DNA of 64,000 nucleotides. Source: Alphaproteobacteria bacterium. GTDB taxonomy: Bacteria; Pseudomonadota; Alphaproteobacteria; Micavibrionales; Micavibrionaceae. The notes under the pieces were generated by a model. It was given only the letters and a program-made list of their open reading frames with translations, had not been told where the DNA came from and did no database searches. Positions 1 to 64,000 of this stretch are shown one piece after another. The stretch's first letter is position 1. The number at the start of each line of letters is the position of its first letter. The translations under genes were made by a program, and so were the position numbers. The DNA lies in contig JAJOJU010000046.1 in NCBI GenBank assembly GCA_021208265.1, forward strand, positions 1 to 64,000, written 5' to 3'.

Positions 1-1
1 C

Positions 2-1183
2 TTACTCAATAATTTTAGAAACGACGCCGGCGCCGACAGTGCGGCCACCTTCGCGGATAGCAAAGCGCAGACCTTCGCTCATCGCGATCGGAGCAATCAG
101 CTTCACTTCCAGGTTGTTGATGTTATCGCCAGGCATAACCATTTCTGTGCCGCTGGGGAGCGTACATTCGCCTGTCACGTCAGTTGTACGGAAGTAGAAC
201 TGAGGACGGTAGTTCGTGAAGAACGGCGTGTGACGGCCACCTTCATCCTTGGACAGAATGTAAGCTTCGGCAATGAACTTCGTGTGCGGTGTGATGGAAC
301 CGGGCTGGCACAGAACCTGACCACGCTCGATCTCTTCACGCTTCGTACCACGCAGCAGCGCGCCGATGTTATCACCCGCTTCACCGCTATCCAGCAGCTT
401 GCGGAACATCTCAACGCCTGTGATCGTTGTTTTCGTTGTCGGCTTGATACCTACAATCTCAACTTCATCACCCACCTTCACAATACCTTGCTCGATACGG
501 CCTGTCGCCACTGTACCACGACCGGAAATCGAGAATACGTCTTCCACAGGCATCAGGAACGGACGGTCCTTCGGACGCTCCGGGAGCGGAATGTAATCAT
601 CCACTGCCTTCATCAGTTCGCGGATCTTGTTCTCGCCAATCTCAGCGTCACGGCCTTCCAGAGCCGCCAGAGCAGAACCGGAAATAATCGGAATGTCATC
701 GCCAGGGAATTCGTAAGATGACAGAAGCTCGCGGATCTCCATCTCAACCAGTTCCAAAAGCTCAGGATCATCAACCTGATCCACTTTGTTCAGGAACACC
801 ACCAGAGCAGGAACACCCACCTGACGCGCCAGCAGAATGTGCTCGCGTGTCTGAGGCATGGGCCCATCAGCCGCATTAACCACCAGAATAGCACCGTCCA
901 TCTGGGCAGCACCCGTGATCATGTTCTTCACGTAGTCCGCGTGACCGGGGCAGTCAACGTGCGCGTAGTGACGAGCGTCCGTCTCATACTCAACGTGCGC
1001 CGTAGAAATCGTAATACCGCGCGCTTTCTCTTCAGGCGCCGCATCAATCTGATCATACGCCTTGAATTCCTTAGAAAAATACTTCGTGATCGCCGCTGTC
1101 AGCGTCGTCTTACCATGGTCAACGTGACCAATAGTCCCGATATTCACGTGCGGCTTATTCCGCTCAAACTTCTCTTTTGACAT
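2..1183 (-). CDS. tuf: Translation elongation factor EF-Tu
   Basis: EF-Tu is a cytosolic GTPase that delivers aminoacyl-tRNA to the ribosomal A site. The 393-aa protein is full length for the family. The G1 loop GHVDHGKT is at residues 19-26, the G3 motif DCPGH at 77-81 and the NKVD guanine-specificity motif at 132-135. Domains 2 and 3 follow, ending [11 protein letters not shown]. The start ATG is preceded by an AAAAGGAG-type ribosome binding site. In alphaproteobacteria tuf usually follows tRNA-Tyr and tRNA-Gly directly; here a ~7-kb island lies in between. Identity is certain from the sequence. Confidence 0.99.
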
Positions 1184-1213
1184 TTTTTAGTCTCCTTTTT
1201 TCGTATCTGCGGG

Positions 1214-1390
1214 TTAGCAATTATCAAAACCACGGCCCGCAGCAATGCCTGCCAAGGCCAGTTCTTCGAGTTTTTCCATTTGTTCCGGGCTCGGCCTTTT
1301 GACAGGTCTGATGAAAACAATATTTGAAGCTGTATCCCATTCTGCAGGCAAGTCAGTTTTTTGACCCATGTCTGTAGTTTTATCCGACAT
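1214..1390 (-). CDS. Small hypothetical protein upstream of tuf
   Basis: A 58-aa ORF beginning MSDKTTDMGQK. I chose the ATG at 1390 because GGAGGA lies seven bases upstream; an in-frame ATG at 1405 would give 63 aa but has no comparable site. The composition is protein-like and acidic, with a short helical stretch (EQMEKLEELALAGI) and a C-terminal Cys. It lies 30 bp upstream of tuf on the same strand and is probably co-transcribed. I recognise no family and can assign no function. Confidence 0.6.
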   Translation of the reverse strand: MSDKTTDMGQKTDLPAEWDTASNIVFIRPVKRPSPEQMEKLEELALAGIAAGRGFDNC

Positions 1391-1440
1391 AGACAAATCC
1401 TCCATATGTTGTTTTGCAAAACACCGATTCCGGTGAAGAA

Positions 1441-1469
1441 CATTTAAAAAACCCGCACGCCTAAGTCAA
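1441..1469 (-). promoter_or_regulatory. Candidate sigma-70 promoter for the small ORF and tuf
   Basis: On the minus strand TTGACT (1464-1469) and TAAATG (1441-1446) are 17 bp apart. The -35 is strong and the -10 weak. The segment also contains an AAACCCG / CGGGTTT inverted repeat that could act as a terminator for transcripts arriving from the island. It is the only promoter-like sequence between the island edge and tuf. The call is an inference. Confidence 0.4.
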
Positions 1470-1507
1470 CGGGTTTTACGTACAAATACTGAAAATTATT
1501 GAAAAAT

Positions 1508-1529
1508 TGGAGCGGTGAATGGGATCAAC
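1508..1529. repeat. Imperfect att-like copy of tRNA-Gly 3' end
   Basis: This sequence begins TGGAGCGG and ends GATCAAC. It aligns to the tRNA-Gly(UCC) 3' end beginning at 8405 with only single-base gaps and no mismatches over about 24 positions. The orientation is that of a direct repeat, as expected for the distal attachment site of an island integrated in the tRNA. The gaps mean the site is diverged, or partly affected by the indel errors seen elsewhere in this sequence. Confidence 0.45.
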
Positions 1530-1623
1530 TTAATTACTAAGGCTCTGATTGAAAAACAATTGTGCATCAGTGGTTAACAGATACCACTAAATATACCCCT
1601 TCTTTTTTCCGTGACACACATAG

Positions 1624-2064
1624 CTATAGCTCCGCCATATCAAACCACTGCTTAACAAGGGGGCAAGCCTCAACAGCATTATGCAATATTTTAGTCGCAG
1701 CACGGATCAATATTTCATTTCGTCCAGAATTGCCATCTCCATGCTTTCCCCCGTGGAAAAGATTATTCCTGACACTCAGGCACGCTTGTAGCATTTCTCT
1801 TGTGTCTGAGTCCTTTATCTTTTCCGGAGATGACCAGTATATATTACCATCCTTGTATAGCTGCTTTTTGGGGGGGCTATCAAGAAAATGCCTAATATCA
1901 GCATCAACTGTATCAACGCGCAATTCCTTGTGTACATGGATAATAAATTTTTCCCAGTCCGGCATGGCAGAATCCTTTCTGCCGATTGTTACAAAACCAC
2001 TGTTTTTTAGCGCGTATTCTAACTTTGATATAAAAAGAAAATAATCTTGTGCCGCCTTATTCAT
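1624..2064 (-). CDS. HEPN-like protein with Rx4H motif
   Basis: A 146-aa, mainly helical protein. I start it at MNKAAQ (2064) because AAGGGG lies eight bases upstream; the longer in-frame ORF begins at 2133. Residues 99-104 read RNNLFH, followed by GGKHGD, which matches the R-x4-6-H signature of HEPN domains. Many HEPN proteins are RNases in toxin-antitoxin and anti-phage systems, but others are non-enzymatic, so nuclease activity is inferred only. Its start overlaps the end of the upstream DUF6804-like gene by 8 bp, which implies translational coupling in a three-gene operon with the TPR-like gene. Confidence 0.6.
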   Translation of the reverse strand: MNKAAQDYFLFISKLEYALKNSGFVTIGRKDSAMPDWEKFIIHVHKELRVDTVDADIRHFLDSPPKKQLYKDGNIYWSSPEKIKDSDTREMLQACLSVRNNLFHGGKHGDGNSGRNEILIRAATKILHNAVEACPLVKQWFDMAEL

Positions 2065-2386
2065 GGCCATCCCCTTTTCTCGTTTTATATTGAAGATATG
2101 CAGAATAGGCAAAAAATACCCCGGTAATCGCATCCAAAGTCATCCAGATTTCTTTGGTCATGTGGATCGTCGCCACCGGGTTGAAAAGAATTGCCACCAT
2201 TGCCCATACCCAGAGCCATACCCCTTGATACCCGCTATTCCATAGCCGATAGCAGATAACCCCGGCACAGCCGCATACAATGATCCGCATGAAGGTATAG
2301 TATCCATAGGGCAGGGGCGCTATGGCGATGAATAACAGCGCCGCTGCCAGAGCAAGTATTTCATATGGAAGATATACATATTTCAT
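2057..2386 (-). CDS. Small membrane protein, DUF6804-like
   Basis: A 109-aa protein with about four hydrophobic segments (roughly residues 8-25, 30-48, 53-72 and 80-97) and a charged tail (KTRKGDGHE). The signature PYGYYTFMRIIVC near the first loop and ILFNP in the third segment match my recollection of the DUF6804 family of small membrane proteins of unknown function. It starts 1 bp after the TPR-like gene stop and overlaps the HEPN-like gene, so the three are one operon. A membrane partner beside a HEPN protein would fit a defence or toxin module, but that is inference. Confidence 0.6.
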   Translation of the reverse strand: MKYVYLPYEILALAAALLFIAIAPLPYGYYTFMRIIVCGCAGVICYRLWNSGYQGVWLWVWAMVAILFNPVATIHMTKEIWMTLDAITGVFFAYSAYLQYKTRKGDGHE

Positions 2387-2387
2387 A

Positions 2388-3029
2388 TTACGAAATATGA
2401 CTTATAAGATTTGAAAATGCACTTTCCATTTGCTCAATGGATTGTTGTCCTTGAGAAACGACTTTACTCATATGAAATGGAATTTTCTGTGCCTTTAATG
2501 ACTTGGCTTTTTCCAAACCTTTTTGAGCAATGCTCAAACAGTCCTCTCGCTTGTTAAGCATCGCATAGACATTGGCTAATCCCATGTATGCAGCCAACTG
2601 ATTATCATCGAGACATATGGCCGATTCCAGAGTGTTTCTCACTATTCCATAATGATGCGACATTTTTTTCTCACTGAATGATGATGCTTGCAAAAGGGAT
2701 TTTAGAGCATCCACCGATGGCATACCAACTTTACAAAGTATTGCAGAAACTTGAGTGCATCCAACCCCTTCTACATATCCTTGTTTTCCAAGCGTTTCAT
2801 AAAAGTGAACAAGGCGCAGTTCCATTGACGTAATGACGAAAACCTCGAACATAGGATCATCGCCAAATTTCTCTACAAGTTCACTGATTAGCCTTGGGTT
2901 AACATTATGCCACGGACGAGTTCTCATAAACCAATCTCGCCGCTCATCAGCATTTTTATTCATGTGAAATGGTTTTGTTGTATTCTCGTTAGAAATTTTT
3001 TGTCCCAGCAGTTTACTTAAAAATCTCAT
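2388..3029 (-). CDS. TPR-like helical protein
   Basis: A 213-aa protein with no signal peptide. Residues about 120-175 read as tetratricopeptide-like helices (ESAICLDDNQLAAYMGLANV, then YAMLNKREDCLSIAQKGLEK). The N-terminal half is not recognisable. The start has GAGGAG seven bases upstream. It is the first gene of an operon with the DUF6804-like and HEPN-like genes. Its start lies 17 nt beyond the T-run of a strong intrinsic terminator, so its expression should depend on read-through or attenuation of the upstream RNA. Confidence 0.55.
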   Translation of the reverse strand: MRFLSKLLGQKISNENTTKPFHMNKNADERRDWFMRTRPWHNVNPRLISELVEKFGDDPMFEVFVITSMELRLVHFYETLGKQGYVEGVGCTQVSAILCKVGMPSVDALKSLLQASSFSEKKMSHHYGIVRNTLESAICLDDNQLAAYMGLANVYAMLNKREDCLSIAQKGLEKAKSLKAQKIPFHMSKVVSQGQQSIEQMESAFSNLISHIS

Positions 3030-3045
3030 ATCAAACTCCTCAAAG

Positions 3046-3078
3046 AAAAATCACCAGAAGCTGTCCTTCTTCTGGTGA
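3046..3078 (-). terminator. Intrinsic terminator ahead of the TPR operon
   Basis: A perfect 10-bp stem (3051-3060 with 3069-3078) closes an 8-nt loop and is followed on the minus strand by five T residues. It lies between the structured RNA and the TPR start codon. Its position fits either an attenuator or the end of a free-standing small RNA. Confidence 0.75.
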
Positions 3079-3243
3079 CCGGGAGTTTTCAAGCCGCTAT
3101 AAGACGACCACGACGGCCTTTACGCCGAAACGCTGGACATACGCCGCCGCCTCCCGGTCATAGACCGAGAAGCGACGTGTTGACGGATACGTCATCCGCT
3201 TATAGAGGGCTTGAAAAGGCCCAGCCTGCCAAAGAGACAAGCT
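3051..3243 (-). ncRNA. Candidate structured RNA / attenuator leader
   Basis: The minus-strand RNA can form a closing helix of 17 bp (3208-3217 with 3086-3095, and 3199-3205 with 3097-3103). Inside it are an 11-bp hairpin (3163-3173 with 3149-3159, loop UAU), a CGGC/GCCG hairpin (3124-3127 with 3114-3117) and a TGACG/CGTCA hairpin (3181-3194). The 3' arm of the 11-bp hairpin is also perfectly complementary over 9 nt to 3077-3085, which would form a pseudoknot crossing the closing helix and touch the terminator stem. A promoter upstream and a terminator downstream delimit about 200 nt. I do not recognise a known RNA class. Confidence 0.6.
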
Positions 3244-3249
3244 GTGTTC

Positions 3250-3277
3250 ATCATATAGGGCAATGTTTTGATTTCAA
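3250..3277 (-). promoter_or_regulatory. Sigma-70-like promoter for the structured RNA
   Basis: On the minus strand TTGAAA (3272-3277) and TATGAT (3250-3255) are separated by 16 bp, five of six matches in each box. The predicted start near 3243 places the RNA 5' end just ahead of the closing helix. It is divergent from the AbiTii gene. Confidence 0.55.
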
Positions 3278-3320
3278 ATAAAAGTTGTGCTTATCGAGAA
3301 ACAAGCATTAATCTGACCGA

Positions 3321-4205
3321 ATGACCGGCATAATTACAGAACTTCAAAGGGAGGCCATGGACACCAATGTCCGCATTTCCGATCTTTTGCGGAAAGCGCT
3401 TCTTGTTGCGCGTAAACTGAAAATTCCTGACATAGAGACATGGGTTCTGTCAGAATTGAACGGTTATGAAACTGAAGAAATACCAAAATACCGCCATGTG
3501 AGAGGCGAAATAAAAGCCTTTAATACCTATAATGGGGTATGGATGCCTATTATGTTTTCGGAAAGCGACACGCATACGCACCGAACCTTAACTCACAGGA
3601 CATGCAGCCAACCTGTTTCCGAATTAGAAGCGCTGATAGAAAATGGCTCTGGTCAGTTGGGTATGAGATACACCCCAGAAATAGAGGCACGATTGATGAG
3701 AGCGGCGGATATGCCTTTCCCTCCCATGTTGCTGGTTTCTGAATCAAGCCTGCACGGAATACTAGATTGCGTGAGAACCACCATTCTTGAGTGGGCTTTG
3801 AAACTGGAGGAACAAGGAATTGTGGGGGAAAATTTATCGTTTTCTCAGAAAGAGAAAGAAGCAGCTTCCACCGTGACGATCAATGTGGAGACAATGTCAT
3901 ATTCACAAATACAAGCTGGCACTGTCAACTCATCTCAATCTATGGAAAATGAAATTGATTTTGGCCAGTTAAATGAGTTTATTGAGCGACTCGAAAAATC
4001 ATTATCGGAGCTGACCCTTGATAAAGAACAAGCAGCGGAGTTATCAAGTGAAGTATCTACAGTTAAAGCGCAAACAGCGTCGCCAAAGCCTAAACAAAAT
4101 ATCATCAAGGAATCACTTCGCTCCATCAGGACGATTCTGGAAGGTGCTGCCGGAAACATTTCCGCTGATGGGTTGCTAGAGATCATGAGTAATATCAATT
4201 TCTAA
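3321..4205 (+). CDS. AbiTii-domain protein (abortive infection type)
   Basis: A 294-aa protein. Residues about 3-60 carry the AbiTii pattern: ITELQREAMD, SDLLRKALLVARKL, a WVLSELNGY segment and IPKYRHVRG. The AbiTii domain is found in predicted abortive-infection proteins; its biochemical activity is not established to my knowledge. Residues about 180-215 are Ser/Thr-rich, followed by a coiled-coil-like stretch (about 215-250) and a C-terminal helical region. The first ATG is kept because the conserved domain begins there; an ATG at 3357 has a better GGGAGG site but would cut it. The gene is divergent from the RNA / TPR / HEPN unit. Confidence 0.75.
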   Translation: MTGIITELQREAMDTNVRISDLLRKALLVARKLKIPDIETWVLSELNGYETEEIPKYRHVRGEIKAFNTYNGVWMPIMFSESDTHTHRTLTHRTCSQPVSELEALIENGSGQLGMRYTPEIEARLMRAADMPFPPMLLVSESSLHGILDCVRTTILEWALKLEEQGIVGENLSFSQKEKEAASTVTINVETMSYSQIQAGTVNSSQSMENEIDFGQLNEFIERLEKSLSELTLDKEQAAELSSEVSTVKAQTASPKPKQNIIKESLRSIRTILEGAAGNISADGLLEIMSNINF

Positions 4206-4210
4206 AACTT

Positions 4211-5299
4211 CTATTTGTGCGTTCTCTTGCATATTTCAGCCAGCAGAGCATCCGACGGAACGTCATGCAACTCAGTTTTTCCCTTCCCGATCCCCTGTAT
4301 GGCTTTATGTTGGTCACGCTGGCTCAGAGTGCCGTAGGAATTGTATGTGGTCATGGCATGTTCGTGACCAAGGTTCTGGCTGATTGCTTTTACCTGTATC
4401 TGGCTGCAATTATCCATCGCCCAGATCACCAGCATCTTTCTAAACGAATGAGGGCGATAATACGGCACACCGGCCAACAGGAAGGCATTTTTGAAAATAT
4501 CACGTACCGCTGAGGCATTCGCCCAATGCTCCCGTGACAACCCCGCAGATTCAAACTTCATCTTCTCAGGGTTGTTTTCCACGCGCTCTTTAGGAAAAAG
4601 TGGATCATTATCTTTCATCCCAAGCTGATCCCGCGCATAGGTAATCCAATCCACCACGATTTCCTCCCAGAGCGGATCAAAAGGCATGAAGAAAGTCGTT
4701 ATACCCTTGCGGTTTTTCGTTCTGACATGTCTGGGATCTTGCCAGATTTCTCTTTTGGGCAAATCCACGTCTTTCATTTTTAGACTTATCAGGGCTGCGT
4801 CGCGCACACCGGAAAGGGCGGTGAATGCCATGATCGCCCGGTTGCGTTTTTCAATATCGTTGCCCACGGGCATGGCTTGTAAAGCCTGCCGCACTTCCTC
4901 AATCGTCGGAGGCGGAGACTCGCGGGTTGCCCTCCCCGCTCGTTCGTCATTATTAGAGAGCCTCAAATAACCCACCGCGCTGCCATCGACTTTGCGTATG
5001 CCCTGCGGATGCGTGGCAAGCCACCTGAAAAACTCCCGGACATGGCCCAGAGTCGAACGCACTGTGGAAAGGCTCAGAGGAACGTCCTTTACGTTTTTCT
5101 GTTTGATCAGCCAGACCTTGAAACTTTTGGCCTGCTCCGCGTTGAAAGTCGTAAAATCTTTCAGGCCGGTTGATTGTTCAAACAAATTGATGGCTTTCCA
5201 TACCGCATCCACGGTGCGCGGCTCCCGGTATGAGCCGTGGATTAAAGCATCTTCATACTGCTTCTTGAAACGCTCATTCAGGGGGTTAAATCCAGCCAT
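4211..5299 (-). CDS. Tyrosine recombinase / site-specific integrase
   Basis: A 362-aa tyrosine recombinase. The N-terminal core-binding (SAM-like) region spans about residues 10-110. The catalytic domain shows Arg in TALSGVRDAALISLK, Lys in RTKNRKG, the HSFRK box (HxxR), LGHEHAMTTYNSY with the second His and the nucleophilic Tyr. It is therefore likely active. It follows the HTH genes on the same strand and is separate from the P4-type integrase, so island 1 carries two recombinases. It ends 5 bp past the convergent AbiTii stop. Confidence 0.9.
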   Translation of the reverse strand: MAGFNPLNERFKKQYEDALIHGSYREPRTVDAVWKAINLFEQSTGLKDFTTFNAEQAKSFKVWLIKQKNVKDVPLSLSTVRSTLGHVREFFRWLATHPQGIRKVDGSAVGYLRLSNNDERAGRATRESPPPTIEEVRQALQAMPVGNDIEKRNRAIMAFTALSGVRDAALISLKMKDVDLPKREIWQDPRHVRTKNRKGITTFFMPFDPLWEEIVVDWITYARDQLGMKDNDPLFPKERVENNPEKMKFESAGLSREHWANASAVRDIFKNAFLLAGVPYYRPHSFRKMLVIWAMDNCSQIQVKAISQNLGHEHAMTTYNSYGTLSQRDQHKAIQGIGKGKTELHDVPSDALLAEICKRTHK

Positions 5300-5384
5300 A
5301 GCTGTTCTCCTTTCTCAGTTTCACATTTACGAGGCGAATTGTTCACCCCATTATGTTGCTTGGTAGCCCCGTGCAGGTATCGGG

Positions 5385-5786
5385 CTAAGGATGATTTTCA
5401 TCCCATTTTTCTCCCTTAACGGCCTTGTGTATTTTGGTGTCGCAGACTGAACAGCGCGCCCCAAACAAGACGGTATTATTCGGATTGAGTATAAGACTCC
5501 CGGTATCAAGTTTGGGGGATCTTGGCATTTGGCATTTACAGCAAAACAGCTCATGTTCGGCACAGGGCTTCTTGCGGCTTTTTTGCTTCCGCTCCAAAAA
5601 CCGTTTCAAATCGCTGCTGTGGACAAGGTGCGGACGGGTCATAGGAAGGCGCTTCAAGCCTTCCTCACTAATCCAGCGCCTGACGGTATTCACATTGATC
5701 CCGAATAAATCGGCGATTTGCTCGACCGTATAGGTGTAGTTGTCCTTAATCCGGCGCAGAGAGTATCGACGCAGTTTCTTAGACAT
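5385..5786 (-). CDS. HTH protein with C-terminal zinc ribbon
   Basis: A 133-aa protein. Residues about 15-60 form a MerR/excisionase-type winged helix (YTVEQIADLFGINVNTVRRW), followed by a basic linker. The C-terminal half has two CxxC pairs (FCCKCQMP and ARCSVCDT), a likely zinc ribbon. It starts inside the end of the AlpA-like gene (8-bp overlap), so the two are translationally coupled. It is probably a DNA-binding accessory or regulator for the adjacent recombinase; that role is inference from position. Confidence 0.75.
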   Translation of the reverse strand: MSKKLRRYSLRRIKDNYTYTVEQIADLFGINVNTVRRWISEEGLKRLPMTRPHLVHSSDLKRFLERKQKSRKKPCAEHELFCCKCQMPRSPKLDTGSLILNPNNTVLFGARCSVCDTKIHKAVKGEKWDENHP

Positions 5787-5973
5787 TCAGCCCCTCGATC
5801 AAGGCGCGTATATCTTCCACACGCCACGCGGTCATTTTGGGGCCGAGTTTTACCGGCTTTGGATAGCGGCCTTCCTTAACTCCAGCCCACCATGTAGATT
5901 TGCTGACGGGAAAAACTCTCAATACTTCCGGCAATCTTACAAAGCCAGTTTCTGGTAAAATTTGATTTCGCAT
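5779..5973 (-). CDS. AlpA-family DNA-binding protein
   Basis: A 64-aa protein starting MRNQILPETGF. I chose this ATG because AAGGAG lies seven bases upstream; the in-frame ORF extends back to 6003. FVRLPEVLRVFPVSKSTWW is the AlpA helix-turn-helix and GRYPKPVKLGPKMTAWR the conserved wing. AlpA proteins act as regulators or excisionases of P4-type integrases. It sits downstream of the integrase and is coupled to the following HTH/zinc-ribbon gene. Confidence 0.88.
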   Translation of the reverse strand: MRNQILPETGFVRLPEVLRVFPVSKSTWWAGVKEGRYPKPVKLGPKMTAWRVEDIRALIEGLNV

Positions 5974-6068
5974 GATGGTTCTCCTTCGTTTTGTTGAAAC
6001 CAAGGAAAGCCTATGCTGTATGAAATGATTTTTGGCCGTACAGAAAAATCGAAAACCTTATACGGTTT

Positions 6069-7004
6069 TCATTCCTGCTTTGTCAGGGCATCCCGAGGCA
6101 AAAACGGTAATGCGTTTTTTATCCAGCGCCGCACAGTATCCTGATCTACCGATAAACCGAGCAATTCAATGTCGTGGACTAAGTCAGGAATCGCCGGACT
6201 CTTTTTTGCGTTCGGGTCATATCCGTATCCTTTGATTATAGCCCCTAAGAGAATTTTATGAATTGTCGTTCTTTCGCGGGATTCCAGCTTATCAGCTTGA
6301 GATTCTTCAAGAGCGGCGGCCAGAGCATCGACCTGGGCCTGTAAATCTTCAATGCTGGTTTTGCTCTTTTCCGACAGCTCTTCATAAAGTTTTCTCCAGT
6401 CAGGCGCGGATGTGACCGGAGCACGGCTGGCGAGAATTTCTTTCATGCGGGCAGGGATCGGAACATTATTACGCTCCGCCCATGCAATAAAATCGGCTGG
6501 CTTCACGGGATCGGTCAGTTCACCGACAGAAACAGCGCGTCCGGCAACCTCATGCAATTTGCGGTAAGAATTAACAAACGGCGAGAGATAAGACATTATG
6601 CCTTTCATTCGCCCCAAGAACACGACCTCAGGATCTTTGCCAAAACTAAGGGCTATGGCTTCATCCAACGACCAGTAGGGCATACGGCTCCAATGATCAC
6701 AATCAGCATCAGCCTTTTTCTGATGGAAAAATCGCCGCCGATCTCTTTCGGAAAGTTGCTTTTCGTATTCTTGATCATAAAGTTCCCTGACCTGCTTTTG
6801 GGGAAGGTTTTCAAGTTCCTGCCTGTATTCCTCGGACTTTTTGAAAACCTCGTCTGTAACGGGCAGCAGCGGTTCTTCATCTTCATAGATGCCATCATTG
6901 AAACCGTATCTTTTGGCTATGGGGGAAGGGTATGGCTCACGCAGTTCAGGGAATTTGCGCGCAACAAGAAATTCAATGTAATCGGGCGTTGGAAGCGTAC
7001 TCAT
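6069..7004 (-). CDS. Island-encoded hypothetical protein with coiled coil
   Basis: A 311-aa protein that overlaps the integrase stop by 4 bp (ATGA), hence one operon. The N-terminal two thirds contain a charged segment and a conserved-looking MPYWSLDEAIALSFGKDPE stretch. Residues about 205-250 look like a coiled coil, and the C-terminal region (LLGLSVDQDTVRRWIKNALP) reads as a helix-turn-helix of the type found in integrase-linked genes. I know similar proteins only as hypothetical genes beside P4-type integrases. Function is not assigned. Confidence 0.6.
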   Translation of the reverse strand: MSTLPTPDYIEFLVARKFPELREPYPSPIAKRYGFNDGIYEDEEPLLPVTDEVFKKSEEYRQELENLPQKQVRELYDQEYEKQLSERDRRRFFHQKKADADCDHWSRMPYWSLDEAIALSFGKDPEVVFLGRMKGIMSYLSPFVNSYRKLHEVAGRAVSVGELTDPVKPADFIAWAERNNVPIPARMKEILASRAPVTSAPDWRKLYEELSEKSKTSIEDLQAQVDALAAALEESQADKLESRERTTIHKILLGAIIKGYGYDPNAKKSPAIPDLVHDIELLGLSVDQDTVRRWIKNALPFLPRDALTKQE

Positions 7005-8248
7005 TGTTCTGCTCTTTTTCTGCCCAGATCAAAGGCTCCGACAATTACTTGGCCACCAGTCGCTATCTCATCCAGATAATCCGCCCAGTCCTGCATCATT
7101 TTGGCGCGTTCATCCAGAAATTGAGCGCGGTCATACGCCCGGTCAATCTTACTTTTGTGGGCATGAGCAAGCTGTCGATCCACAACCTCGTGTCTATAGC
7201 CCAGCTTTTCCTTGATGGTACTCATGGCCAGCGCGCGAAAGCCATGTCCGGTCATGCGCCCCTTATATCCCATGCGTCCGATGGCAAAAAGAACTGTGTT
7301 ATTTGACATGGCCTGTTTAGGGCGCACCTGACTGGGAAAAACCCAATCCGTATTCAGATGCCCCGTTTCTTCATGCTGTTCTTTCAGAATGGCAATCGCT
7401 TGCCGGGAAAGCGGAACAATATGAGGTTTTCCCATCTTCATGCGTTCTGCCGGTATTTCCCAAACGGCGTTCTCAAAATCAATTTCATGCCATTTTGCGT
7501 GTATCATTTCCGTAGTGCGCGTGAAGCATAACATTAAAAGCCTTATAGCCCTGCGCGTCCGGGCATACAGGCGCGCATCATTTTTTTCAAGCACGTTCAG
7601 GAATTGAGGCATCTCCCTTATATCAAGACAATGAAAGTGCTGTGTTTTTCCTGCTTTCAAAGCCCCTTTTAAATCAGCCGCCGAATCACGCTTACAGCGG
7701 CCCGAAGAAATGCCATACCGGAAAATCTGACCACAAATCTGTTTTACCCGCGCGGCCACATCCAGCGCGCCCCGTTTCTCGATTCTCCTTAAAACACTTT
7801 CCAGCAAATCCGGCGGATCAATATCTGCAATAGGGCGTTTTCCGATAAATGGAAAAATATCAATCTCCAAGCGCCGCATAACATTCCGGGCATGGGCGGG
7901 TGTCCATTTCCCTTTCTGGTTTTCATGCCATTCACGAGCGACGACCTCGAATGTATTCCGGGATTTACGAACAGCCTGCTTGCGTTGCTGCTTCTTTTCC
8001 TCAGAAGGATCTTTTCCTGCGGCCAGCAACTTTTTTGCCTGATCTCGCTTCTCTCGCGCGTCTGCCAGAGTCACGATGGGATATACTCCCAGCGCGAGAA
8101 GTTTTTCTTTGCTCAAGAAATAGTATTTAAGCCGCCAGTAACGCGCGCCATCAGTGCGTACATACAGATAAAGCCCACCGCCATCAGCCAGTTTATATGG
8201 CTTTTCCTTGGGCTTTGCAGCACGGCATGTTTTGTCCGATAATTTCAC
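7001..8248 (-). CDS. P4-type integrase (DUF4102 + tyrosine recombinase)
   Basis: A 415-aa integrase. Residues 1-90 form the DUF4102 arm-binding domain (LADGGGLYLYV, YWRLKYYF, ALGVYPIVTLADARE). The core-binding and catalytic domains follow, with Arg in RLLMLCFTRTTEM, MTGHGFRALAMS (HxxR) and the QLAHAHKSKIDRAYDR segment carrying the second His and Tyr. It lies 157 bp from the 3' end of tRNA-Gly(UCC) and presumably catalysed insertion there. The downstream gene overlaps by 4 bp. Confidence 0.95.
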   Translation of the reverse strand: MKLSDKTCRAAKPKEKPYKLADGGGLYLYVRTDGARYWRLKYYFLSKEKLLALGVYPIVTLADAREKRDQAKKLLAAGKDPSEEKKQQRKQAVRKSRNTFEVVAREWHENQKGKWTPAHARNVMRRLEIDIFPFIGKRPIADIDPPDLLESVLRRIEKRGALDVAARVKQICGQIFRYGISSGRCKRDSAADLKGALKAGKTQHFHCLDIREMPQFLNVLEKNDARLYARTRRAIRLLMLCFTRTTEMIHAKWHEIDFENAVWEIPAERMKMGKPHIVPLSRQAIAILKEQHEETGHLNTDWVFPSQVRPKQAMSNNTVLFAIGRMGYKGRMTGHGFRALAMSTIKEKLGYRHEVVDRQLAHAHKSKIDRAYDRAQFLDERAKMMQDWADYLDEIATGGQVIVGAFDLGRKRAEQ

Positions 8249-8404
8249 CAGATACCCCTAAGATAAAAGATACCCCCGTAAAGTACCCCTAAAATTCTTG
8301 GATGTAAATGGATGGGTTAATGTTTAATCGGACAAAAATACATAGGATTTCAGCGCCTTTATTGCATTATTCTGGATTATCTCGGACGCTATCAAATAAA
8401 GAAA

Positions 8405-8478
8405 TGGAGCGGGTGATGGGAATCGAACCCACATAGCTAGCTTGGAAGGCTAGAGCTTTACCACTAAGCTACACCCGC
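8405..8478 (-). tRNA. tRNA-Gly (anticodon UCC)
   Basis: Cloverleaf read by eye: acceptor GCGGGTG pairs CACCCGC, the anticodon stem CTAGC/GCTAG encloses loop CTTCCAA with anticodon TCC, the T loop is GGTTCGATTCC, and CCA is encoded. Its 3' end is the attachment side of island 1. Confidence 0.96.
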
Positions 8479-8601
8479 ATTTGATAACCGCAGTCTTAAC
8501 ATTTTTTCAGGCGGCGTCAACAATTTAAGGGACATGCGTAATGGGTTTCCGGAACGGGCACCGGTCCCGCTTATAGTGAAGCCTGTCCATAATTCAAGGA
8601 A

Positions 8602-8676
8602 TGGAGCGGGAAACGGGGATCGAACCCGCGGCCCTCAGCTTGGGAAGCTGATGCTCTACCACTGAGCTATTCCCGC
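8602..8676 (-). tRNA. tRNA-Gly (anticodon CCC)
   Basis: Acceptor GCGGGAA pairs TTCCCGC, the anticodon stem TCAGC/GCTGA encloses TTCCCAA with anticodon CCC, the T loop is GGTTCGATCCC, and CCA is encoded. It lies upstream of tRNA-Gly(UCC) on the same strand. Confidence 0.96.
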
Positions 8677-8747
8677 CCGCCAAAAGAATGGTGCGAGATA
8701 AGCAGCTTTTTACGATAACTGCAAGCCCCCACCACAGGGCCTAAGGG

Positions 8748-9038
8748 CTAATTCCTGACGGCGTCTTCGTCATGCTGTTCAAAGAATTGAATCAGCTGCA
8801 GAAATTCCCGAATGCTGGATTGATCGGCTTTAAGCGCCTTTTCCATCAACTCACAGATATGAAACATATCACCCGCCATATTACCGGAAGCTGATATATC
8901 CTTAAAACAGGAGCGAACAGCCTGCTCAATACTGGCACGCGTTACTTCCATATCTATGCGCTTGGCTTCCGATTGCAAAAACAGAAGCGAAGCCAAAATC
9001 CCGATGGGATCATTCCCTGCGTCAATATTTTTACCCAA
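8748..9038 (-). CDS. Small helical protein downstream of luxI
   Basis: A 96-aa, helical, acidic protein (MGKNIDAGNDPIGILASLLF at the start, EQHDEDAVRN at the end). It begins 14 bp after the luxI stop and is preceded by AGGAG, so it is the last gene of the XRE-luxR-luxI operon. I recognise no domain. Its position suggests it is a quorum-sensing-controlled or accessory protein, but the sequence gives no direct support. Confidence 0.65.
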   Translation of the reverse strand: MGKNIDAGNDPIGILASLLFLQSEAKRIDMEVTRASIEQAVRSCFKDISASGNMAGDMFHICELMEKALKADQSSIREFLQLIQFFEQHDEDAVRN

Positions 9039-9052
9039 TATAATGCTCCTTT

Positions 9053-9802
9053 TTACGCTACTTTACGGACCTCGTTCTCGCGTATTTTCTGGCGAAGAAG
9101 CGGTGAATAGCCAAGAGCGCGCTGCTCGATTTCCTGTTCAATCGCATCCGGCGTACGGCCAAAATCCAGTACAGGATCTAATAAGCCCGTACTCTCGCGT
9201 ATGGTCCGGTTGATTTCCTCGTTCACCCAAAGACGACCCACACGAACCACTTCGCCGCCAATATCGGTTTCAGGACCCAAATAATCGACCTCCCAGCCGG
9301 GGCGCTCAAAAACCTTCCAGTAATGCGGGTTCATCAGGGCCACATAAGCATCCAGACGCTTATACAGCGCATATTCCATGTAACCCACGATAAGCTCGTT
9401 CACGACCGCACGGCGCCTGTCTCTGTCATCGCGCAGCCGCGGATGCACCACCAACCGGCTGGCTTCGTATATCTTGGGACCGGAAGGAAGCTCGGTCGTC
9501 ACCAAACTTCGGAAACTTTCGGAAATCATGAACTGACCGATAGTACCGGGTTCCGTGAGCTCATCCACCGTGGGAAACAGCCGTGTAACACCTAATATCC
9601 GGCCATCATGCTCGCAGCGGCTAACCAGATAGCGGGTTCCCGGCTTATCAAAATTATCCGCTTCCGTATTTTCATGGGCTGTCAATCCCTGTTTCCAACC
9701 CAGCTCCGCCACACAAACCTGATATCTGAGCTCAAATTGCTCTCTGAGCGGGTTGTGAGGAAAAAAGTTTACACAATTACCAACTCCGACGCATTCAATC
9801 AC
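9053..9802 (-). CDS. luxI: Acyl-homoserine-lactone synthase (LuxI family)
   Basis: LuxI enzymes make N-acyl-homoserine lactones from S-adenosylmethionine and an acyl donor (acyl-ACP or acyl-CoA). The invariant residues can be placed: Arg26 (LRYQVCVAE), Trp36, Asp49 and Asp52 (EADNFD), Arg74 (VTRLFPT) and Glu113 (YEASRLVV). At 249 aa it is longer than typical LuxI proteins (about 190-220 aa) because of a C-terminal extension after residue ~205. It lies 58 bp downstream of luxR on the same strand. The acyl chain cannot be predicted from sequence. Confidence 0.93.
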   Translation of the reverse strand: MIECVGVGNCVNFFPHNPLREQFELRYQVCVAELGWKQGLTAHENTEADNFDKPGTRYLVSRCEHDGRILGVTRLFPTVDELTEPGTIGQFMISESFRSLVTTELPSGPKIYEASRLVVHPRLRDDRDRRRAVVNELIVGYMEYALYKRLDAYVALMNPHYWKVFERPGWEVDYLGPETDIGGEVVRVGRLWVNEEINRTIRESTGLLDPVLDFGRTPDAIEQEIEQRALGYSPLLRQKIRENEVRKVA

Positions 9803-9860
9803 AGAAGTTCTCCTTTTCTTGTGAATGACTCCTGCGTTGATTGAAATAATTTTAGAGGAT

Positions 9861-10634
9861 TTAAGAAACTGACACTTTTGACAGGGGGGTCCCGATCAGC
9901 ACGGGATCAATAAGCCCAAGCCGTATCGCCTTGGTCATGGCATACACACGCCCGTAGGCATCTAGCTTTTTGAAAATCTTGTTCCAGTGGAACCGCACCG
10001 TGCTGAAACTGATATTAAGGATGGCAGCGATTTCCTCGTCTGTCTTGCTTTCCACCGCCCAGCACAGGATTTCTTTTTCCCGCACGGTCAGGCTGATCTG
10101 ATGATCAGGGCTGATCATGTTCTTGTATGTTTCGTGAAAATAAACCGTCAGGAAATAAGCATTCGCCAATAACTGGTAGTTTCGCTTTTGATGCCGGGCT
10201 TTTGCTTTGTTGGGTTCTGTACGGCATAGCCCCACCCCGACAATTTCCCCCGGCGAACTGATAAGCGAGATACCGATACCGTCAGATACACCGGCCTCAT
10301 CCGCCTCATCCATCAAGAGTTTGGAGGATTTCCGTATATTGGGATCCCTGTCCAGATCCGACCAGAAGAAAGGAACGCGGGATCTGGCAATCCGCTCGAT
10401 GACAGGATCGACATCGATATAATTATTCTGCCGGTAATATTTCATCCAGTGTTCGGGATAATTCGTCACCAGACCGTGCTGGCGCGGCAAACCCAAACTG
10501 GGGTGATCTGTAACAAGGCTATAAACAGCGCGGCCATAGCCCTCTCTCTCCATAATGGAGGCATATCTGCTAAAGGCCTCTTCCGGCGTTTCCGCAGAAT
10601 TTATCAGCGCTATATAATCATCCAAATTCTTCAT
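9861..10634 (-). CDS. luxR: LuxR-family autoinducer-binding regulator
   Basis: A 257-aa regulator. The N-terminal autoinducer-binding domain keeps the conserved ligand residues Trp63 and Tyr67 (HWMKYY), Asp76-Pro77 (DVDP) and Trp91 (FFWSD). The C-terminal LuxR HTH runs from LTVREKEILCWA through KTDEEIAAIL to STVRFHWNKIFKKL. It binds an acyl-homoserine lactone and controls transcription, probably including luxI just downstream. Its start overlaps the XRE gene end by 17 bp. I saw no clear lux-box palindrome in the 58-bp luxR-luxI gap. Confidence 0.93.
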   Translation of the reverse strand: MKNLDDYIALINSAETPEEAFSRYASIMEREGYGRAVYSLVTDHPSLGLPRQHGLVTNYPEHWMKYYRQNNYIDVDPVIERIARSRVPFFWSDLDRDPNIRKSSKLLMDEADEAGVSDGIGISLISSPGEIVGVGLCRTEPNKAKARHQKRNYQLLANAYFLTVYFHETYKNMISPDHQISLTVREKEILCWAVESKTDEEIAAILNISFSTVRFHWNKIFKKLDAYGRVYAMTKAIRLGLIDPVLIGTPLSKVSVS

Positions 10635-10980
10635 TTTTAATAAGTGATTTCATTAATCGCTTAATGGATTCTCTGGCATCCGAGTTTTGCAACTTGGTAA
10701 ATAAAGCCAGCATCTCCAAAGCTTCCTTGCTATAAATATGACTGTTTTTAGAATTATCTTTTAAAAAAACTGTAGGATCCTCTTCCATGGCTTCTGCCAG
10801 CTTAAAGAGCATACCGGCGCTTATTCTGTTCACGCCTTTTTCGTATTTTTGAATCTGCTGAAAACTTATCCCGACATGGTTGGCGAGGACTTCCTGACTC
10901 ATCCCTTTCAGAATGCGAACAGCCCGAAGGTTGGTTCCTACAATTTCATCGGCTTCAGTAGCACGTCTTTTGGTACGCAA
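10618..10980 (-). CDS. XRE-family transcriptional regulator heading the lux operon
   Basis: A 120-aa protein with a Cro/CI helix-turn-helix at about residues 15-70 (LRAVRILKGMSQEVLANHVG, ISFQQIQKYEKG, RISAGMLFKLAEAM) and a helical C-terminus. It matches the HTH regulators of the alphaproteobacterial Cro/CI type. The start is TTG, preceded by AGAGGGA. It overlaps luxR, so it is translationally coupled and likely modulates the quorum-sensing operon. Confidence 0.85.
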   Translation of the reverse strand: MRTKRRATEADEIVGTNLRAVRILKGMSQEVLANHVGISFQQIQKYEKGVNRISAGMLFKLAEAMEEDPTVFLKDNSKNSHIYSKEALEMLALFTKLQNSDARESIKRLMKSLIKNEEFG

Positions 10981-11156
10981 TTTAGATCCCTCTATTTTGG
11001 AAATGATATTACCATAGATAGAACATAAAAAAATTCAAAGGCTTTTTTAAGCATCGGAAAAGAAAATACTTTTTATGCCGATCAATACATTAATAACAAA
11101 AATTTTGTGAAATCTAATGCACGCACAGGTAATGAAGTTCTGAATATAAGGAAGAA

Positions 11157-11242
11157 TGGTGGTGGGGGTCGGATTCGAACCAACGTACTCATAAGAGGGC
11201 AGATTTACAGTCTGCTGCCATTAACCACTCGGCCACCCCACC
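11157..11242 (-). tRNA. tRNA-Tyr (anticodon GUA)
   Basis: An 86-nt tRNA with a long variable arm, as expected for tRNA-Tyr. Acceptor GGTGGGG pairs CCCCACC, the anticodon stem CAGA/TCTG encloses a loop with GTA, the T loop is GGTTCGAATCC, and CCA is encoded. It is divergent from rlmB, the typical alphaproteobacterial layout. Confidence 0.96.
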
Positions 11243-11325
11243 ACAGGGATACGAAGATGCCTTCGGTATGGGGGCTATACAAAAAGGTTTTTGACAGCTC
11301 TGTCAAGTGTGTGAATAGTGCGAAT

Positions 11326-12204
11326 ATGAAACAGCGTCCGAATTTTTCTAAAAAACAGCAAGGTAAGCCTTCCCAAAAGCGCCCGGCAAGGGGTTTTCAA
11401 AAAAAGATAGCCCCAAGCCGGGAAAAAACACAAGATCATCCACAAGCCCGGCGCCGCGCCTGACAATCCAGCTTTTCGGTCAGCATGCTGTACGGGAAGC
11501 CTGGCTGAACCCGCGACGGCATATTCAGGCGCTCTATGTCACGGAAAATACGCTCAAGGGGTTTGAAAGTGCCCTCGAAGAGAGCAAAGGCCTGAAACGT
11601 CCGGCGCCCACGCTGATAGACAAGGACATGCTGGATAAATCTCTGCCGCCCGGTACCGTGCATCAGGGCATTGCCTTGAACTGTTCCGCCCTGCCTGAGA
11701 TAGGCCTACAGGACCTGATTATCAGCGCGCGGCATAAAGAAAAAGCCCTCTTCGTTATTCTGGATCAGGTCAACCGACCCCCATAATATGGGAGCAATCC
11801 TCCGCAGTGCCTGCGCGTTCGGGGCAAATGGTATCATCGTGCAAAAGCGCCATGCCCCCGAATTACACGGCCCGGCAGGGGCTATCATCGCCAAAACCGC
11901 CTGCGGCGCCATGGAACATACACCCATCGCCTATGAAACCAATTTAAGCCGCAGCATCGAAGCGCTGCAGGAAGCGGGATATTTCGTCTACGGTCTTGAT
12001 GAACGGGGTGAAAACATGCCATCCCCCGGCACATTCCCACCACGCTGCGTGCTGGTTTTAGGCGCGGAAGGTGACGGGCTACGCCATTTAGTGAAAGAAA
12101 AATGTGATGTTCTAATAAAATTGCCGACCGCAGGAGCGATCGGCAGCTTGAATGTCTCTAACGCCGCAGCAGTGGCGCTTTATAGTGCAGCTATAGCGCC
12201 CTAA
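11326..12204 (+). CDS. rlmB: 23S rRNA 2'-O-methyltransferase RlmB/TrmH, frameshifted
   Basis: A SPOUT-family rRNA methyltransferase. A basic N-terminal tail (MKQRPNFSKKQQGK) precedes the substrate-binding domain (LTIQLFGQHAVREAWLNP). The SPOUT domain has DPHNMGAILRSACAFGANGI, VLVLGAEGDGLRHLV and LPTAGAIGSLNVSNAAAVAL, the three knot motifs. Two single-base breaks interrupt the frame: one between about 11364 and 11463, and one near 11774, where one extra base splits LDQV from DPHNMG. Removing them gives about 290 aa. The motifs are intact, so assembly error is likelier than decay. The gene ends in a 4-bp overlap with the convergent neighbour. Confidence 0.85.
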
Positions 12205-12683
12205 ACTACAGGAATAAACTCATCATTTTCTGTAGCAGGAACATACTTACCAGAAGCCGGCTTAAGTGCTTTATAACCTTCGGTAAAGGCCTCTACGCCC
12301 TTGGCATTTTCAAGTGCTTCATACTTTGTCAAAAGCTCCTGAAGTTGGCCGAAAGTTACAAATTTGTGTTTATGTTCGCAGTACTCTCTTGTGCTGAGCA
12401 GAACATCCAGATGCGTACGCAATCTGGCAGATACATCAAATAATGTATTCTCATCACCAGGGGCATTAGCATCAATACCCGCGTCTTTATAAGCTTTAAG
12501 TATTTCAGGTCTGTCTTTATGAGGATAAACACCAGAGACATAAAGACCAACAACCAGATTATGACTGCGATCTGCCGGAAAAACTTTGTCAGACCATGAT
12601 TTTTTCTTGTCTTCCATGGCAAGATAGTGGTCCAAGCCAGTATTCGTCTTAAACGACTGCCATAAATTACCTACAACGCTCAT
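12201..12683 (-). CDS. Hypothetical protein
   Basis: A 160-aa soluble protein (MSVVGNLWQSFKTNTGLDHY at the start) with a predicted helical core and no signal peptide. The segment DAGIDANAPGDENTLFDV followed by RLRTHLDVLLSTREY looks conserved in style, but I do not recognise a family. It is convergent with rlmB and the stop codons overlap. Upstream is AT-rich, with no obvious operon partner. Confidence 0.6.
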   Translation of the reverse strand: MSVVGNLWQSFKTNTGLDHYLAMEDKKKSWSDKVFPADRSHNLVVGLYVSGVYPHKDRPEILKAYKDAGIDANAPGDENTLFDVSARLRTHLDVLLSTREYCEHKHKFVTFGQLQELLTKYEALENAKGVEAFTEGYKALKPASGKYVPATENDEFIPVV

Positions 12684-12778
12684 AATAAAATCTCCAATAT
12701 AAATTCCAGATGCACAACTCTATACCCACACTATGTATTATGTCAATGAATAAATTATATAAAATTTTAATCAAAATT

Positions 12779-12808
12779 TTGACAAATACAACTCATCACA
12801 GGTACACT
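12779..12808 (+). promoter_or_regulatory. Strong sigma-70-like promoter
   Basis: A perfect TTGACA (12779-12784) lies 18 bp from TACACT (12803-12808). It points to a ~290-nt unit ending in the terminator at 13072-13108. Confidence 0.5.
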
Positions 12809-12871
12809 AAAAATATAAGCACAATGAATCGCGTATAAGCGATCGTGACATAGAGGATAGTGTGAACGGCT

Positions 12872-13051
12872 ATGGGATCTGAAACCCTTCCCCACTTCAT
12901 GTTTATGGTTTTCGAACTGGTGATGAGCGCCCTGCCGTATCCGCAGAAGCAGCGCCGCCAGCCTTCTCTTGCAACTCAGTTTCCCCAAAACCCGCGAAGG
13001 GATTACCTTACGATGCTTCGGCGTAAAATGGCGCCGACGCACGGATCGTAA
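12872..13051 (+). CDS. Possible 59-aa small protein (or part of a small RNA)
   Basis: An ORF of 59 codons (MGSETLPHFMFMVFELVMSA at the start), basic in its second half (RRKMAPTHGS end). It lies inside a unit with its own promoter and a strong terminator 21 bp after the stop. The nearest ribosome-binding-like sequence (GAGGA) is about 14 bases upstream, which is poor. The transcript could instead be a non-coding RNA. I recognise no homologue. Confidence 0.35.
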   Translation: MGSETLPHFMFMVFELVMSALPYPQKQRRQPSLATQFPQNPRRDYLTMLRRKMAPTHGS

Positions 13052-13071
13052 CCCCCTTCACCCCAAACCCT

Positions 13072-13108
13072 GCCTCGGTGAATCCCCCATTCACCGAGGC
13101 ATTTTTTT
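13072..13108 (+). terminator. Intrinsic terminator of the orphan unit
   Basis: A perfect 12-bp stem (13072-13083 with 13089-13100) with a C-rich loop is followed by seven T residues. It ends the orphan unit and insulates polA. Confidence 0.9.
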
Positions 13109-13145
13109 ATGGACTTGGGCGTAGCCATACTCCATTCTTCCCCCC

Positions 13146-15964
13146 ATGGCTGCCGAAAAAACACCCCCTGATTCCGAAATGCGGAAAGATGATTTGTACC
13201 TTGTTGATGGCTCCGGATTCATCTTCCGGGCTTATTTTGCCCTGCCCCAGAACCTGACAAACCCGGCGGGCCAACCGGTGGGCGCGGTGCTGGGTTTCGT
13301 GAACATGCTGATGAAGCTTTTGAGCGACTTTCATGCCCCGAATATCGCCGTTATATTCGACGCCGCCCGCAAGAACTTCCGCTACGATATCTATGACCTA
13401 TACAAGGCTAACCGCGATGATCCGCCGGAAGATTTAATACCGCAATTCCCGATGTTCCGCACCGCCGCCGAAGCCTTCGGCATTCCGGCGCTGGAGGTTG
13501 AAGGGTATGAGGCCGATGATTTGATAGCCGCTTACGCCCGTCTGGCGCAGGAACAGGGGAAAAACGTTACGATTGTGGGGTCTGATAAAGACCTTTATCA
13601 GCTGGTCAATGACCATGTACGGTTGTTTGATCCCTTAAAACAGAAATATATCGGCCCGGCGGAAGTGGCTGAAAAATTCGGTGTCCCGCCTGAAAAAGTG
13701 GTGGAAGTGCAAGCGCTTTCGGGGGACAGCGTTGATAATATTCCGGGCGTTCCCGGCATCGGCCCCAAAACAGCGGCGGAGCTGATTAATACTTACGGCG
13801 ATGTTGAAACACTGCTTGCCCGCGCCGGAGAGATCACCCAAAACAAGCGCCGTGAAAGCCTGATCGAACATGCGGAAAACGCCCGGATATCACGAAAGCT
13901 AGTGGAGCTCGATCGCTTCGCCCCCCGTGCCAATGGCGGTGGAGGACTTAAAAAGCTCGCGATCTGTCGGACAACAAAGCGCTGGTGGCATTCTTGCAGG
14001 AACAAGGGTTTAAATCCGTTCTGGCGCGGCTGGGCGCCTCCACGGAAACAGCTGGTCCTACAACCGCTTCTGCCCCACAGAATGCAGCACCAGCAGCAAA
14101 ATACCCATCGCTATCTGATAACAAATACACCCTGATCACCGATGAAAAAACGCTGACCCAATGGATCGTCAAGGCCTATGAAGAAGGCATTCTGGCGATT
14201 GATACCGAAACCACCAGCCTGACGCCCGCTATGGCTGATCTGGTGGGTATTCGATCGCCATCACGCCGGGCGAAGCGGCCTATATCCCGCTCGGTCACAA
14301 ACAAAGCGGCGGTGATTTATTCGGCGGCGGCGGCGACGCACCCGATCAATTGCCGATGGATAAAGCCATCGCGCTCCTGAAACCGCTGCTGGAGGATGAG
14401 TCCGTCCTTAAAATCGGCCATAACATGAAATATGACTGGCAGATGTTTAAGCAAAAGGGCATCCACACGGCACCTTGCGATGATACGATGCTGATATCAT
14501 ACGTGCTGGATGGCTCCACCGTTTCGCACGGCATGGATAATCTGTCCGAACGCTATCTGGGCCATAAGCCGATTTCCTATGACGAAGTAACGGGCACGGG
14601 GAAAAGCCGTATTACCTTTGATCTGGTGTCCCTCGATAAAGCCCTCGATTACGCGGCGGAAGACGCTGATGTCACGCTGCGCCTGCATAAGCTTTTAAAG
14701 CCGCGGCTGGTGCAGGAAAAGATGGTGTCGGTCTATGAGAATATCGATCGCCCGCTCATTCCCGTTATTGCCCAGATGGAGCTGGAGGGCATTAAGGTGG
14801 ACTCAGCCATCCTCAAATCCATGAGCACCGAATTCGGCTTAAAGCTTGCGGCGCTGGAAAAGGAAATTCAGGATATCGCGGGCATGCCGTTTAACGTGGC
14901 ATCGCCTAAACAAGTGGGTGAAATCCTCTTCGATTCCATGGGCCTTTCTGGCGGCAAGAAAACCAAAACGGGCCAGTGGCAGACGGATGCCGATCTACTG
15001 GAAGATCTAGCCGCGCAGGGGCATGAGATCATCAAAAAAAATCCTCGAATACCGGATGCTGGCGAAACTCAAATCAACTTATACCGATGCGTTGCAGGAA
15101 CAGCTAAACCCGCGCACGGGCCGGGTGCATACATCATTCGCGGTGGCGCATACCAGCACCGGGCGGCTGGCCTCCAGCGATCCGAACCTCCAGAACATCC
15201 CGATCCGTACGGAAGAGGGGCGCAAGATACGGGAGGCGTTTGTCGCGGCGCCGGGACACGTACTCCTCTCCGTTGATTACTCGCAAGTGGAGCTGCGTTT
15301 AGCGGCGCAAATGGCGGGGGTGGAAGCCCTTAAAAAAGCGTTTCGGGACGGGGAAGATATCCATACCCTCACCGCCAGCCAAGTCTTCGGCGTGCCATTG
15401 GATCAAGTCACGCCCGATATCCGCCGCCAGGCCAAGGCCGTGAACTTCGGCATCATATACGGTATTTCCGGCTGGGGTCTTGCCAAACAACTCGGCATTG
15501 ATGCCGGAACCGCCAATGAATTCATCAAGCGTTATCTTACAAAGTTCAAGGAAATTCAGGATTTCATGGAGGCGCGGAAGGATGAAGCGCGCGCCAACCT
15601 TTACGTCAAAACGCTCTATGGACGCAAATGCTTCACCCCGAACATCAATAACAAGATGCAAGGCTTAAAGCTGGGGGCCGAACGCGCCGCGATCAATGCC
15701 CCCCTACAAGGTACGGCGGCAGATATCATGAAAATTGCCATGGCTGCCATGCCGCCTGCCCTTGCCAAAGCGGGCTTGAAAGCACGCATGCTCTTACAGG
15801 TTCATGATGAATTGATTTTTGAAGTACCGGAAGGCGAGGCCGAAAAAACCGCCGTACTGGTTAAGGATGTCATGGAGAACGCTTTCAAATTTCCCGGCAT
15901 TAATTTTGACGTGCCGCTGGACGCTGAGGCCGGTACGGGCCTCTCATGGGCAGCAGCACATTAG
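13146..15964 (+). CDS. polA: DNA polymerase I, frameshifted
   Basis: Replication and repair polymerase. The 5'-3' exonuclease domain comes first (LYLVDGSGFIFRAYFAL, VGSDKDLYQLV, GDSVDNIPGVPGIGPKTA). The 3'-5' exonuclease domain follows (LAIDTETTSL, IGHNMKYDWQ), then the polymerase domain (TGRLASSDPNLQNIPIR, SVDYSQVELRL, RRQAKAVNFGIIYG, LQVHDELIFEV). All catalytic motifs are present. Four single-base indels break the frame: a C-run at 13922-13927, an A-run near 13951, a missing T near 14252, and an A-run of eight near 15034-15041. The restored protein is about 935 aa. The stop overlaps the convergent DUF1223 gene. Confidence 0.93.
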
Positions 15965-16773
15965 TCCTTTTCTTTTGTAATAAGATACCGACCAGCCGCA
16001 GTAATGCGTGCCGTTGCCTTGTTCTGCGCCAGCACGACAAAGCCCTTGTTTTCGGCCCGCAAATCCACTTTGATATCGATTGTTCGGGCGCTGCCGTCCC
16101 AGTCACCTGCCGAAATCATGGCGCTTACGATATTCTGATAGACGGCATGAGAGGCCTCCCCTTTCACCCCTTCCAGCCTGTGGGGGCGGTCGATGAGGGC
16201 CACTAATAGCTCATGATTGGCAGGTTGGTCCAATGCCGGTAATTTTATTTGATACGAACCGTTTTGTATTGATTGTGTACCCACCAGTAGAGGGGCCACA
16301 GAAGACTCCATCTCCAGTAGCTGTCCCACATTCTCCTGCTGATATCCTACAGCGTTCTGAGCGCCGTTTATGATCATTTGCGGCGTATAATTGGGCCCAA
16401 GATGGAGCGTATCGTTATAGTAGCTTTGACGCTCCACACAGAAATCACGTGTCAGGCTGGTTTTATCCGCTTCGAAATAGGATACATGACAGGCCAGGCC
16501 GATAACACCGGGGCGGTCTAACAGGCTGTGAAAATACTGATTGGCTTCCGGGCAAAACACACAAGCCCTCGAAGAAAATAACTCCACAACACTCAGAGCC
16601 GGGGGCGATAGGGATTTATCTGCCTCCTTCTCCGCAGCAGCTACGGGCTCTGTCACCGCGGCAGCCTCTTCCGCTTTCAAGAAAGCAGGAACACATAAGA
16701 CAGAAATCAGGCATGCCAGAGTTAAAATGGCTTTTCCTGTGCAGAAACGGCGGGTAAATGCTGGACGTATCAT
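15961..16773 (-). CDS. DUF1223 thioredoxin-like secreted protein
   Basis: A 270-aa protein with a signal peptide (about residues 14-34, TLACLISVLCVPAFLKAEE). VVELFSSRACVFCPEANQ matches the DUF1223 opening VELFTSQGCxxCP, with a C-x-x-C pair like thioredoxin. YTPQMIINGAQNAVG is a second conserved block. The family is widespread in proteobacteria, and its substrate is unknown to me. A periplasmic redox role is inferred from fold and signal. It is monocistronic and convergent with polA. Confidence 0.85.
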   Translation of the reverse strand: MIRPAFTRRFCTGKAILTLACLISVLCVPAFLKAEEAAAVTEPVAAAEKEADKSLSPPALSVVELFSSRACVFCPEANQYFHSLLDRPGVIGLACHVSYFEADKTSLTRDFCVERQSYYNDTLHLGPNYTPQMIINGAQNAVGYQQENVGQLLEMESSVAPLLVGTQSIQNGSYQIKLPALDQPANHELLVALIDRPHRLEGVKGEASHAVYQNIVSAMISAGDWDGSARTIDIKVDLRAENKGFVVLAQNKATARITAAGRYLITKEKD

Positions 16774-16832
16774 GGCTTCTTACGCATAGTAGGGTAAGGG
16801 CAGGCAGAAAAGAAGGCCAGCTTAAAAATGTT

Positions 16833-17594
16833 ATGAGCAAAAAAATAATGATCCCCGGCATGGCCGGGCAGGAAATTGCCGCGATTATCAGACGCAACAC
16901 CAACCCGGATGCGCCCGATACGCGCAAGACGCTTGTCCTGATGAGCCATAGCTTCCCCGGCCATAAAAGCTCGAACAATGATTTTTTTGGCGATGTTGAA
17001 CATATGCTGACAGCCCGCGGTCATGACACGCTGCGCTTTGATTACCGGGGCTGCGGCGAAAGCGACGGCAAGGAAGAAAATTACAGCATTGATCAGGCGT
17101 GCGAAGATTATCAAAGCGTTCTGGATTGGTGCCGCCGCGATGGTTACAGCCAGTTTATCGTAATTGGTGAGGGGCTTGGCGCCACCATTGCAGCCATGAA
17201 TATAGGGCTGGATATCAAGGCCTTCCTGATGCTCTGGCCTGTTCTGGAGCCAAAAATTTATTTCCGGGATTATATCGCCAAGGGCGAGATGGACCCGGAT
17301 GGCAAGCCCTTTGCCCTTCTCGATTCCCACCGCATAGGCACCGATTTTATCAAACAGGTCAAAGATCTTGATCTTATCCAGTATCTGAAGGAAATCTATT
17401 GTCCCACGCTGATCATGCATGGCAGTGAAGATGAAATTGTTCCCGCCGCGCATCTGGATCTGGCACGGGGCTTTATTCCCGCCCGGCGGATCGAGATTAC
17501 CGTCTTTCATGACGGCACACATGGTTTGCCCAATTTAAGCCACCGCAAGGCGATGCTTTATCATATTCAGCAATTTGTGCAGAAATATGCTTGA
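16833..17594 (+). CDS. Alpha/beta-hydrolase-fold protein lacking the serine nucleophile
   Basis: A 253-aa cytosolic protein starting MSKKIMIPG. The longer ORF begins at 16758, inside the divergent gene's leader. The fold markers are clear: LVLMSHSFPGHK (oxyanion region), DTLRFDYRGCGESDG, TLIMHGSEDEIVP (acid) and FHDGTHGL (His). The nucleophile elbow at residues 112-116 reads GEGLG, so the usual Ser of GxSxG is Gly. It may be a non-hydrolytic member or use another chemistry. The substitution lies in an intact frame. Confidence 0.8.
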   Translation: MSKKIMIPGMAGQEIAAIIRRNTNPDAPDTRKTLVLMSHSFPGHKSSNNDFFGDVEHMLTARGHDTLRFDYRGCGESDGKEENYSIDQACEDYQSVLDWCRRDGYSQFIVIGEGLGATIAAMNIGLDIKAFLMLWPVLEPKIYFRDYIAKGEMDPDGKPFALLDSHRIGTDFIKQVKDLDLIQYLKEIYCPTLIMHGSEDEIVPAAHLDLARGFIPARRIEITVFHDGTHGLPNLSHRKAMLYHIQQFVQKYA

Positions 17595-17718
17595 TTTTTC
17601 CGGGGTGTTCCCTGTATAACCACTCATTCAAACAGACAGCCTGGCTAAACATAAGGCATTGCCTCGGTTGTCGCTTGTTCAGATTTTATCTTGAACGCAA
17701 ACTTTAAAGGAGAGAAAT

Positions 17719-18027
17719 ATGCCGAAAATGAAAACCCAGAGCAGCGCGAAGAAACGCTTCAAGCTGACCGGATCTGGCCGTGTGAAGGCGAAAGCATCTC
17801 ACATGCGTCACATGCAAATGAATAAACCCAAATCGATGAAGCGTAAGGCTCGCGGCCTGTTCGTTCTTTGTGAAGAGAACGGCAAAAGCATCATCGAAAA
17901 TCTGCTGCCCTATGCGCGCGCGAAAAAACAAAAGCCGCCCGCTGCGAAAACAGTAGAAAAAACGGAAGCTAAAAAAGCTCCGACAACCAAGAAAACCGAA
18001 GCTAAAGCTTCCAAGGCAGGTGAATAA
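17719..18027 (+). CDS. rpmI: Ribosomal protein bL35 with extended C-terminus
   Basis: The core ([20 protein letters not shown] through residue ~66) is a standard bL35 of the large ribosomal subunit. The protein is 102 aa, whereas most bL35 are about 64-67 aa. The extra ~35 residues are rich in Lys, Ala, Glu and Pro ([20 protein letters not shown]). AAAGGAGAG precedes the ATG. The stop overlaps the rplT start by one base, giving a tightly coupled rpmI-rplT operon. infC is not adjacent here. Confidence 0.97.
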
Positions 18028-18404
18028 TGGCACGCGTTAAAGGGGGCCCACGCGCCCATGCTCGTCACACGAAAGTAATCAAACTCGCGAAAGGCTATTA
18101 CGGCCGCCGCAAGAGCTGCTTCCGCACAGCCGTTCAGGCTGTTGAAAAAGCCGGTCAATATGCTTACCGCGACCGCCGTGTGAAAAAACGTGAATTCCGC
18201 GCTTTGTGGATTCAGCGTATCAATGCCGGTGCTCGCATACACGGCCTGACATATTCCACGCTGATGCACGGCCTGAAACTGGCCGGGATTGAGCTTGATC
18301 GTAAGGTTCTGTCTGATATAGCCATCCGCGATGAAGCCGGTTTTGCCGCTATCGCCAAGCAAGCACAAGCTGCCCTTGGTAAAGCCGAGAAAAAAGCCGC
18401 TTAA
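18027..18404 (+). CDS. rplT: Ribosomal protein bL20
   Basis: A 125-aa protein typical of bL20: [59 protein letters not shown]. It binds 23S rRNA early in large-subunit assembly and in some bacteria represses its own operon. It overlaps rpmI by one base and is followed by an intrinsic terminator. Confidence 0.98.
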
Positions 18405-18429
18405 TTAGCGAACTATCCAAAATTTAAAA

Positions 18430-18461
18430 CAGCCCCCTTTAAATACGGGGCTGTTTTTTTT
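18430..18461 (+). terminator. Intrinsic terminator of rpmI-rplT
   Basis: Stem CAGCCCC (18430-18436) with GGGGCTG (18447-18453), followed by eight T residues. It ends directly at an in-frame ATG at 18462, which argues against that ATG being the pheS start. Confidence 0.85.
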
Positions 18462-18488
18462 ATGAAAGACAGTGCTAAAAACGCTTCT

Positions 18489-19577
18489 ATGACTGATATA
18501 GCCTCATTAAAACAGGAATTGGCCCACCAGATTGAATCCGCCCGCGACACCAAAACGCTGGAAGATGTGCGCGTGCATGTTCTGGGCAAAAGCGGTCAGA
18601 TCACGGCACTGATGAAAACACTGGGCCAGATGGACCCGGAAGAACGCAAAACCAAAGGCCAGGAATTAAACGCGCTGAAGGATGAGATCGCCGCGCTGAT
18701 ATCATCGCAGGAATCCGCCCTGAAAAAGCAGGAAATGGATGCCAAGCTAGCGAATGAAACCATCGATATCACGCTTTCCCCGCGCCCCGCAGCTACGGGT
18801 AAGATCCACCCGATCAGCCGCACGATGGAAGAGCTGGTTTCCATCTTCGGCGCTATGGGTTTTAGCGTTGCCGAAGGCCCGGATATCGAGGATGACTGGC
18901 ATAACTTCACCGCCCTGAACTTCCCGCCCGGTCACCCGGCGCGTGAGATGCAGGACACATTCTTCCTGCCCGATACCCCTGGCGAAAGCGATCCGGCCCG
19001 CGCCAAAAAGCTGCTCCGCACCCATACATCATCCGTGCAAATCCGCCATATGGAGAATAATAAACCGCCGCACAAAATCATCTGTTTCGGGCGCACATAC
19101 CGCTCCGACTGGGATATGACCCACACACCGATGTTCCATCAGGTGGAATGCCTTTATATCGACAAGGGCGTTACTATGGCGCATTTGAAAGGCTGCCTGA
19201 CCGACTTCGTACGCGCTTTCTTTAATAACGATAGCCTGCCCGTACGCTTCCGCCCGTCTTTCTTCCCGTTTGTGGAACCGGGCGCGGAAGTTGATATTGG
19301 TTACGTGAAGGATGACAAAGGCGGCATCCGTCTGGGCGCCGCGCGTGATGGTGAAGAACAACGCTGGATGGAAATTCTGGGCGCCGGTATGGTACACCCC
19401 AACGTACTGAAGAATTGCGGCATCGACCCGAACGAATATCAGGGGTTTGCCTTCGGCTGCGGGATTGAACGTATCACCATGCTGAAATACGGAATCCCCG
19501 ACCTTCGTACCTTCTTCGACAGTGATATCCGCTGGCTTTCTCACTACGGCTTCGACCCCGTGGAAAGCCGCAACTAG
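18489..19577 (+). CDS. pheS: Phenylalanyl-tRNA synthetase alpha subunit
   Basis: The catalytic alpha subunit of the alpha2-beta2 enzyme that charges tRNA-Phe. The start MTDIASLKQEL is chosen because family members begin this way and because the upstream in-frame ATG (18462) abuts a terminator. The N-terminal coiled coil (residues 1-85) precedes the class II core: motif 1 region HPISRTMEELVSIFGAMGF, motif 2 (RTHTSSVQIRHM, FGRTYRSDWDMTHTPMFHQV) and motif 3 (GFAFGCGIERITMLKYGI). pheT is not adjacent; 3.6 kb intervene. Confidence 0.97.
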   Translation: MTDIASLKQELAHQIESARDTKTLEDVRVHVLGKSGQITALMKTLGQMDPEERKTKGQELNALKDEIAALISSQESALKKQEMDAKLANETIDITLSPRPAATGKIHPISRTMEELVSIFGAMGFSVAEGPDIEDDWHNFTALNFPPGHPAREMQDTFFLPDTPGESDPARAKKLLRTHTSSVQIRHMENNKPPHKIICFGRTYRSDWDMTHTPMFHQVECLYIDKGVTMAHLKGCLTDFVRAFFNNDSLPVRFRPSFFPFVEPGAEVDIGYVKDDKGGIRLGAARDGEEQRWMEILGAGMVHPNVLKNCGIDPNEYQGFAFGCGIERITMLKYGIPDLRTFFDSDIRWLSHYGFDPVESRN

Positions 19578-19594
19578 GAAAGATCCCTCAACGC

Positions 19595-20038
19595 ATGCTG
19601 ATCCGCCCGCTGGAACCGGATGATTACGCCGAATGGGTTCCGCTGTGGGATGCTAATAATCTGGGCCAAATCAACGGCAAGCTTACCACCACAACATGGT
19701 CCCGCCTCAGCGATCCCTCTGACACACAAATGAACGGCATGGCAGCGTTTGATAATGCCGGACATATAGTCGGCATCATGCATTACATCCTCCACCCCAC
19801 GACGGGCAGTCTACAGCCCGCCTGTTACATGCAGGATCTATTCGTCATGCCCGCCCACCGGGGCAAAGGCATTGCCAAGAAACTGGTACGGGAATTGGAA
19901 ACACTGGGTAAGGAACAGAAATGGGCGCGCATTTACTGGCTGGCTGATAACACGAATAGAGAAGCCATGGCACTATATCGCAATCTCGGCATCAAACTGA
20001 ATTTCGGGTTTTATGTTCTGCCGACAGGGCTGGTTTAG
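19595..20038 (+). CDS. GNAT-family N-acetyltransferase
   Basis: A 147-aa acetyltransferase using acetyl-CoA. IRPLEPDDYAEWVPLWDANN is the N-terminal strand-helix. The pyrophosphate-binding motif A reads QDLFVMPAHRGKGIAKKLV (R/Q-x-x-G-x-G/A) and is followed by the WLADNTNREAMALYRNLGI B motif. It lies 17 bp after pheS on the same strand and may be co-transcribed. The substrate cannot be told from sequence. Confidence 0.9.
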   Translation: MLIRPLEPDDYAEWVPLWDANNLGQINGKLTTTTWSRLSDPSDTQMNGMAAFDNAGHIVGIMHYILHPTTGSLQPACYMQDLFVMPAHRGKGIAKKLVRELETLGKEQKWARIYWLADNTNREAMALYRNLGIKLNFGFYVLPTGLV

Positions 20039-21575
20039 GTACTCATACCCGCAGAAACTGTTTGCTCATGAACAGGCGTTCTGGAAGCCGGCGAATACAT
20101 CTCTGTCAGCAAGTTTGTTAACCGCCCCACCATCTCCGGGGTTTCATTGCTGGCACCCCCGTTAAAATGAGCGACCAGAGAAGGCTTCAGGTTACCTATC
20201 ATCGCTTTAGCAGTTTCCGGGTCATGCGGCACATGTTTGGTGATATCAACATCTTTACCATCAAACCCTTTATGGGTGCCTCTGAACATCATCTCGGCGA
20301 GAGTCAGCTTTGCTGTAACATCCCCCCCTTCTGACGCCGCTTGTATAAGGCCTATGCCTACTTCAATATTAACATCCCCCCCCCATGACGCCACTTCTTC
20401 GCCGATACGTCGCATAGCCTGATATTTAAGTGTAGGGTCCCCATGCCCCTCCGCTGCCAGAAAATCAGCTTTCATGTCTGACTCAAGAAAATACTCTCTG
20501 ATTTTGATCCCACCCAGATTTCTTTGTGCCTCAGCCATAATCGCAGGGTTCACTTTATCGTTAAAAGCTTCCCTCAAGATTTCAGGGGCTCCTTTAAGCT
20601 CATACTGTATTCTAATATCTGGCCTTTCATAGTCAGGTTTCTGAGGTTTTGAATTTTCAAACCCCAACTCTCGTCTCACATCCGCCGGCAGACGGTTTTC
20701 CGTGCCTGGCGGCAAGACACCCGAGGGCATCCTTCAGGATGGTCTGCATATCTCCTGATAAAGGTGATTTACAAACCTCTCCCAGTCGGTCCCAAAACTG
20801 GTTTTGACGATTCAGGTTAACAAGATTGGGATCCGAACTTGTCAACTGATCCCGCAAGCTTACAAAAATCCCGGGCACACGATGCTGTGTTTGGGCGGTC
20901 GGGTCAGCATATCCCCGCCCCGATTTTGTTACCCAGCCTTCTCCGTTCCCTATCGCTTCGCCTTGAATTTTGCCATCTATAGGCCCCGGTTCTTCTCCTC
21001 CGGGGCTTACAAGATTAATCAGTGAATCCAACTTATCTTTCGCATCCCCGAATGCTGCTACTTCGCTGCTGGAAAAATTGCCTGCTCGTCTATAAAGCGC
21101 CTGACCATCTTCTGCCAAGACGCCCCCGCGCGCGCCTGTTGTTGTCTGAGGCCCGAGGCTGTGATGTGTTCCGATTGATCATGGCGATAGTTTGGCTATG
21201 ACCACGCCCATCAAAATCCTTTAGTTGCTTGGTAAGTTCGCCCCTTGGCAAATTAGCACCAAGGTTATCATTTAACATCTCTTTCAAGCGTCTTAACTCA
21301 AGATTGAATGCAGGGTTAACAGTTCCGTCCCGTTGCTGATTGGCGGTAAATTTATCATGAACCGCCTGCCAAAATAGGGAATCAGCTTTCATGGGCCAAA
21401 GCTGGGTTTTCAATGACTCATAATAAGCTGCGTCATAACGGTCCGGGGAAGATCTTCTCACATCATTACCACCGGCAGCATCATGCGCCCGCTGCATGAT
21501 TTTCTCGGCAGCGTCATCTCCTGCCATACCTATAAATTGCTCAATCTGAAATGCTTTATCTTGAACGGAAGCCAT
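20035..21575 (-). CDS. Sel1-like repeat protein A, frameshifted
   Basis: Three overlapping reading frames on the minus strand join into one protein of about 510 aa when single-base breaks near 21120-21160 and 20728 are repaired. The N-terminal part starts MASVQDKAFQIEQFIGMAGD. The C-terminal part carries a Sel1/TPR-like stretch (GIGLIQAASEGGDVTAKLTL). This stretch resembles the neighbouring 449-aa protein, so the two are probably tandem paralogues. There is no signal peptide or membrane segment. They sit between pheS/GNAT and pheT, on the opposite strand. Function unknown. Confidence 0.55.
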
Positions 21576-21648
21576 CTCACACCCTAACTACAAAAAGCCC
21601 TCTTTATATTTATTATGGTTATTATCATCTTAAATCCTTAAAGAACCG

Positions 21649-22998
21649 CTAAGGCCCGAATATGCTTTTATAAATGCTGTCAAATGTCTGCATAATTGAT
21701 GGTTGTTCCGGTGCCACGGCCGCGCCATATACTTTGTCATGCAGTGTTTTATAATCCTGACAGGCGGGCTCTGTGCCGCATGCCTGACGGAACTGAAAAG
21801 GGCCATCCTTTTCAAATTTGTCCATGATCTGCCGCGCGAGATCTCTGTTCTCCGCAATAATATGCGCCCCTATCCCCAGTTCTGTCAGTGACTTACCCTG
21901 TACGGCGCCGTCATGGACAATGGTTAACAGATTAACCTGTGCGTGTTTAGAACCCATCTCCGCCGCGGCCTTTAAAATTTCAATACCGCGCTCGACGTTG
22001 TTTTTGTCCTTCAGCTCTAACCCGGCCGAGATAACGTGATTGCCCAGCTCGCGGTAAGCCTCGGCTCTGGCGGCAGCATCCTCGTGACTAGCGGCTTTTT
22101 TGATAAGACCTGTGAGAGTTTCTTCCTGCGCTGGATCAAGGCGCGCCGGGGCCTCAGGTAGTTTCGTAAGATTCAACACTTCCTGCGCCATCGCATTATG
22201 CAGATGCGGGCTGTCGTTCTTTAGCTGTTCAACTTCAGTCCAGAAAGGGCCATCACCCGTAATACCGTTATCTTTCAGATATTTTTCTGCTGCCGCCATA
22301 TAAGTATCACGGTCTTTAAAGCCGCTATAACTGCCTTCATCACGGTGGGTCATCATCCAGCCGATCTGAAGCCTGGTCTGTTCTACATCGCTGTAATAAC
22401 CCGGCCCCGGCACATCGCCCAGTGTGCCGGTTTCAAGGCGCTCACTTACATATCGAATAGCCTGACTGGCACGTGAAATAATGATCGGATCAACAGAATG
22501 ATCAAAAAGACCTTTAATAACCGATGCCGGGTTACTGTAATCTACCGCTATCGGCACGCTCGTGGCGACAGGCTCCGGCTCTTTGGTAACAGTGGCAGGA
22601 GGCCGTATGGCGGCCCGCTGCTCCATCTCCAGTTGATTTCTCCGCTGCATTTCTTCCAAAGGTGATAATTCCTGCGTTGCCGGAGCTTGTTTTACAACGG
22701 ATGAAGGCGGCTCCACCTTTACCTGCACGGGTTGCGTGGCGGCTTCCTGGTCTTTGGTCCATTTTTGCACCTGCCGTTCCAGACCCCGAACATCCATAAA
22801 AACGCTGTCCTTCACACCGTTTTGCTGAGGGTAAAAGCGGACATTGTCAAAAGGTTTTAACCTTTCCTGAAGCGACTGAAGACCTTCAGCGGAATCGAAA
22901 CCGGGCTTGCCGTAATTTTTATAAAAATGATTGGCATCCCTGAATAGCTGTATCAGAGCCGTGACCTCTTCTGCGCTGGCTTCCCTCTGTTCAGCCAT
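21649..22998 (-). CDS. Sel1-like repeat protein B
   Basis: A 449-aa protein. Residues 1-80 are helical, then a Pro/Gln/Val-rich linker (about 85-150, with QPVQVKVEPPSSVVKQAPAT) leads to a helical C-terminal half with one clear Sel1-like repeat (GIEILKAAAEMGSKHAQVNL). It shares the pattern of that repeat region with protein A downstream. There is no signal peptide. A CtrA-type box lies about 66 bp upstream. I can name no function; Sel1 repeats usually mediate protein contacts. Confidence 0.65.
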   Translation of the reverse strand: MAEQREASAEEVTALIQLFRDANHFYKNYGKPGFDSAEGLQSLQERLKPFDNVRFYPQQNGVKDSVFMDVRGLERQVQKWTKDQEAATQPVQVKVEPPSSVVKQAPATQELSPLEEMQRRNQLEMEQRAAIRPPATVTKEPEPVATSVPIAVDYSNPASVIKGLFDHSVDPIIISRASQAIRYVSERLETGTLGDVPGPGYYSDVEQTRLQIGWMMTHRDEGSYSGFKDRDTYMAAAEKYLKDNGITGDGPFWTEVEQLKNDSPHLHNAMAQEVLNLTKLPEAPARLDPAQEETLTGLIKKAASHEDAAARAEAYRELGNHVISAGLELKDKNNVERGIEILKAAAEMGSKHAQVNLLTIVHDGAVQGKSLTELGIGAHIIAENRDLARQIMDKFEKDGPFQFRQACGTEPACQDYKTLHDKVYGAAVAPEQPSIMQTFDSIYKSIFGP

Positions 22999-23063
22999 AT
23001 ACGTACACCCCTTTTGCGGCTGTTTTTAGCCTATTTCGTTACCATAATTCTGCCGCAAAGCCT

Positions 23064-23078
23064 TTAAGAAAGCCTTAA
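23064..23078. promoter_or_regulatory. CtrA-type box
   Basis: TTAA-N7-TTAA with spacer GAAAGCC, a full match to the CtrA consensus. It lies in the divergent gap between Sel1-like protein B and pheT. Chance occurrence in AT-rich sequence is possible. Confidence 0.35.
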
Positions 23079-23159
23079 AAACAAGCCGCCATTTTTCCTT
23101 GTTTTCTGCCGTTCCTTTCGCCATGATGGGGCCGGATTTAGCAAAAGGATGAGATAAGT

Positions 23160-25557
23160 ATGAAATTCACGCTTTCGTGGCTGAAAAGACATCTTGAAAC
23201 GAATGCATCGCTTGAGGAAATCGGCAATGCTCTGACATCGCTGGGGCTGGAGGTTGAGGGGATAGAAGACCGCGCCGCAGTTTACGCGCCGTTCAAGGTG
23301 GCCTATGTCGAAAGCGCTGAAAAACACCCGGATGCCGACCGCCTGAAGGTCTGCATGGTGAAAACCGCCGATCACGGCATGCTGCAAGTTGTTTGCGGCG
23401 CGCCCAATGCCCGTGCGGGTATGAAGGCCGTGTTTGCGCCGGAAGGCTCCGTCATTCCTGCCAACGGCATGATTCTAAAAAAGGGGAATATCCGCGGCGT
23501 GGAAAGCAACGGCATGATGGTGTCGATGGCTGAAATGGGCTTATCAGAAGACCATGACGGTATCATCGAAGCCCCGACAACGTCCGAAATCGGCACACCT
23601 CTGGCGGCCATATACGGGCTGGATGACCCGGTGATTGAAATATCCCTCACCCCCAACCGTGTGGATTGCGCAGGCGTGCGCGGTATTGCCCGTGATCTGG
23701 CGGCAAAGGGGCTTGGCACATTAAAACCCCTGGCGGATGCCCCTGTGAAGGGCAGCTATGCCTCCCCCACCAAAGTATCCTTGAAAGATGAACAGGGTTG
23801 CCCGCTTTTCATCGGGCGTACAGTTAAGGGCGTTAAAAACGGCCCCTCACCGGAATGGCTGCAAAACCTTCTGAAGGGTGTGGGTCTGCGCCCTATCTCG
23901 GCGTTGGTGGATGTCACAAACTTTCTGTCGCTCGATCTCTGCCGCCCGCTGCACGTCTATGATGCTGACAAGCTGAAAGGCAATATTTACGCCGGAACGT
24001 CCAAGGGCGGGGAAGAACTGGAGGCCTTGAACGACAAAACCTATACCCTGCCGGAAGGCTGCGTCACCATTAATGATGACAGCGGCGTACTGGGTTTGGG
24101 CGGCGTTGTCGGCGGCACGTCCACAGGCTGTACGGATGCCACCACCAATGTCTTTATCGAAGCCGCCTATTTCGACCCGATGCGCATCGCCAAAACAGGC
24201 CGAAGCTTAAGCATTGAAAGCGATGCCCGCTATCGCTTTGAACGCGGGATCGACCCTGCCTTCACGGGCGCCGGAATAGAAATCGCCACCGCGCTTATTC
24301 TGGAGATTTGCGGCGGGGAAGCCAGTGACGTGGTTGTGGCGGGCAGCGTGCCCCCTTGCAGCAAGACCATTGAATTTGACCCGGCATTCACGGAAAAGCT
24401 GACGGGCCTTGCCGTTCCCACTGACGCTCAGGAAAAAATTCTGCGCGATCTAGGCTTTGATGTCAAAGGCAAGACCGTGACCGTACCCAGCTGGCGCGGT
24501 GATATCTGGGCGGTGGAAACTGACGGACGGGCCGATCTCGCGGAAGAAATCCTGCGTGTGACCGGGTTTGACGCTCTGCCATCCACTTCCGTCCGCGCTA
24601 GCGATAGCATTCCCGGCGCCCCGGAAACGGATCTTCTCACCCGCACGCGCAAATCACGCCTGACACTGACCACACGTGGATTTTCTGAATGCGTAACATG
24701 GTCATTCATGAATAAGGAACGTGCCAAGCTATTTGGTTCTAATGATAACGCGGCCCTTGCCATCGCTAACCCGATCAGTACAGAGATTGACCAGATGCGC
24801 CCATCGCTCCTGCCCGGTCTGATTGAAGCTGCAGCCAAGAACGCAGCGCGCGGGTTTCTGACGTGGCCTTGTGTGAAATCGGCCCTGTCTTCGGCGGCAC
24901 CAAGCCGGAAGATCAGAAGGTCGTAGCAGGCGGCATTCGTGCCGGAAACTACGCAGGCCGCCATTGGGCCGGCCCGGTGCGCGGCGTTGATGCTTATGAT
25001 GCCAAGGCGGATGCTCTGGCTGTGCTGGAAGCGCTCGGCGTGAAAGCTGATAACGCGCAAGTCCAGCGTAACACCCCGTCTTATTACCATCCTGGTCGTT
25101 CGGGCACGTTACAGCTTGGCCCCAATGTGCTGGCTGTGTTTGGTGAAATTCATCCGCTGGTAAAAGAAGAACTTGATATCAAAACCCCGCTGGTGGGTTT
25201 TGAAGTATTCTTAAATGCTATCCCTGCGCCCAAGAAAAAGGGCGGCACGGAAAAACCGCTGGTGGAGCTTTCAGCCTTCCAGCCGCTCACCCGCGATTTT
25301 GCCTTCGTGGTGGCACAGGATGTCGATGCTGACGCGCTTGTAAAAGCGCCCGTTCGGCGGAGAAAAAGCTGATCGTAGAAGCGTCCGTCTTTGATATTTA
25401 TGTCGGCAAGGGCGTGGAAGAGGGCAAGAAATCCATCGCCCTTACCATCACCATCCAGCCGGTTGAAAAGACGCTGACGGATGAGGAGATCGATGCCATA
25501 GCTGCGCAGGTTATCGGACAGGTGCAGCAAAAAACCGGCGGGGTTTTACGGGGCTGA
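23160..25557 (+). CDS. pheT: Phenylalanyl-tRNA synthetase beta subunit, frameshifted
   Basis: The structural and editing subunit of PheRS. It begins MKFTLSWLKRHLETNASLEE, typical of pheT, with an EMAP/OB tRNA-binding domain at about residues 40-150 (HPDADRLKVC), the B3/B4 editing domain, B5, the core and the C-terminal anticodon-binding FDX-ACB domain (LTRDFAFVVAQDVDADALV). Two single-base deletions break it: near 24862 (GFP-DVALCE) and near 25345 (VKAARSAEKK). Restored length is about 798 aa. It is separated from pheS. The end overlaps the convergent membrane-protein gene by 12 bp. Confidence 0.93.
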
Positions 25558-26132
25558 TAATGCCTGACGGCGTTTACCTGCCAGAATAAAAGCCAGTAAC
25601 AGCACATTCATCACTGCAATCGTGGCAGGGAATAATACTGTTGTCAGATTATAAACTTCCAATGCCGCAATCGCGAGGGCGCATTTAACAACCTGCACGG
25701 AAAACAGCAGGAACGATTCTTCCTGCGGCAAGGCATAGGCCTTACGAAGGGTTGGGACATACCCCATGCAATCAATACAACACAGAATAATCACCGCCCA
25801 AAGCGGGGTACTGGTAAAATACCAAATGGGGATAGTTGCCAGCGCCGCGATAAAGAAAGTCCAATCTAGCTTGTGATATTTAAAGACGGATTTCTCCATA
25901 AAGAAAGAACTACAACAATAAAGCAGAGCGATGCTGAAAACCCGGTAACCCACGCCCCCGGTCCGGCTTCTTCGGAAAGCTGTGAAACAAAAACAATACT
26001 GGTCGTCAGCCCCCAGATAATCCAAGTAAAGCTGTGCGGCTTTTTCGTGCCTTTATAAACAGCGATTATATAAGGAATGATGCTGCTGAAATCGATCCCG
26101 ATCCCGGCAAGCCCTAAAAGCTCCTTGATCAA
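25546..26132 (-). CDS. PQ-loop-like membrane protein, frameshifted
   Basis: Two overlapping frames join at TCTTTAAA near 25879, where one missing T separates LSLWRNPS from FKYHKLDWTFF. The restored protein has about 195 aa and six to seven transmembrane segments. IPYIIAVYKGTKKPHSFTW has the Pro-x4-5-Gly-x-Pro-x-Ser-x-Trp pattern of PQ-loop/SWEET-related membrane proteins. Its ATG overlaps the fadD stop by 4 bp, so it is translationally coupled to fadD. Substrate unknown. Confidence 0.6.
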
Positions 26133-27838
26133 GATGGCTCAAAGTCCGGCAATCTTTTGGGCTCTTGCGCCAGCAATGCCTTCCGGTCCAGCTTGCCGAT
26201 CATTGTTTTCGGCAGTGGCGTTGATGAAAATTCAACGTGTTTGGGCATTTCCAGCTTTGATAACCTTGATGATAAGAAGTCCTGTAACTCTCTGGTGGTC
26301 ATACTCATACCATCCTTGCATTTGATCCAGACTTTGGGAACTTCACCCTTTTCTTGATCGTACACACCCGCCACTACGCATTCCTCGATGCAAGGATATT
26401 GATATATCTGTTCCTCGATATTGCGCGGATACACTTTAAAACCGCTGACAATGATCATGTCTTTGATGCGGTCAACAATACGAACATACCCATCTTCGTT
26501 CATGATACCGATATCGGCGGTATAAAGACGCATATCGCCCTCCGGCGTTTCACGCAGCACCTCAGCCGTGGCTTCTGGTTTTTCCCAATAACCTTTCATG
26601 ACCTGCGGCCCGCGGATACATACTTCCCCACGCTCACCCAACTTCATCGGGGTTACTTTGTCGTCCGGGTTGATAATCTCGATAACCGTGCCCGGCAAAG
26701 GCAGGCCGATAGAACCCGGCACATTCTCTCCGAACGGGGGGTTTACTGTCGCCACGGGGGATGATTCGCTCAAACCATAACCTTCCACCACAACCGCACC
26801 TGTCTTGGCTTCAAAATCCTGCTTAACGGAAACCGGCAAGGGTGCACCCCCGGAAATACAAAATTTTAAGGATGACAAATCATACGAAGCCAGCTTCGGA
26901 TGAACATTGATACTGCCGTACAAAGCAGGCACAGCCGGCATATAGTCGGGCCGGTGTTTATGGATCAGCCCCGGAACCTCTTCCTTAACAGTACGCGGCA
27001 CGGTTATAATCTCCATCCCGCCCTTAAGCGCCACATTCATACATACCGTCATCGCAAAAACATGGAAGAATGGCAGAACGGCCAACATTTTTTCCTGATC
27101 ATCCGTCTTGGGGAATTGCGCGTATGATTGCACAGCGTTCGCATATAAATTGGCATGCGTCAGCATCGCCCCCTTGGGGACCCCTGTCGTACCGCCTGTA
27201 TATTGCAGCACGGCGACATCTTCCTGCGGGTTGATCTCCGCTTCCTGGCTATTGCCGTCATTTTCAATCATATTGTGGAACCAGGAGATTTTATCAGAAT
27301 TACGCTTGGCCGCGATTTCAAACGATTTGAACAACCGGAACAGGTAATTTTTCGGGAAGGGCAAAGCGTCTGTAAACTTGCACAGGACAAGATCCTCAAT
27401 AATGCCTTTATCCAGCATGGAATACATCTTGTTAGTCAGCATTTTCAGATCAACCGTAATCATCATCTTGGCTTTGCTGTCCTTGATCTGGTGTGCTACC
27501 TCGTCTTCCGTATAAAGCGGGTTGAAGTTCACAACGGTCGCACCGCGTTTTAATATCGCGAAATAGGCAATGATATAATAAGGGCTGTTCGGCAAAAATA
27601 GTCCAACATGGTCACCCTTGCCGATGCCTTTTTCTTCCAGACCGACCGCAAATTTATCGACAAGATCACCGATTTCTTGCCATGTGTAACGCTTGCCTAG
27701 AAAATTCAGCCCCGGCTTGTCACCATGCTCCTGCACCGCTTTTTCCAACAAGGAATAAAGCGAGCCGGTTTCAATAGGCATATCCCATTGTATGCCTTCG
27801 GGATAGCTCTTGAGCCACGGGTAATCTTTCTGAGACAT
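26129..27838 (-). CDS. fadD: Long-chain fatty acid-CoA ligase
   Basis: A 569-aa acyl-CoA synthetase of the ANL superfamily. It activates fatty acids with ATP and CoA. The P-loop-like motif is YTGGTTGVPKGAMLTHANL. GYGLSESSPV is the A5 motif, YTADIGIMNEDGYVRIVDR the A7/A8 hinge, and PKTMIGKLDRKALL carries the catalytic Lys. The N-terminal segment (YPEGIQWDMPIETGSLYSLL) matches FadD. It is followed by the coupled PQ-loop-like gene. Confidence 0.93.
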   Translation of the reverse strand: MSQKDYPWLKSYPEGIQWDMPIETGSLYSLLEKAVQEHGDKPGLNFLGKRYTWQEIGDLVDKFAVGLEEKGIGKGDHVGLFLPNSPYYIIAYFAILKRGATVVNFNPLYTEDEVAHQIKDSKAKMMITVDLKMLTNKMYSMLDKGIIEDLVLCKFTDALPFPKNYLFRLFKSFEIAAKRNSDKISWFHNMIENDGNSQEAEINPQEDVAVLQYTGGTTGVPKGAMLTHANLYANAVQSYAQFPKTDDQEKMLAVLPFFHVFAMTVCMNVALKGGMEIITVPRTVKEEVPGLIHKHRPDYMPAVPALYGSINVHPKLASYDLSSLKFCISGGAPLPVSVKQDFEAKTGAVVVEGYGLSESSPVATVNPPFGENVPGSIGLPLPGTVIEIINPDDKVTPMKLGERGEVCIRGPQVMKGYWEKPEATAEVLRETPEGDMRLYTADIGIMNEDGYVRIVDRIKDMIIVSGFKVYPRNIEEQIYQYPCIEECVVAGVYDQEKGEVPKVWIKCKDGMSMTTRELQDFLSSRLSKLEMPKHVEFSSTPLPKTMIGKLDRKALLAQEPKRLPDFEPS

Positions 27839-28027
27839 TTACTTCCTCCACACAAGACGCATTTACTGCGCTGCAACATTCAACATATTGATATAAAAAA
27901 TTTTTCATCTTAGCCATGAATATGCGGCTTGACCATTCCTTCCCTGCAAAAAATCACAAAATAATAATAAAGATTTTATTATCTGCATAAAAAATGCTTG
28001 CAAAGAAAGCAAAGCTATACTTAGGTT

Positions 28028-28573
28028 ATGAGGTGTGTGTTAATTGTGGGATTTTATACTGTGAACATTTCTTACTCTGCAAATGATATTTCCGCTTCGG
28101 AAGATCTAAAGCCTATCAAGATGGTCTTAAAGTGGTTCAACGGCACCAAGGGATTCGGTTTCGTTGTGCCCGAGGATGAAAGCTTTGATGCCTTCATTCA
28201 TATCACGACATTGCATGATGCCGGCCTGCACTCTATCGGTGAGGGAGCCGAGCTGATGTGCACTCTCTTTGACGGCCCCAAGGGCAAACAAGTCAAAGAG
28301 ATTACGGAAGTGCTGCATCAGGGCTCTTTCTCAACCATTCCTCAGGAAAACCCGGAGGAAGGCACAATCACCATGGGCGGCCTCGTCAAATGGTATAAGC
28401 CGGAAAAGGGCTTTGGCTTTGTGATTCCAGATGATGGGCAGAAAGATGTCTTCATCCATAAATGCCGCCTTGATGAAATGGGTCTGGAAGAGGTCCGTGC
28501 CGGTCAACGCGTTAAAATTACTGTGCGCGATGTTGATAAGGGCCGCGAAGCCATCAAGATCGAAATAGAGTAA
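28028..28573 (+). CDS. Double cold-shock-domain protein
   Basis: A protein of up to 181 aa with two cold-shock domains in tandem. The first has [18 protein letters not shown] and DAFIHITTL; the second has [19 protein letters not shown] and [10 protein letters not shown]. Both RNP1-like and RNP2-like motifs are present, so it should bind single-stranded RNA or DNA. Two-domain CSPs are common in alphaproteobacteria. The start is uncertain: ATG 28028 lies only six bases past a TATACT -10-like box, and GTG 28061 has GGGA upstream. Confidence 0.93.
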
Positions 28574-31500
28574 GCAAACCGCTTAGCTTTTTCTTTGCCT
28601 CACCCTTATTACCGCTTGTCCGCCAGCTCTTGAAGTTTTCGCGCAACATCAGTGCGCTCGGCGTTACCACCAGTGTCAGAACGGTGGAGAATGTCAGGCC
28701 AAAGGCGATAGCGCTTGATAACTGCACCCACCATTGCGTGGAGGGCGCACCGATACTAACTTCCCGCGTGATAAAATCAATATTGGTCTGACATACCATC
28801 GGCATCAGGCCAATTACCGTTGTCAACGTTGTCAGCAAGACCGGGCGCAAGCGCTGTACGCCCGTACGCATGATAATCTCTTTCCCGCTCAGCTCGCCGC
28901 CATGTTTACGCTTTAAGTAATCAAACGTATCGATCAGCACAATATTGTTATTCACGATAATCCCGGCCAGCGCGATCACACCAATACCGCTCATGATAAT
29001 GCCGAAGGGCTGCTGCGTTATGATCAACCCCAGCATCACCCCGATCGTGCTCATCAAAATGGCGCTTAAAATAAGCCCCGCGCTATAAAAACTATTAAAC
29101 TGAGCCAGCAGAATAATCGCAATCATGAAAAGCGCGACTGTGAAGGCCTCCTTCAAAAACTCTTCCGATTCGCGTTGCTGCTCGTCTTCACCCTTAAATG
29201 TGAGCTCGATGGACGGGTCGAACTTGTCGCGGTTCGCCAGCAGCCAGGTCTTTATCTGCTCAACCTTTTCATTCGTATTCACACCGGGCGGCAGATCAGC
29301 CTTCACCGTGATGATCCGGCGTTGGTCGGACCGGTTAATCACCCCGGTTGCCTGCTTGGGCGTGCGGGTCACAAAGCTTGAAACAGGGACCGATCCCTCA
29401 CCCGTTTCAATGCGCACGCGGTCAAGCTGGTCGAGCGTCCGGCTTTCTTTTTCATGACGAATAACGATATCAATCTCATCATCACTGTCATCGGGGCGGT
29501 ATTCAGCAACCTCCAGCCCGTTGGTCACCATACGTATGTAATATCCCACTTGCGTGATATCGAGGCCGAATTTCCGAGCCTGCGCCCGGTCGACATCCAG
29601 CTCCCACTTAATTCCCGGCATGGGGCGGGTATCTTCCACATCGCGGAAATCACCAATTTCCTGTAAAGCCCCTAAAACGGCCTCAGTTGCGTCATCCAAT
29701 GTTTCCGGCAAGCGTGAACCAATTTGAATCTGTACGGCCTTACCCGTCGGCGGGCCTTCTTCCATCTTGCGGGTCTCCACGCGAAGACCTGGAATATCGC
29801 GTGTAACATCACGAATTTTGGTCAGAATTTCATCCGCCGGGGGACGCTGATCCCAATCCCGGAACTGCATCTGTAATTGCCCGATGACATCTTCGGCAAG
29901 GTCTGAGCCTTGCTGCACCGGCTTACCGCTACGGGTATATAAAACTTCGATACCCTTTATGTCGTTATTGAGATCAATGACGCGGTTTTCCACTTCACGC
30001 ACCAGCTGGTCTTGTTCAAAGACGGACAAATTACCCCGGGCATGAATAAGCACAGTTGCCAGTTCCGGCTCAATTTCCGGGAAGAATTCCACACCCTTAC
30101 CCACCGCGCCATAAAGAACCATAACCCCGACCAGCACAACAAACGCCCCCGCCAGCACGCGGCCCGGCATATTAAGCGCCTTATCCAGAACCTTGGCATA
30201 CCCCCCGGTTAGCCCTTTGAGCTTTTCAAAATGCCCCTGTTCGGTCGCAATCACCATGTCTTTCATACCAGAATTATCCTGCGCGGGTTTGCCGAACAAC
30301 GCCCCCAGCACGGCGTAAAAAACAGCGCGAAGAAGAAGGAGGATGACAGCACCGCCATCAACGTCAGCGGCATATATTTCATGAATTCCCCAACAATGCC
30401 CGGCCAGAAGAGCAGCGGCGCAAAAGCCGCCAGCACAGTCGCGGTGGAGGAGAAAATGGGCCAGAACATGCGCGTTGCCGCCTCAACATAGGCATCCGCC
30501 CGTTTATAACCTTCCAGCATTTTACGGTCGGCATATTCCACCACGATGGTCGCGCTATCGACCACCATCCCGGCGGAGAATATGAGCGAAAACAGCACCA
30601 CCACATTCACCGTCAGGCCGCTTAGATACAACATCAAAATGCCCGCAAGGAACGACCCCGGAATGGCAATCACCACCAGGAACGATGCCCGCAGGCCGAT
30701 ATACCAGATGGTGACAATCAGGACGAGTACCACGGCGGATATCAAATTATTCTCCAAATCGCGCAGCATGATGCGGATCTGTTTTGACTGATCTTGCGAA
30801 AATGTGACATGCACAGCGTCCGGCCAGTGTGCTTTTTCTTCCTGCACCACCTGTTTAACGGCTTCAATCGTATCGATGATATTTTCGCCGCTGCGCTTTA
30901 CGACTTCCAGCGCGATGGCGGGCTTACCATCCAGCCGCGCGAAGCTGTCCGGGTCGCGGAACCCCGGCGCACCTCGGCAATATCCCCCGCCGTGATCGTG
31001 GAATCGCCCACGGTTTTCAGCGGCATGGTCAGGATATCATTCACGCTTTCAAACAGGCCCGGCACTTCCACCGGGAAGCGGCCCGTTCCAGTATCCAGAT
31101 TCCCCGCCGCCACCAGGCGATTGGAAAGCCCGAAGAAATTAAGCAGCTGCGCACCGTCCAGCCCGTAACTTTCAACATGTTCGGGGTCGACAATAATCTC
31201 CACCAGTTCATCCCGGTTGCCGCCGATCCCGGCTTCCAGAACGGATGAGAGACTTTCCACCTTATCCTGCAAATCCCGCGCGAGCTTCAGCAATGTGCGC
31301 TCTGGCACATCGCCCGATGGCGTCACCACCAAAACAGGGAAGAGGGAGAAATTCACTTCCGTCACGCGCGGCTCGTCCACATCGGCGGGCAGTTCCGGCC
31401 TTGTGCGGTCGACAGCCTTTTGCACATCATCCAACGCCTTGTCCTTGTCAAACCCCGCCCAGAATTCCATCAGCACGAAACCGCCACCCTGATAGCCTGT

Positions 31501-31749
31501 GGCCTTCATTTCCTTCAATCCTTCAATGCGGGATAATTCCTGCTCCAGCGGGCGGATGAGCAGCCGTTCGGAATCCTCCGGCGAGATACCTTCCAGCCCC
31601 ACCGAAATATAAATCTGCGGGATATCAATATCGGGCGAGGATTCCTTGGGGATCGCCGTATAGGCATAAGCCCCCGCCACAAAAATCAGCAGCAGGATCG
31701 TTAAAACCGTGCGGGTTTGATAGATCGTAAGGCGTACCAGATTTTCCAT
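28554..31749 (-). CDS. RND efflux transporter (AcrB/AcrD family), frameshifted
   Basis: An inner-membrane proton-driven efflux pump. Three frames join into about 1,060 aa after single-base repairs near 30970 (EVRRG-FRDPDS) and 30300 (FFTP-VLGALF). It starts [19 protein letters not shown] and has the first transmembrane helix, porter domains, and the TM4 region [18 protein letters not shown] with the proton-relay acidic residues. A second six-helix block ends the protein. It is preceded by the adaptor gene 12 bp upstream. The 3' end overlaps the convergent cold-shock gene. Substrates cannot be predicted. Confidence 0.9.
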
Positions 31750-31760
31750 GGCATCTCCGC

Positions 31761-32849
31761 TTACAAAAGCCCTCCGCCATCTGACTCAACGGCGTTCACG
31801 CGCTGGCCCGTTTTCACGAATTCCTGCCCGACCGTGATAATCCGCGTTTCATCCGGCAGGCCGTCCACCCATGTTTCGCCGCTGAAATCCGCCAGAATAC
31901 GAACGGGTTTGAACTGTACGATATCACTACCATCCACAATCTTCACACCGATCATCCCTTCATCATTCAGGGTGAGGTTGGAGGAGGATATTTTATGCGC
32001 CGAGAGCTCTTCCGCCGGAACGGAAAGCCGCACCGTAAGACCGGCCCGCAAGGAGTTATCCGGGTTATCGGCAGAGGCCAGTATCCGGAAAGTCCGCGTC
32101 ATCGGGTTGGCAGCGGCGGCGCTGAACGTGATTGTCCCCTGCAAGGTTGTATCACCATCCAGAAATTCAGCTGTTACCGGCTTGCCGGGGCGAATGGCAG
32201 CGATATCCTTTTCCGCCACGAATGCTTCAATCTCCAGCGGGTTTATCTGCACGACCGTAAATAAATCATTGCCTGCGCTTAACGTATCGCCCAGCTCGAT
32301 ATTCTGCTCATTGAGGATGCCGTCAAACGGCGCCGTAATATCGGTTTTGCCGCGGGTGGAGCGCGCATCTTCCAATACGGCACGAGCCGTTTCCAATTGC
32401 GCTTCTGCTTGCGCCAACGCCACACGGGAATTAAACCCCTTACTTTCCAAAGCCTTGGCAGCCTCAAACTGAATCTCCCGCTGGGCCACAAGGCTTTGCG
32501 CTTCTCTGACGCGGGCATCACGATCCTGCAATTCGATGCGGGCCAGCACGTCACCCGCTTGCACAACCGCGCCCTCTTCACGCAAAATTTCAGTAACGCG
32601 GCCTGTAATCTCGGCCCTTAAATTCACACGGCGCGAAGCTTGCGTACGCCCGGTTAATAATACTTGCCGCGTGAAATTCTCTGCCGTGCTGGTCCGCACA
32701 CGGATTGCAGGAATGGCATCTTCCTTATCTGCTACTTCTGCCTGCACAGAACCATCTGTGATCTCTTCACCCGGCACAATAAAGCGCGAAGCGATCCATA
32801 AACAGGCGATCACGGTAATAACGAAAGCAATCGTGCGGGATGAAACCAT
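31761..32849 (-). CDS. RND periplasmic adaptor (membrane fusion protein)
   Basis: A 362-aa MFP of the HlyD/AcrA type. I start it at MVSSRTIAFVITVIACLWIA (32849), which gives an N-terminal membrane anchor; the ORF runs back to 33002 without a credible start. Barrel-sandwich/lipoyl halves (VNLRAEITGRVTEILREEGA and ITAPFDGILNEQNIELGD) flank a coiled-coil hairpin. The beta-barrel domain follows. It links the RND pump, 12 bp downstream, to an outer-membrane channel. No such channel gene is present here. Confidence 0.9.
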   Translation of the reverse strand: MVSSRTIAFVITVIACLWIASRFIVPGEEITDGSVQAEVADKEDAIPAIRVRTSTAENFTRQVLLTGRTQASRRVNLRAEITGRVTEILREEGAVVQAGDVLARIELQDRDARVREAQSLVAQREIQFEAAKALESKGFNSRVALAQAEAQLETARAVLEDARSTRGKTDITAPFDGILNEQNIELGDTLSAGNDLFTVVQINPLEIEAFVAEKDIAAIRPGKPVTAEFLDGDTTLQGTITFSAAAANPMTRTFRILASADNPDNSLRAGLTVRLSVPAEELSAHKISSSNLTLNDEGMIGVKIVDGSDIVQFKPVRILADFSGETWVDGLPDETRIITVGQEFVKTGQRVNAVESDGGGLL

Positions 32850-32988
32850 ATAGTCATTCTCATTTACTTTTGGGCAGCGTTGCTCGCTCCTCATGTACCG
32901 GAATGTACACTTTGTCGCTCGCGCCTTGCCCACAAGCAAAGCAGAACGACTATAGCTAATATACACCCGCACTTTTCTTTTACGAACG

Positions 32989-33015
32989 AAAAAGCCGCCC
33001 ATAACGAGCGGCTTT
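32989..33015 (-). terminator. Intrinsic terminator of gcrA
   Basis: Stem AAAGCCGC (32991-32998) with GCGGCTTT (33008-33015), followed on the minus strand by a T-run. It lies 25 bp after the gcrA stop. Confidence 0.85.
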
Positions 33016-33039
33016 CACAAGAAAGATCCTAAAGGGAAA

Positions 33040-33549
33040 TTACTTCCCGACAGCTGTCTTAATGTCGTGCTCATCTTCCGGGGAAGCAGCGCGCGCTCTT
33101 TCCTCGAAATCCTCGGCTTTGAGGATACGGTTACGTGACGCCGCCTGATAGGCCATGCGCGCGTGTTCTTCGCAGTAAGGAAGACCCGTCGCAATCGTAT
33201 GACCGCAGAAACCAAAACCGGCTTCCTTGGGATCACCTTCCGGCCAACGGCATTGGCGCGCTGTCAGCTCGGCCATCGAAAGACCTTTACCGACAGGTGC
33301 TTGAATAGCAGGTTTAGCTTTAGGCACCTTTTTCTCCGCCGGCGGAGTCGACGTATTCGCCGCCTGCTTTACGGTTTTCTTCGTGGCCGGTTGAATAGGC
33401 GATAAACGGTTGGAAAGCTTCAAACGGTGCGCTTTGCCGATCACGGCATTGCGTGTAATACCGCCGAGAGCGCTCGCGATTTCAGCCGCGGTTTTTCCTT
33501 CGCCCCAGAGTTTCTTTAGTAATGCGACGCGCTCGTCGGTCCAGCTCAT
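33040..33549 (-). CDS. gcrA: Cell-cycle regulator GcrA
   Basis: A 169-aa GcrA, a sigma-70 cofactor that controls cell-cycle genes with CcrM-methylated promoters in alphaproteobacteria. The N-terminal DNA-binding domain is diagnostic (MSWTDERVALLKKLWGEGKT, AAEIASALGGITRNAVIGKA, HRLKLSNR). A Pro/Lys/Ala-rich linker leads to the C-terminal sigma-binding domain (CRWPEGDPKEAGFGFCGH, LPYCEEHARMAYQ). A perfect DnaA box lies 141 bp upstream. The family is a marker of Alphaproteobacteria. Confidence 0.97.
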   Translation of the reverse strand: MSWTDERVALLKKLWGEGKTAAEIASALGGITRNAVIGKAHRLKLSNRLSPIQPATKKTVKQAANTSTPPAEKKVPKAKPAIQAPVGKGLSMAELTARQCRWPEGDPKEAGFGFCGHTIATGLPYCEEHARMAYQAASRNRILKAEDFEERARAASPEDEHDIKTAVGK

Positions 33550-33689
33550 ATGATTTTCTCCCCAAAAAAATACGATGAATAGGCACTAAGTACCTGATAA
33601 AAAAACGCAAAATAAGTTTCCCATGAACTGAAGCCACCATAGCAGGTGTCTTCAAAAACGTCCAAGGGGGAGATGCAAAAAATATGCGC

Positions 33690-33698
33690 TTATCCACA
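33690..33698 (+). promoter_or_regulatory. Perfect DnaA box upstream of gcrA
   Basis: TTATCCACA, the consensus DnaA-binding 9-mer, in the gap between era (stop at 33732) and gcrA (start at 33549). In Caulobacter DnaA activates gcrA, so the position is meaningful; function here is inferred. Confidence 0.5.
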
Positions 33699-33731
33699 GC
33701 CAGCGCGGCCATTTACCAGAAGTGGGGCAGT

Positions 33732-34634
33732 TCAGGATTTTATCTCCAAACCCATCAAACGGTAATTCTCGGCCCGCTCGCTCCAGTTTTCCTGCACTTT
33801 AACCATGATGCTAAGATGCACGCGGCGCTCCAGCATGTCCGATAATTCTTCGCGCACGGCGGTGCCGATTTCCTTGATCTGCCGCCCGCCTTTACCCAGC
33901 ACAATGCCTTTTTGCGAGTCCCGCTGCACGTAAACGGTCTGGCTGACCTTGATATCGCCATTGTCGAAATTTTCCCAGTGAATGGTTTCGACGAAAATTT
34001 CGTAAGGTAATTCTTCATGCAGACGGTCGAAAATTTTCTCGCGCGTTAATTCTGCCGCCAGCATCCGCATCGGCATGTCGGTTACCTGATCTTCCGCGAA
34101 CAGCCAGGGACCTTGCGGCATAACCTGGGTAATATCGCCCATCAGATCATTCAGCCCGCTGGATGTGGCAGCGGAAACCATGAAGGTTTTCTCATAAGAA
34201 AAGGCCTCATTGAACGATGCCGCCAACGGCATCAAATCAATCCGCCGCGCGACATCCACCTTGTTAAGCACCAGCCAGCACGGCTTATTTGTCGGCAATT
34301 GCGCGATAATGCCGCGGTTCGCCTCCAGCGTGTCTTTCTTGACGGTATCAACCAGATGCAGCACGACATCGGCATCGTTCATGCTTTCCAGCGCGTTGGC
34401 CACCATAGCGCGCTCCAGAGTTTTCTTGGGCAGAAATACGCCCGGCGTATCGACAAACACCACCTGCGTCTGATCGTTATTGACGATACCCACCACGCGG
34501 AAACGCGTTGTTTGCACCTTGCGCGAGACGATGGAGATTTTCTGCCCCACCAGCGCGTTGATCAAGGTCGATTTCCCGGCATTCGGCAAACCGATAATCG
34601 CCGCGTAACCGCAAGATGTTTCGAAATCGCTCAT
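33732..34634 (-). CDS. era: GTPase Era
   Basis: A 300-aa GTPase that assists 16S rRNA processing and 30S assembly. The G1 motif is GLPNAGKSTL, G3 DTPGV, G4 NKVD, and the KH domain carries GIVLGKGGRQIKEIGTAVREEL-like sequence near the C-terminus. Its start overlaps the rnc stop by 4 bp. The order lepB-rnc-era is conserved in proteobacteria. Confidence 0.98.
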   Translation of the reverse strand: MSDFETSCGYAAIIGLPNAGKSTLINALVGQKISIVSRKVQTTRFRVVGIVNNDQTQVVFVDTPGVFLPKKTLERAMVANALESMNDADVVLHLVDTVKKDTLEANRGIIAQLPTNKPCWLVLNKVDVARRIDLMPLAASFNEAFSYEKTFMVSAATSSGLNDLMGDITQVMPQGPWLFAEDQVTDMPMRMLAAELTREKIFDRLHEELPYEIFVETIHWENFDNGDIKVSQTVYVQRDSQKGIVLGKGGRQIKEIGTAVREELSDMLERRVHLSIMVKVQENWSERAENYRLMGLEIKS

Positions 34635-35305
34635 GCGTTATTCAACCTTTCCATGAACAGACGGGCCGCTTCCTTTTCCGCTTCCTGGCGGGAACGCCCT
34701 TCGGCGCTGACTGCCTGATGCCCCCTGATTTTCAGTTCAACTTCAAAAACCGGGGCATGATCCGGGCCGCTCTGATTGATAATCTTATAGTTGGGTAGGG
34801 GCAAACCCTGAGCTTGAAGCCATTCCTGCAACGCCGTTTTCGGGTGCTGCGGCGGCTTGTGCATTGTATAAAACGCATCGCCCCACTGGCCTTCGATAAA
34901 GGCACGGCAAGCGGCAAGCTCAGAAGAATCCAGATAAATGGCCCCAATTATCGCCTCCACAACATCCGCCAGAATATGATCGTTCTGCGATCCGCCGGAA
35001 CCGCGCTCGGCATCCGACAGGTTCAAGAAATCACCCAATTCCATCTGCCGCCCAATTTGCGCCAGAAAAGCACCTTGCACCAGCGATGCCAGACGCTTGG
35101 CCAGATCGCCTTCGCTTTCATCCGGAAATTTCCCAAACAGAATTTCAGAGACCACCAAGCCCAGCACCCGGTCCCCTAGAAATTCGAGGCGCTCATAATT
35201 CTGCTCCGCTCCCGTGCTGGAATGGGTGAGCGCCTGCGCCAGCAGATCAGGGGTTTTAAACCTGTATCCGATAAAGGTTTGAAGCTGATCAAGATCGGCA
35301 GACAT
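34631..35305 (-). CDS. rnc: Ribonuclease III
   Basis: A double-strand-specific RNase for rRNA and mRNA processing. The catalytic domain has the signature YERLEFLGDRVLGLVV and the second acidic site ADVVEAIIGAIYLD. The C-terminal dsRNA-binding domain starts at KTALQEWLQAQGLP and ends EAEKEAARLFMERL. I start at ATG 35305 (MSADLDQLQTFIGYRF), as in relatives; an in-frame GTG at 35317 is the alternative. It sits between lepB and era. Confidence 0.97.
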   Translation of the reverse strand: MSADLDQLQTFIGYRFKTPDLLAQALTHSSTGAEQNYERLEFLGDRVLGLVVSEILFGKFPDESEGDLAKRLASLVQGAFLAQIGRQMELGDFLNLSDAERGSGGSQNDHILADVVEAIIGAIYLDSSELAACRAFIEGQWGDAFYTMHKPPQHPKTALQEWLQAQGLPLPNYKIINQSGPDHAPVFEVELKIRGHQAVSAEGRSRQEAEKEAARLFMERLNNA

Positions 35306-35320
35306 GGAACCTGACACGCC

Positions 35321-36129
35321 CTACAAAGCCCCTTCTTTCACCCGCACAGGATCAATCCCGACAAAGAAACGGTTAGCCCGCACGGTCCATGGCCACTTCC
35401 AGAATTCCAGCAAGCCCGCTGTACCATTGGTGGAAAAGAAAATGAAATCGGCCCGGCCGACAATATTTTCAAACGGCACGAAGCCGACCATATTGGAAAC
35501 ACGGCTATCCTGCGAATTATCACGGTTATCACCCATCAGGAAATAATGCCCCGCCGGCACGGTATAGACATCCGTATTATCGAGCGGACGGTCATCGCTT
35601 TCCTCATAAATTCTATGCTGCGCGCCGCCGGGCAGCGTTTCGATATATTCCGTCATCTCGAAAGATCCGCGACCATGATCATCTACCAGCTTCGTGCCCA
35701 CCAGTTTACGGTCAACAAGCTGACCGTTGATGTAAAGACGACCTTGGGCCACCTGCACCGTATCGCCCGGCATACCGACAAGACGCTTGATATAGTCAAT
35801 CGATGTATTGGTCGGCAGCTTGAAAACAATCACATCACCGCGCTCAGGCTCATCCTCCCAGATACGCCCTTCAATCGGCGCCAACCCAAAAGGAAAGGAA
35901 TAGCGGGAATAGCCATATTCCGGCTTGTATACAAACAGATAATCGCCAATCTCAAGCGTCGGCAGCATGGAACCGGAGGGAATATTAAACGGCTCATACA
36001 AAAACGTGCGGATCAGAACGGCCAGAAATACCGCGATCAACGCTGTTTTGGTAAATTCTCCTATCTCCTGCGCGGCGCTTAGGGGCGGAGATTTTTTTGT
36101 CGGAAGATGTTTTTTTGTTCAGCACTCAT
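35321..36129 (-). CDS. lepB: Signal peptidase I, frameshifted near its N-terminus
   Basis: Membrane-bound leader peptidase. The catalytic Ser is in NIPSGSMLPTL and the Lys in IDYIKRLVGMPGD; MGDNRDNSQDSR is box E. The open frame begins only at a TTG (36040), inside the membrane anchor. Upstream an ATG at 36129 starts MSAEQKK; restoring one T in a seven-T run (36110-36116) joins it to HLPTKKSPPLSAAQEIGEFT and the anchor TALIAVFLAVLIRTFLYEPF. The restored length is about 269 aa. I therefore give the longer gene. Confidence 0.92.
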
Positions 36130-36209
36130 ATCTCTATTTCTCTTAAAGATTTCCCCGAGTATAAACCACGATTACCCGGCATGGGACAGTGTTTTTTTTA
36201 ACAAATCCC

Positions 36210-36612
36210 TTATACAGCCTCAATCACGACAAAAGCCTGCATGATGGGCGGCTCATCAGTCAGGGTCAGATGAAGTCGCGGCTTATGCCCCGGCGGTATC
36301 AGACTTTCCAGACGTTTCAGCGCACCGCCACTCAAAACCAGATCCGGCTTGCCGGCCGCGTCATTCACCACGCCAATATCCTTCATAAAAAACGCCATCC
36401 GCAAAACCTGTGCCCAGCGCCTTGGAACAGGCTTCCTTGGCTGCAAATCTTTTGGCATAGGTGGCAATATGCGTACCGGCAGAACGGCGGCGTTCGGCCT
36501 TTTTCTGCTCTTGCATCGTGAAAACGCGGGCGATAAACCGGGCTTCGTGCTTGCCAAAAACCTTTTCAAAGCGCCGCAGATCCAGAATATCGCTGCCTAT
36601 ACCGATAATCAT
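36210..36612 (-). CDS. acpS: Holo-[acyl-carrier-protein] synthase, frameshifted
   Basis: AcpS transfers 4'-phosphopantetheine from CoA to apo-[22 protein letters not shown] has the Mg-binding Asp, and [16 protein letters not shown] the second motif. The reading frame changes near 36385 in a run of six A residues: the first frame ends GFADGVF and the second continues [20 protein letters not shown]. The restored protein is about 134 aa, normal for AcpS. It lies between lepB and the DUF2062 gene, all on one strand. Confidence 0.93.
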
Positions 36613-36613
36613 A

Positions 36614-37195
36614 TTATGCCTCTTCCGTGATACGGCGGCCCTCGCGGCTCATTTTCTCAAGCTTGGCCCGTAGACGCGCCGCCTTGGCGACCTGAATAAG
36701 ACGGTATAAAAGCGGGTAACTTAAAATCGCGCAAGCCAAACCCAGCGTATATCCGCCGATCATCCATGGCAGGAACAAATCAAGCGGCTCGGTCGTGGCG
36801 ATATGCCAGAGTATCTCCATATTAATCACATCCGGCAGAGCGTGACTGCCGCCAATCCCGAAGAAAGAGGTCATCAGCGCCCCCAGCTCTATCGAGGCCC
36901 ACCACATCAAAGGAAACGTCCAGGGCGTTCCGACCAGCGTACCAATCAATGAGGAGAGGATATTTACCCGGAACAGCCACGCCAGAACCCCGGCCTGCAC
37001 AAAATGCAGCCCCACCAGCGGCGAAAAGGAAATCCAGATACCGATCGAAAGCCCGCCCGCAATCTGGTGCGTAGTGTCCGACATCCTGACGATGCGAAGG
37101 CGAACATAGCGGAACGTACGCCGCAGCCCCATACTGGGCCAGATCAGCTCGCGAAGGGCATGAAGTTTACTGCGTGGCTTCCGGCGCTTGAACAT
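36614..37195 (-). CDS. DUF2062 membrane protein
   Basis: About 193 aa starting [10 protein letters not shown]; the ORF extends back to 37252, but this ATG gives the usual basic N-terminus. Two to three transmembrane segments follow. [19 protein letters not shown] and [17 protein letters not shown] match DUF2062, a family of unknown function in proteobacteria. It ends 2 bp before acpS starts, so the two share an operon. Confidence 0.88.
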
Positions 37196-37307
37196 GGCTC
37201 TATCTTTTACATCACGCACCGGAAAACACCAGCCATAAATAGGGGGTGACAAGCGCGTTTAAATAGGGGATTTTGAATACGTTATTTTTTCATACAAGAG
37301 GTATCCC

Positions 37308-37821
37308 ATGAATATCCAGGATCATATCCGCATCGTTCCCGGCTTTCCCAAACCCGGCATTAACTTCTATGACATAGCCACACTGCTTGCCCACCCGGAA
37401 GCCTGGCGCCATACGATCGGTATGATGCAGGCCTTGGCAGCGCCCATGCAGCCCAACATGCTGATGGGTATCGAAAGCCGCGGCTTTCTTGTGGCTGCAC
37501 CACTGGCCATCGAACTCGGCTGCGGTTTCGGGATGATCCGCAAAAAAGGTAAACTGCCCGGTCAAACACTCAGCCATGCCTATACTCTGGAATATGGCGA
37601 GGATGAGATTGAGCTGCAGCCCGATCTGGTAAAACCGGGATCCCGCGTGGTGCTGATTGATGATTTGCTGGCCACGGGCGGCACGCTCGCCGCTGCCGAA
37701 AGCCTTGTTAAACAAGCAGGGCCGTAGTAGCCGGCGCACTGTGCATCATTGAACTGGAAGGTTTGGGCGGCAGGAAAAACTGTCCTGCCCGTTCGCCAGC
37801 CTTGTGCGCTGCCCGGCTTAA
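37308..37821 (+). CDS. apt: Adenine phosphoribosyltransferase, frameshifted
   Basis: APRT makes AMP from adenine and PRPP (purine salvage). [20 protein letters not shown] is the N-terminal motif, [14 protein letters not shown] the flexible loop region, and [20 protein letters not shown] the PRPP-binding motif. The ORF stops after KQAGP, but restoring one G in the GGG at 37720-37722 continues [18 protein letters not shown]. One more A in the A-run near 37776 gives [11 protein letters not shown] and a stop at 37821, about 171 aa. Both breaks are homopolymer-type deletions. Confidence 0.92.
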
Positions 37822-37835
37822 GAGCTTTGCTCTTC

Positions 37836-39995
37836 CTACCTACGCCCGCGCGCTCTCTCAACAGACGCAATACACGGCGTTGCCCGCAGGGCCGCAATGA
37901 TGTTGTTGAGATGTTTGGTATCATGCACGTAAACATCAAGCATCATCTCCCAGAAATCCGTTGAACGGTTGGTGATCTTGAGGTTTGTAATATTACCACC
38001 GCTTTTACCAATGACCGTTGTAAGAGTCCCCAGCGTACCGGGTTCATTCTGAATAACAACTTCAATACGGCCCACATGACTTTCGGGGGAATCCGGCCCC
38101 GTTCCCCATGACACATCTAACCAGCGTTCCGGCGTATCGGCAAAGGTTTCAAGCGTTTCGCAATCGATTGTGTGAATGGTAACCCCCTTGCCAGTTGTAA
38201 CAATCCCCACGATCCGATCACCCGGAAGCGGATGGCAACAGCGGGCAAAATGCACAGCCATACCGGGGATAAGCCCCTTGATCGGCATCGGTGCATCGCT
38301 GCCGGACAGCGGCTTAACCAGCACGGCTTTATCCATATCGGAAGAGGGGCGTTTCGCCAGCTCTGTTTTATGTCCGGGGAAGATCGTGCGGAATACATCA
38401 CGCGCGTTAAAAATACCGGAGCCGACATTAGCGTAGATATCATCAATCTCGGGCAGTTTGTAATGATCCAGTACACCGGCCACAGCCTTATCAGTAAATT
38501 CATAGCCTTCCTGACGGAAAACCTTTTGCAGCATGGCTTTACCGAGTGTTGAATATTCAGCGCGCTGCTGATTACGGATGAATTTGCGGATATGGCTGCG
38601 CGCCTTGCCCGTCACCACGAACCGTTCCCATGTGGGGGAGGGGTTCTGGGTTTTCGCGGTGATGATCTCCACCTGATCACCGTTGGACAACTTGGAGTTC
38701 AGGGGCGCAATCCGTCCGTTAATCTTGGCACCCACGCATTTATCGCCCACGGCGGAATGGATGCCGTAGGCAAAGTCGATCGGCGTGGCACCGGATGGCA
38801 GCTCAATCAAATCGCCTTTTGGCGTGAACACGTATACCTGATCCTGAAACAGTTCCAGCTTGGTGTTTTCCCAGAAATCTTCCGGCTTTTGCTCTTGTTC
38901 CAGAATATCCAGAAGCTCGCGCAGCCAGCGGTATTTTTTGACGTCCTTCAGGCTCGGCATCTTGCCGTCCTTATAGGCCCAGTGCGCGGCAACCCCTAAG
39001 TCAGCCTCTTTATGCATGCCCCATGTGCGGATCTGGATTTCAATCCTCTGGCGCTCCGGCCCCATCACAGTGGTGTGGATGGAGCGGTAACCGTTGGGTT
39101 TCGGTGTGGAGATATAATCCTTAAAACGCCCCGGCACGGACGGATAAGTAGAATGAATGAGGCCCAGCGCATGGTAACATTCCTCAATATTTTCTACCAC
39201 GATGCGGAAGGCCATGATGTCGGATAACTGCTCGAACGCCACGTTTTTGCGCTGCATCTTCTTCCAGATGGAATAGCCGGTTTTCTCACGGCCCGTGACT
39301 TCCGCTGTAATCCCGTTTTTGGACAGCAGCTTTTCAAGTTCGGTAATAATGGTATGAACCAGACCCGTGCCTTCCTTACGCAGGAAAGACAAGCGGTTAC
39401 CAATGCTTTCACGGGCTTCCGGGTTTAAAACCTGAAAAGCCAGATCCTCCAGCTCCACCTTGATCTGGTGGATACCGATACGCTCGGCCAGCGGCACATA
39501 AACTTCCAGCGTCTCCAACGCAATGCGGCGGCGTTTTTCAGGTTTGGATATGGCATCCAGCGTGCGCATGTTGTGCAGACGGTCCGCCAGCTTGACCAGC
39601 AGCACGCGGATATCTTCCGACATTGCCAGCAGCAGCTTCCTGAAATTCTCAGCCTGCTTGCCCTCCACCGTCTGGCTTTCAATCCGGGTCAGCTTTGAAA
39701 CGCCGTTTACCAGATCCGCCACTTCCTTGCCGAATTGCTTGGAAAGATCTTCATAGGTGGCGGATGTGTCCTCCAGCGTGTCATGCAGGATAGCTGTGAT
39801 GATCGTACCCGTATCCATCTTCATATCGGCCAGAATTCCGGCCACTTCCACGGGGTGGGTATAGTAAGGCTCGCCCGAGGCACGGGTCTGCCCTTCATGC
39901 ATTTTTTTGGCGTAGTTATACGCGTTCTCGACAATGGCGCTGTCGAGATCGGGGTTATAATGCCTGATCTGGTCTATAAGCTGGGCTGATTCCAC
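37836..39995 (-). CDS. rsh: Bifunctional (p)ppGpp synthetase/hydrolase Rsh
   Basis: A 719-aa RelA/SpoT homologue. The HD hydrolase domain contains ILHDTLEDT (residues about 69-77). The synthetase domain has YSIWKKMQRKN, FEQLSDIMAFRIVV and GYRSIHTTVMGP. TGS (VYVFTPKGDLIELPSGATP), helical and ACT domains follow. Alphaproteobacteria usually have one such bifunctional enzyme for the stringent response, and the presence of both active-site sets supports this. It is followed downstream by the convergent apt gene. Confidence 0.96.
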   Translation of the reverse strand: MESAQLIDQIRHYNPDLDSAIVENAYNYAKKMHEGQTRASGEPYYTHPVEVAGILADMKMDTGTIITAILHDTLEDTSATYEDLSKQFGKEVADLVNGVSKLTRIESQTVEGKQAENFRKLLLAMSEDIRVLLVKLADRLHNMRTLDAISKPEKRRRIALETLEVYVPLAERIGIHQIKVELEDLAFQVLNPEARESIGNRLSFLRKEGTGLVHTIITELEKLLSKNGITAEVTGREKTGYSIWKKMQRKNVAFEQLSDIMAFRIVVENIEECYHALGLIHSTYPSVPGRFKDYISTPKPNGYRSIHTTVMGPERQRIEIQIRTWGMHKEADLGVAAHWAYKDGKMPSLKDVKKYRWLRELLDILEQEQKPEDFWENTKLELFQDQVYVFTPKGDLIELPSGATPIDFAYGIHSAVGDKCVGAKINGRIAPLNSKLSNGDQVEIITAKTQNPSPTWERFVVTGKARSHIRKFIRNQQRAEYSTLGKAMLQKVFRQEGYEFTDKAVAGVLDHYKLPEIDDIYANVGSGIFNARDVFRTIFPGHKTELAKRPSSDMDKAVLVKPLSGSDAPMPIKGLIPGMAVHFARCCHPLPGDRIVGIVTTGKGVTIHTIDCETLETFADTPERWLDVSWGTGPDSPESHVGRIEVVIQNEPGTLGTLTTVIGKSGGNITNLKITNRSTDFWEMMLDVYVHDTKHLNNIIAALRATPCIASVERARGRR

Positions 39996-40062
39996 GATCA
40001 GTAATCTATCATGAAATAAGGAAAATTCATCCTCAAAATGCGAGAGATAGCGCTAAAAGCGC

Positions 40063-40257
40063 TTACCACCATTCGCTGGCCGGGCCGGGCCAATTCTCCG
40101 GCTTCATAAGTTCACGCACCCCCGGTGTGGGCTGTGGTTTAACCTGCACTTCGCCACCTTCGGCAACATAAGGCTTTTCATGGCCTGTTTGCCCGTCAAT
40201 CACAATGAATTTCTGACGTAAAGGGCGCGAAGAGTTTGTCTCTTCTTTTTGTCCCAT
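40063..40257 (-). CDS. Small hypothetical protein
   Basis: A 64-aa protein (MGQKEETNSSRPLRQKFIVI start, MKPENWPGPASEWW end) lying between rsh and the rpoZ gene pair. The ATG has GGAGG nine bases upstream. Pro- and Trp-rich at the C-terminus, with no membrane segment. Family not recognised. Confidence 0.65.
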   Translation of the reverse strand: MGQKEETNSSRPLRQKFIVIDGQTGHEKPYVAEGGEVQVKPQPTPGVRELMKPENWPGPASEWW

Positions 40258-40329
40258 ACGAAACCTCCGCTACTGATGATTATCGAAGCGGAGAGAAAAA
40301 GCAAAATTTATATCTGCTGCAAAGCGGGA

Positions 40330-40593
40330 TTAACCGTAGTCGTATTCGTCCTTAAGGAGAACATTTCCCGCATTATCGGAATCAACATAGACATTCAGGC
40401 GCGCAAGATTGGAACGCGCATCACCAATCATACCGGGCGTCCATACCCGAAAAGTAGAAATACCTGCCTGAGAAGCGGCATCACGAAGATCGTCCGCAAG
40501 TTTTTTAGCTTCATCAGCCCGAAATTCACGACCAACGAATTTTCCAAAAATGGTACTCAGTTGCGGATTTGAAGTGATGGTTCGTTCTGACAT
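40330..40593 (-). CDS. Small hypothetical protein downstream of rpoZ
   Basis: An 87-aa protein starting MSERTITSNPQLSTIFGKFV, four bases after the rpoZ stop; the longer ORF back to 40728 runs inside rpoZ in another frame. It has a conserved-looking core (GREFRADEAKKLADDLRDA) and an acidic tail. The spacing implies co-transcription with rpoZ. Function unknown. Confidence 0.6.
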   Translation of the reverse strand: MSERTITSNPQLSTIFGKFVGREFRADEAKKLADDLRDAASQAGISTFRVWTPGMIGDARSNLARLNVYVDSDNAGNVLLKDEYDYG

Positions 40594-40597
40594 CTGA

Positions 40598-40993
40598 TTA
40601 ATTCCCGGCGAGATCCTCAAGTGACGGCTCGTCATCGCCATCATCCATGTCATCGTCATCGTCGGATACTTCATCGTTACCGTAGATATTGGCGCTCTGG
40701 GAAGCCATAGCGCTCCACTCTTCTTCACCCTGCATCAGGTCGATGGAAGATTCATCATCATCCTGCACCACAACACGCTGATAGTTTTTAACGAGGTCTT
40801 CTTTCAAACCTTCGATCTCAACTGTTTCAGCGGCAATTTCACGCAGGGAAATAACGGGGTTTTTGTCATTGTCGCGATCTACAGTCAGCGGGGCGCCAGA
40901 GCCGATTTTACGGGCGCGCTGGGCAGCCACCATAACAAGCTCGAAACGGTTGGGAAGTTTATCAACGCAATCTTCAACGGTAACGCGGGCCAT
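40598..40993 (-). CDS. rpoZ: RNA polymerase omega subunit
   Basis: A 131-aa omega subunit. [20 protein letters not shown] and [13 protein letters not shown] are the canonical motifs. It assists beta' folding and RNA polymerase assembly. It has a long acidic C-terminal tail ([20 protein letters not shown]), seen in alphaproteobacterial omega. rsh lies nearby, a common association. Confidence 0.96.
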
Positions 40994-41190
40994 GATTTGT
41001 ATATTCCTGTATTTTTCGTGAATTCAATCGGAAGACTTAAACCTTTTAGCCTTCCAGATCAAGAGCTTTATGGCTGAAATCCAAAAATATGCAAAAAGAC
41101 ATAAAATTAGATTGAACCGGGGAAGCGTTTTATGTCAGGTTCATATGAAGAAAAACTAATATTGCATCAAGCAAAACAATAATAAAAACA

Positions 41191-41817
41191 ATGAAAATAA
41201 AAGATTCGAGTAACCCTTCCCATACCCCCTTCTACCCCGAAGAAAAGCTGGCCGTGTTTATTGACGGTTCCAACCTGTACGCCGCTGCAAAGCTTTGGAC
41301 TTTGATATCGATTATCGCCTGCTTTTAAAATGGACGGCAGCACAAGGGCGGCTGGTACGTGCTTTCTATTATACCCTGTTGATGGAAGATCAGGATTATT
41401 CTCCCATTCGCCCGCTGGTCGACTGGCTGGATTATAACGGATATACCATGGTCACAAAGCCCGCCCGCGAGTATACGGACTCCCAAGGCCGCCGTAAGGT
41501 TAAGGGCAGCATCGATGTGGAGCTGGCTATCGATATGATGGAGATTGCCGATAATGTCGATCACATCATGATTTTTTCAGGCGATGGCGACTTCCGCCGC
41601 CTTATCGAAGCCGTGCAGCGCAAGGGCGTGCGGGTAACTGTTGTCAGCACAATCAAATCCTCCCCCCCCGATGGTGGCGGACGAACTGCGTCGTCAGGCC
41701 GATCATTTCATGGATCTTGACCAGCTGGCAGGCTATATCCAGCGGGATGGCTACATCCCTGCCGAAGATGACGAAGACTACGATGAGGAAATCCCCTCTG
41801 TTCGTACAAAAATCTGA
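41191..41817 (+). CDS. NYN-domain protein (LabA/DUF88), frameshifted
   Basis: A PIN-like NYN domain, usually a Mg-dependent RNase. The start MKIKDSSNPSHT is followed by LAVFIDGSNLYAAAKALDFD with the first catalytic Asp; one missing base near 41293 breaks this frame. The middle part has DVELAIDMMEIADNVDH and IFSGDGDFRRLIEAV with the other acidic residues. A C-run of eight near 41662-41669 (expected seven) breaks it again before MVADELRRQADHF. The restored protein is about 208 aa. Confidence 0.85.
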
Positions 41818-41845
41818 TCCGGGCTAAACAGTTTATCCACGCGGC

Positions 41846-42513
41846 TTGATTTTTTCCGGCAAGACGGCATCATACGGCATGATTTTCAGCCCACCCGCCC
41901 ATGATTGTTCCTTATGCCCGCGCCTGACATCTTTCCGCACGGAAAACGCTCATAAGTTCCCGGACAAACATAATGCGCCGGTTCCGTCTTTCGGGGATAT
42001 GAGCGCCAGTCTGCTTATTGTTGGGCTGGCACCGGGGCTTAAAGGCGCCAATTTCTCCGGGCGGCCCTTTACAGGCGATTACGCCGGTGATCTGCTTTAT
42101 GGCACGCTGCTGAAATTCGGACGGGCGCAAGGCCAATACGAAGCCCGCGCTGATGACGGCCTGACGCTGATCGATACCCGCATCACCAACGCTGTGCGCT
42201 GTGTACCGCCCCAGAACAAGCCGGAAACATCGGAAATAAAACACTGCCTTGATTTTTAAAAACTGAGATAGCCGCCATGCCAAGCCTGAAAGCCATTCTG
42301 ACGCTGGGGCTTGTATCTCACAATGCCGTTATCAAAGTGCTGGGCGGTAAAGCGGCAAGTTATAAGTTTGCACACGGCGCCGTGCATGACCTGGGCGGGA
42401 TCAGGGTTTTTAATTCTTACCACTGCTCCCGCTACAACACGCAGACCAAACGCCTGACAACAGAAATGTTCGAAGCCGTGTTCACGAACATCGCCTGCTT
42501 TACGCAGCCATAG
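41846..42513 (+). CDS. Type 5 uracil-DNA glycosylase (UdgB-like), frameshifted
   Basis: Base-excision repair enzyme. An N-terminal Cys pair ([13 protein letters not shown]) suggests the [4Fe-4S] cluster. [20 protein letters not shown] and [13 protein letters not shown] form the active-site region, and [18 protein letters not shown] the C-terminal motif. Family 5 enzymes typically have SYHPS; here Pro is Cys. A missing T near 42255 splits the frame after HCLDF; the second frame continues [19 protein letters not shown]. The start may be ATG 41879. Confidence 0.85.
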
Positions 42514-44731
42514 AGTCAGGATCTTTCTTATCTTCGTTCTGATTACTTTCTTTGGCAGAAACTCTTTTTTGTTCCTTACCGCCGCGTACTTCATCCAGAA
42601 ACTTTCCGATCTCGCCGGTAAGCGTTTCCGCATGGCCTGCAAGCTCGCTTGCCATCTGCAACACATGATCAGCCGATTGCGATGTCTGTGTCGCCGCTGT
42701 TTGCACCTCGGAAATTCCTTCAGACACCTGTGACGTACCGGCAGATGCTTCCGTAACGTTCCGGCCAATCTCGGATGTCGCGGCATTCTGCTCTTCCACA
42801 GCACCTGCAACCGATGTTGTCGCACTATCGATCTTGCGTACGCTGGCAATGATGGAGTTCATAGCCTCCACCGCGCTGCGGATCGCCCCTTGAATACGGG
42901 CCACACGCTGGTCAATCTCTTCCGTTTTCTGGGCTGTTTCTGTTGCCAGCTTCTTGACTTCATCCGCCACCACGGCAAAGCCCTTACCGGCAGCTCCGGC
43001 ACGGGCCGCCTCAATTGTAGCGTTCAAAGCCAGCAGGTTGGTCTGGTCAGCGATATCTTTAATCGCACCCACAACTTCGCCAATGGAATCTGCCATGGCG
43101 TTAAGCTCCTGCACGGAAGCACTTGTGGCTTCCGCCTCATGCGCAGCAGAATTGGCGTTCTGAGCCACATCATTCACCTGACGGGCAATCTCGGAGCTGG
43201 AAGACGCAAGCTCTTCCGTGGCCGATGCCACTGTTTGCACGTTCGTGCTAGCTTCCTCTGCGGATGAAGCCACCATCGTACTGGCCTGCGTTGTCTGGGC
43301 GCTGGCCTGACGCATTTGCTGAGCCGTTGTCTGCATAGCTTCCGCCGAGCGGGATAATGCCTGAATGATTTCCGATGTACGGCCACTGAAATCATTCGCC
43401 ATAGCGTTCATAGCAGCGGCCTTATCTTCTTCGGCCTTTTGCTTCATGCGTTCTTGCTCGGCCTGCATGGATTCCATCTCAAGCCCGTTTTCCTTGAACA
43501 CTTGCACGGCCTTTGCCATATCGCCAATTTCATCTACACGCTCCAGCGAAGGTACGCTTGCCGTGTAATCCCCATTTGCCAAAACCTTCATGACATCGAC
43601 CATCTTGTTGATGGGCCGCGTAATCTGACGGGCATAAATTACTGTCATGAAAGCCACCACCAGCAAGATAGCCAGCGAAGTCAATCCGGCATAAAGTTCC
43701 TGCTTGTAAACAGGGGCCATAATTTCATCATACGCCACTTCGGTAATAACAGCCCAACGAACACCCTTGAAATCAATGGGTTCGTAAGAGATCAAAGACG
43801 TATCACCGGACTCATTAATACCAACCTCAACATCGCTTTCACCGTTCAGGGCTTTATCAATTTGCGCATCGTCAATGCGGGTTTGCAGGATGGTGTTTTC
43901 CTCAACATGGCGATCCTGACTACGCATCAGATGGTCGCTACCCACAAGATAGGCCTTGCCGGACTCACCCAGCCCTTCGACACTTTTCATCACATTGTTG
44001 ATACGCTCAATCGGCATCTGGAAAGCAATAACGCCCAGCAATTTGCCATCCGGACTCAAAATTGGTTGGGAAATAAAGGAAGCCGGGGCATCCGCGCTGG
44101 GTGAGTAAGGTTCAAAATCGATAAAGGCCTGATAACCTTCTTCCGGGTTATCCCGCGACATACGGAATATGCGGCCCAAGCCGGTGTCTTTCCATTCCCC
44201 TGTGTTCAGGTTGGTGGCATAATCCAGCTCTTTGAAAACCGTGTAAACAAGGTCACCATTCGGCGCAAACAGGAAAATATCGTAATAACCCTTGGTTTCA
44301 AGGAAATGGCGGAACCAGGGGTGATATGTGGTATGGGCCGCAGAATATTCACTGCCATCGCCTGCGGCATCCAGCTTGTGCTTTTCACCCAGCGGATTGG
44401 GGTTGTCCGTAATATATAATTTCTGCAGGCGGTCTTTTTGGTTAAAGCCCAGAAGATACCAGCCATCCATGTAGGCCGCCAAAGCATCACGCACGTAATC
44501 ACTGGTCGCCATCGTGGACAGGTCCTGACTGATACTGTCCAGATACAGGCCCAGACTTTCTGTCTTGGCATCACGCGTAATCGCCAGCTTTTTCTCGGCT
44601 TCTTCCAGCCCGTGCGTGCGGGCCATGTAATCGCTTAAGGCAAAACCCGCGATGGCATTCAACGCCGCCAGAGAAATCATGATTAAAGGGAGTTTAACGG
44701 CAATTCTCAGCCGGGAAAATGCTTTCAGCAT
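42500..44731 (-). CDS. Methyl-accepting chemotaxis protein
   Basis: A 743-aa transmembrane chemoreceptor (start at [13 protein letters not shown], as the upstream codon is only a TTG). TM1 is at about residues 15-33, a large periplasmic dCache-type ligand domain at about 35-335, then TM2 ([18 protein letters not shown]), HAMP, and the cytoplasmic signalling domain with the conserved hairpin [20 protein letters not shown]. The ligand is unknown. A CtrA-type box lies about 80 bp upstream, as is common for chemotaxis genes in this class. Confidence 0.96.
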
Positions 44732-44811
44732 AACTGGTACCAACCTTTCTGGTTCGCATGCGCTTTAACGCGGTCATGTTCTTGTGTAGTACAATACTAC
44801 ATTTTCAGGCT

Positions 44812-44826
44812 TTAAAGAACTGTTAA
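44812..44826. promoter_or_regulatory. CtrA-type box upstream of the chemoreceptor
   Basis: TTAA-AGAACTG-TTAA, followed by C, an exact TTAA-N7-TTAA match. It is the only such motif in the gap between the chemoreceptor and the terminator of the next gene. Confidence 0.45.
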
Positions 44827-44836
44827 CTGCAAATAA

Positions 44837-44860
44837 AAAACCGGGCTAACGCCCGGTTTT
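44837..44860 (-). terminator. Intrinsic terminator
   Basis: Stem AAAACCGGGC (44837-44846) with GCCCGGTTTT (44851-44860), loop TAAC, with T-runs on both strands. It ends the 90-aa secreted-protein gene on the minus strand. Confidence 0.88.
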
Positions 44861-44898
44861 ACATAGATATCAGAAGTATACAATCTATCGTATACTGC

Positions 44899-45171
44899 TT
44901 ATTTTCTGGGAAGCTTCATGCTCTCAACCATGACTTCTTTCGTTGTCGGTTGAGCTTCCTCTTCAGCGCCGGCAGCCGGGCTAATGTCCTGAGGATTTGT
45001 AACGGAAGCAGAGGCCTGATCATCAGAACCGTAATCCTGAGACTCTTCACCCGCGGACGAGGAAGACTTCTGATAGGATTTCGTGCCCTTTACAAAGTGG
45101 TTGCCTTCACCGGCGATAGCGGCTGTGGAGCCGAAAATTGCCAGAGCGGCGATGATTACAAGTGTACGCAT
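44899..45171 (-). CDS. Small secreted Ser/Glu-rich protein
   Basis: A 90-aa protein with a classical signal peptide (MRTLVIIAALAIFGSTAAIA, cleavage after AIA). The mature part is low-complexity (SYQKSSSSAGEESQDYGSDD) and ends in MKLPRK. It has GGAG upstream and its own terminator. No family recognised; a periplasmic location is likely. Confidence 0.7.
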   Translation of the reverse strand: MRTLVIIAALAIFGSTAAIAGEGNHFVKGTKSYQKSSSSAGEESQDYGSDDQASASVTNPQDISPAAGAEEEAQPTTKEVMVESMKLPRK

Positions 45172-45250
45172 GTGTATCTCCTTAAAAATCGTTTAACGGT
45201 AATCGATGTGTGAGGAGGGTTGTATCATACTCCCTCCCCCCTGTCAACAA

Positions 45251-45985
45251 TTATGGAAAACTTTTGGATATGGAGAAGATTACACGATCTTCCCCATTAT
45301 CAGCAATGTCGCCCGGCTCATCCAATGTGGTGCCGACATAATCCAGCGCCAGATCAAACCCGGCCAGATTATACCCCAGGCCCACAGCATAATCGGTATA
45401 GCTATCAGCTCCAAAGGCCCTCTCATCATCAATCTGCTGATGGCCAACATGAGCATTGATTGCAAAATCATAAGGCAACGGCACACCAAGATACGCTGCC
45501 GAATAGAGCGACTGACCACTATCAGCAAAGAAATTGGGTGAATAGTTCACAGCGCCGGAAAGCGAGAAAATATCGAAATCATAGCCAAGGGCCAGAGCCA
45601 GTTCGAAGAAATCGTAATCAAGGCCGCTATTCGCACCGGGATACATATAATAAATAGCACCGATATCCCAGGAGATATTGCCGATCTCGCCGGCAAAACC
45701 GGCATGCGGATCCATCTCGACAGTCGCCTGGCTACCATCATTGAAATCTACGGAAGACCCCCAAACTCCGGCATAAAAACCGCTGTCATGTTCGTAATCG
45801 ATAGAGCCTTGCAGAGCGGGATGCTCATCGCTTTGCACAATACCGCGGAAAGCATATTCAGATGTGAATGTCACAGAGCCGGAGAATTCACCCGGAATTC
45901 CCATATCATCGGCAAACGCCGGAGCCGCAAATAGAGCGGATGCCAGCAAAGCAGTATACCCAAGGCTTTTAAATGAAAACGTCAT
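45251..45985 (-). CDS. TorF-family outer-membrane protein
   Basis: A 244-aa beta-barrel protein with a signal peptide (ALFAAPAFA). The mature part opens EFSGSVTFTSEYAFRGIVQS, the TorF family start, and has the alternating aromatic/hydrophobic strands expected of a barrel (GFYAGVWGSSVDFNDGSQ). It ends with a Phe-Pro close to the C-terminal aromatic of outer-membrane barrels. TorF was named from a Rhodobacterales/Caulobacter-type putative porin; substrate unknown. Confidence 0.88.
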   Translation of the reverse strand: MTFSFKSLGYTALLASALFAAPAFADDMGIPGEFSGSVTFTSEYAFRGIVQSDEHPALQGSIDYEHDSGFYAGVWGSSVDFNDGSQATVEMDPHAGFAGEIGNISWDIGAIYYMYPGANSGLDYDFFELALALGYDFDIFSLSGAVNYSPNFFADSGQSLYSAAYLGVPLPYDFAINAHVGHQQIDDERAFGADSYTDYAVGLGYNLAGFDLALDYVGTTLDEPGDIADNGEDRVIFSISKSFP

Positions 45986-46076
45986 TGTCGTGTTATCCTT
46001 ATAACGGTCAAAAAAGAAATTGACCGGCAGAGAATAACCGAAACAAGGTGGCTTGGAAAGCCCCTTTGAGAACTGC

Positions 46077-47666
46077 CTAGAAAGACCCGTCTGCTGCCGT
46101 CAGGGCATCGGGCCGCACCTTATGGCGTTTCACGATTAGCTTGTTAAGGGCATGAATATAGGCGCGGGCTGAGGCCACCAGCGTGTCAGCATCGATTCCT
46201 TGCCCGTTCACGGTGCGGCCTGTTTCTTCCAGACGCACGGTCACTTCAGCCTGCGCATCGGTTCCCCCCGTCACGGCATGCACCTGATAGAGCTTCAGTA
46301 TAGAGTCATCATGCGGATATATGGCACGGATGGCGTTAAAGATAGCATCCACCGGCCCATTACCTTGAACTTTAGCCTGCTTTTCCTCGCCATCCACACG
46401 CAAGGTGATATCCGCCACTTGCGGGCCGTTGGTTCCGGCTTCCACATGCAGGGCCATGAATTTAATGCGGTCGTTATCTTCAGAAGCAATTTCATCTTCG
46501 ACAAGTGCTTTTAAATCATCCTCAAACACTTCTTTCTTCTTGTCTGCCAAAATCTTAAAGCGTTGGAAGGCTTCATTCAGCGCATGGTCACTAAGTTCAT
46601 AGCCCATTTCCTCCAGCTTGGCGCGGAAGGCATGACGGCCTGAATGCTTGCCCAGCACCAGCTTGCTCTCGGTAAGCCCCACAGATTCCGGGGTCATAAT
46701 CTCGTAGGTCTGGGCGTTTTTCAGCATGCCGTCCTGATGGATGCCGCTTTCATGGGCGAAAGCGTTCGCCCCGACAATCGCCTTATTAGGCTGCACGTTA
46801 AAGCCCGTGATTGAACTGAGCGTGCGAGATATTTTTGTAATACGCGTCGTATCGATTTCATTCTTGAAGGGTAGCGAGTCGGGGCGCGTGCGCATCGCCA
46901 TGATCACTTCTTCCAATGCCGCATTCCCGGCCCGCTCGCCGATGCCGTTAATCGTGCATTCAATCTGGCGTGCCCCGGCCTTCACCCCAGCCAGAGAATT
47001 CGCAACCGCCAGTCCCAAATCGTTATGACAGTGAACAGAGAGAATAGCCTTATCGATATTAGGCACGCGGTTCAGCAACATGGCAAAAAGCGCCGCGTAG
47101 TCATCGGGCATGGCATAGCCCACGGTATCAGGGATATTGATCGTAGTCGCCCCGGCGGCAATTGCCGTTTCCACAGCCTGGCACAGGAAATCATGTTCCG
47201 TGCGGGAGCCATCCTCCGCGCTCCATTCCACATCATCCGTGAATTTACGGGCCAGACTTACGCTTTCATGAATGGCTTCAATCACAGAATTCGGACCCAT
47301 TTGCAGCTTGTACTTCATGTGCAAAGGCGAAGTGGATATAAAGGTATGAATACGCTTATGTTTGGCGGGCTTAATCGCTTCCGCCGCCGATTCAATATCC
47401 CCCGCCTTGGCGCGGCACAAACCCGCCACGGTGGCGTTTTTCACGGTTTTGGCAATTTCGTTTACGGCTTCAAAGTCACCGGGGGAAGCAATGGGGAAAC
47501 CGGCCTCGATCACATCAACGCCCATTTCATCCAAAAGCGCCGCCATACGCAGTTTTTCTTCCAGATTCATGGAACAACCGGGCGATTGCTCGCCATCGCG
47601 CAGGGTTGTATCAAAAATAATGATACGGGACGGGTCTTTTTTAGACTCTTCGTAATGTCTGCTCAT
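46077..47666 (-). CDS. leuA: 2-isopropylmalate synthase
   Basis: LeuA condenses acetyl-CoA with 2-oxoisovalerate, the first step of leucine synthesis. The 529-aa length fits. The metal-binding motif FDTTLRDGEQSPG is near residue 19, HCHNDLGLAVANSLAG is the second catalytic region, and the C-terminal LeuA dimer domain (residues ~395-510) is the allosteric Leu-binding part. The other leu genes are absent from the window. Confidence 0.97.
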   Translation of the reverse strand: MSRHYEESKKDPSRIIIFDTTLRDGEQSPGCSMNLEEKLRMAALLDEMGVDVIEAGFPIASPGDFEAVNEIAKTVKNATVAGLCRAKAGDIESAAEAIKPAKHKRIHTFISTSPLHMKYKLQMGPNSVIEAIHESVSLARKFTDDVEWSAEDGSRTEHDFLCQAVETAIAAGATTINIPDTVGYAMPDDYAALFAMLLNRVPNIDKAILSVHCHNDLGLAVANSLAGVKAGARQIECTINGIGERAGNAALEEVIMAMRTRPDSLPFKNEIDTTRITKISRTLSSITGFNVQPNKAIVGANAFAHESGIHQDGMLKNAQTYEIMTPESVGLTESKLVLGKHSGRHAFRAKLEEMGYELSDHALNEAFQRFKILADKKKEVFEDDLKALVEDEIASEDNDRIKFMALHVEAGTNGPQVADITLRVDGEEKQAKVQGNGPVDAIFNAIRAIYPHDDSILKLYQVHAVTGGTDAQAEVTVRLEETGRTVNGQGIDADTLVASARAYIHALNKLIVKRHKVRPDALTAADGSF

Positions 47667-47688
47667 GGGAATTCACCTATTGCACTTT

Positions 47689-47862
47689 TTATTTTAAGGG
47701 CCGTGCTTCATCGACCAGCATCACCGGAATGCCGTCACGAATGGGGAAGGCCAGCCCGGCGGATTTTGAGATCAGTTCCTGAGCTTTCGCATCATAGGAA
47801 AGCGGCTCTTTGGTCAGCGGGCAGACCAGGATTTCCAGCAATTTCGGGTCGATATCAGTCAT
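47689..47862 (-). CDS. Trm112-family protein
   Basis: A 57-aa protein starting [20 protein letters not shown]. It matches the Trm112/YcaR family by its short length, [11 protein letters not shown] and [17 protein letters not shown]. The family usually has zinc-binding Cys; here only one Cys (VCPL) is visible, so zinc may not be bound. The bacterial role is unclear. It lies 22 bp upstream of leuA on the same strand. Confidence 0.85.
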
Positions 47863-47925
47863 GCCCTCTATAAAATAGGCTTTGAGGTCCTTGCGCAACT
47901 TTATTATGCGTATGAATTGAAATTT

Positions 47926-48596
47926 TTAATGCTGCGTTGTGCCAAGATTGCCTTGCGCTGCCGCGCCGGTTTCAAACTCAAGAAGCTGGAATAAAATCTC
48001 GGCCCGCGCCCGCTTGGTAGGGGCCTCCAGCAGCGCCTGTTTTTCACGCGGCGCGAACGGACAAATCATGGAAAGGCAGGTTAAAAGCTTTTCCTTGGGC
48101 GCTCGTCAATCCGCTCCCATTCGCAAGACAGGCCGTTGATTTGGAAATACTCTTTTAGCAAGCTTTTCAGCTTGTCCTTGCACAAACAGCCTTCACAAGA
48201 TTCTTCTTCGAAATCATTTTTATAGGGCGTCCAATCCGTTTTAACACGCCGGTGCAGCGTGGTAACTGATAGCTCCTCCGCCACGCGGAAACGACATATG
48301 CCGGTCAGGGAAATCTCGTAACGCCCGTCCTCAGTCTCCCGGAATTCAGTAATGCGACCCGCACAGCCCACAGCTTGTAAATCCGGCTTTTGCTGATGAC
48401 GTCCGTTTTCAAAATCGCGCAGCTGGATCATGCCGATCAAACGGTCGGTAGCCAAAGCACTGCTGACCATCTCCAGATAACGCGGCTCAAAGATGTTCAG
48501 TGGCAGCGTACCACCCGGAAGCAGAAGAACCCCTGTCAGCGGAAAGACAGGAAGGGTTGGGGGAAGATCCTCGAATTTCTGCGTGAAGGGGTTCAT
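47926..48596 (-). CDS. LON substrate-binding-domain protein, frameshifted
   Basis: A LonN-type protein of about 222 aa. LPVFPLTGVLLLPGGTLPLN and IFEPRYLEMV are the LON N-terminal motifs, without ATPase or protease domains. The frame ends early at RPRKSF, but a one-base repair near 48100 continues APKEKLLTCLSMICPFAPRE and KQALLEAPTKRARAEILFQL to the stop at 47926, which matches the family's C-terminus. The start is taken at MNPFTQKF. It may act as an adaptor; function is not established. Confidence 0.85.
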
Positions 48597-48676
48597 GCCA
48601 ATAAGATAGAACATTTATGAGAATTGGGAAGCACTGAACAGCACTTTTTACTGCTCTTAGCCAGTGTGAAACCAAT

Positions 48677-49099
48677 TTAAGAGAGCTCTGCCGAGAACAG
48701 CTTCCCTATCCAACGCGTAACAGTATCACGCGGTGCTGGCAGATTTTGCTCGACCCCGGCCTCACGGAAAACCGCCTGCAACTCATCGACTGTATCGCGC
48801 AAACGCAATCTGTCCTTTACTTTACCGGAAGCGTCCTTGGTATACAGAATAGTATTCGCAAAGCTCAAACCGCCCCGCGCATCATATACAGACTTTATAT
48901 AAACCCGGCCATCATCCTGATTACTTCCACCTCCTGCCAGCGCAGCCCATGGAGAAACAGAAGCCGCAATCAGATTGGCAAACAAATGCAGGACAAAATT
49001 CTTTTGGCGTTCCGTAAAGATTTTGACCTCTTCGCCCCCTGTTTCAGTAGCGAAGATGGCAACAAGCCCACCTTTTTCATCTCTTAATATCTTGGCCAT
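48677..49099 (-). CDS. Hypothetical protein
   Basis: A 140-aa soluble protein, start MAKILRDEKGG. It has a central Ala/Gly-rich stretch (AASVSPWAALAGGG) and a helical C-terminus (TVDELQAVFREAGVEQN). No signal peptide or known motif. It stands alone on the minus strand between the LON-like gene and cnoX. Confidence 0.6.
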   Translation of the reverse strand: MAKILRDEKGGLVAIFATETGGEEVKIFTERQKNFVLHLFANLIAASVSPWAALAGGGSNQDDGRVYIKSVYDARGGLSFANTILYTKDASGKVKDRLRLRDTVDELQAVFREAGVEQNLPAPRDTVTRWIGKLFSAELS

Positions 49100-49166
49100 A
49101 GCAGAAATTCCCAATTTTTTATGACTTTAAATAAATTATGTAAATAAGTCAAATAAATTGGGAAGG

Positions 49167-50102
49167 TTACGAGAATAGAAGGGAAGATAGCTTACGGCGG
49201 CTTTCGATCACGAGCGGATCAACAGGCCCCAGCGCTTCAAAATATTTCAAAAGCTGCTTACGGGCCGCCTCTTCATTCCACATCCGGTTTTTCTCAATAC
49301 TAATAAGGAGCTGCTCAATAGCCGCTTCCTTCTTGCCTTCAGCAAACAATGCCCCGGCGAAGTCGAGCCGCGCCTGATGATCATCAGGGTTTTTAGCCAG
49401 TACCGCTTCAAACTGGGCTGCCGCACCGGAAGGTTTATTCTGTGCCAGTTCCAATGCCGTTTTGGCTTCGGCGAATAAGGGGCTTTTGGCAATTTCGGGC
49501 GGAGCGTTTTCCACCATGCCAGCCGCCTGCTCCAGCTCATTCGCGGCAATAAACACGCGCACGAGGCCTACATAGGCCTGTACGTTGCGCTCATCCTGCC
49601 CCAGCACCTGGACATATATATTTTGTGCGGTCATCAGATCACCCTGCGCCAAGGCTTCCGCCGCGCCTTTCAAGGCTTCGGGGATATCAAGCGCATCGGG
49701 TTTCATCTGCTTGGCAGCCTGTACCACCTTATGCAGGAAGGTCTTGATGGCACTTTCCGGCTGTGCGCCCTGAAACGCATCCACCGGGCGCCCCCCTAAA
49801 AAGGCATAGACAGTGGGCACGGATTGAATACGCAAGGCCTGCGCCAGTTCAGGGTTTTCATCAATATTCACCTTGGCCAGCAACACATCACCGCCCAGAT
49901 CATTCACCGCCTTTTCCAGTGTAGGCATCATCTGCTTGCAGGGACCACACCACGGCGCCCAGAAATCAACAATCACCGGCTTTTCCATTGAAGCCCGCAT
50001 GACCTTGTCTTCAAAATCGGGGGCGCTGACATCAAATATCACAGCGGCATTGGTATTGGCGGGGGCGTCCGGCCCACCTGACTTTTTACTACCGAAAAAC
50101 AT
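49167..50102 (-). CDS. cnoX: Thioredoxin-TPR chaperone CnoX (YbbN)
   Basis: A 311-aa protein with an N-terminal thioredoxin domain (FWAPWCGPCKQM, residues ~46-57) and a C-terminal TPR region (ALAQGDLMTAQNIYVQVLGQ, then LELAQNKPSGAAAQFEAVLA). The active-site Cys pair is complete, unlike the E. coli CnoX. It is a redox chaperone for proteins damaged by oxidants or chlorine. Confidence 0.93.
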   Translation of the reverse strand: MFFGSKKSGGPDAPANTNAAVIFDVSAPDFEDKVMRASMEKPVIVDFWAPWCGPCKQMMPTLEKAVNDLGGDVLLAKVNIDENPELAQALRIQSVPTVYAFLGGRPVDAFQGAQPESAIKTFLHKVVQAAKQMKPDALDIPEALKGAAEALAQGDLMTAQNIYVQVLGQDERNVQAYVGLVRVFIAANELEQAAGMVENAPPEIAKSPLFAEAKTALELAQNKPSGAAAQFEAVLAKNPDDHQARLDFAGALFAEGKKEAAIEQLLISIEKNRMWNEEAARKQLLKYFEALGPVDPLVIESRRKLSSLLFS

Positions 50103-50150
50103 GGCTGATATATTCCTCTTTAATATGAAGGAAATATGGGGTTATTCAAT

Positions 50151-50679
50151 CTAAAAGGCAAGAATTCTATGGTCATGCCCGGTATGGGCAATGAATTTTA
50201 AAAGATCAGCCGGCGTGAGCCCGATCGTCATAGCATTATCAAGCGGGTGGTAATTCACAATATCCGCCGCCATCATATCCTTATCCAGAATTAGCCTAAC
50301 GGCATGGGCCTTATCATTCACAATCGTGAACGGACAGACCGAGCCGGGGCGAATGCCCAGCATATCCCACAAAACGCTCAGCCGAGCCGAAAGATAGCCG
50401 CGCGCAGCCCAAATCAGCCTCCAGCTTTTTTAAATCCACTTCCGTTTCATTGGCTAGAACCACTAGAAAACTGTTCTTTTTCTTATCGCGCAGGAACAAA
50501 TTCCGACAATGCACGCCGGGGATGGCGGCCTTTAAATGCTCCCCTTCCGCCACCGTAAAAATGGGTGGGTGATGGTGTAAACTGTAAACAATATCAAGGC
50601 TTTGCAGCAGCGCGAATAAATCCGCCGGGCTGGTGGGAAGGGGCGGCAAATCAACATCGTTACTTTCGGATGCTTGCAT
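50151..50679 (-). CDS. YbaK/ProX-type aminoacyl-tRNA deacylase, frameshifted
   Basis: A YbaK-fold editing protein that hydrolyses mischarged tRNA (ProX/PrdX type). HHHPPIFTVAEGEHLKAAIP and CRNLFLRDKKKNSFLVVLA are the family's core. The first frame ends after SAERF; an extra T in a four-T run near 50362 hides the continuation LWDMLGIRPGSVCPFTIVND. The restored protein is about 175 aa. The start is taken at MQASESNDVDLP. Whether it clears Ala-tRNA-Pro cannot be told from sequence. Confidence 0.87.
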
Positions 50680-50800
50680 AAGGGTTATATCGCCCTCAAA
50701 CCCTATCAAAATCAAGGTTTTTATAATTGCGATAATAAACTTTCTTTTAACGATTTTTCCCTAAAATGAAATCAACGAACAAAAAAACGAGGGCATTCTC

Positions 50801-50956
50801 ATGGACCACCAAGGCGATCACACGCCGGTTAATACAGCTGAGCAGCACAAGGCAGAGCTTGAAAAGCTGGGCCGCAAGCTGCTTGATCCTGTTGTCTATG
50901 TTGCCTGGTATAAAGCCGGGGCAGATTTTACGCCGCTGGTAAGAACGGGAGGCTGA
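50801..50956 (+). CDS. Small hypothetical protein (51 aa)
   Basis: A 51-aa ORF starting MDHQGDHTPVNTAEQHKAEL, with CGAGGG about ten bases upstream. It is the first of three closely packed small genes. No motif recognised. The tight spacing (3 bp to the next gene) supports its being real. Confidence 0.5.
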   Translation: MDHQGDHTPVNTAEQHKAELEKLGRKLLDPVVYVAWYKAGADFTPLVRTGG

Positions 50957-50958
50957 AA

Positions 50959-51159
50959 ATGACTTTAGCACTTGATAAGCTGGTCGCCACAACCGAAGAG
51001 CTGTACAAAGGGCCACCGCCGGATAATGAAATCCAACCTCTAAATCTTGCAAGCACGGCATGGAAAGAGGTTGTGGGGGAACTTTACCAGCCCCCTGCAC
51101 CGCGACAAGAAAACATTGCAAGCCTTGCCCTTAACGGCGATGCACCAACGAATGGTTGA
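50959..51159 (+). CDS. Small hypothetical protein (66 aa)
   Basis: A 66-aa ORF starting MTLALDKLVATTEELYKGPP, Pro-rich, starting 3 bp after the previous gene; GGGAGG precedes the ATG. It ends 2 bp before the third gene. Family unknown. Confidence 0.5.
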   Translation: MTLALDKLVATTEELYKGPPPDNEIQPLNLASTAWKEVVGELYQPPAPRQENIASLALNGDAPTNG

Positions 51160-51161
51160 CC

Positions 51162-51443
51162 ATGATGAATATCGATCTCGCCGTTCTCCGTGAAGATGCC
51201 ATTATGCTGGTCAGCGATGAGCCGTTCCCCAGTGTTGTGCGCCGCGTGGAGTATTACCGCGATCAAAAACTGCTGATGCTGGTCTATAATAACCCGGCCT
51301 GCCCTGAGGAGCTCATGCAGTATGAGATCCCCGATCACATGACCAAAAAGATCGAAACATGCCCGAACATGATCATCTTTTCCGTCTACCCTGATCATAA
51401 GCCGATCGGCTATAAAGCGCCGCTTGTGCAAATTATTGATTAA
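51162..51443 (+). CDS. Small hypothetical protein (93 aa)
   Basis: A 93-aa ORF, start MMNIDLAVLREDAIMLVSDE, with the third of three compact small genes. It contains KLLMLVYNNPACPEELMQYE and ends KPIGYKAPLVQIID. It is a soluble mixed alpha/beta-type sequence. Function unknown. The tRNA-Gly(GCC) follows 58 bp downstream. Confidence 0.6.
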   Translation: MMNIDLAVLREDAIMLVSDEPFPSVVRRVEYYRDQKLLMLVYNNPACPEELMQYEIPDHMTKKIETCPNMIIFSVYPDHKPIGYKAPLVQIID

Positions 51444-51501
51444 AAACCTCTTGCATCCCCCAAAAAAATAGTTATTGTGCAACCACTCTGGATACAAAAA
51501 T

Positions 51502-51576
51502 GCGAGTGTAGCTCAGGGGTAGAGCACAACCTTGCCAAGGTTGGGGCCGAGGGTTCGAATCCCTTCACTCGCTCCA
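51502..51576 (+). tRNA. tRNA-Gly (anticodon GCC)
   Basis: Acceptor GCGAGTG pairs CACTCGC, the anticodon stem CAACC/GGTTG encloses TTGCCAA with anticodon GCC, the T loop is GGTTCGAATCC, and CCA is encoded. Its 3' end adjoins the integrase of island 2. Confidence 0.96.
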
Positions 51577-51674
51577 TTCCTCTCCGGTTTCCTCCGAGGA
51601 ACCAAGGTTAGAGGGGTTTTCCTGACATATAACGCGCAACCTGTTTAACCGATTGGTACAGCAGGTGATACAGC

Positions 51675-53009
51675 ATGAAAGCCATAGAGCGTTGTTTATA
51701 CAGCCGTAATGGGCATTACTATTTCAGAGCTTCCCTTCCCCGTTCTCTCCACCCGATTGTCGGTATAAAAGAAATCCGTCTGGGTTTGGCAACACAGGAT
51801 TTAAGCCTTGCCAGAGTGCAAACAGCGCAGTTGCAATACGAGTTTTCAAGAAAGCTTCGCCAGTTCCAAACTTCCCTCATCGAAAGCCCTGACCCATTCA
51901 CGGACACACTGGTCGATCAGTTTCTGAATGAGGTGGATGAATTTAAAAGCGCTATTGGCTATCATCTTCCCGAAAAGCTCAAGAAACTTTACTTTAACCG
52001 CAAGCGCGTTCATAAGCCGAAGTTCTCCGAAGTGGTGGAAAAATATCTGGCTGACCATCCCACGGAATCGCACGGCACGTTGTTTCATATAGAGAACACT
52101 TACAGCCTGTTTCAGGAATTAATGGGCGATCCGGTTTTCAAGGATATAACCAAGACCGAAGCCAGAGAGTTCAAAACCCGGCTGATGAAAATCCCTTCTA
52201 ACGCCAAGAAAACTCATAGCATCGAAAGCTTTGAAGGCGTTGATCTGGATAGCCTTACAGGGAAGCCGCAGCACCCCAAAACAATCAATAACCGTCTGGC
52301 CTATCTCATAGCCCTTTTTAACTGGGCAATACGGACGGATTACTATCACGGGGCCAACCCCTTCTCCAATCTCAAGATGCAAACCAAAAAAGCCAGCGGA
52401 GCAAGGCGGCATCCTTTCAAGACCGATGAATTAAAAACGCTGTTTCAATCGCCGTTGTGCAAAAATTCAAAACATCCGTCTTTGCTCTGGGTTCCTTTAA
52501 TCGGCCTTTATTCGGGCATGAGGCTGAATGAAATTTGCCAGCTCTATGTGCAGGATATTCGGGAAGAGGACGGGATCATAGTCTTTGACGTAAATGACGA
52601 TGGTGACGATAAAGCCTTAAAGACTTCTTCCAGCCGCCGTATTATCCCCGTGCATCAGGAGTTACTTAAGCAAGGCCTCATGGAATACGCCGCACAGATC
52701 GCCAAGGAAGGCCATACAAGGCTCTTTCCTGATATTCCGATGGGTACGAGCACCAAAAACTATTCCAGCGTCTTTACACGCCGTTTTATGCGTATCCTTG
52801 TGGCTCTTAATATCAAGCGGCAAGGCTTATGCTTTCATTCCTTGCGCCATACCTTCATAGATGGCCTTAGAAATGCCGGGGTTGAGCGTCATATCGTCAT
52901 GACCCTGACAGGCCACCAAGCCTCAAAAACAGTTCATGATGGCTATGGTTACGGTTATAATCTTGCGATATTGCGGGATGGTATTAACAAGTTGAGATTT
53001 CAACCATAA
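51675..53009 (+). CDS. Tyrosine-type integrase
   Basis: A 444-aa integrase. An N-terminal segment (YYFRASLPRSLHPIVGIKEI, RLGLATQDLSLARVQTAQLQ) matches the DUF6538-type start of phage-like integrases, followed by a core-binding domain. The catalytic domain shows Arg in IGLYSGMRLNEICQL, HSLRHTFIDGLR (HxxR) and LTGHQASKTVHDGYGYGY with His and Tyr. It is located next to tRNA-Gly(GCC), the likely integration site. Confidence 0.93.
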   Translation: MKAIERCLYSRNGHYYFRASLPRSLHPIVGIKEIRLGLATQDLSLARVQTAQLQYEFSRKLRQFQTSLIESPDPFTDTLVDQFLNEVDEFKSAIGYHLPEKLKKLYFNRKRVHKPKFSEVVEKYLADHPTESHGTLFHIENTYSLFQELMGDPVFKDITKTEAREFKTRLMKIPSNAKKTHSIESFEGVDLDSLTGKPQHPKTINNRLAYLIALFNWAIRTDYYHGANPFSNLKMQTKKASGARRHPFKTDELKTLFQSPLCKNSKHPSLLWVPLIGLYSGMRLNEICQLYVQDIREEDGIIVFDVNDDGDDKALKTSSSRRIIPVHQELLKQGLMEYAAQIAKEGHTRLFPDIPMGTSTKNYSSVFTRRFMRILVALNIKRQGLCFHSLRHTFIDGLRNAGVERHIVMTLTGHQASKTVHDGYGYGYNLAILRDGINKLRFQP

Positions 53010-53036
53010 GATAGCCTGTAATGAGGAATCGCCAAA

Positions 53037-53708
53037 ATGCAGAACATGAAAAATATCCTGCTTATCGCAGCTATAATATCTCTAGCGGCACTTGGCTGTT
53101 ACTTTTTACTGACACAGCCAGTTAATATCGCAAAAGAAAAGGCAGAATACGAAGCTAGGCTCATCCTTCCGCATACGGAATGTAACGATGTCCCGCTCAA
53201 TGGCGAGGATTACCTGTCTGAAACAGGGGATGGTAATGTAGTAAAGGACAGACGCGGGCAACCTATTAATGTGGCAGGTTTAATATGCGGAGGAGCTTCT
53301 CGTGATTGTAAAATAGCTGATAGATGTGGTGATTTAGTAGGTTTCGTATGTGGTAGGGGCAGACCATATTTTATAGCACGGCTTTCAACGAAAGAAATTG
53401 TGAGCAAATGCCCCAACCAAAAGACAGGTTGTCTTGATCTTGTGCCTTCAGAATGGACATGCCCTTCTCCCCAAAACATGCCGCTATCCAAAGCTGACCA
53501 AGAAAAATATCCAAAGTACAAAGGTGCTATTAGTTGTGGTGATCTATTAGGCGTAGGCAGTGGTATGTCGGATGGCCCTTATTATTTCATAAACAAGCGA
53601 AATGGAAAGACGATTGGGGAGTGTGGGTTTTGGAAAAGTGTTGCTGAACAGAAACCCTGCTCTCCACCGCCAGAATGGTATTGCGGTTTTCCTACCAACT
53701 ATCATTAA
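53037..53708 (+). CDS. Cys-rich exported protein of island 2
   Basis: A 223-aa protein with an N-terminal hydrophobic segment (IAAIISLAALGCYFLL, signal or anchor) and about 14 Cys in the exported part, many in repeated CGDL / CG contexts (ISCGDLLGVG, DRCGDLVGFVCG). This suggests several disulphides and an internal duplication of a ~75-residue unit. It may be a lipoprotein (LGC). Family not recognised. Confidence 0.6.
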   Translation: MQNMKNILLIAAIISLAALGCYFLLTQPVNIAKEKAEYEARLILPHTECNDVPLNGEDYLSETGDGNVVKDRRGQPINVAGLICGGASRDCKIADRCGDLVGFVCGRGRPYFIARLSTKEIVSKCPNQKTGCLDLVPSEWTCPSPQNMPLSKADQEKYPKYKGAISCGDLLGVGSGMSDGPYYFINKRNGKTIGECGFWKSVAEQKPCSPPPEWYCGFPTNYH

Positions 53709-53717
53709 GGCTTGGCC

Positions 53718-54095
53718 ATGTATTTCGTCTATTTCCTCCGAAGCGAGAGCAACCCAGAACAAACCTACACCGGGCAAACGGAAAATCTTGCAAGGCGTAT
53801 GATCGAGCACAACGAAGGAACAGGAATAGGCCATACCAGACGTTACAGACCGTGGAGGCTTGAAGCTTTTATACTGGCAGATACACGCCAAACCGCAGAA
53901 CGGGCAGAAGAATATTTTAAAACCCCCTCAGGCCAGCAAAAGTTTGAGCGTTTTGCGGAAGCCAATCCAGACCATCCTAATCCGATAACGGGGTTCTTTG
54001 CTTCCCAGACCGAAGGGCGGCTATTTGGACGCAGAGAAAGTGGCTTTGTGATTGAAAAGACAGGGATTGTATCGGTTACGATGGCACAGCCATAA
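53718..54095 (+). CDS. GIY-YIG nuclease-superfamily protein
   Basis: A 125-aa protein with a GIY-YIG-like start (YFVYFLRSESNPEQTYTGQT, where YVYxL and YxG are the superfamily marks) and LARRMIEHNEG, with the conserved Arg. The GIY is replaced by VYF and the YIG by YTG, as in UPF0213/YhbQ-like proteins. Nuclease activity is possible but unproven. It starts 9 bp after the Cys-rich gene stop. A TTG at 53712 is an alternative start. Confidence 0.8.
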   Translation: MYFVYFLRSESNPEQTYTGQTENLARRMIEHNEGTGIGHTRRYRPWRLEAFILADTRQTAERAEEYFKTPSGQQKFERFAEANPDHPNPITGFFASQTEGRLFGRRESGFVIEKTGIVSVTMAQP

Positions 54096-54417
54096 CCTGA
54101 TCGAATTGCTGTTGATTTTTTTATCAACCTTGAGTTAGGGTGATTATACAGACTATATGCAAGTGAAATAAGCTGACGCAACTAGAGCCTTGCCCTTAGT
54201 CTTTAAACTTTGAACGGTTGCGCTGGTGACGTGTCGCTGGGGTAGTATCTTAAAGAAGTGCTGCGTAATTTCCATAATATGAATTGTGGTGGCGGTGGCC
54301 TTTAACGGGAATCTTCAGGGATGATCGCTTTATATGCCCATAATGTCGGCTATCGTTAAAAAGACGGGATAGCCATAATGTAAGGGATGACAGTCAAAAA
54401 TAACCGCACTTTCAAAT
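54096..54417. other. Gene-poor stretch with two hairpins
   Basis: No credible ORF. There is an inverted repeat GTTGAT/ATCAAC (54111-54128) and another, GGCTATC/GATAGCC (54348-54374), flanked by direct repeats of CCATAATG (54338-54345, 54373-54380). It separates the GIY-YIG gene from the XRE gene on the opposite strand. Confidence 0.5.
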
Positions 54418-54621
54418 TTACTTTAAAAGCTCCTCTGGCTTTACTTTGAGTGCCTCCGCTATTTTCAAAAATAAGAACATCGAAAAATTTTTACGCCCGT
54501 TCTCAATATAGGACAAAAAGCTGCGATCCATTTCAACCATTCCGGCTAAATCCTCTTGGCTGAGTTTTTGTTTTGTACGCTCTTGCGCGATTTTCAGACC
54601 GATGGTTTTCAATGTTGCCAT
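54418..54621 (-). CDS. XRE-family HTH regulator
   Basis: A 67-aa single-domain HTH: GLKIAQERTKQKLSQEDLAG, MVEMDRSFLSYIENGRKN, LFLKIAEALKVKPEELL. It is the Cro/CI fold with nothing else, probably the island's repressor. Confidence 0.88.
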   Translation of the reverse strand: MATLKTIGLKIAQERTKQKLSQEDLAGMVEMDRSFLSYIENGRKNFSMFLFLKIAEALKVKPEELLK

Positions 54622-54686
54622 CTAGTCATAATGTGGTTTATAAACGACAGTAACCGTAGAATATATTCGACAGGATTAAGGGCTAT

Positions 54687-54872
54687 ATGTTTAGGCGTAA
54701 AAGTAAAATGGAGGAATGGAAAGCCATACAAAAAGCTCTTGAACAAGAGACGGTAATTGAAAACCTTTCTGCTGCTCGTCCTAAATCTGCTAAGAAAATC
54801 GGAAGAATTGGCTACTTGGTATATGCCACTATAACAAGTTTCATTTTTTTAATTGTGGTTAGCTCTTCTTGA
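54687..54872 (+). CDS. Small membrane protein (61 aa)
   Basis: A 61-aa ORF starting MFRRKSKMEEWKAIQKALEQ, with one C-terminal transmembrane helix (YLVYATITSFIFLIVVSSS). It is followed by a second membrane gene in another frame 21 bp later, so a frameshift join is possible. Function unknown. Confidence 0.45.
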   Translation: MFRRKSKMEEWKAIQKALEQETVIENLSAARPKSAKKIGRIGYLVYATITSFIFLIVVSSS

Positions 54873-54893
54873 AGCATCTGATTTTTTCATGAT

Positions 54894-55385
54894 TTGCCTC
54901 TATCTGTACCGATATTTTTCTATGCCTTGGCTATGGCGGTAATTATTGAAAAAAGAATGAATGATATTCAAGCTGGGACCGGATTAGGGTGGGCTTTTTT
55001 ATGGTTCATAGCAACTATGGCTTTAGGTGCTTGGTATAGTGAAGCATCGATTGAATATGCTGAAGCAACCCTGCTAAAAACCCAATCAGATAAAAATTAT
55101 CTTCTGCTTATGCAAGAGCAGAAAAGTTTTGAAACCTTTGTTCTTTCCTCTGTTGCTAACTTACTTTTTGGAACTGTTACACATTTATATTTTCTTCTTC
55201 GAGCGGGAGAGGCGAGTAGAGACAAGCGTAAAGAACTATCTGACATTCAAAATCTGAAACAAGGGCTGGAAGAGGAAAGAGACAGACTTCAACAAGAAAA
55301 CGAAATTGAAAGCCTTAAAAGAGAAATTGAACAACTGAGGAGTAAGATGACTCAAAAAGGAGCAGACAAGAAGGACTATGCCTAA
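54894..55385 (+). CDS. Membrane protein with C-terminal coiled coil
   Basis: A 163-aa ORF starting at TTG, so possibly 5'-incomplete. It has two or three transmembrane segments (LSVPIFFYALAMAVIIE, WAFLWFIATMALGAWY, FVLSSVANLLFGTVTHLYFL) and a highly charged coiled coil (LKQGLEEERDRLQQENEIES). It may be one gene with the preceding 61-aa ORF. No family recognised. The stop overlaps the convergent HTH gene by 4 bp. Confidence 0.55.
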   Translation: MPLSVPIFFYALAMAVIIEKRMNDIQAGTGLGWAFLWFIATMALGAWYSEASIEYAEATLLKTQSDKNYLLLMQEQKSFETFVLSSVANLLFGTVTHLYFLLRAGEASRDKRKELSDIQNLKQGLEEERDRLQQENEIESLKREIEQLRSKMTQKGADKKDYA

Positions 55386-55612
55386 GCTGAGATGCTGCTT
55401 ATTTTTTCCTTGGGTTTTACTGACTCTTTCCATGGTGTCCTTAACCACATCTCAATATCGGCAAGCCTGTATCTGCGGGTTTTTCCGATAAGAATGGGGT
55501 CAACATCAAGGGAGTGTTCTTTGCCATTTTTTCTATAGCTCTTTTGTTGACGAACCCATGCTATAGAAACATCGAGAAGGTCAGCAAGGGATTGGTCATT
55601 CAGTAGTCTCAT
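55382..55612 (-). CDS. Excisionase-type HTH protein
   Basis: A 76-aa protein with an HTH (LNDQSLADLLDVSIAWVRQQ) and a wing ending in RYRLADIEMWLRTPW, in the style of excisionase/MerR-like DNA-binding proteins. It is probably the excisionase or regulator of island 2. No good ribosome binding site upstream. Confidence 0.65.
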   Translation of the reverse strand: MRLLNDQSLADLLDVSIAWVRQQKSYRKNGKEHSLDVDPILIGKTRRYRLADIEMWLRTPWKESVKPKEKISSISA

Positions 55613-55681
55613 TTTATTTTTGCAATTTCGTCTCTCATCTTAAAAATTTGTCCTTTTTATTTATTTTATAGAAGTAGATAT

Positions 55682-55912
55682 TTATATTATACATAATTTA
55701 TTAATAGAACAACAAATCAATACTTCAAATACTTGACATATTGGATCGGATAATGCTGTTTCCTGATCTTTTTCTGCGCGCGGCTGGTTATCCAGTTTGT
55801 CTGGATCGCTCACCAAGGCTGCTGCCGCAGAGAAGTCGTACTGATACGTACTCACAATAATAACCCCACACACCCGATTCGGTCTTTTGCCGAATTCATA
55901 AGTTAATGTCAC
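55682..55912 (-). CDS. Doubtful hypothetical ORF
   Basis: A 76-aa ORF starting at GTG, with TLTYEFGKRPNRVCGVIIVS at its start. The frame stays open upstream to about 56010 without a start codon, so it could be a truncated gene. AT-rich 3' half. I see no family and no ribosome binding site. Confidence 0.25.
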   Translation of the reverse strand: MTLTYEFGKRPNRVCGVIIVSTYQYDFSAAAALVSDPDKLDNQPRAEKDQETALSDPICQVFEVLICCSINKLCII

Positions 55913-56287
55913 ACATGCCGTATCTCTCTTAAATTCTGCCCGGCGTTGTTCGCTGGTGCAGCGTAGAAATACATTATGTATATAGACTATCCCTGCCCGG
56001 TTAACAAAGAATTACCATAAGAAAAAGAATGTGGATAAGTTGAGGCTTCTTGCGGTTTTTTTTCATAACTGTTGTATTTTTGCATCACTGGAGTAATTTT
56101 ATCTTTCTATAATTGAATTTTATTCTAGTTCTGCGGGGAAATACTTTCCATAACAACAATTATTGGTTGTGAGTTCTGTGGCGGGCGGGTGCTGGCCTTG
56201 ACGGCGGCAGGCCTTCATGTCACTGGTTTTATAGCCGTTCTCATCTATCTTTGGATGGCGACATCCGGAATAAACAGGAGCAATAAC
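55913..56287. other. Intergenic region upstream of hslV
   Basis: No clear gene. It contains a perfect DnaA box on the minus strand (TGTGGATAA, 56030-56038). The GC content rises near 56170, where the hslV leader begins. The open frame 56189-56287 ahead of hslV codes for a hydrophobic stretch that is probably not translated separately. Confidence 0.4.
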
Positions 56288-56805
56288 ATGACAACGATAC
56301 TTTCCGTACGTAAAGGCAGCGAAGTGGTGCTGGCAGGCGATGGTCAGGTTTCGCTGGGCCAGACGGTTATGAAATCGAATGCCCGCAAGGTGCGCCGTTT
56401 GGGCCGCGATGGTGAAATTATTGCCGGATTCGCGGGTGCCACGGCAGATGCTTTTACGCTGTTCGAACGGCTGGAAGCTAAATTAGAGGCCATCCCGGTC
56501 AGCTGATGCGTGCCTGCGTGGAGCTGGCGAAGGACTGGCGCACTGATCGTTATTTGCGGCGGTTGGAAGCCATTATGGCGGTGTGTGATAAGGAAGTTTC
56601 GCTTATTCTGTCCGGCACGGGCGATGTGATCGAGCCGGAAGACGGGCTGATCGGTATCGGGTCCGGCGGCAATTACGCTCTGGCGGCGGCGCGCGCGCTT
56701 ATTGATACGGATATGGGGCCTGAAGATATCGTCCGTAAATCCCTCAAAATCGCGGCGGATATCTGTGTTTACACGAATGACAATATCGTTCTGGAGAAGA
56801 TTTGA
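56288..56805 (+). CDS. hslV: ATP-dependent protease peptidase HslV, frameshifted
   Basis: The proteolytic subunit of HslUV. Catalytic Thr follows the initiator Met in [20 protein letters not shown]. The start has AGGAG eight bases upstream. The frame stops after EAIPVS, but one missing G near 56500 joins it to [20 protein letters not shown] and [20 protein letters not shown]. The restored protein is about 172 aa. hslU follows after one intervening gene. Confidence 0.93.
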
Positions 56806-57343
56806 GCGCCATAAATGATATCCTCTTTTGGGTCTGCGGGTTCGTTCTGTGCTGGCAGGCCTATATCCTGATTTTTAACCGCGGTATTCCAAATATAAGA
56901 ACAGCCCCCGCCGTGCGGGATGAGATGATCCGCCTGCTGCGGGGAGCCGGGGCAAAACGGATTTATGATCTGGGCGCAGGCGTTGGCGATTTAAGCCGCG
57001 CGATTGCCAAGACCCTGCCGGAGGCGCGGGTGACGGGGATCGAAATTTCAAAATCCGCCTGCCGTAAGGCGGAAACACGTGCCCGCCGTGCCGGGTTTGA
57101 TAACCTTGATTACAAGCAGGCTGATTTCATGAAAACGGATTTGTCGGATGCGGACGGGGTTGTCATGTTTCTTCTCGATACCATGATGCCCTGTTGCGGG
57201 AAAAACTGCGGAAGGAGTTAAAGCCCGGCACGATTGTCATCTCCAACAAATTTCCCTTGGGCGGCGACTGGGCGCCGGAGCATGAGATCACGGTCAAAAC
57301 GCGCTATTTAAACCAGAAAATGCTTTATGTGTACCGGGCTTGA
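56802..57343 (+). CDS. Class I SAM-dependent methyltransferase, frameshifted
   Basis: About 180 aa with an N-terminal hydrophobic segment ([20 protein letters not shown]). The SAM-binding motif I is [15 protein letters not shown], followed by [19 protein letters not shown] missing or extra base near 57190 changes the frame: the end is [20 protein letters not shown] and MLYVYRA. The TTG start overlaps the hslV stop. It sits between hslV and hslU in the same orientation, and the substrate is not evident. Confidence 0.8.
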
Positions 57344-57374
57344 TTCCATCACAGCTGCGCTCTAAGTTAGGCCC

Positions 57375-58729
57375 ATGAACGCAATTCTTGGTACCAAAAC
57401 AGAGTCCGTAAATGACATCCCCGCTTTTTCCCCGCGCGAGATTGTAAGCGAGCTTGACCGCTTTATCATTGGTCAGGGCGATGCGAAAAAAGCGGTGGCG
57501 ATTGCGCTGCGGAACCGCTGGCGGCGTATGCAGCTTCCTGCCGCTTTACAGGAAGAAATTTACCCGAAAAATATCCTGATGATCGGCCCCACAGGTGTGG
57601 GGAAAACCGAAATTGCACGGCGCCTGGCAAAACTGGCGCAAGCGCCGTTTCTGAAAGTGGAGGCCACAAAATTCACAGAAGTGGGCTATGTGGGCAAGGA
57701 TGTGGAATCGATTATTCGGGATTTAGTCGACAACGCCATCCACATGATGCGCGAAAAGATGAGAAAGACCGTGACGGCGCAGGCCGAACTGACGGCGGAA
57801 GAGCGCGTTCTTGATGCGCTGGTCGGTGAAAATGCGGGCGAGGGAACACGCAATAATTTCCGGGAGAAGCTGCGTAAAGGCGAGCTTAACGACCGTCAGA
57901 TCGATATCGAGGTGACCGACAATTCCAACCCGTTCGGTGGCATGATGGATATTCCGGGCATGCCGGGCGCGAGCATGTCGATGATCAACATGAATGATCT
58001 GTTCGGTAAAGCTATGGGCGGGCGCACCAAAAAACGCAAAATGAGCGTGGCGGAAAGTTATGATGTGCTGGTCGCCGAAGAATCCGACAAGCTTCTGGAT
58101 GAAGAAAAAAATGGTCGATCTGGCGCTGGAGCTGGTTGAACAAAACGGCATCGTCTTTATTGACGAGATTGATAAAATCGCCGCCCGGCAGGATGTGAAA
58201 GGCGGTGATGTAAGCCGTGAAGGTGTGCAGCGTGATTTGCTGCCGCTGATTGAGGGGACAACCGTGAACACCAAACACGGCCCCGTTAAAACCGATCATA
58301 TTTTGTTTATTGCGTCCGGTGCATTTCATTATGCCAAGCCGTCGGATTTGCTGGCGGAATTGCAAGGGCGCCTTCCCATACGTGTGGAGCTGAAGGCCCT
58401 GACGATGGATGATTTCAAACGCATTTTGAAAGACACCGAAGCCAGTTTGATCGAACAATCCGTAGCCCTTATCGGCACGGAAGATGTGACGCTGGTGTTT
58501 GAAGATGAAGCGATTGATGAGATTGCCCGCCTGTCATTCGAAGATGAACGAGCGCGTGGAAAATATCGGCGCGCGGCGTTTGCATACGGTGATTGAAAAA
58601 TTGCTGGAGGAGATATCTTTTACGGCATCCGACCGCAGCGGCGAAACGGTGACGATTACAGCGGATTATGTGCGTAAGACTGTCGAAAGCCTCGTGAAAT
58701 CGGCCGACCTGAGCCGGTTTATTTTATAA
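57375..58729 (+). CDS. hslU: HslUV ATPase subunit HslU, frameshifted
   Basis: The AAA+ unfoldase of Hsl[22 protein letters not shown] opens it. The Walker A is [11 protein letters not shown], the Walker [10 protein letters not shown], and the I-domain lies between them (residues ~105-245). The sensor/arginine-finger regions follow. The frame breaks twice: at the A-run near 58107-58113 ([20 protein letters not shown]) and near 58543 ([21 protein letters not shown]). The restored protein is about 450 aa. Confidence 0.94.
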
Positions 58730-58732
58730 GCA

Positions 58733-60001
58733 TCAGCAAGGTTCAATGCTTTCCACAGGGAAATAGACATGCCGTGTATGGCAGGGGGTTTGCAGTTCCT
58801 TGCGTTCCAAAGACAGTGAGCTTAAATCAAAATTGGCGGGTTTATCTTGCGCAAGCCGGGAGACGATCTCGGCTACTGCCCCCGAAAGCCGTGCCCCTTC
58901 CCCGTTATCACCGCAAGCAATAATAATTCGTTTATCATCTGGAAAAGTCCCTAAAAACATAGCTTCGCTGGGGGAGTCGTTATCGGTCCAGACGCAAGCG
59001 GCATCTTTGATAACCGGGCGGCTTTTTGTGGCGGGAAAATATTTATCCGTATATTTACGAACGCGCGCTTCATCGGCGTCATCGGTAGGAATGCCGAGCC
59101 GCAGCGCCAGAGGGTCCGGGTCAAAAAATTCGCCCTTATGCCGTGTGGCGCCGATTTTAATGCCGGGTGTGAAGGGTGATGATCCCGCATTTTTTATCAC
59201 CGGAAAGCCGTAGAAATTATCGGCATAATTTTTCCCGATGGTCAGCACGGGCAGATTTTCCCAGCGGTAATCGGCATCGTCATCTGCCGGGTCAATCCAC
59301 GCCACATATCCGCGCTCGGGGGTGGAATTATCGATCACGCAGCGCAGGCCCATATCTTCCAGCAATTTTCCCGACCAAGCCCCGGCGGCAATAATCAGTT
59401 TTTTTGTAGTGAACTGCCCTTTGTTTGTGGTGACCAGCAGGCGGCCATCCGGCAGGGATGATATATCTTTGAACCGGGTTTCAAAATGCAGGTCAGCGCC
59501 ATTTTGCCGCGCCAGCATGTAGTGAAATTCAAGCATTCTCTCCGGTACTAAAATGCCGGATTGTTTATCGTGAACCAGCTTGTAATCATCCGGGATATTC
59601 AGAACAGGAAAACGCTTTTTGACGGCGGCAGCATCCAGAATGTCATGGGGGATGTTGTGACGGATAACACTTTCCTGTGCGCCTTTGAAAATATCGCTGT
59701 CCGCCGGTCCGCCGTATAACCCCCCCGTCTCATAAAACACAGGGTCGATGCCATAGGCAGCGCATTCAGCATTTAATGCGTGATATATTTCCAGCGAGCG
59801 TAGAACCATGGGGGTATAAATATCGACCTCCCACTCCACGGCGCGGACGATCCGCGTTTCGCCGAAAGAGGCGCCCATGGAAGGGCCTTCCGGGTATTGT
59901 TCCAGCATCGCAACCTTGTATCCGGGCGTTTGCGAGAGGCGGTAAACAGCCTGACTGCCGACCAGTCCGCCGCCAATAACAATGCAATCGTAATTCTGCA
60001 T
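58733..60001 (-). CDS. FAD-dependent oxidoreductase (sarcosine oxidase-like)
   Basis: About 422 aa, starting MQNYDCIVIGGGLVGSQAVY, with the Rossmann motif GGGLVGS. It belongs to the DAO family close to monomeric sarcosine / N-methyl amino acid oxidases. GASFGETRIVR is characteristic, and ACVWTDNDSPSEAMFLG carries a Cys at the position of covalent FAD attachment in that group. GDNGEGARLSGAVAEIV closes the FAD site. It should oxidise a secondary amine and release peroxide; the substrate is not predictable. It is convergent with hslU. Confidence 0.88.
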   Translation of the reverse strand: MQNYDCIVIGGGLVGSQAVYRLSQTPGYKVAMLEQYPEGPSMGASFGETRIVRAVEWEVDIYTPMVLRSLEIYHALNAECAAYGIDPVFYETGGLYGGPADSDIFKGAQESVIRHNIPHDILDAAAVKKRFPVLNIPDDYKLVHDKQSGILVPERMLEFHYMLARQNGADLHFETRFKDISSLPDGRLLVTTNKGQFTTKKLIIAAGAWSGKLLEDMGLRCVIDNSTPERGYVAWIDPADDDADYRWENLPVLTIGKNYADNFYGFPVIKNAGSSPFTPGIKIGATRHKGEFFDPDPLALRLGIPTDDADEARVRKYTDKYFPATKSRPVIKDAACVWTDNDSPSEAMFLGTFPDDKRIIIACGDNGEGARLSGAVAEIVSRLAQDKPANFDLSSLSLERKELQTPCHTRHVYFPVESIEPC

Positions 60002-60081
60002 ATGTTTATGGTTAATAACTTTCTGGTCCGCCGTCAATCTTTGCGGTTCATTTTATGCCGCCGTTTTGCTTCAATGGGCTT

Positions 60082-61080
60082 ATGAAGATCAGGATATTGC
60101 TTGCGCTGGGATTGTTATGGACGGCAAACGCTTATGCGGCGGAACCACCGCGTTTTTTGCTGCCGCTTGATTGCGTTATGGGTGAAACATGTTGGGCAGC
60201 AAATTATGTTGATATGGACCCCAAGCCGGATAGCGTCAGGGATTTCACTTGCGGCCCGCGCAGTTTCGAGGCGCATCAGGGGACAGATTTTGCCGTGCGC
60301 TCCCGCGCTGAAATGCATAAAGGCGTGAATGTTCTGGCGGCGCTGGACGGTACAGTCTTGCGCGTACGTGACGGTGAAACCGATACCGAAAAAGCGCCTG
60401 CCGACCTTGAAAAAATTCATGCCGAAAACAAGGATTGCGGTAACGGCGTTTATGTTGACCATGCCAAGGCTGGGTTTAAAGGCCTGACGACACTTTACTG
60501 CCATATGAAACAGGGCTCGGTCAAGGTAAAGGCAGGTGATGCCGTAAAAGCGGGCGATGTTTTGGGCCAGGTGGGGCAAAGCGGTTTTGCCGAATTTCCG
60601 CATGTGCATTTTAGTATTATCTGGGAAGGCGCCGTTGTTGACCCGTTTACGGGCGTAAACAGCAGCGATGGTTGCGGCGGGTTTAAGCGTAAGCTCTGGA
60701 AAGACGCGGGCATGACCTACACACCCATTTCCATTTATGACGGCGGTTTCCGTGCGGCGCCGCCCGATTTTGAAGTCATCAAGGCAGGTGATAGCGCCCC
60801 AAAAACATTATCACCCGCTTCCGAAGCTTTGGTGTTTTGGACGGGCCTGTTCGGCGTGCGCGAAGGTGATCAGATTGCGCTCACCATTACTGATCCGAAC
60901 GGTGTGGAATTCATCCGCCGTGATATTACACAAGATGTAACCCGCGCCCGGCAGTTTTATTTTACGGGGCGCGAATTGAAAGGCAGAACGATCCCCGCTG
61001 GAAAATGGACGGGTAAAGTTTTGCTGCACCGTGCCGGCATCACCGATCAGATCCGCGAATTTGATATCACCGTGCAATAA
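60082..61080 (+). CDS. Peptidase M23 family protein
   Basis: A 332-aa secreted metalloprotease-like protein. The signal peptide is MKIRILLALGLLWTANAYA. The LytM/M23 fold is visible with HQGTDFAV (HxxxD Zn site), TLYCHMKQGSVKVKAGDAV (HM) and FPHVHFSII (HxH). A C-terminal beta domain follows (VKAGDSAPKTLSPASEALVF onward). Likely a periplasmic peptidoglycan endopeptidase. Its stop overlaps the convergent protease-like gene by 14 bp. Confidence 0.92.
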   Translation: MKIRILLALGLLWTANAYAAEPPRFLLPLDCVMGETCWAANYVDMDPKPDSVRDFTCGPRSFEAHQGTDFAVRSRAEMHKGVNVLAALDGTVLRVRDGETDTEKAPADLEKIHAENKDCGNGVYVDHAKAGFKGLTTLYCHMKQGSVKVKAGDAVKAGDVLGQVGQSGFAEFPHVHFSIIWEGAVVDPFTGVNSSDGCGGFKRKLWKDAGMTYTPISIYDGGFRAAPPDFEVIKAGDSAPKTLSPASEALVFWTGLFGVREGDQIALTITDPNGVEFIRRDITQDVTRARQFYFTGRELKGRTIPAGKWTGKVLLHRAGITDQIREFDITVQ

Positions 61081-62515
61081 CGATGGGCTCATCGGTTGCC
61101 GCTTGCGGCGCAACTTCGCCTGGCGGCAGAATGTGCAGCCGCGCCAGGGCTTCTTCGACCGGGATAAAATAATTGAGGCCGACACCGTGGCGGAGTTTTT
61201 CTTCACCGTCCGTATCCGTTACCTCGTAAGGGCCTTCGGTAATGCCGATGATATTGCCGTATTCATCAAGCAGCGGGCCGCCATCGGAACCACGGTGAAT
61301 TTCAACATCGCCCTGAATATAATTCTGTGCCACGCCGAATAATTTGTAGTTTTTGCGGTGGGCGCTGACGATGCCTTTGGTAAGGGTGTCGGTCATGTAT
61401 TTCCAGTCAAGCGGCGCGCCGATGGCGTAAATATCCTCCCCCACTTTGGGCCATGCTGCACGGATCGGCAGGGTTGTGATTTCCAGCCCTTCCGGGATTT
61501 CTTCCAGTTTTAAAAGTGCGACATTGCGGGATTTATCAACGCGTAAAACTTCCGCCGGGATTTTAAATTTCCGGTCGGATGTCACGATGCGGGTGCGCAA
61601 AGCATCACCCACCGCGGTGAAAGTGGTGAGGATATGCCCCTGCTTGCTGATGAAAAAGCCTGAACCGTGCCCGAATTTTTGTACCATCACGGCGGCCTTG
61701 CGCCCGTCTTCCGCCCATTTGCCAAAGGGCTGCGTAGAAAGAGGTTGCACGGGCAGCACAACATCCTCAAGCGGATCGAATTTACGGGGGCGCGATGCCC
61801 AATCATCATCAAGGCGCTTTTGCCGTTCGCTGATGCCGTAATCTTTTGGCTTCATGCCCTTAACGATAAGATCATAAAACTGCGGGTCGGAAGCCAGATT
61901 ATGCGTGGCCATTTCAAACGCATCATGGAACATGAGCGCGAGACCTTCCACATTGTGCAGGCGGCGCTTGGTGTAACCTTCGGTGCGGGTTTTATAAACG
62001 GCGGTGCGTTTAACAGGGTCCCACACGCTCCAGTCTATCGCCACATAAAGCTCGCCCCGTTCACCCTTGTTGGGGCGATAGAAAAGATAGTAATCCTTGC
62101 CGGATGAGACGCATTCATCAACCTGCACATCGCGCAGCTTGGCCTTGATGGAATATTCAGCGCGCTCCACATCGTCTTCCGCTTCTTCGTCGATTAGATC
62201 CAGCCCCTCCACCACGTCATAGCCGTTGGCTTCCATGGCGTCATGAAAGCTTTGCTTGATGTATTTAGGCTCAATTATATCCTTAATGGCAGATCGTTTG
62301 AGGGGATCACCCGATACCGTGCAAAAAACGCCGTTACGCTCTTTCCCCACATTACTGCCGGGCGGCAAAACCAGCTCAAGGCTTGACCATTTGATCGGTG
62401 AGGGCCGTGCATCTTCCGGCATGATAACGGACGGGGCGTAATCAACCTCGCGCACCAGCGGGCCGCAGGACGTTACAAAGACAAGCGTAAGGAAAAGGAT
62501 AAGGCAGCGTTTCAT
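61067..62515 (-). CDS. Trypsin-like (S1C) lipoprotein with lost catalytic triad
   Basis: A 482-aa lipoprotein; the lipobox is VTSC at Cys17. Residues ~40-250 are an uncharacterised N-terminal domain. Residues ~280-460 follow the HtrA/S1C pattern (GSGFFISKQGHILT, VALLKL, GGPLLDEYGNIIGI). The three catalytic positions are changed: the His of ILTNAHVV reads Thr300, the Asp of RDVALLKL is Asn331, and the Ser of GNSGGP is Asp411. It is therefore probably a non-proteolytic binding protein. The frame is intact. Confidence 0.85.
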   Translation of the reverse strand: MKRCLILFLTLVFVTSCGPLVREVDYAPSVIMPEDARPSPIKWSSLELVLPPGSNVGKERNGVFCTVSGDPLKRSAIKDIIEPKYIKQSFHDAMEANGYDVVEGLDLIDEEAEDDVERAEYSIKAKLRDVQVDECVSSGKDYYLFYRPNKGERGELYVAIDWSVWDPVKRTAVYKTRTEGYTKRRLHNVEGLALMFHDAFEMATHNLASDPQFYDLIVKGMKPKDYGISERQKRLDDDWASRPRKFDPLEDVVLPVQPLSTQPFGKWAEDGRKAAVMVQKFGHGSGFFISKQGHILTTFTAVGDALRTRIVTSDRKFKIPAEVLRVDKSRNVALLKLEEIPEGLEITTLPIRAAWPKVGEDIYAIGAPLDWKYMTDTLTKGIVSAHRKNYKLFGVAQNYIQGDVEIHRGSDGGPLLDEYGNIIGITEGPYEVTDTDGEEKLRHGVGLNYFIPVEEALARLHILPPGEVAPQAATDEPIVIAR

Positions 62516-62661
62516 AGCCGGAATTGTAGCTTGTCGTACGCAGGCCGTCCACGCCTTATAAGCGCCGGAGCTAAAGCTATTATTGAGGCTGAAGAGCCTA
62601 TTCCATGTTTTTGTACCAGGCCTGACTTGACATTCTTGTTGCTGATGGATATTCCGGGCAT

Positions 62662-63909
62662 ATGTCAGGAAGTCTGGAAAGAATAACCGCGGAGCTTGAA
62701 CAGCTAAAAGACCCTAATGTTACAGGAACATGGGTTTCTGCACTGGTGAAAGAGATACCGGAGCTGGGGCGATTGCCACCCATATCCAACGACTTCTGGA
62801 CGTCTGATCTTAAAAAGGCTGTTTGCAATCCATTTTTTCTTCACGGACTTAAAAACGTTATTATTCCCAATATTTCCTACGAAAAAGCCCTGACCCGGCT
62901 TAGGAAAGCATTGCTTCTTTTTCAGCCGGATATCCCGGATTTTATCGAAGCCATGCAAGCGCAGTGTTTTCTGAATGAATATGTTTTTTACGTCAGTGAT
63001 GAAGAAAAGGAAGCACTTAAAAACACCCCCCTGCGCGCGCTTTATGAAAGTCCCCCTTATAAAAATCATCCGGTACTGGCCCTTTCAGATATTGAGGATA
63101 AGGTCTCTAAGAAGGTGAAAAGCCAATATGAAGAAAACCCTTATCCCAGATGGGCCACCATTAATAAAACCGACCTGGAGATTGACCATACGGTTCGTAA
63201 TGTTCTGGTCGCCGGTTGCGGTACGGGGAGACAATCCGTTTATGCGGGATTCGGTTTTCCGAATGCAAAAATCACAGCAATAGATTTGAGTCAGGCCAGC
63301 CTTTCCTATGCCATGGAGAAGACAAAGGAGTATGGGCTAGAGATTGCTTATTATCAGGGAGATCTGCTGCACGCTGCAAAATTAAACCAGAAGTTTGATT
63401 TAATTCTTTGCAGCGGTGTTCTCCACCACATGGAAGACCCGGAAGCAGGGTTTGATGCCCTGCTTGATGTGTTGGCGGAAGGGGGCAGAATGAAGCTTGG
63501 TCTTTATAGCAGGCTGGCCCGTTACGATGTCAATTACTGCCGCGCGCATATAAAGCAAAAAGGATATCAGTCGACAGCTGACGATATTAGAGCCTTCAGG
63601 ATGGATGTTATGAATGCCGCCGGCATGCTTTCCGATCTTAAATTGCGGGCAGATTTTTATACGTTGTCCCGCTGCCGCGATTTGGTTTTTCATGTCCAGG
63701 AACATCAGTTTTCTATCCCGGAGATAAAAGAATTTGTGGGCAAGAAAGCTAAATTCCTCGGCTTCCAGGTTGATCCTGTCTTATGGGATCAATATCAAAA
63801 GGAATTCCCGCATAATCCGGATGCGGCTGATCTTGATCAATGGCATTTGTTTGAACAAAAATATCCGCATAGTTTTCGCAATATGTACAATTTTATCCTG
63901 CAGAAATAA
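62662..63909 (+). CDS. SAM-dependent methyltransferase
   Basis: A 415-aa protein. An N-terminal helical part (residues ~1-150) precedes a class I methyltransferase domain: NVLVAGCGTGRQSVYAGFGF (motif I), ITAIDLSQASLSYA, and ILCSGVLHHMEDPEAG. QYEENPYPRW is a conserved element of the type seen before this domain in relatives with TPR N-termini. Substrate unknown. Confidence 0.88.
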   Translation: MSGSLERITAELEQLKDPNVTGTWVSALVKEIPELGRLPPISNDFWTSDLKKAVCNPFFLHGLKNVIIPNISYEKALTRLRKALLLFQPDIPDFIEAMQAQCFLNEYVFYVSDEEKEALKNTPLRALYESPPYKNHPVLALSDIEDKVSKKVKSQYEENPYPRWATINKTDLEIDHTVRNVLVAGCGTGRQSVYAGFGFPNAKITAIDLSQASLSYAMEKTKEYGLEIAYYQGDLLHAAKLNQKFDLILCSGVLHHMEDPEAGFDALLDVLAEGGRMKLGLYSRLARYDVNYCRAHIKQKGYQSTADDIRAFRMDVMNAAGMLSDLKLRADFYTLSRCRDLVFHVQEHQFSIPEIKEFVGKKAKFLGFQVDPVLWDQYQKEFPHNPDAADLDQWHLFEQKYPHSFRNMYNFILQK

Positions 63910-64000
63910 GCCTGGTTAATCCTTGCGCATCAAATTCAAGGTGCGGGGCAAGGGAATACATGCTTTAATACCACTCATGAAACAACGCAAAGCTAGCCTG
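63910..64000. other. Window end
   Basis: A short non-coding tail; no feature is visible before the sequence stops. Confidence 0.5.

Follow-up and report, generated by a model that had tools for sequence, protein, structure and literature searches.

Work on sRNA-Xcc1 has treated it as a trans-acting RNA that is linked to virulence and has no known target. In Xanthomonas it is a discrete RNA of 88 nt, as determined by Northern blot and RACE (PMC2996969), and homologues are expressed in Xylella (PMC12189769). Integron cassettes carry it as well, and the presence of symE behind the RNA in Xanthomonas has been noted without a mechanism (PMC12444791). A different RNA, c4 of the phages P1 and P7, represses the antirepressor gene ant by pairing at its ribosome binding site (RBS) (PMC12197685). 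None of the publications that we searched mentions both Xcc1 and an antirepressor. Here, we describe a relative of sRNA-Xcc1 that stands ahead of an accessory operon in a member of the Micavibrionales. The family is known; the architecture and the mechanism that we propose are new.

Structure of the leader RNA

Inspection and folding of the window, i.e. the whole stretch of 64,000 nucleotides that we analysed, gave a candidate structured RNA of about 200 nt on the minus strand (3046-3277), ahead of three genes. A sequence-only reading of this DNA had listed a promoter, several helices, a terminator and a pairing of 9 nt between distant strands, and all of them are present and correctly placed. 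The predicted fold reaches -100 kcal/mol, vs -69.6 +/- 4.7 kcal/mol for shuffled sequences (z -6.5). Judging from this fold and from the compensatory changes in relatives, the RNA is real.

From 5' to 3' the locus carries a promoter, a hairpin P0, a GGGG/CCCC hairpin with strand X1 in its loop, strand X2, an H-type pseudoknot, strand C5', the helices P4 and P5, strands X2', X1' and C3', the terminator, the Shine-Dalgarno sequence and the start codon. The promoter-like TTGAAA-16-TATGAT (3250..3277, minus strand like all parts of the RNA) places the expected transcription start near 3244. Taken alone this site is at chance level, since 5 such sites occur in 6 kb where 8.7 +/- 3.0 are expected. 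Among relatives, TTGAC boxes cluster 120-133 nt upstream of the core and good promoter matches are found in 40%, compared with 18% in shuffles. P0 (AGCUUGUC/GGCAGGCU, 3223..3243) is predicted by folding; relatives have it too, in variable form. The X 5' strand (3199..3217) consists of UUUUCAAG (3217-3210), held in the loop of the GGG/CCC hairpin (3222-3220/3209-3207), and of CUAUAAG (3205-3199); in c4 terms it occupies the position of a1b1. Its partner, 3103-3086, is made up of X2' (3103-3097) and X1' (3093-3086), as indicated by covariation and leader permutation. Together they form the long helix of the RNA, TTTTCAAG/CTTGAAAA plus CTATAAG/CTTATAG. Between them lie the H-type pseudoknot (3174..3198), with stem CGGAU/AUCCG (3198-3194/3188-3184) and loop helix GACGU/ACGUC (3193-3189/3178-3174), then C5' (GACCGGGAG, 3151..3159), and then P4 (3150-3143/3117-3110), which encloses UAUGUCCA, the P5 hairpin with its UUCG loop (3133-3122) and AAAG. 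C3' (CUCCCGGUC, 3077..3085) pairs with C5' across helix X, over 9 nt (3151-3159/3077-3085) that can be extended to 10, and makes with the preceding AA the conserved anti-Shine-Dalgarno segment AACUCCC. The RNA ends in an intrinsic terminator (3046..3078) with a stem of 10 bp (UCACCAGAAG/CUUCUGGUGA, 3078-3069/3060-3051) followed by a U-run (TTTTT in the DNA). P0 (3243-3223), the H-type pseudoknot (3198-3174) and the family match given below had no place in the sequence-only reading.

The helices all covary in two independent alignments. The alignment of type B, to which the window belongs (25 relatives, 57 named pairs), has 92.2% of its cells paired and 228 double-sided changes (66 in shuffles); its covariation score is 0.456, compared with 0.179 +/- 0.009 in shuffles (0/500) and at most 0.131 in slid controls. 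That of type A (54 sequences, 47 pairs) has 92.5% of cells paired and a score of 0.409 vs 0.170. C and P4 are conserved; in the X2 columns as many as five pair types occur. In the loop helix of the H-type pseudoknot 98% of cells are paired, with double-sided changes, and likewise in type A; in the C5'/C3' helix it is 97.8%, with compensatory changes at three pairs. Helix X also forms better with the locus's own leader than with permuted leaders (z -14.7). The sequence-only reading had staked its RNA on helices and covariation in homologues, and both were found, in each alignment. It had also listed a closing helix and an alternative pseudoknot. Both helices are conserved, and they can coexist. 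As X (X1 plus X2) and C cross, the "closing helix" and the "alternative" pairing are in fact one conserved pseudoknot. A further candidate partner of C5' is strand 1 (3163..3172), which would form with it a hairpin of 10 bp (CTTCTCGGTC-TAT-GACCGGGAGG, spanning 3172-3150). This hairpin, the one named in the sequence-only reading, shows little covariation above shuffles despite 92% of paired cells.

Might such an element be a structured DNA site for recombination or transfer, rather than an RNA? The presence of sRNA-Xcc1 in integron cassettes (PMC12444791) and the occurrence of several copies per genome in variable places would fit such a site. Yet the promoter upstream, the oriented terminator with its U-run, the G-U pairs kept in the helices and the one-sided arrangement of genes all speak against it, and we find this reading hardly credible.

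Relation to sRNA-Xcc1 and c4 RNA

At default thresholds, Rfam lists nothing at the window RNA. At an E-value threshold, RF02221 (sRNA-Xcc1) matches it on the minus strand (3159-3069, model positions 1-87 of 87, 31.9 bits, E 6.6e-4), and the first base pairs of the model are exactly the pairing 3151-3159/3077-3085. Since the gathering score is 53 bits, the window RNA is a distant relative and not a curated member of the family; relatives within the order score 31.9 to 57.9 bits. A covariance model of 172 positions, R1, built from 18 type B relatives with the window left out, matches the window RNA at full length (3049..3223, minus strand, model positions 1-172 of 172, 145.8 bits, E 4.9e-35) and has no other significant match within the window or its genome. 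The earlier view that the RNA matches no known family thus gives way to an end-to-end, sub-threshold match to RF02221, backed by a leave-one-out covariance model.

These RNAs are frequent. RF02221 has full-length matches in 49 of 95 relatives (1-6 copies per genome) and in none of 14 controls. Across the Micavibrionales 71 of 142 genomes, i.e. about half, have a match. The loci, compared in 6-kb stretches around the copies, fall into three sequence types, A, B (including the window) and C, all of which extend 5' of the Rfam model. Among 398 sampled Pseudomonadota, R1 matches 43 genomes, about 25 of them outside the 58 found with RF02221 (by a hand count of the overlap). Its full-length relatives come from Sneathiella, Gammaproteobacteria, Thiotrichaceae, Devosia, Bradyrhizobiaceae, Magnetococcales and Verrucomicrobia, and it cross-matches two leaders of phage ant genes (L234, 1.6e-9; L233, 2.6e-5). 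A BLAST search with the window RNA gave no match in plasmids and phages, and scanning viral contigs for the pattern of the type B core gave none either. Of the 88 pattern matches among genome contigs, several (e.g. Streptomyces, Mycobacterium, Paenibacillus, Oscillospiraceae) seem fortuitous, and those tested were missed by the model.

Some loci are worth recording in their own right. Six from Verrucomicrobia (L121, L126, L137, L140, L164, L193) have the same leader architecture ahead of short proteins that appear to be secreted; no T-run terminator is apparent there by eye. A copy of the RNA reported from E. coli O157 may lie near a Shiga-toxin prophage. The M. aeruginosavorus record CP066681 has three copies in the two stretches analysed. 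Two copies there (L082 and L170) are separated by 278 bases that hold no more than a short reading frame, and in Xylella copies of sRNA-Xcc1 are spaced by about 381-386 bases (PMC12189769); this close spacing suggests tandem units of RNA plus small gene.

With sRNA-Xcc1 the window RNA shares the closing helix, P4/P5, the order of strands and the placement before a gene, and canonical RF02221 loci likewise have an upstream 5' X strand. It differs in being a leader of about 200 nt with a second pseudoknot, whereas sRNA-Xcc1 is 88 nt long and described as acting in trans. The RNAs of the group resemble c4 RNA of P1 and P7 in arrangement: they lie just upstream of the RBS of a presumed target, to which they are complementary as a group and which in the phage loci of RF02221 is an antirepressor. 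In contrast to c4, the window has an accessory operon and a terminator, and the pseudoknot architecture is different. Neither sequence nor structure matches RF01695 (c4 antisense RNA), whose model gave nothing up to E 5 over 801 bases.

Genes behind the RNA

The first gene behind the RNA (2388..3029, minus strand) encodes a protein of 213 aa, TPR-like according to the sequence-only reading, with no match in Pfam or PADLOC. It is followed on the same strand by a DUF6804 gene (PF20619, E 4.7e-23; 2057..2386) and by a gene for a 148-aa protein with an RNNLFH (Rx4H) motif, HEPN-like by this motif only and with no Pfam match (1624..2070). A search of 141 other genomes of the order gave no homologue of the TPR protein. 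The HEPN-like protein has relatives in six further genomes of the order, on contigs without an RF02221 match. In 122 of 129 usable Micavibrionales loci a gene starts at a median of 41 nt past the core (interquartile range 38-45). These 122 genes form 83 single-linkage families, which include lipoproteins, HTH proteins, HsdM, GIY-YIG and HNH nucleases, zinc ribbons and many unknowns. Hence, the RNA is a portable leader and not a fixed part of an operon. The specific tie to TPR/DUF6804/HEPN genes that had been proposed does not survive: as a conserved partner of the RNA this set is ruled out by the diversity of downstream genes and the missing TPR homologues. Nor do the downstream genes make up a defence class, as PADLOC matches among 90 of them are few (UzuA 2, type I methyltransferase 1 and PDC-S37 1 among the matches listed). 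Families of unknown proteins do recur behind the RNAs (L062, L070, L041, L252, L263; L105, L071, L077, L090), lipoproteins and proteins of ~40 aa; some of the lipoproteins are probably DUF2846, and both families are candidates for conserved RNA-gene modules.

A terminator-like hairpin with a T-run follows the core in 26 of 28 type B and 45 of 57 type A loci (71/85 together), vs about 6-7% of random stretches. Such a hairpin is found in only 1 of 30 canonical RF02221 loci and in 2/9 of type C. An intrinsic terminator between leader and gene, kept in homologues, is the mark of a transcription attenuator. The sequence-only reading of an attenuator-like structured leader with its own promoter and terminator is thereby supported.

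The same reading had raised a type III-like RNA antitoxin, with the toxin encoded by the operon. ToxIN, CptIN and TenpIN do share with the window the order RNA-terminator-gene and a pseudoknotted RNA, and the HEPN-like Rx4H protein might be taken for the toxin. But those systems have repeats and a ToxN fold. The window RNA has no tandem repeats, no Pfam family of the ToxN, CptN or TenpN type was found in the window operon or among 90 downstream proteins, and the HEPN relatives are on contigs without an RF02221 match. The genes downstream of the family are very many and unrelated, lipoproteins, HsdM and zinc ribbons among them. We therefore judge an antitoxin of this kind very improbable.

The RNA probably lies in a mobile region. 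Divergent from it, 44 bases from the promoter-like site, starts an AbiTii gene (3321-4205, plus strand; PF18864, E 2.4e-48; PADLOC AbiTii), whose C-terminal part also matches the PDC-M14B and AbiTi models. Genes for a pair of tyrosine recombinases (362 and 415 aa) occupy 4211-8248, along with those for an HTH_17 protein and an AlpA-like regulator, and this recombinase region lies between tuf and two tRNA genes (8408-8478, 8605-8676). The region between tuf and the tRNA genes is probably an integrative element or satellite, and by their situation in it the RNA and the operon are probably its cargo. Further on, at 9053-10634 on the minus strand, adjacent genes resemble, by their translations, a LuxI-type acyl-homoserine-lactone synthase and a LuxR-type regulator.

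Complementarity to ribosome binding sites and a possible lock

The genes behind canonical RF02221 RNAs point to a target. At the strongest loci from other Proteobacteria, the 28 downstream proteins include Bro-N (5), Rha (3), SymE (2), KilA-N and P22_AR_N, and 33 further ones include SymE (3) and Rha (1). In the annotated phages Rac-SA53 and Aaphi23 ant lies directly behind the RNA, in Acinetobacter phage 4316 a KilA-N gene does, and in Vibrio phage VPBES sRNA-Xcc1 is annotated; all four RNAs score above the Rfam threshold. The window operon, made of TPR-like, DUF6804 and HEPN-like genes, lacks the antirepressor found at canonical loci, and it also lacks the symE gene that the RNA precedes, on the same strand, in Xanthomonas integron cassettes (PMC12444791).

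At canonical loci the X' strand (X2'-X1') has two complements, the 5' leader (X) and the RBS of the gene that follows, as in Aaphi23 (leader CGAAACCTTACAAACAGCGG, RNA CCGTCTGTTTGCGGCTTTCGAACC, RBS CGAAAATAACAAACAGGAG). Over 65 RF02221 loci of other Proteobacteria, X2'-X1' pairs with its own RBS at -17.6 kcal/mol, compared with -13.2 kcal/mol for the RBS of other loci (z -12.8, 0/5000); X1'-C3' does so with z -13.6 (0/5000 permutations), and X' matches its own leader with z -13.1. The symE genes behind canonical RNAs show this RBS complementarity too. By analogy, then, canonical RF02221 loci share the logic of the c4 RNA of P1 and P7. The mapped size of 88 nt fits a piece cut at C5', and sRNA-Xcc1 in Xanthomonas may thus be a product of processing that has lost the competing X 5' strand. 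In some canonical leaders (L203, L206, L216, L219, L234) the X strand is separated from the sRNA by a hairpin with a T-run (e.g. CCGCACCCGTCAGACAAGCGGTTTTTTT), which resembles an internal terminator and could release the X strand as a short, target-mimicking RNA.

Compared with canonical sRNA-Xcc1, the Micavibrionales RNAs keep only the anti-Shine-Dalgarno part of the antisense strand and add a terminator. Full X2'-X1' antisense to the RBS was rejected for them (z -1.3), whereas X1'-C3' pairs with the own RBS at -12.0 vs -10.3 kcal/mol for permuted ones (z -8.6, 0/5000). GGAGTT precedes 24 of 90 RNA-led genes but 1 of 409 other genes in the same stretches, and GGGAG 33/90 vs 13/409. RNA and RBS sometimes show matching changes (AACAGCC/GGCTGTT in L096, ATCACTCC/GGAGTGAT in L063, CACCCCG/CGGGGTG in L038, ATAAACAC/GTGTTTAT in L073). 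Among loci departing from CTCC, own matches of at least 6 occur in 13/39, compared with 11-14% with swapped RBSs. GGAG itself is generic, as it takes part in the best duplex at 76 loci vs 66 +/- 3.7 with swapped RBSs, and co-inheritance of leader and RBS could also raise the own-locus complementarity behind the z of -8.6. In the window, AAACUCC (3088-3082) can pair with the Shine-Dalgarno GGAGUUU of the TPR gene (3033..3039; 3039-3033 in the sense of the RNA) over 7 bp at -9.7 kcal/mol, which is at the permuted mean of the group. RBS complementarity is hence a property of the group.

These loci could also encode mainly independent small RNAs acting in trans, with the downstream gene as a leaky passenger. 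A discrete 88-nt RNA in Xanthomonas (PMC2996969), the expression of its homologues in Xylella (PMC12189769), and the promoter and terminator that delimit an RNA in the window would all suit them. Yet the constant distance to the start codon and the complementarity to the own RBS point to control of the neighbour, and this makes a mainly independent RNA rather improbable. A ligand- or protein-sensing attenuator seems to us unlikely too, though somewhat less so. The pseudoknotted body would bind a metabolite or protein at conserved unpaired nucleotides and switch the terminator, RBS complementarity being secondary. The invariant unpaired bases of P4 (UAUGUCCA and AAAG in type B, AAUA.AA.A in type A) do exceed what antisense pairing needs, the terminator is strictly placed, and the body is conserved though downstream genes differ. 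But the 83 downstream families have no common pathway, nearly all loci of the phage type lack the terminator (present in 1/30) and carry the RBS-complementary strand instead, and the variable X strands resemble addresses more than they do a binding pocket.

Because the phage relatives precede genes for antirepressors and are able to pair with the start signals of these genes, the RNA most likely acts as a lock on its downstream gene. We think it probable that the Micavibrionales RNA is a variant of the RF02221 leader in which a c4-type repressor RNA was turned into a lock made of terminator plus RBS. The promoter would give a pseudoknotted RNA of about 200 nt, and most transcripts would stop at the intrinsic terminator. 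From the U-run to the start codon there are only about 16 bases, which leaves the operon no room for a promoter of its own, and it would be served by read-through only. In the read-through mRNA, AACUCCC(GG) could pair with C5' (CCGGGAG), closing the pseudoknot and leaving the RBS free, or AACUCCC could pair with the Shine-Dalgarno GGAGUU, shutting off translation and enclosing the terminator hairpin in the loop. The RBS could also be shut in trans, by terminated or processed RNA. In the phage form taken as parental, X' would be antisense along its whole length to the RBS of the antirepressor or symE gene. A classical antiterminator is not obvious in the window, where C3' and the terminator share only two bases, and the competing 1:2 hairpin covaries weakly; both count against this model. 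What we observe is the fold, the pseudoknots, the terminator, the constant position before a gene and, for the group, complementarity to the own RBS; repression by RBS pairing, switching and its direction, processing, action in cis or trans, and the signal that opens the lock are what we infer.

A broader view is possible and more tentative. RF02221 RNAs might be very widespread c4-like repressors in Proteobacteria, phages and Verrucomicrobia, each with a private address strand, which in the Micavibrionales became a transferable lock for accessory genes and possibly a regulon in trans. Within one genome the AACUCCC strand and its target GGGAGUU are found at more than one locus, so that each RNA might also act in trans on the genes of the others. 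If true, this would be an RNA-wired regulon of mobile genes.

For sRNA-Xcc1 itself there is now a candidate target, the RBS of the adjoining gene, often a phage antirepressor or symE. Such targeting would explain why the RNA is conserved save for one hypervariable strand. Prophage annotation would gain a marker overlooked at the current Rfam threshold. In the Micavibrionales loci a phage immunity RNA would have become a portable control element, a pseudoknotted leader and terminator for unrelated accessory genes.

Follow-up and report, generated by a model that had tools for sequence, protein, structure and literature searches.

The question raised by this locus is whether a lipoprotein with the fold of an HtrA-type protease and none of its catalytic residues is kept for a non-catalytic role or is heading for loss. 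The gene lies on the minus strand (61067-62515) of the window, by which we mean the whole 64,000-nucleotide stretch of DNA analyzed, and its 482-residue product, read from the sequence, starts MKRCLILFLTLVFVTSC. From the ORF and Pfam, we describe the product as a lipoprotein with an N-terminal alpha/beta domain and a C-terminal S1C trypsin-fold pseudoprotease domain, without a PDZ domain. A signal peptide and lipobox (V-T-S-C, Cys17; 62465-62515, minus strand) are followed by the N-terminal domain (residues 36-228; 61832-62410, minus strand), which belongs to no Pfam family and is predicted to adopt a beta-alpha-beta-beta-beta-alpha fold of LptE/PelC/CsgG/HpaA/FlgT-type likeness. The trypsin-fold domain comprises residues 275-462 (61130-61693, minus strand; PF13365/S1C, from Pfam and PDB matches). 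The lipobox cysteine is conserved in the aligned orthologs. As the first-pass annotation had described, an M23 peptidase gene is convergent with this ORF (60055-61080, plus strand) and overlaps it by 14 bp at the 3′ ends; its HxxxD and HxH motifs are intact (HQGTD and HVH). Three relatives whose triad is intact likewise have an M23 homologue next to the ortholog, and several orthologs adjoin his/hslVU-type housekeeping genes. The arrangement of genes around hslVU and his may point to an alphaproteobacterium. Gene neighbours were rejected as a functional clue, given this housekeeping context and the M23 neighbour beside intact orthologs.

The Trypsin_2 profile (PF13365) matches residues 283-424 over its full length (1-144 of 144; E=1.3e-21, 78 bits against a cut-off of 27.6). 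The best PDB matches of the domain are HtrA/Deg proteins, in which the catalytic His, Asp and Ser stand opposite Thr300, Asn331 and Asp411. The ORF, its strand and length and the lipobox were confirmed, as were the retained S1C fold marks and the three substitutions reported in the first-pass annotation. In the alignment, the His column is occupied by codon 300 (ACC, 61616-61618), the Asp column by codon 331 (AAT, 61523-61525) and the Ser column by codon 411 (GAT, 61283-61285; GSDGGP versus GNSGGP), all on the minus strand, and the His-Asp-Ser triad of the S1C (HtrA/Do) family is absent. Pfam gave no PDZ match in the protein, whose C-terminus lies about 20 residues beyond the trypsin domain. 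Judged by these sequence features, the window protein is a member of the S1C fold and not an active S1 peptidase. We also compared the window protein with 33 intact orthologs at the 87 columns that are at least 90% conserved among them. Twelve columns are changed in the window protein, and the changes are concentrated at the active site beyond chance, since they affect 8 of the 15 columns formed by the three catalytic motifs together with the S1-side segment 426-429, as against 4 of the 72 columns elsewhere (Fisher p=3.9e-5). The substitutions V427E and G429P break two of these conserved columns in the segment that follows the nucleophile loop (TEGP, residues 426-429; 61229-61240, minus strand, placed by alignment), which we take to be the segment lining the S1 pocket in HtrA. 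The ORF, the lipobox and 68 of the 72 conserved columns outside the active site are retained. The product should be proteolytically dead, with its fold and remaining sequence constrained. A full-length AlphaFold model built from a 3-sequence alignment (pLDDT 45.7) was too poor for reading the active site.

The sequence around the His motif bears on whether all three substitutions are real. It reads ACC-ACT-TTC-ACC (TFTA at residues 298-301) with a CAC triplet at 61617-61619 that is shifted by one base from the frame, and the change could stem from a local double indel, whether genuine or an artefact. Indel-type frameshifts occur elsewhere on the contig, where polA is split over 3 frames, pheT over 2, the RND permease over 3 and hslU over 3; the contig is thus rich in apparent indel errors, and genes that appear absent or broken in the window are therefore not to be taken as biology. 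Split housekeeping genes lie at window positions 13125-15961, 23142-25369, 28557-31785, 57366-58723 and 56781-57340, and by eye the methyltransferase upstream of hslU is frame-split as well. An assembly artefact, in which two opposite indel errors within about 10 bases shift the His motif and the true protein keeps His while losing Asp and Ser, would account for the displaced His codon exactly at the motif and for the change of four adjacent residues, and it draws on the frameshifts in polA, pheT, the RND permease and hslU. However, two errors that compensate each other would have to fall within about 10 bp, whereas the observed frameshifts are uncompensated, and the loss of Ser would by itself be enough to end S1 catalysis. 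The local displacement does not affect D331N or S411D, which are read in frame, and Asp at 411 recurs independently in another genome, G121. We regard the artefact as very unlikely. H300T is nevertheless less secure than the other two substitutions, because of the contig indels and the out-of-frame His codon; S411D is unaffected, so the nucleophile is gone either way.

Orthologs, full-length or in pieces, were found in 40 of the 104 genomes of the window's taxonomic family (E<=1e-30; window genome included) and also further afield, among others in a Syntrophaceae and an Omnitrophota MAG. In another family of the same order, a protein of more than 1560 amino acids (G134, L064 1-4689) terminates in a related trypsin domain whose His, Asp and Ser motifs are intact; by eye, the protein also contains SEL1-like repeats and segments of an AAA-type ATPase, and its architecture is thus a different one. 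In an alignment of 38 sequences, window included, His and Asp are present in 37 and Ser in 35, with Asn at the Ser column in 2, and the Thr-Asn-Asp combination is found in the window protein alone. Across the family, aligned homologues therefore carry intact triads at these positions, the very observation that the first-pass annotation had named as refuting its reading, and its 'consistent loss' does not hold among orthologs. L037, the ortholog closest to the window protein on the tree (branch support 94/81), has an intact triad, as do four other members of the nine-member subclade that holds the window protein (support 100/100). Because L037 and the other intact subclade members keep His-Asp-Ser, the triple loss is private to the window lineage. 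Further losses occur within the same subclade: G123 (L036) has GSNGG and G121 (L054), of the same genus as the window, has GSDGG, both with His and Asp kept, and G084 (L058) has lost His and Ser (K/D/R). The G084 copy (about 1922-3082 of its locus, minus strand) is changed at 30 of the 87 conserved columns and has a branch length of 2.4, yet it retains an open frame of 455 amino acids; it is, as predicted from its residues, a strongly diverged pseudoprotease. G103 (L046), which lies outside the subclade, reads KDSNGG instead of GGNSGG and has lost only Ser. In two genomes, G121 (L054 427-463) and G079 (L057 2241-2252), the frame is broken at the linker between the N-terminal and trypsin domains, either by sequencing error or by separation of the domains.

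Single-residue losses within the taxonomic family are all at Ser, and the pattern on the tree suggests an order in which Ser would go first, then His and Asp. This order is not universal, since L117 and L125, of a distant clade, lack the His but retain Ser in the Ser column. The motifs also bear on altered catalysis, in which cleavage would persist through Ser410, the neighbour of the lost nucleophile, or through some other residue. In its favour, the GSD and GSN motifs of the window genome (G000), G121, G123 and G103 still have a Ser at the position just upstream. However, two orthologs, L035 and L038, have GSSGG with the nucleophile intact, which indicates that Asn410 can change to Ser without loss of Ser411 and that the same Ser is a neutral variant before the nucleophile; the window protein has, moreover, lost His and Asp too. 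We consider altered catalysis extremely improbable.

Losses of the triad recur beyond the taxonomic family. A class-wide search with a profile made from an alignment of the N-terminal domain recovered this domain in 45 of the 385 genomes of the class; 2 genomes from elsewhere in the phylum have it as well, and in most cases the trypsin fold is fused to it. Three further triad-less clades were found (L116/117/122/125; L124/127/128/129 with L131/133/134/135; and L137/138). A tree of 80 rows, computed with the catalytic columns left out, calls by parsimony for at least seven independent triad losses; it is a quick tree with several deep forks open. The eight proteins of the second clade (L124, L127, L128, L129, L131, L133, L134 and L135; 630-780 amino acids, from two related families) trace to one ancestral loss; there GNSGG has become xxxLGG or xxxIGG and an extra segment lies between the domains, both of which are kept, and in the L131 group the lipobox is seemingly absent. 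The dead trypsin domain of L131, L134 and L135 has dN/dS values of 0.026-0.042 where dS was estimable, just as low as those of intact pairs (about 0.06-0.10). A dead domain can thus be held by strong selection in this lipoprotein family. For the dead domain of L137 and L138, dN/dS is 0.35, and constraint therefore varies.

For the window protein itself, relative-rate tests with five outgroups found no acceleration of the trypsin domain relative to that of the intact L037 with any of them, and the branch lengths on the tree are equal (0.58 against 0.61). Pairwise dN of the trypsin domain is 0.27-0.38 while dS is at least 1.4 or saturated, and selection after the loss is thus not separable from selection before it. 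Such a pattern agrees with the fold having stayed under constraint once catalysis was lost, although a recent loss would look the same. These results bear on the main rival, relaxed selection, in which the gene is dispensable in the window lineage, catalysis was lost by drift and the gene is heading for loss. The patchy distribution (40 of 104 genomes) agrees with dispensability, the loss of Ser and then of other residues resembles stepwise decay, and some copies of the family, namely the fast, triad-less one in G084 and the interdomain frame-broken ones in G121 and G079, show signs of decaying. Against this stand the intact 482-codon ORF with its lipobox, the concentration of substitutions in active-site columns (8/15, with 4/72 elsewhere), the lack of rate acceleration and the strong constraint on dead domains elsewhere, and we judge relaxed selection to be somewhat unlikely. 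The first-pass annotation had suggested a selected pseudoprotease, perhaps a sensor or scaffold. A selected non-catalytic role is plausible, because triads have been lost repeatedly (at least seven times) and one triad-less clade is under strong purifying selection; for the window protein, whose Thr-Asn-Asp combination is known from a single genome, selection is not demonstrable.

Pfam found nothing above chance on the N-terminal domain, in keeping with the earlier remark that it is unfamiliar. A model of residues 30-228 (pLDDT 66, from a 3-sequence alignment) has a strand, a helix, three strands and a helix, and Foldseek comparison with the PDB returned HpaA, FlgT, DUF330, PelC, LptE and CsgG (E about 1e-5, probability 1.0, TM 0.3-0.5). 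The alpha/beta topology of LptE/PelC/CsgG/HpaA/FlgT-type domains is like that predicted here, although sequence identity is about 10%, TM scores stay at 0.3-0.5 and model confidence is only moderate; those proteins, furthermore, are without a trypsin fold, whereas the window domain is fused to one. The model suggests an envelope lipoprotein domain as in secretion and LPS-assembly complexes, as a resemblance of fold and not a membership.

Taken together, these observations make it reasonably probable, in our view, that the gene encodes a membrane-anchored lipoprotein pseudoprotease of an uncharacterized HtrA-related family in which catalysis was lost in the window lineage and the fold acts by non-catalytic binding. 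The family pairs an LptE/PelC/CsgG-like N-terminal domain with a PDZ-less trypsin-fold domain behind it, and most of its members are probably active periplasmic proteases. In the window lineage, the triad and the S1-side segment would have been lost, which would leave no cleavage by the S1 mechanism, and the retained fold may bind non-catalytically, as a scaffold or as a partner or regulator of another envelope protein; such a role would be a repeated fallback of the family. We infer both the binding or scaffold function and its retention by selection in the window genome. Against this explanation stand the occurrence of the T/N/D combination in no second genome, the fast triad-less copy in G084 and the broken frames in G121 and G079. 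Tentatively, one can also entertain that the primary function of the family is independent of proteolysis, with the triad shed time and again (at least seven times, seemingly beginning with Ser) and the trypsin fold retained as a module that binds peptides or proteins within an envelope complex. Few bacterial pseudoproteases have been characterized, and here intact, Ser-only-lost and fully lost members occur together, some of them sharing 50-60% identity and lying close to the same housekeeping genes. The family is thus a natural series in which to ask by what steps and for what reason a protease turns into a scaffold, and whether catalysis is required at all in the intact members.

The likeliest reading is thus a lipoprotein pseudoprotease that binds without cutting, and MamO is its closest precedent. 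In MamO, a degenerate HtrA-like domain binds metal and the protein promotes MamE-dependent proteolysis, and losses in magnetosome HtrA-like proteins arose independently in three taxa (PMC4794232). Both MamO and the window protein retain an HtrA-related trypsin fold with a degenerate triad; however, MamO has a TauE transporter domain, is encoded in magnetosome islands and binds metal, whereas the window protein is a lipoprotein with an LptE/PelC-like N-terminal domain. With 28.4 bits to NF040961 against a cut-off of 800, and no TauE domain, the window protein is not MamO. Literature searches returned MamO and unrelated cases and no description of the lipoprotein family; this kind of pseudoprotease is already known from MamO, and the lipoprotein family and its recurrent triad loss appear to be undescribed. 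A specific form of the non-catalytic binding favoured above is a MamO-like arrangement, in which the dead domain activates or targets an active HtrA/DegP of the same genome, as MamO activates MamE (PMC4794232). The genome does have an intact DegP-type protease that bears a PDZ region (L002) and a second HtrA (L003, on contig C1), the latter split between two frames in the assembly. However, the dead-domain gene and the DegP/HtrA genes are without genetic linkage, and relatives with an intact triad carry DegP-type copies too, which means that the pairing also occurs where no triad was lost; we consider the arrangement unlikely, and pairing with an active HtrA was rejected as the cause of the triad loss on account of those copies. 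With DegP, DegQ and DegS (Do/HtrA; TIGR02037, TIGR02038), the window protein shares the S1C fold and the landmarks GSGF(I), xLT, VALLKL, GGPL and GI(N/T), but it differs in having no PDZ domain, no triad and an N-terminal lipoprotein domain, and it scores 90 bits against a cut-off of 416. CspC and CspA of Clostridioides difficile have a subtilisin (S8) fold and are soluble spore proteins unrelated to the window protein. The likeness is that they too are bacterial pseudoproteases, termed germination pseudoproteases by their authors (PMC6636752, PMC12880746), and work as signal-responsive binding proteins.
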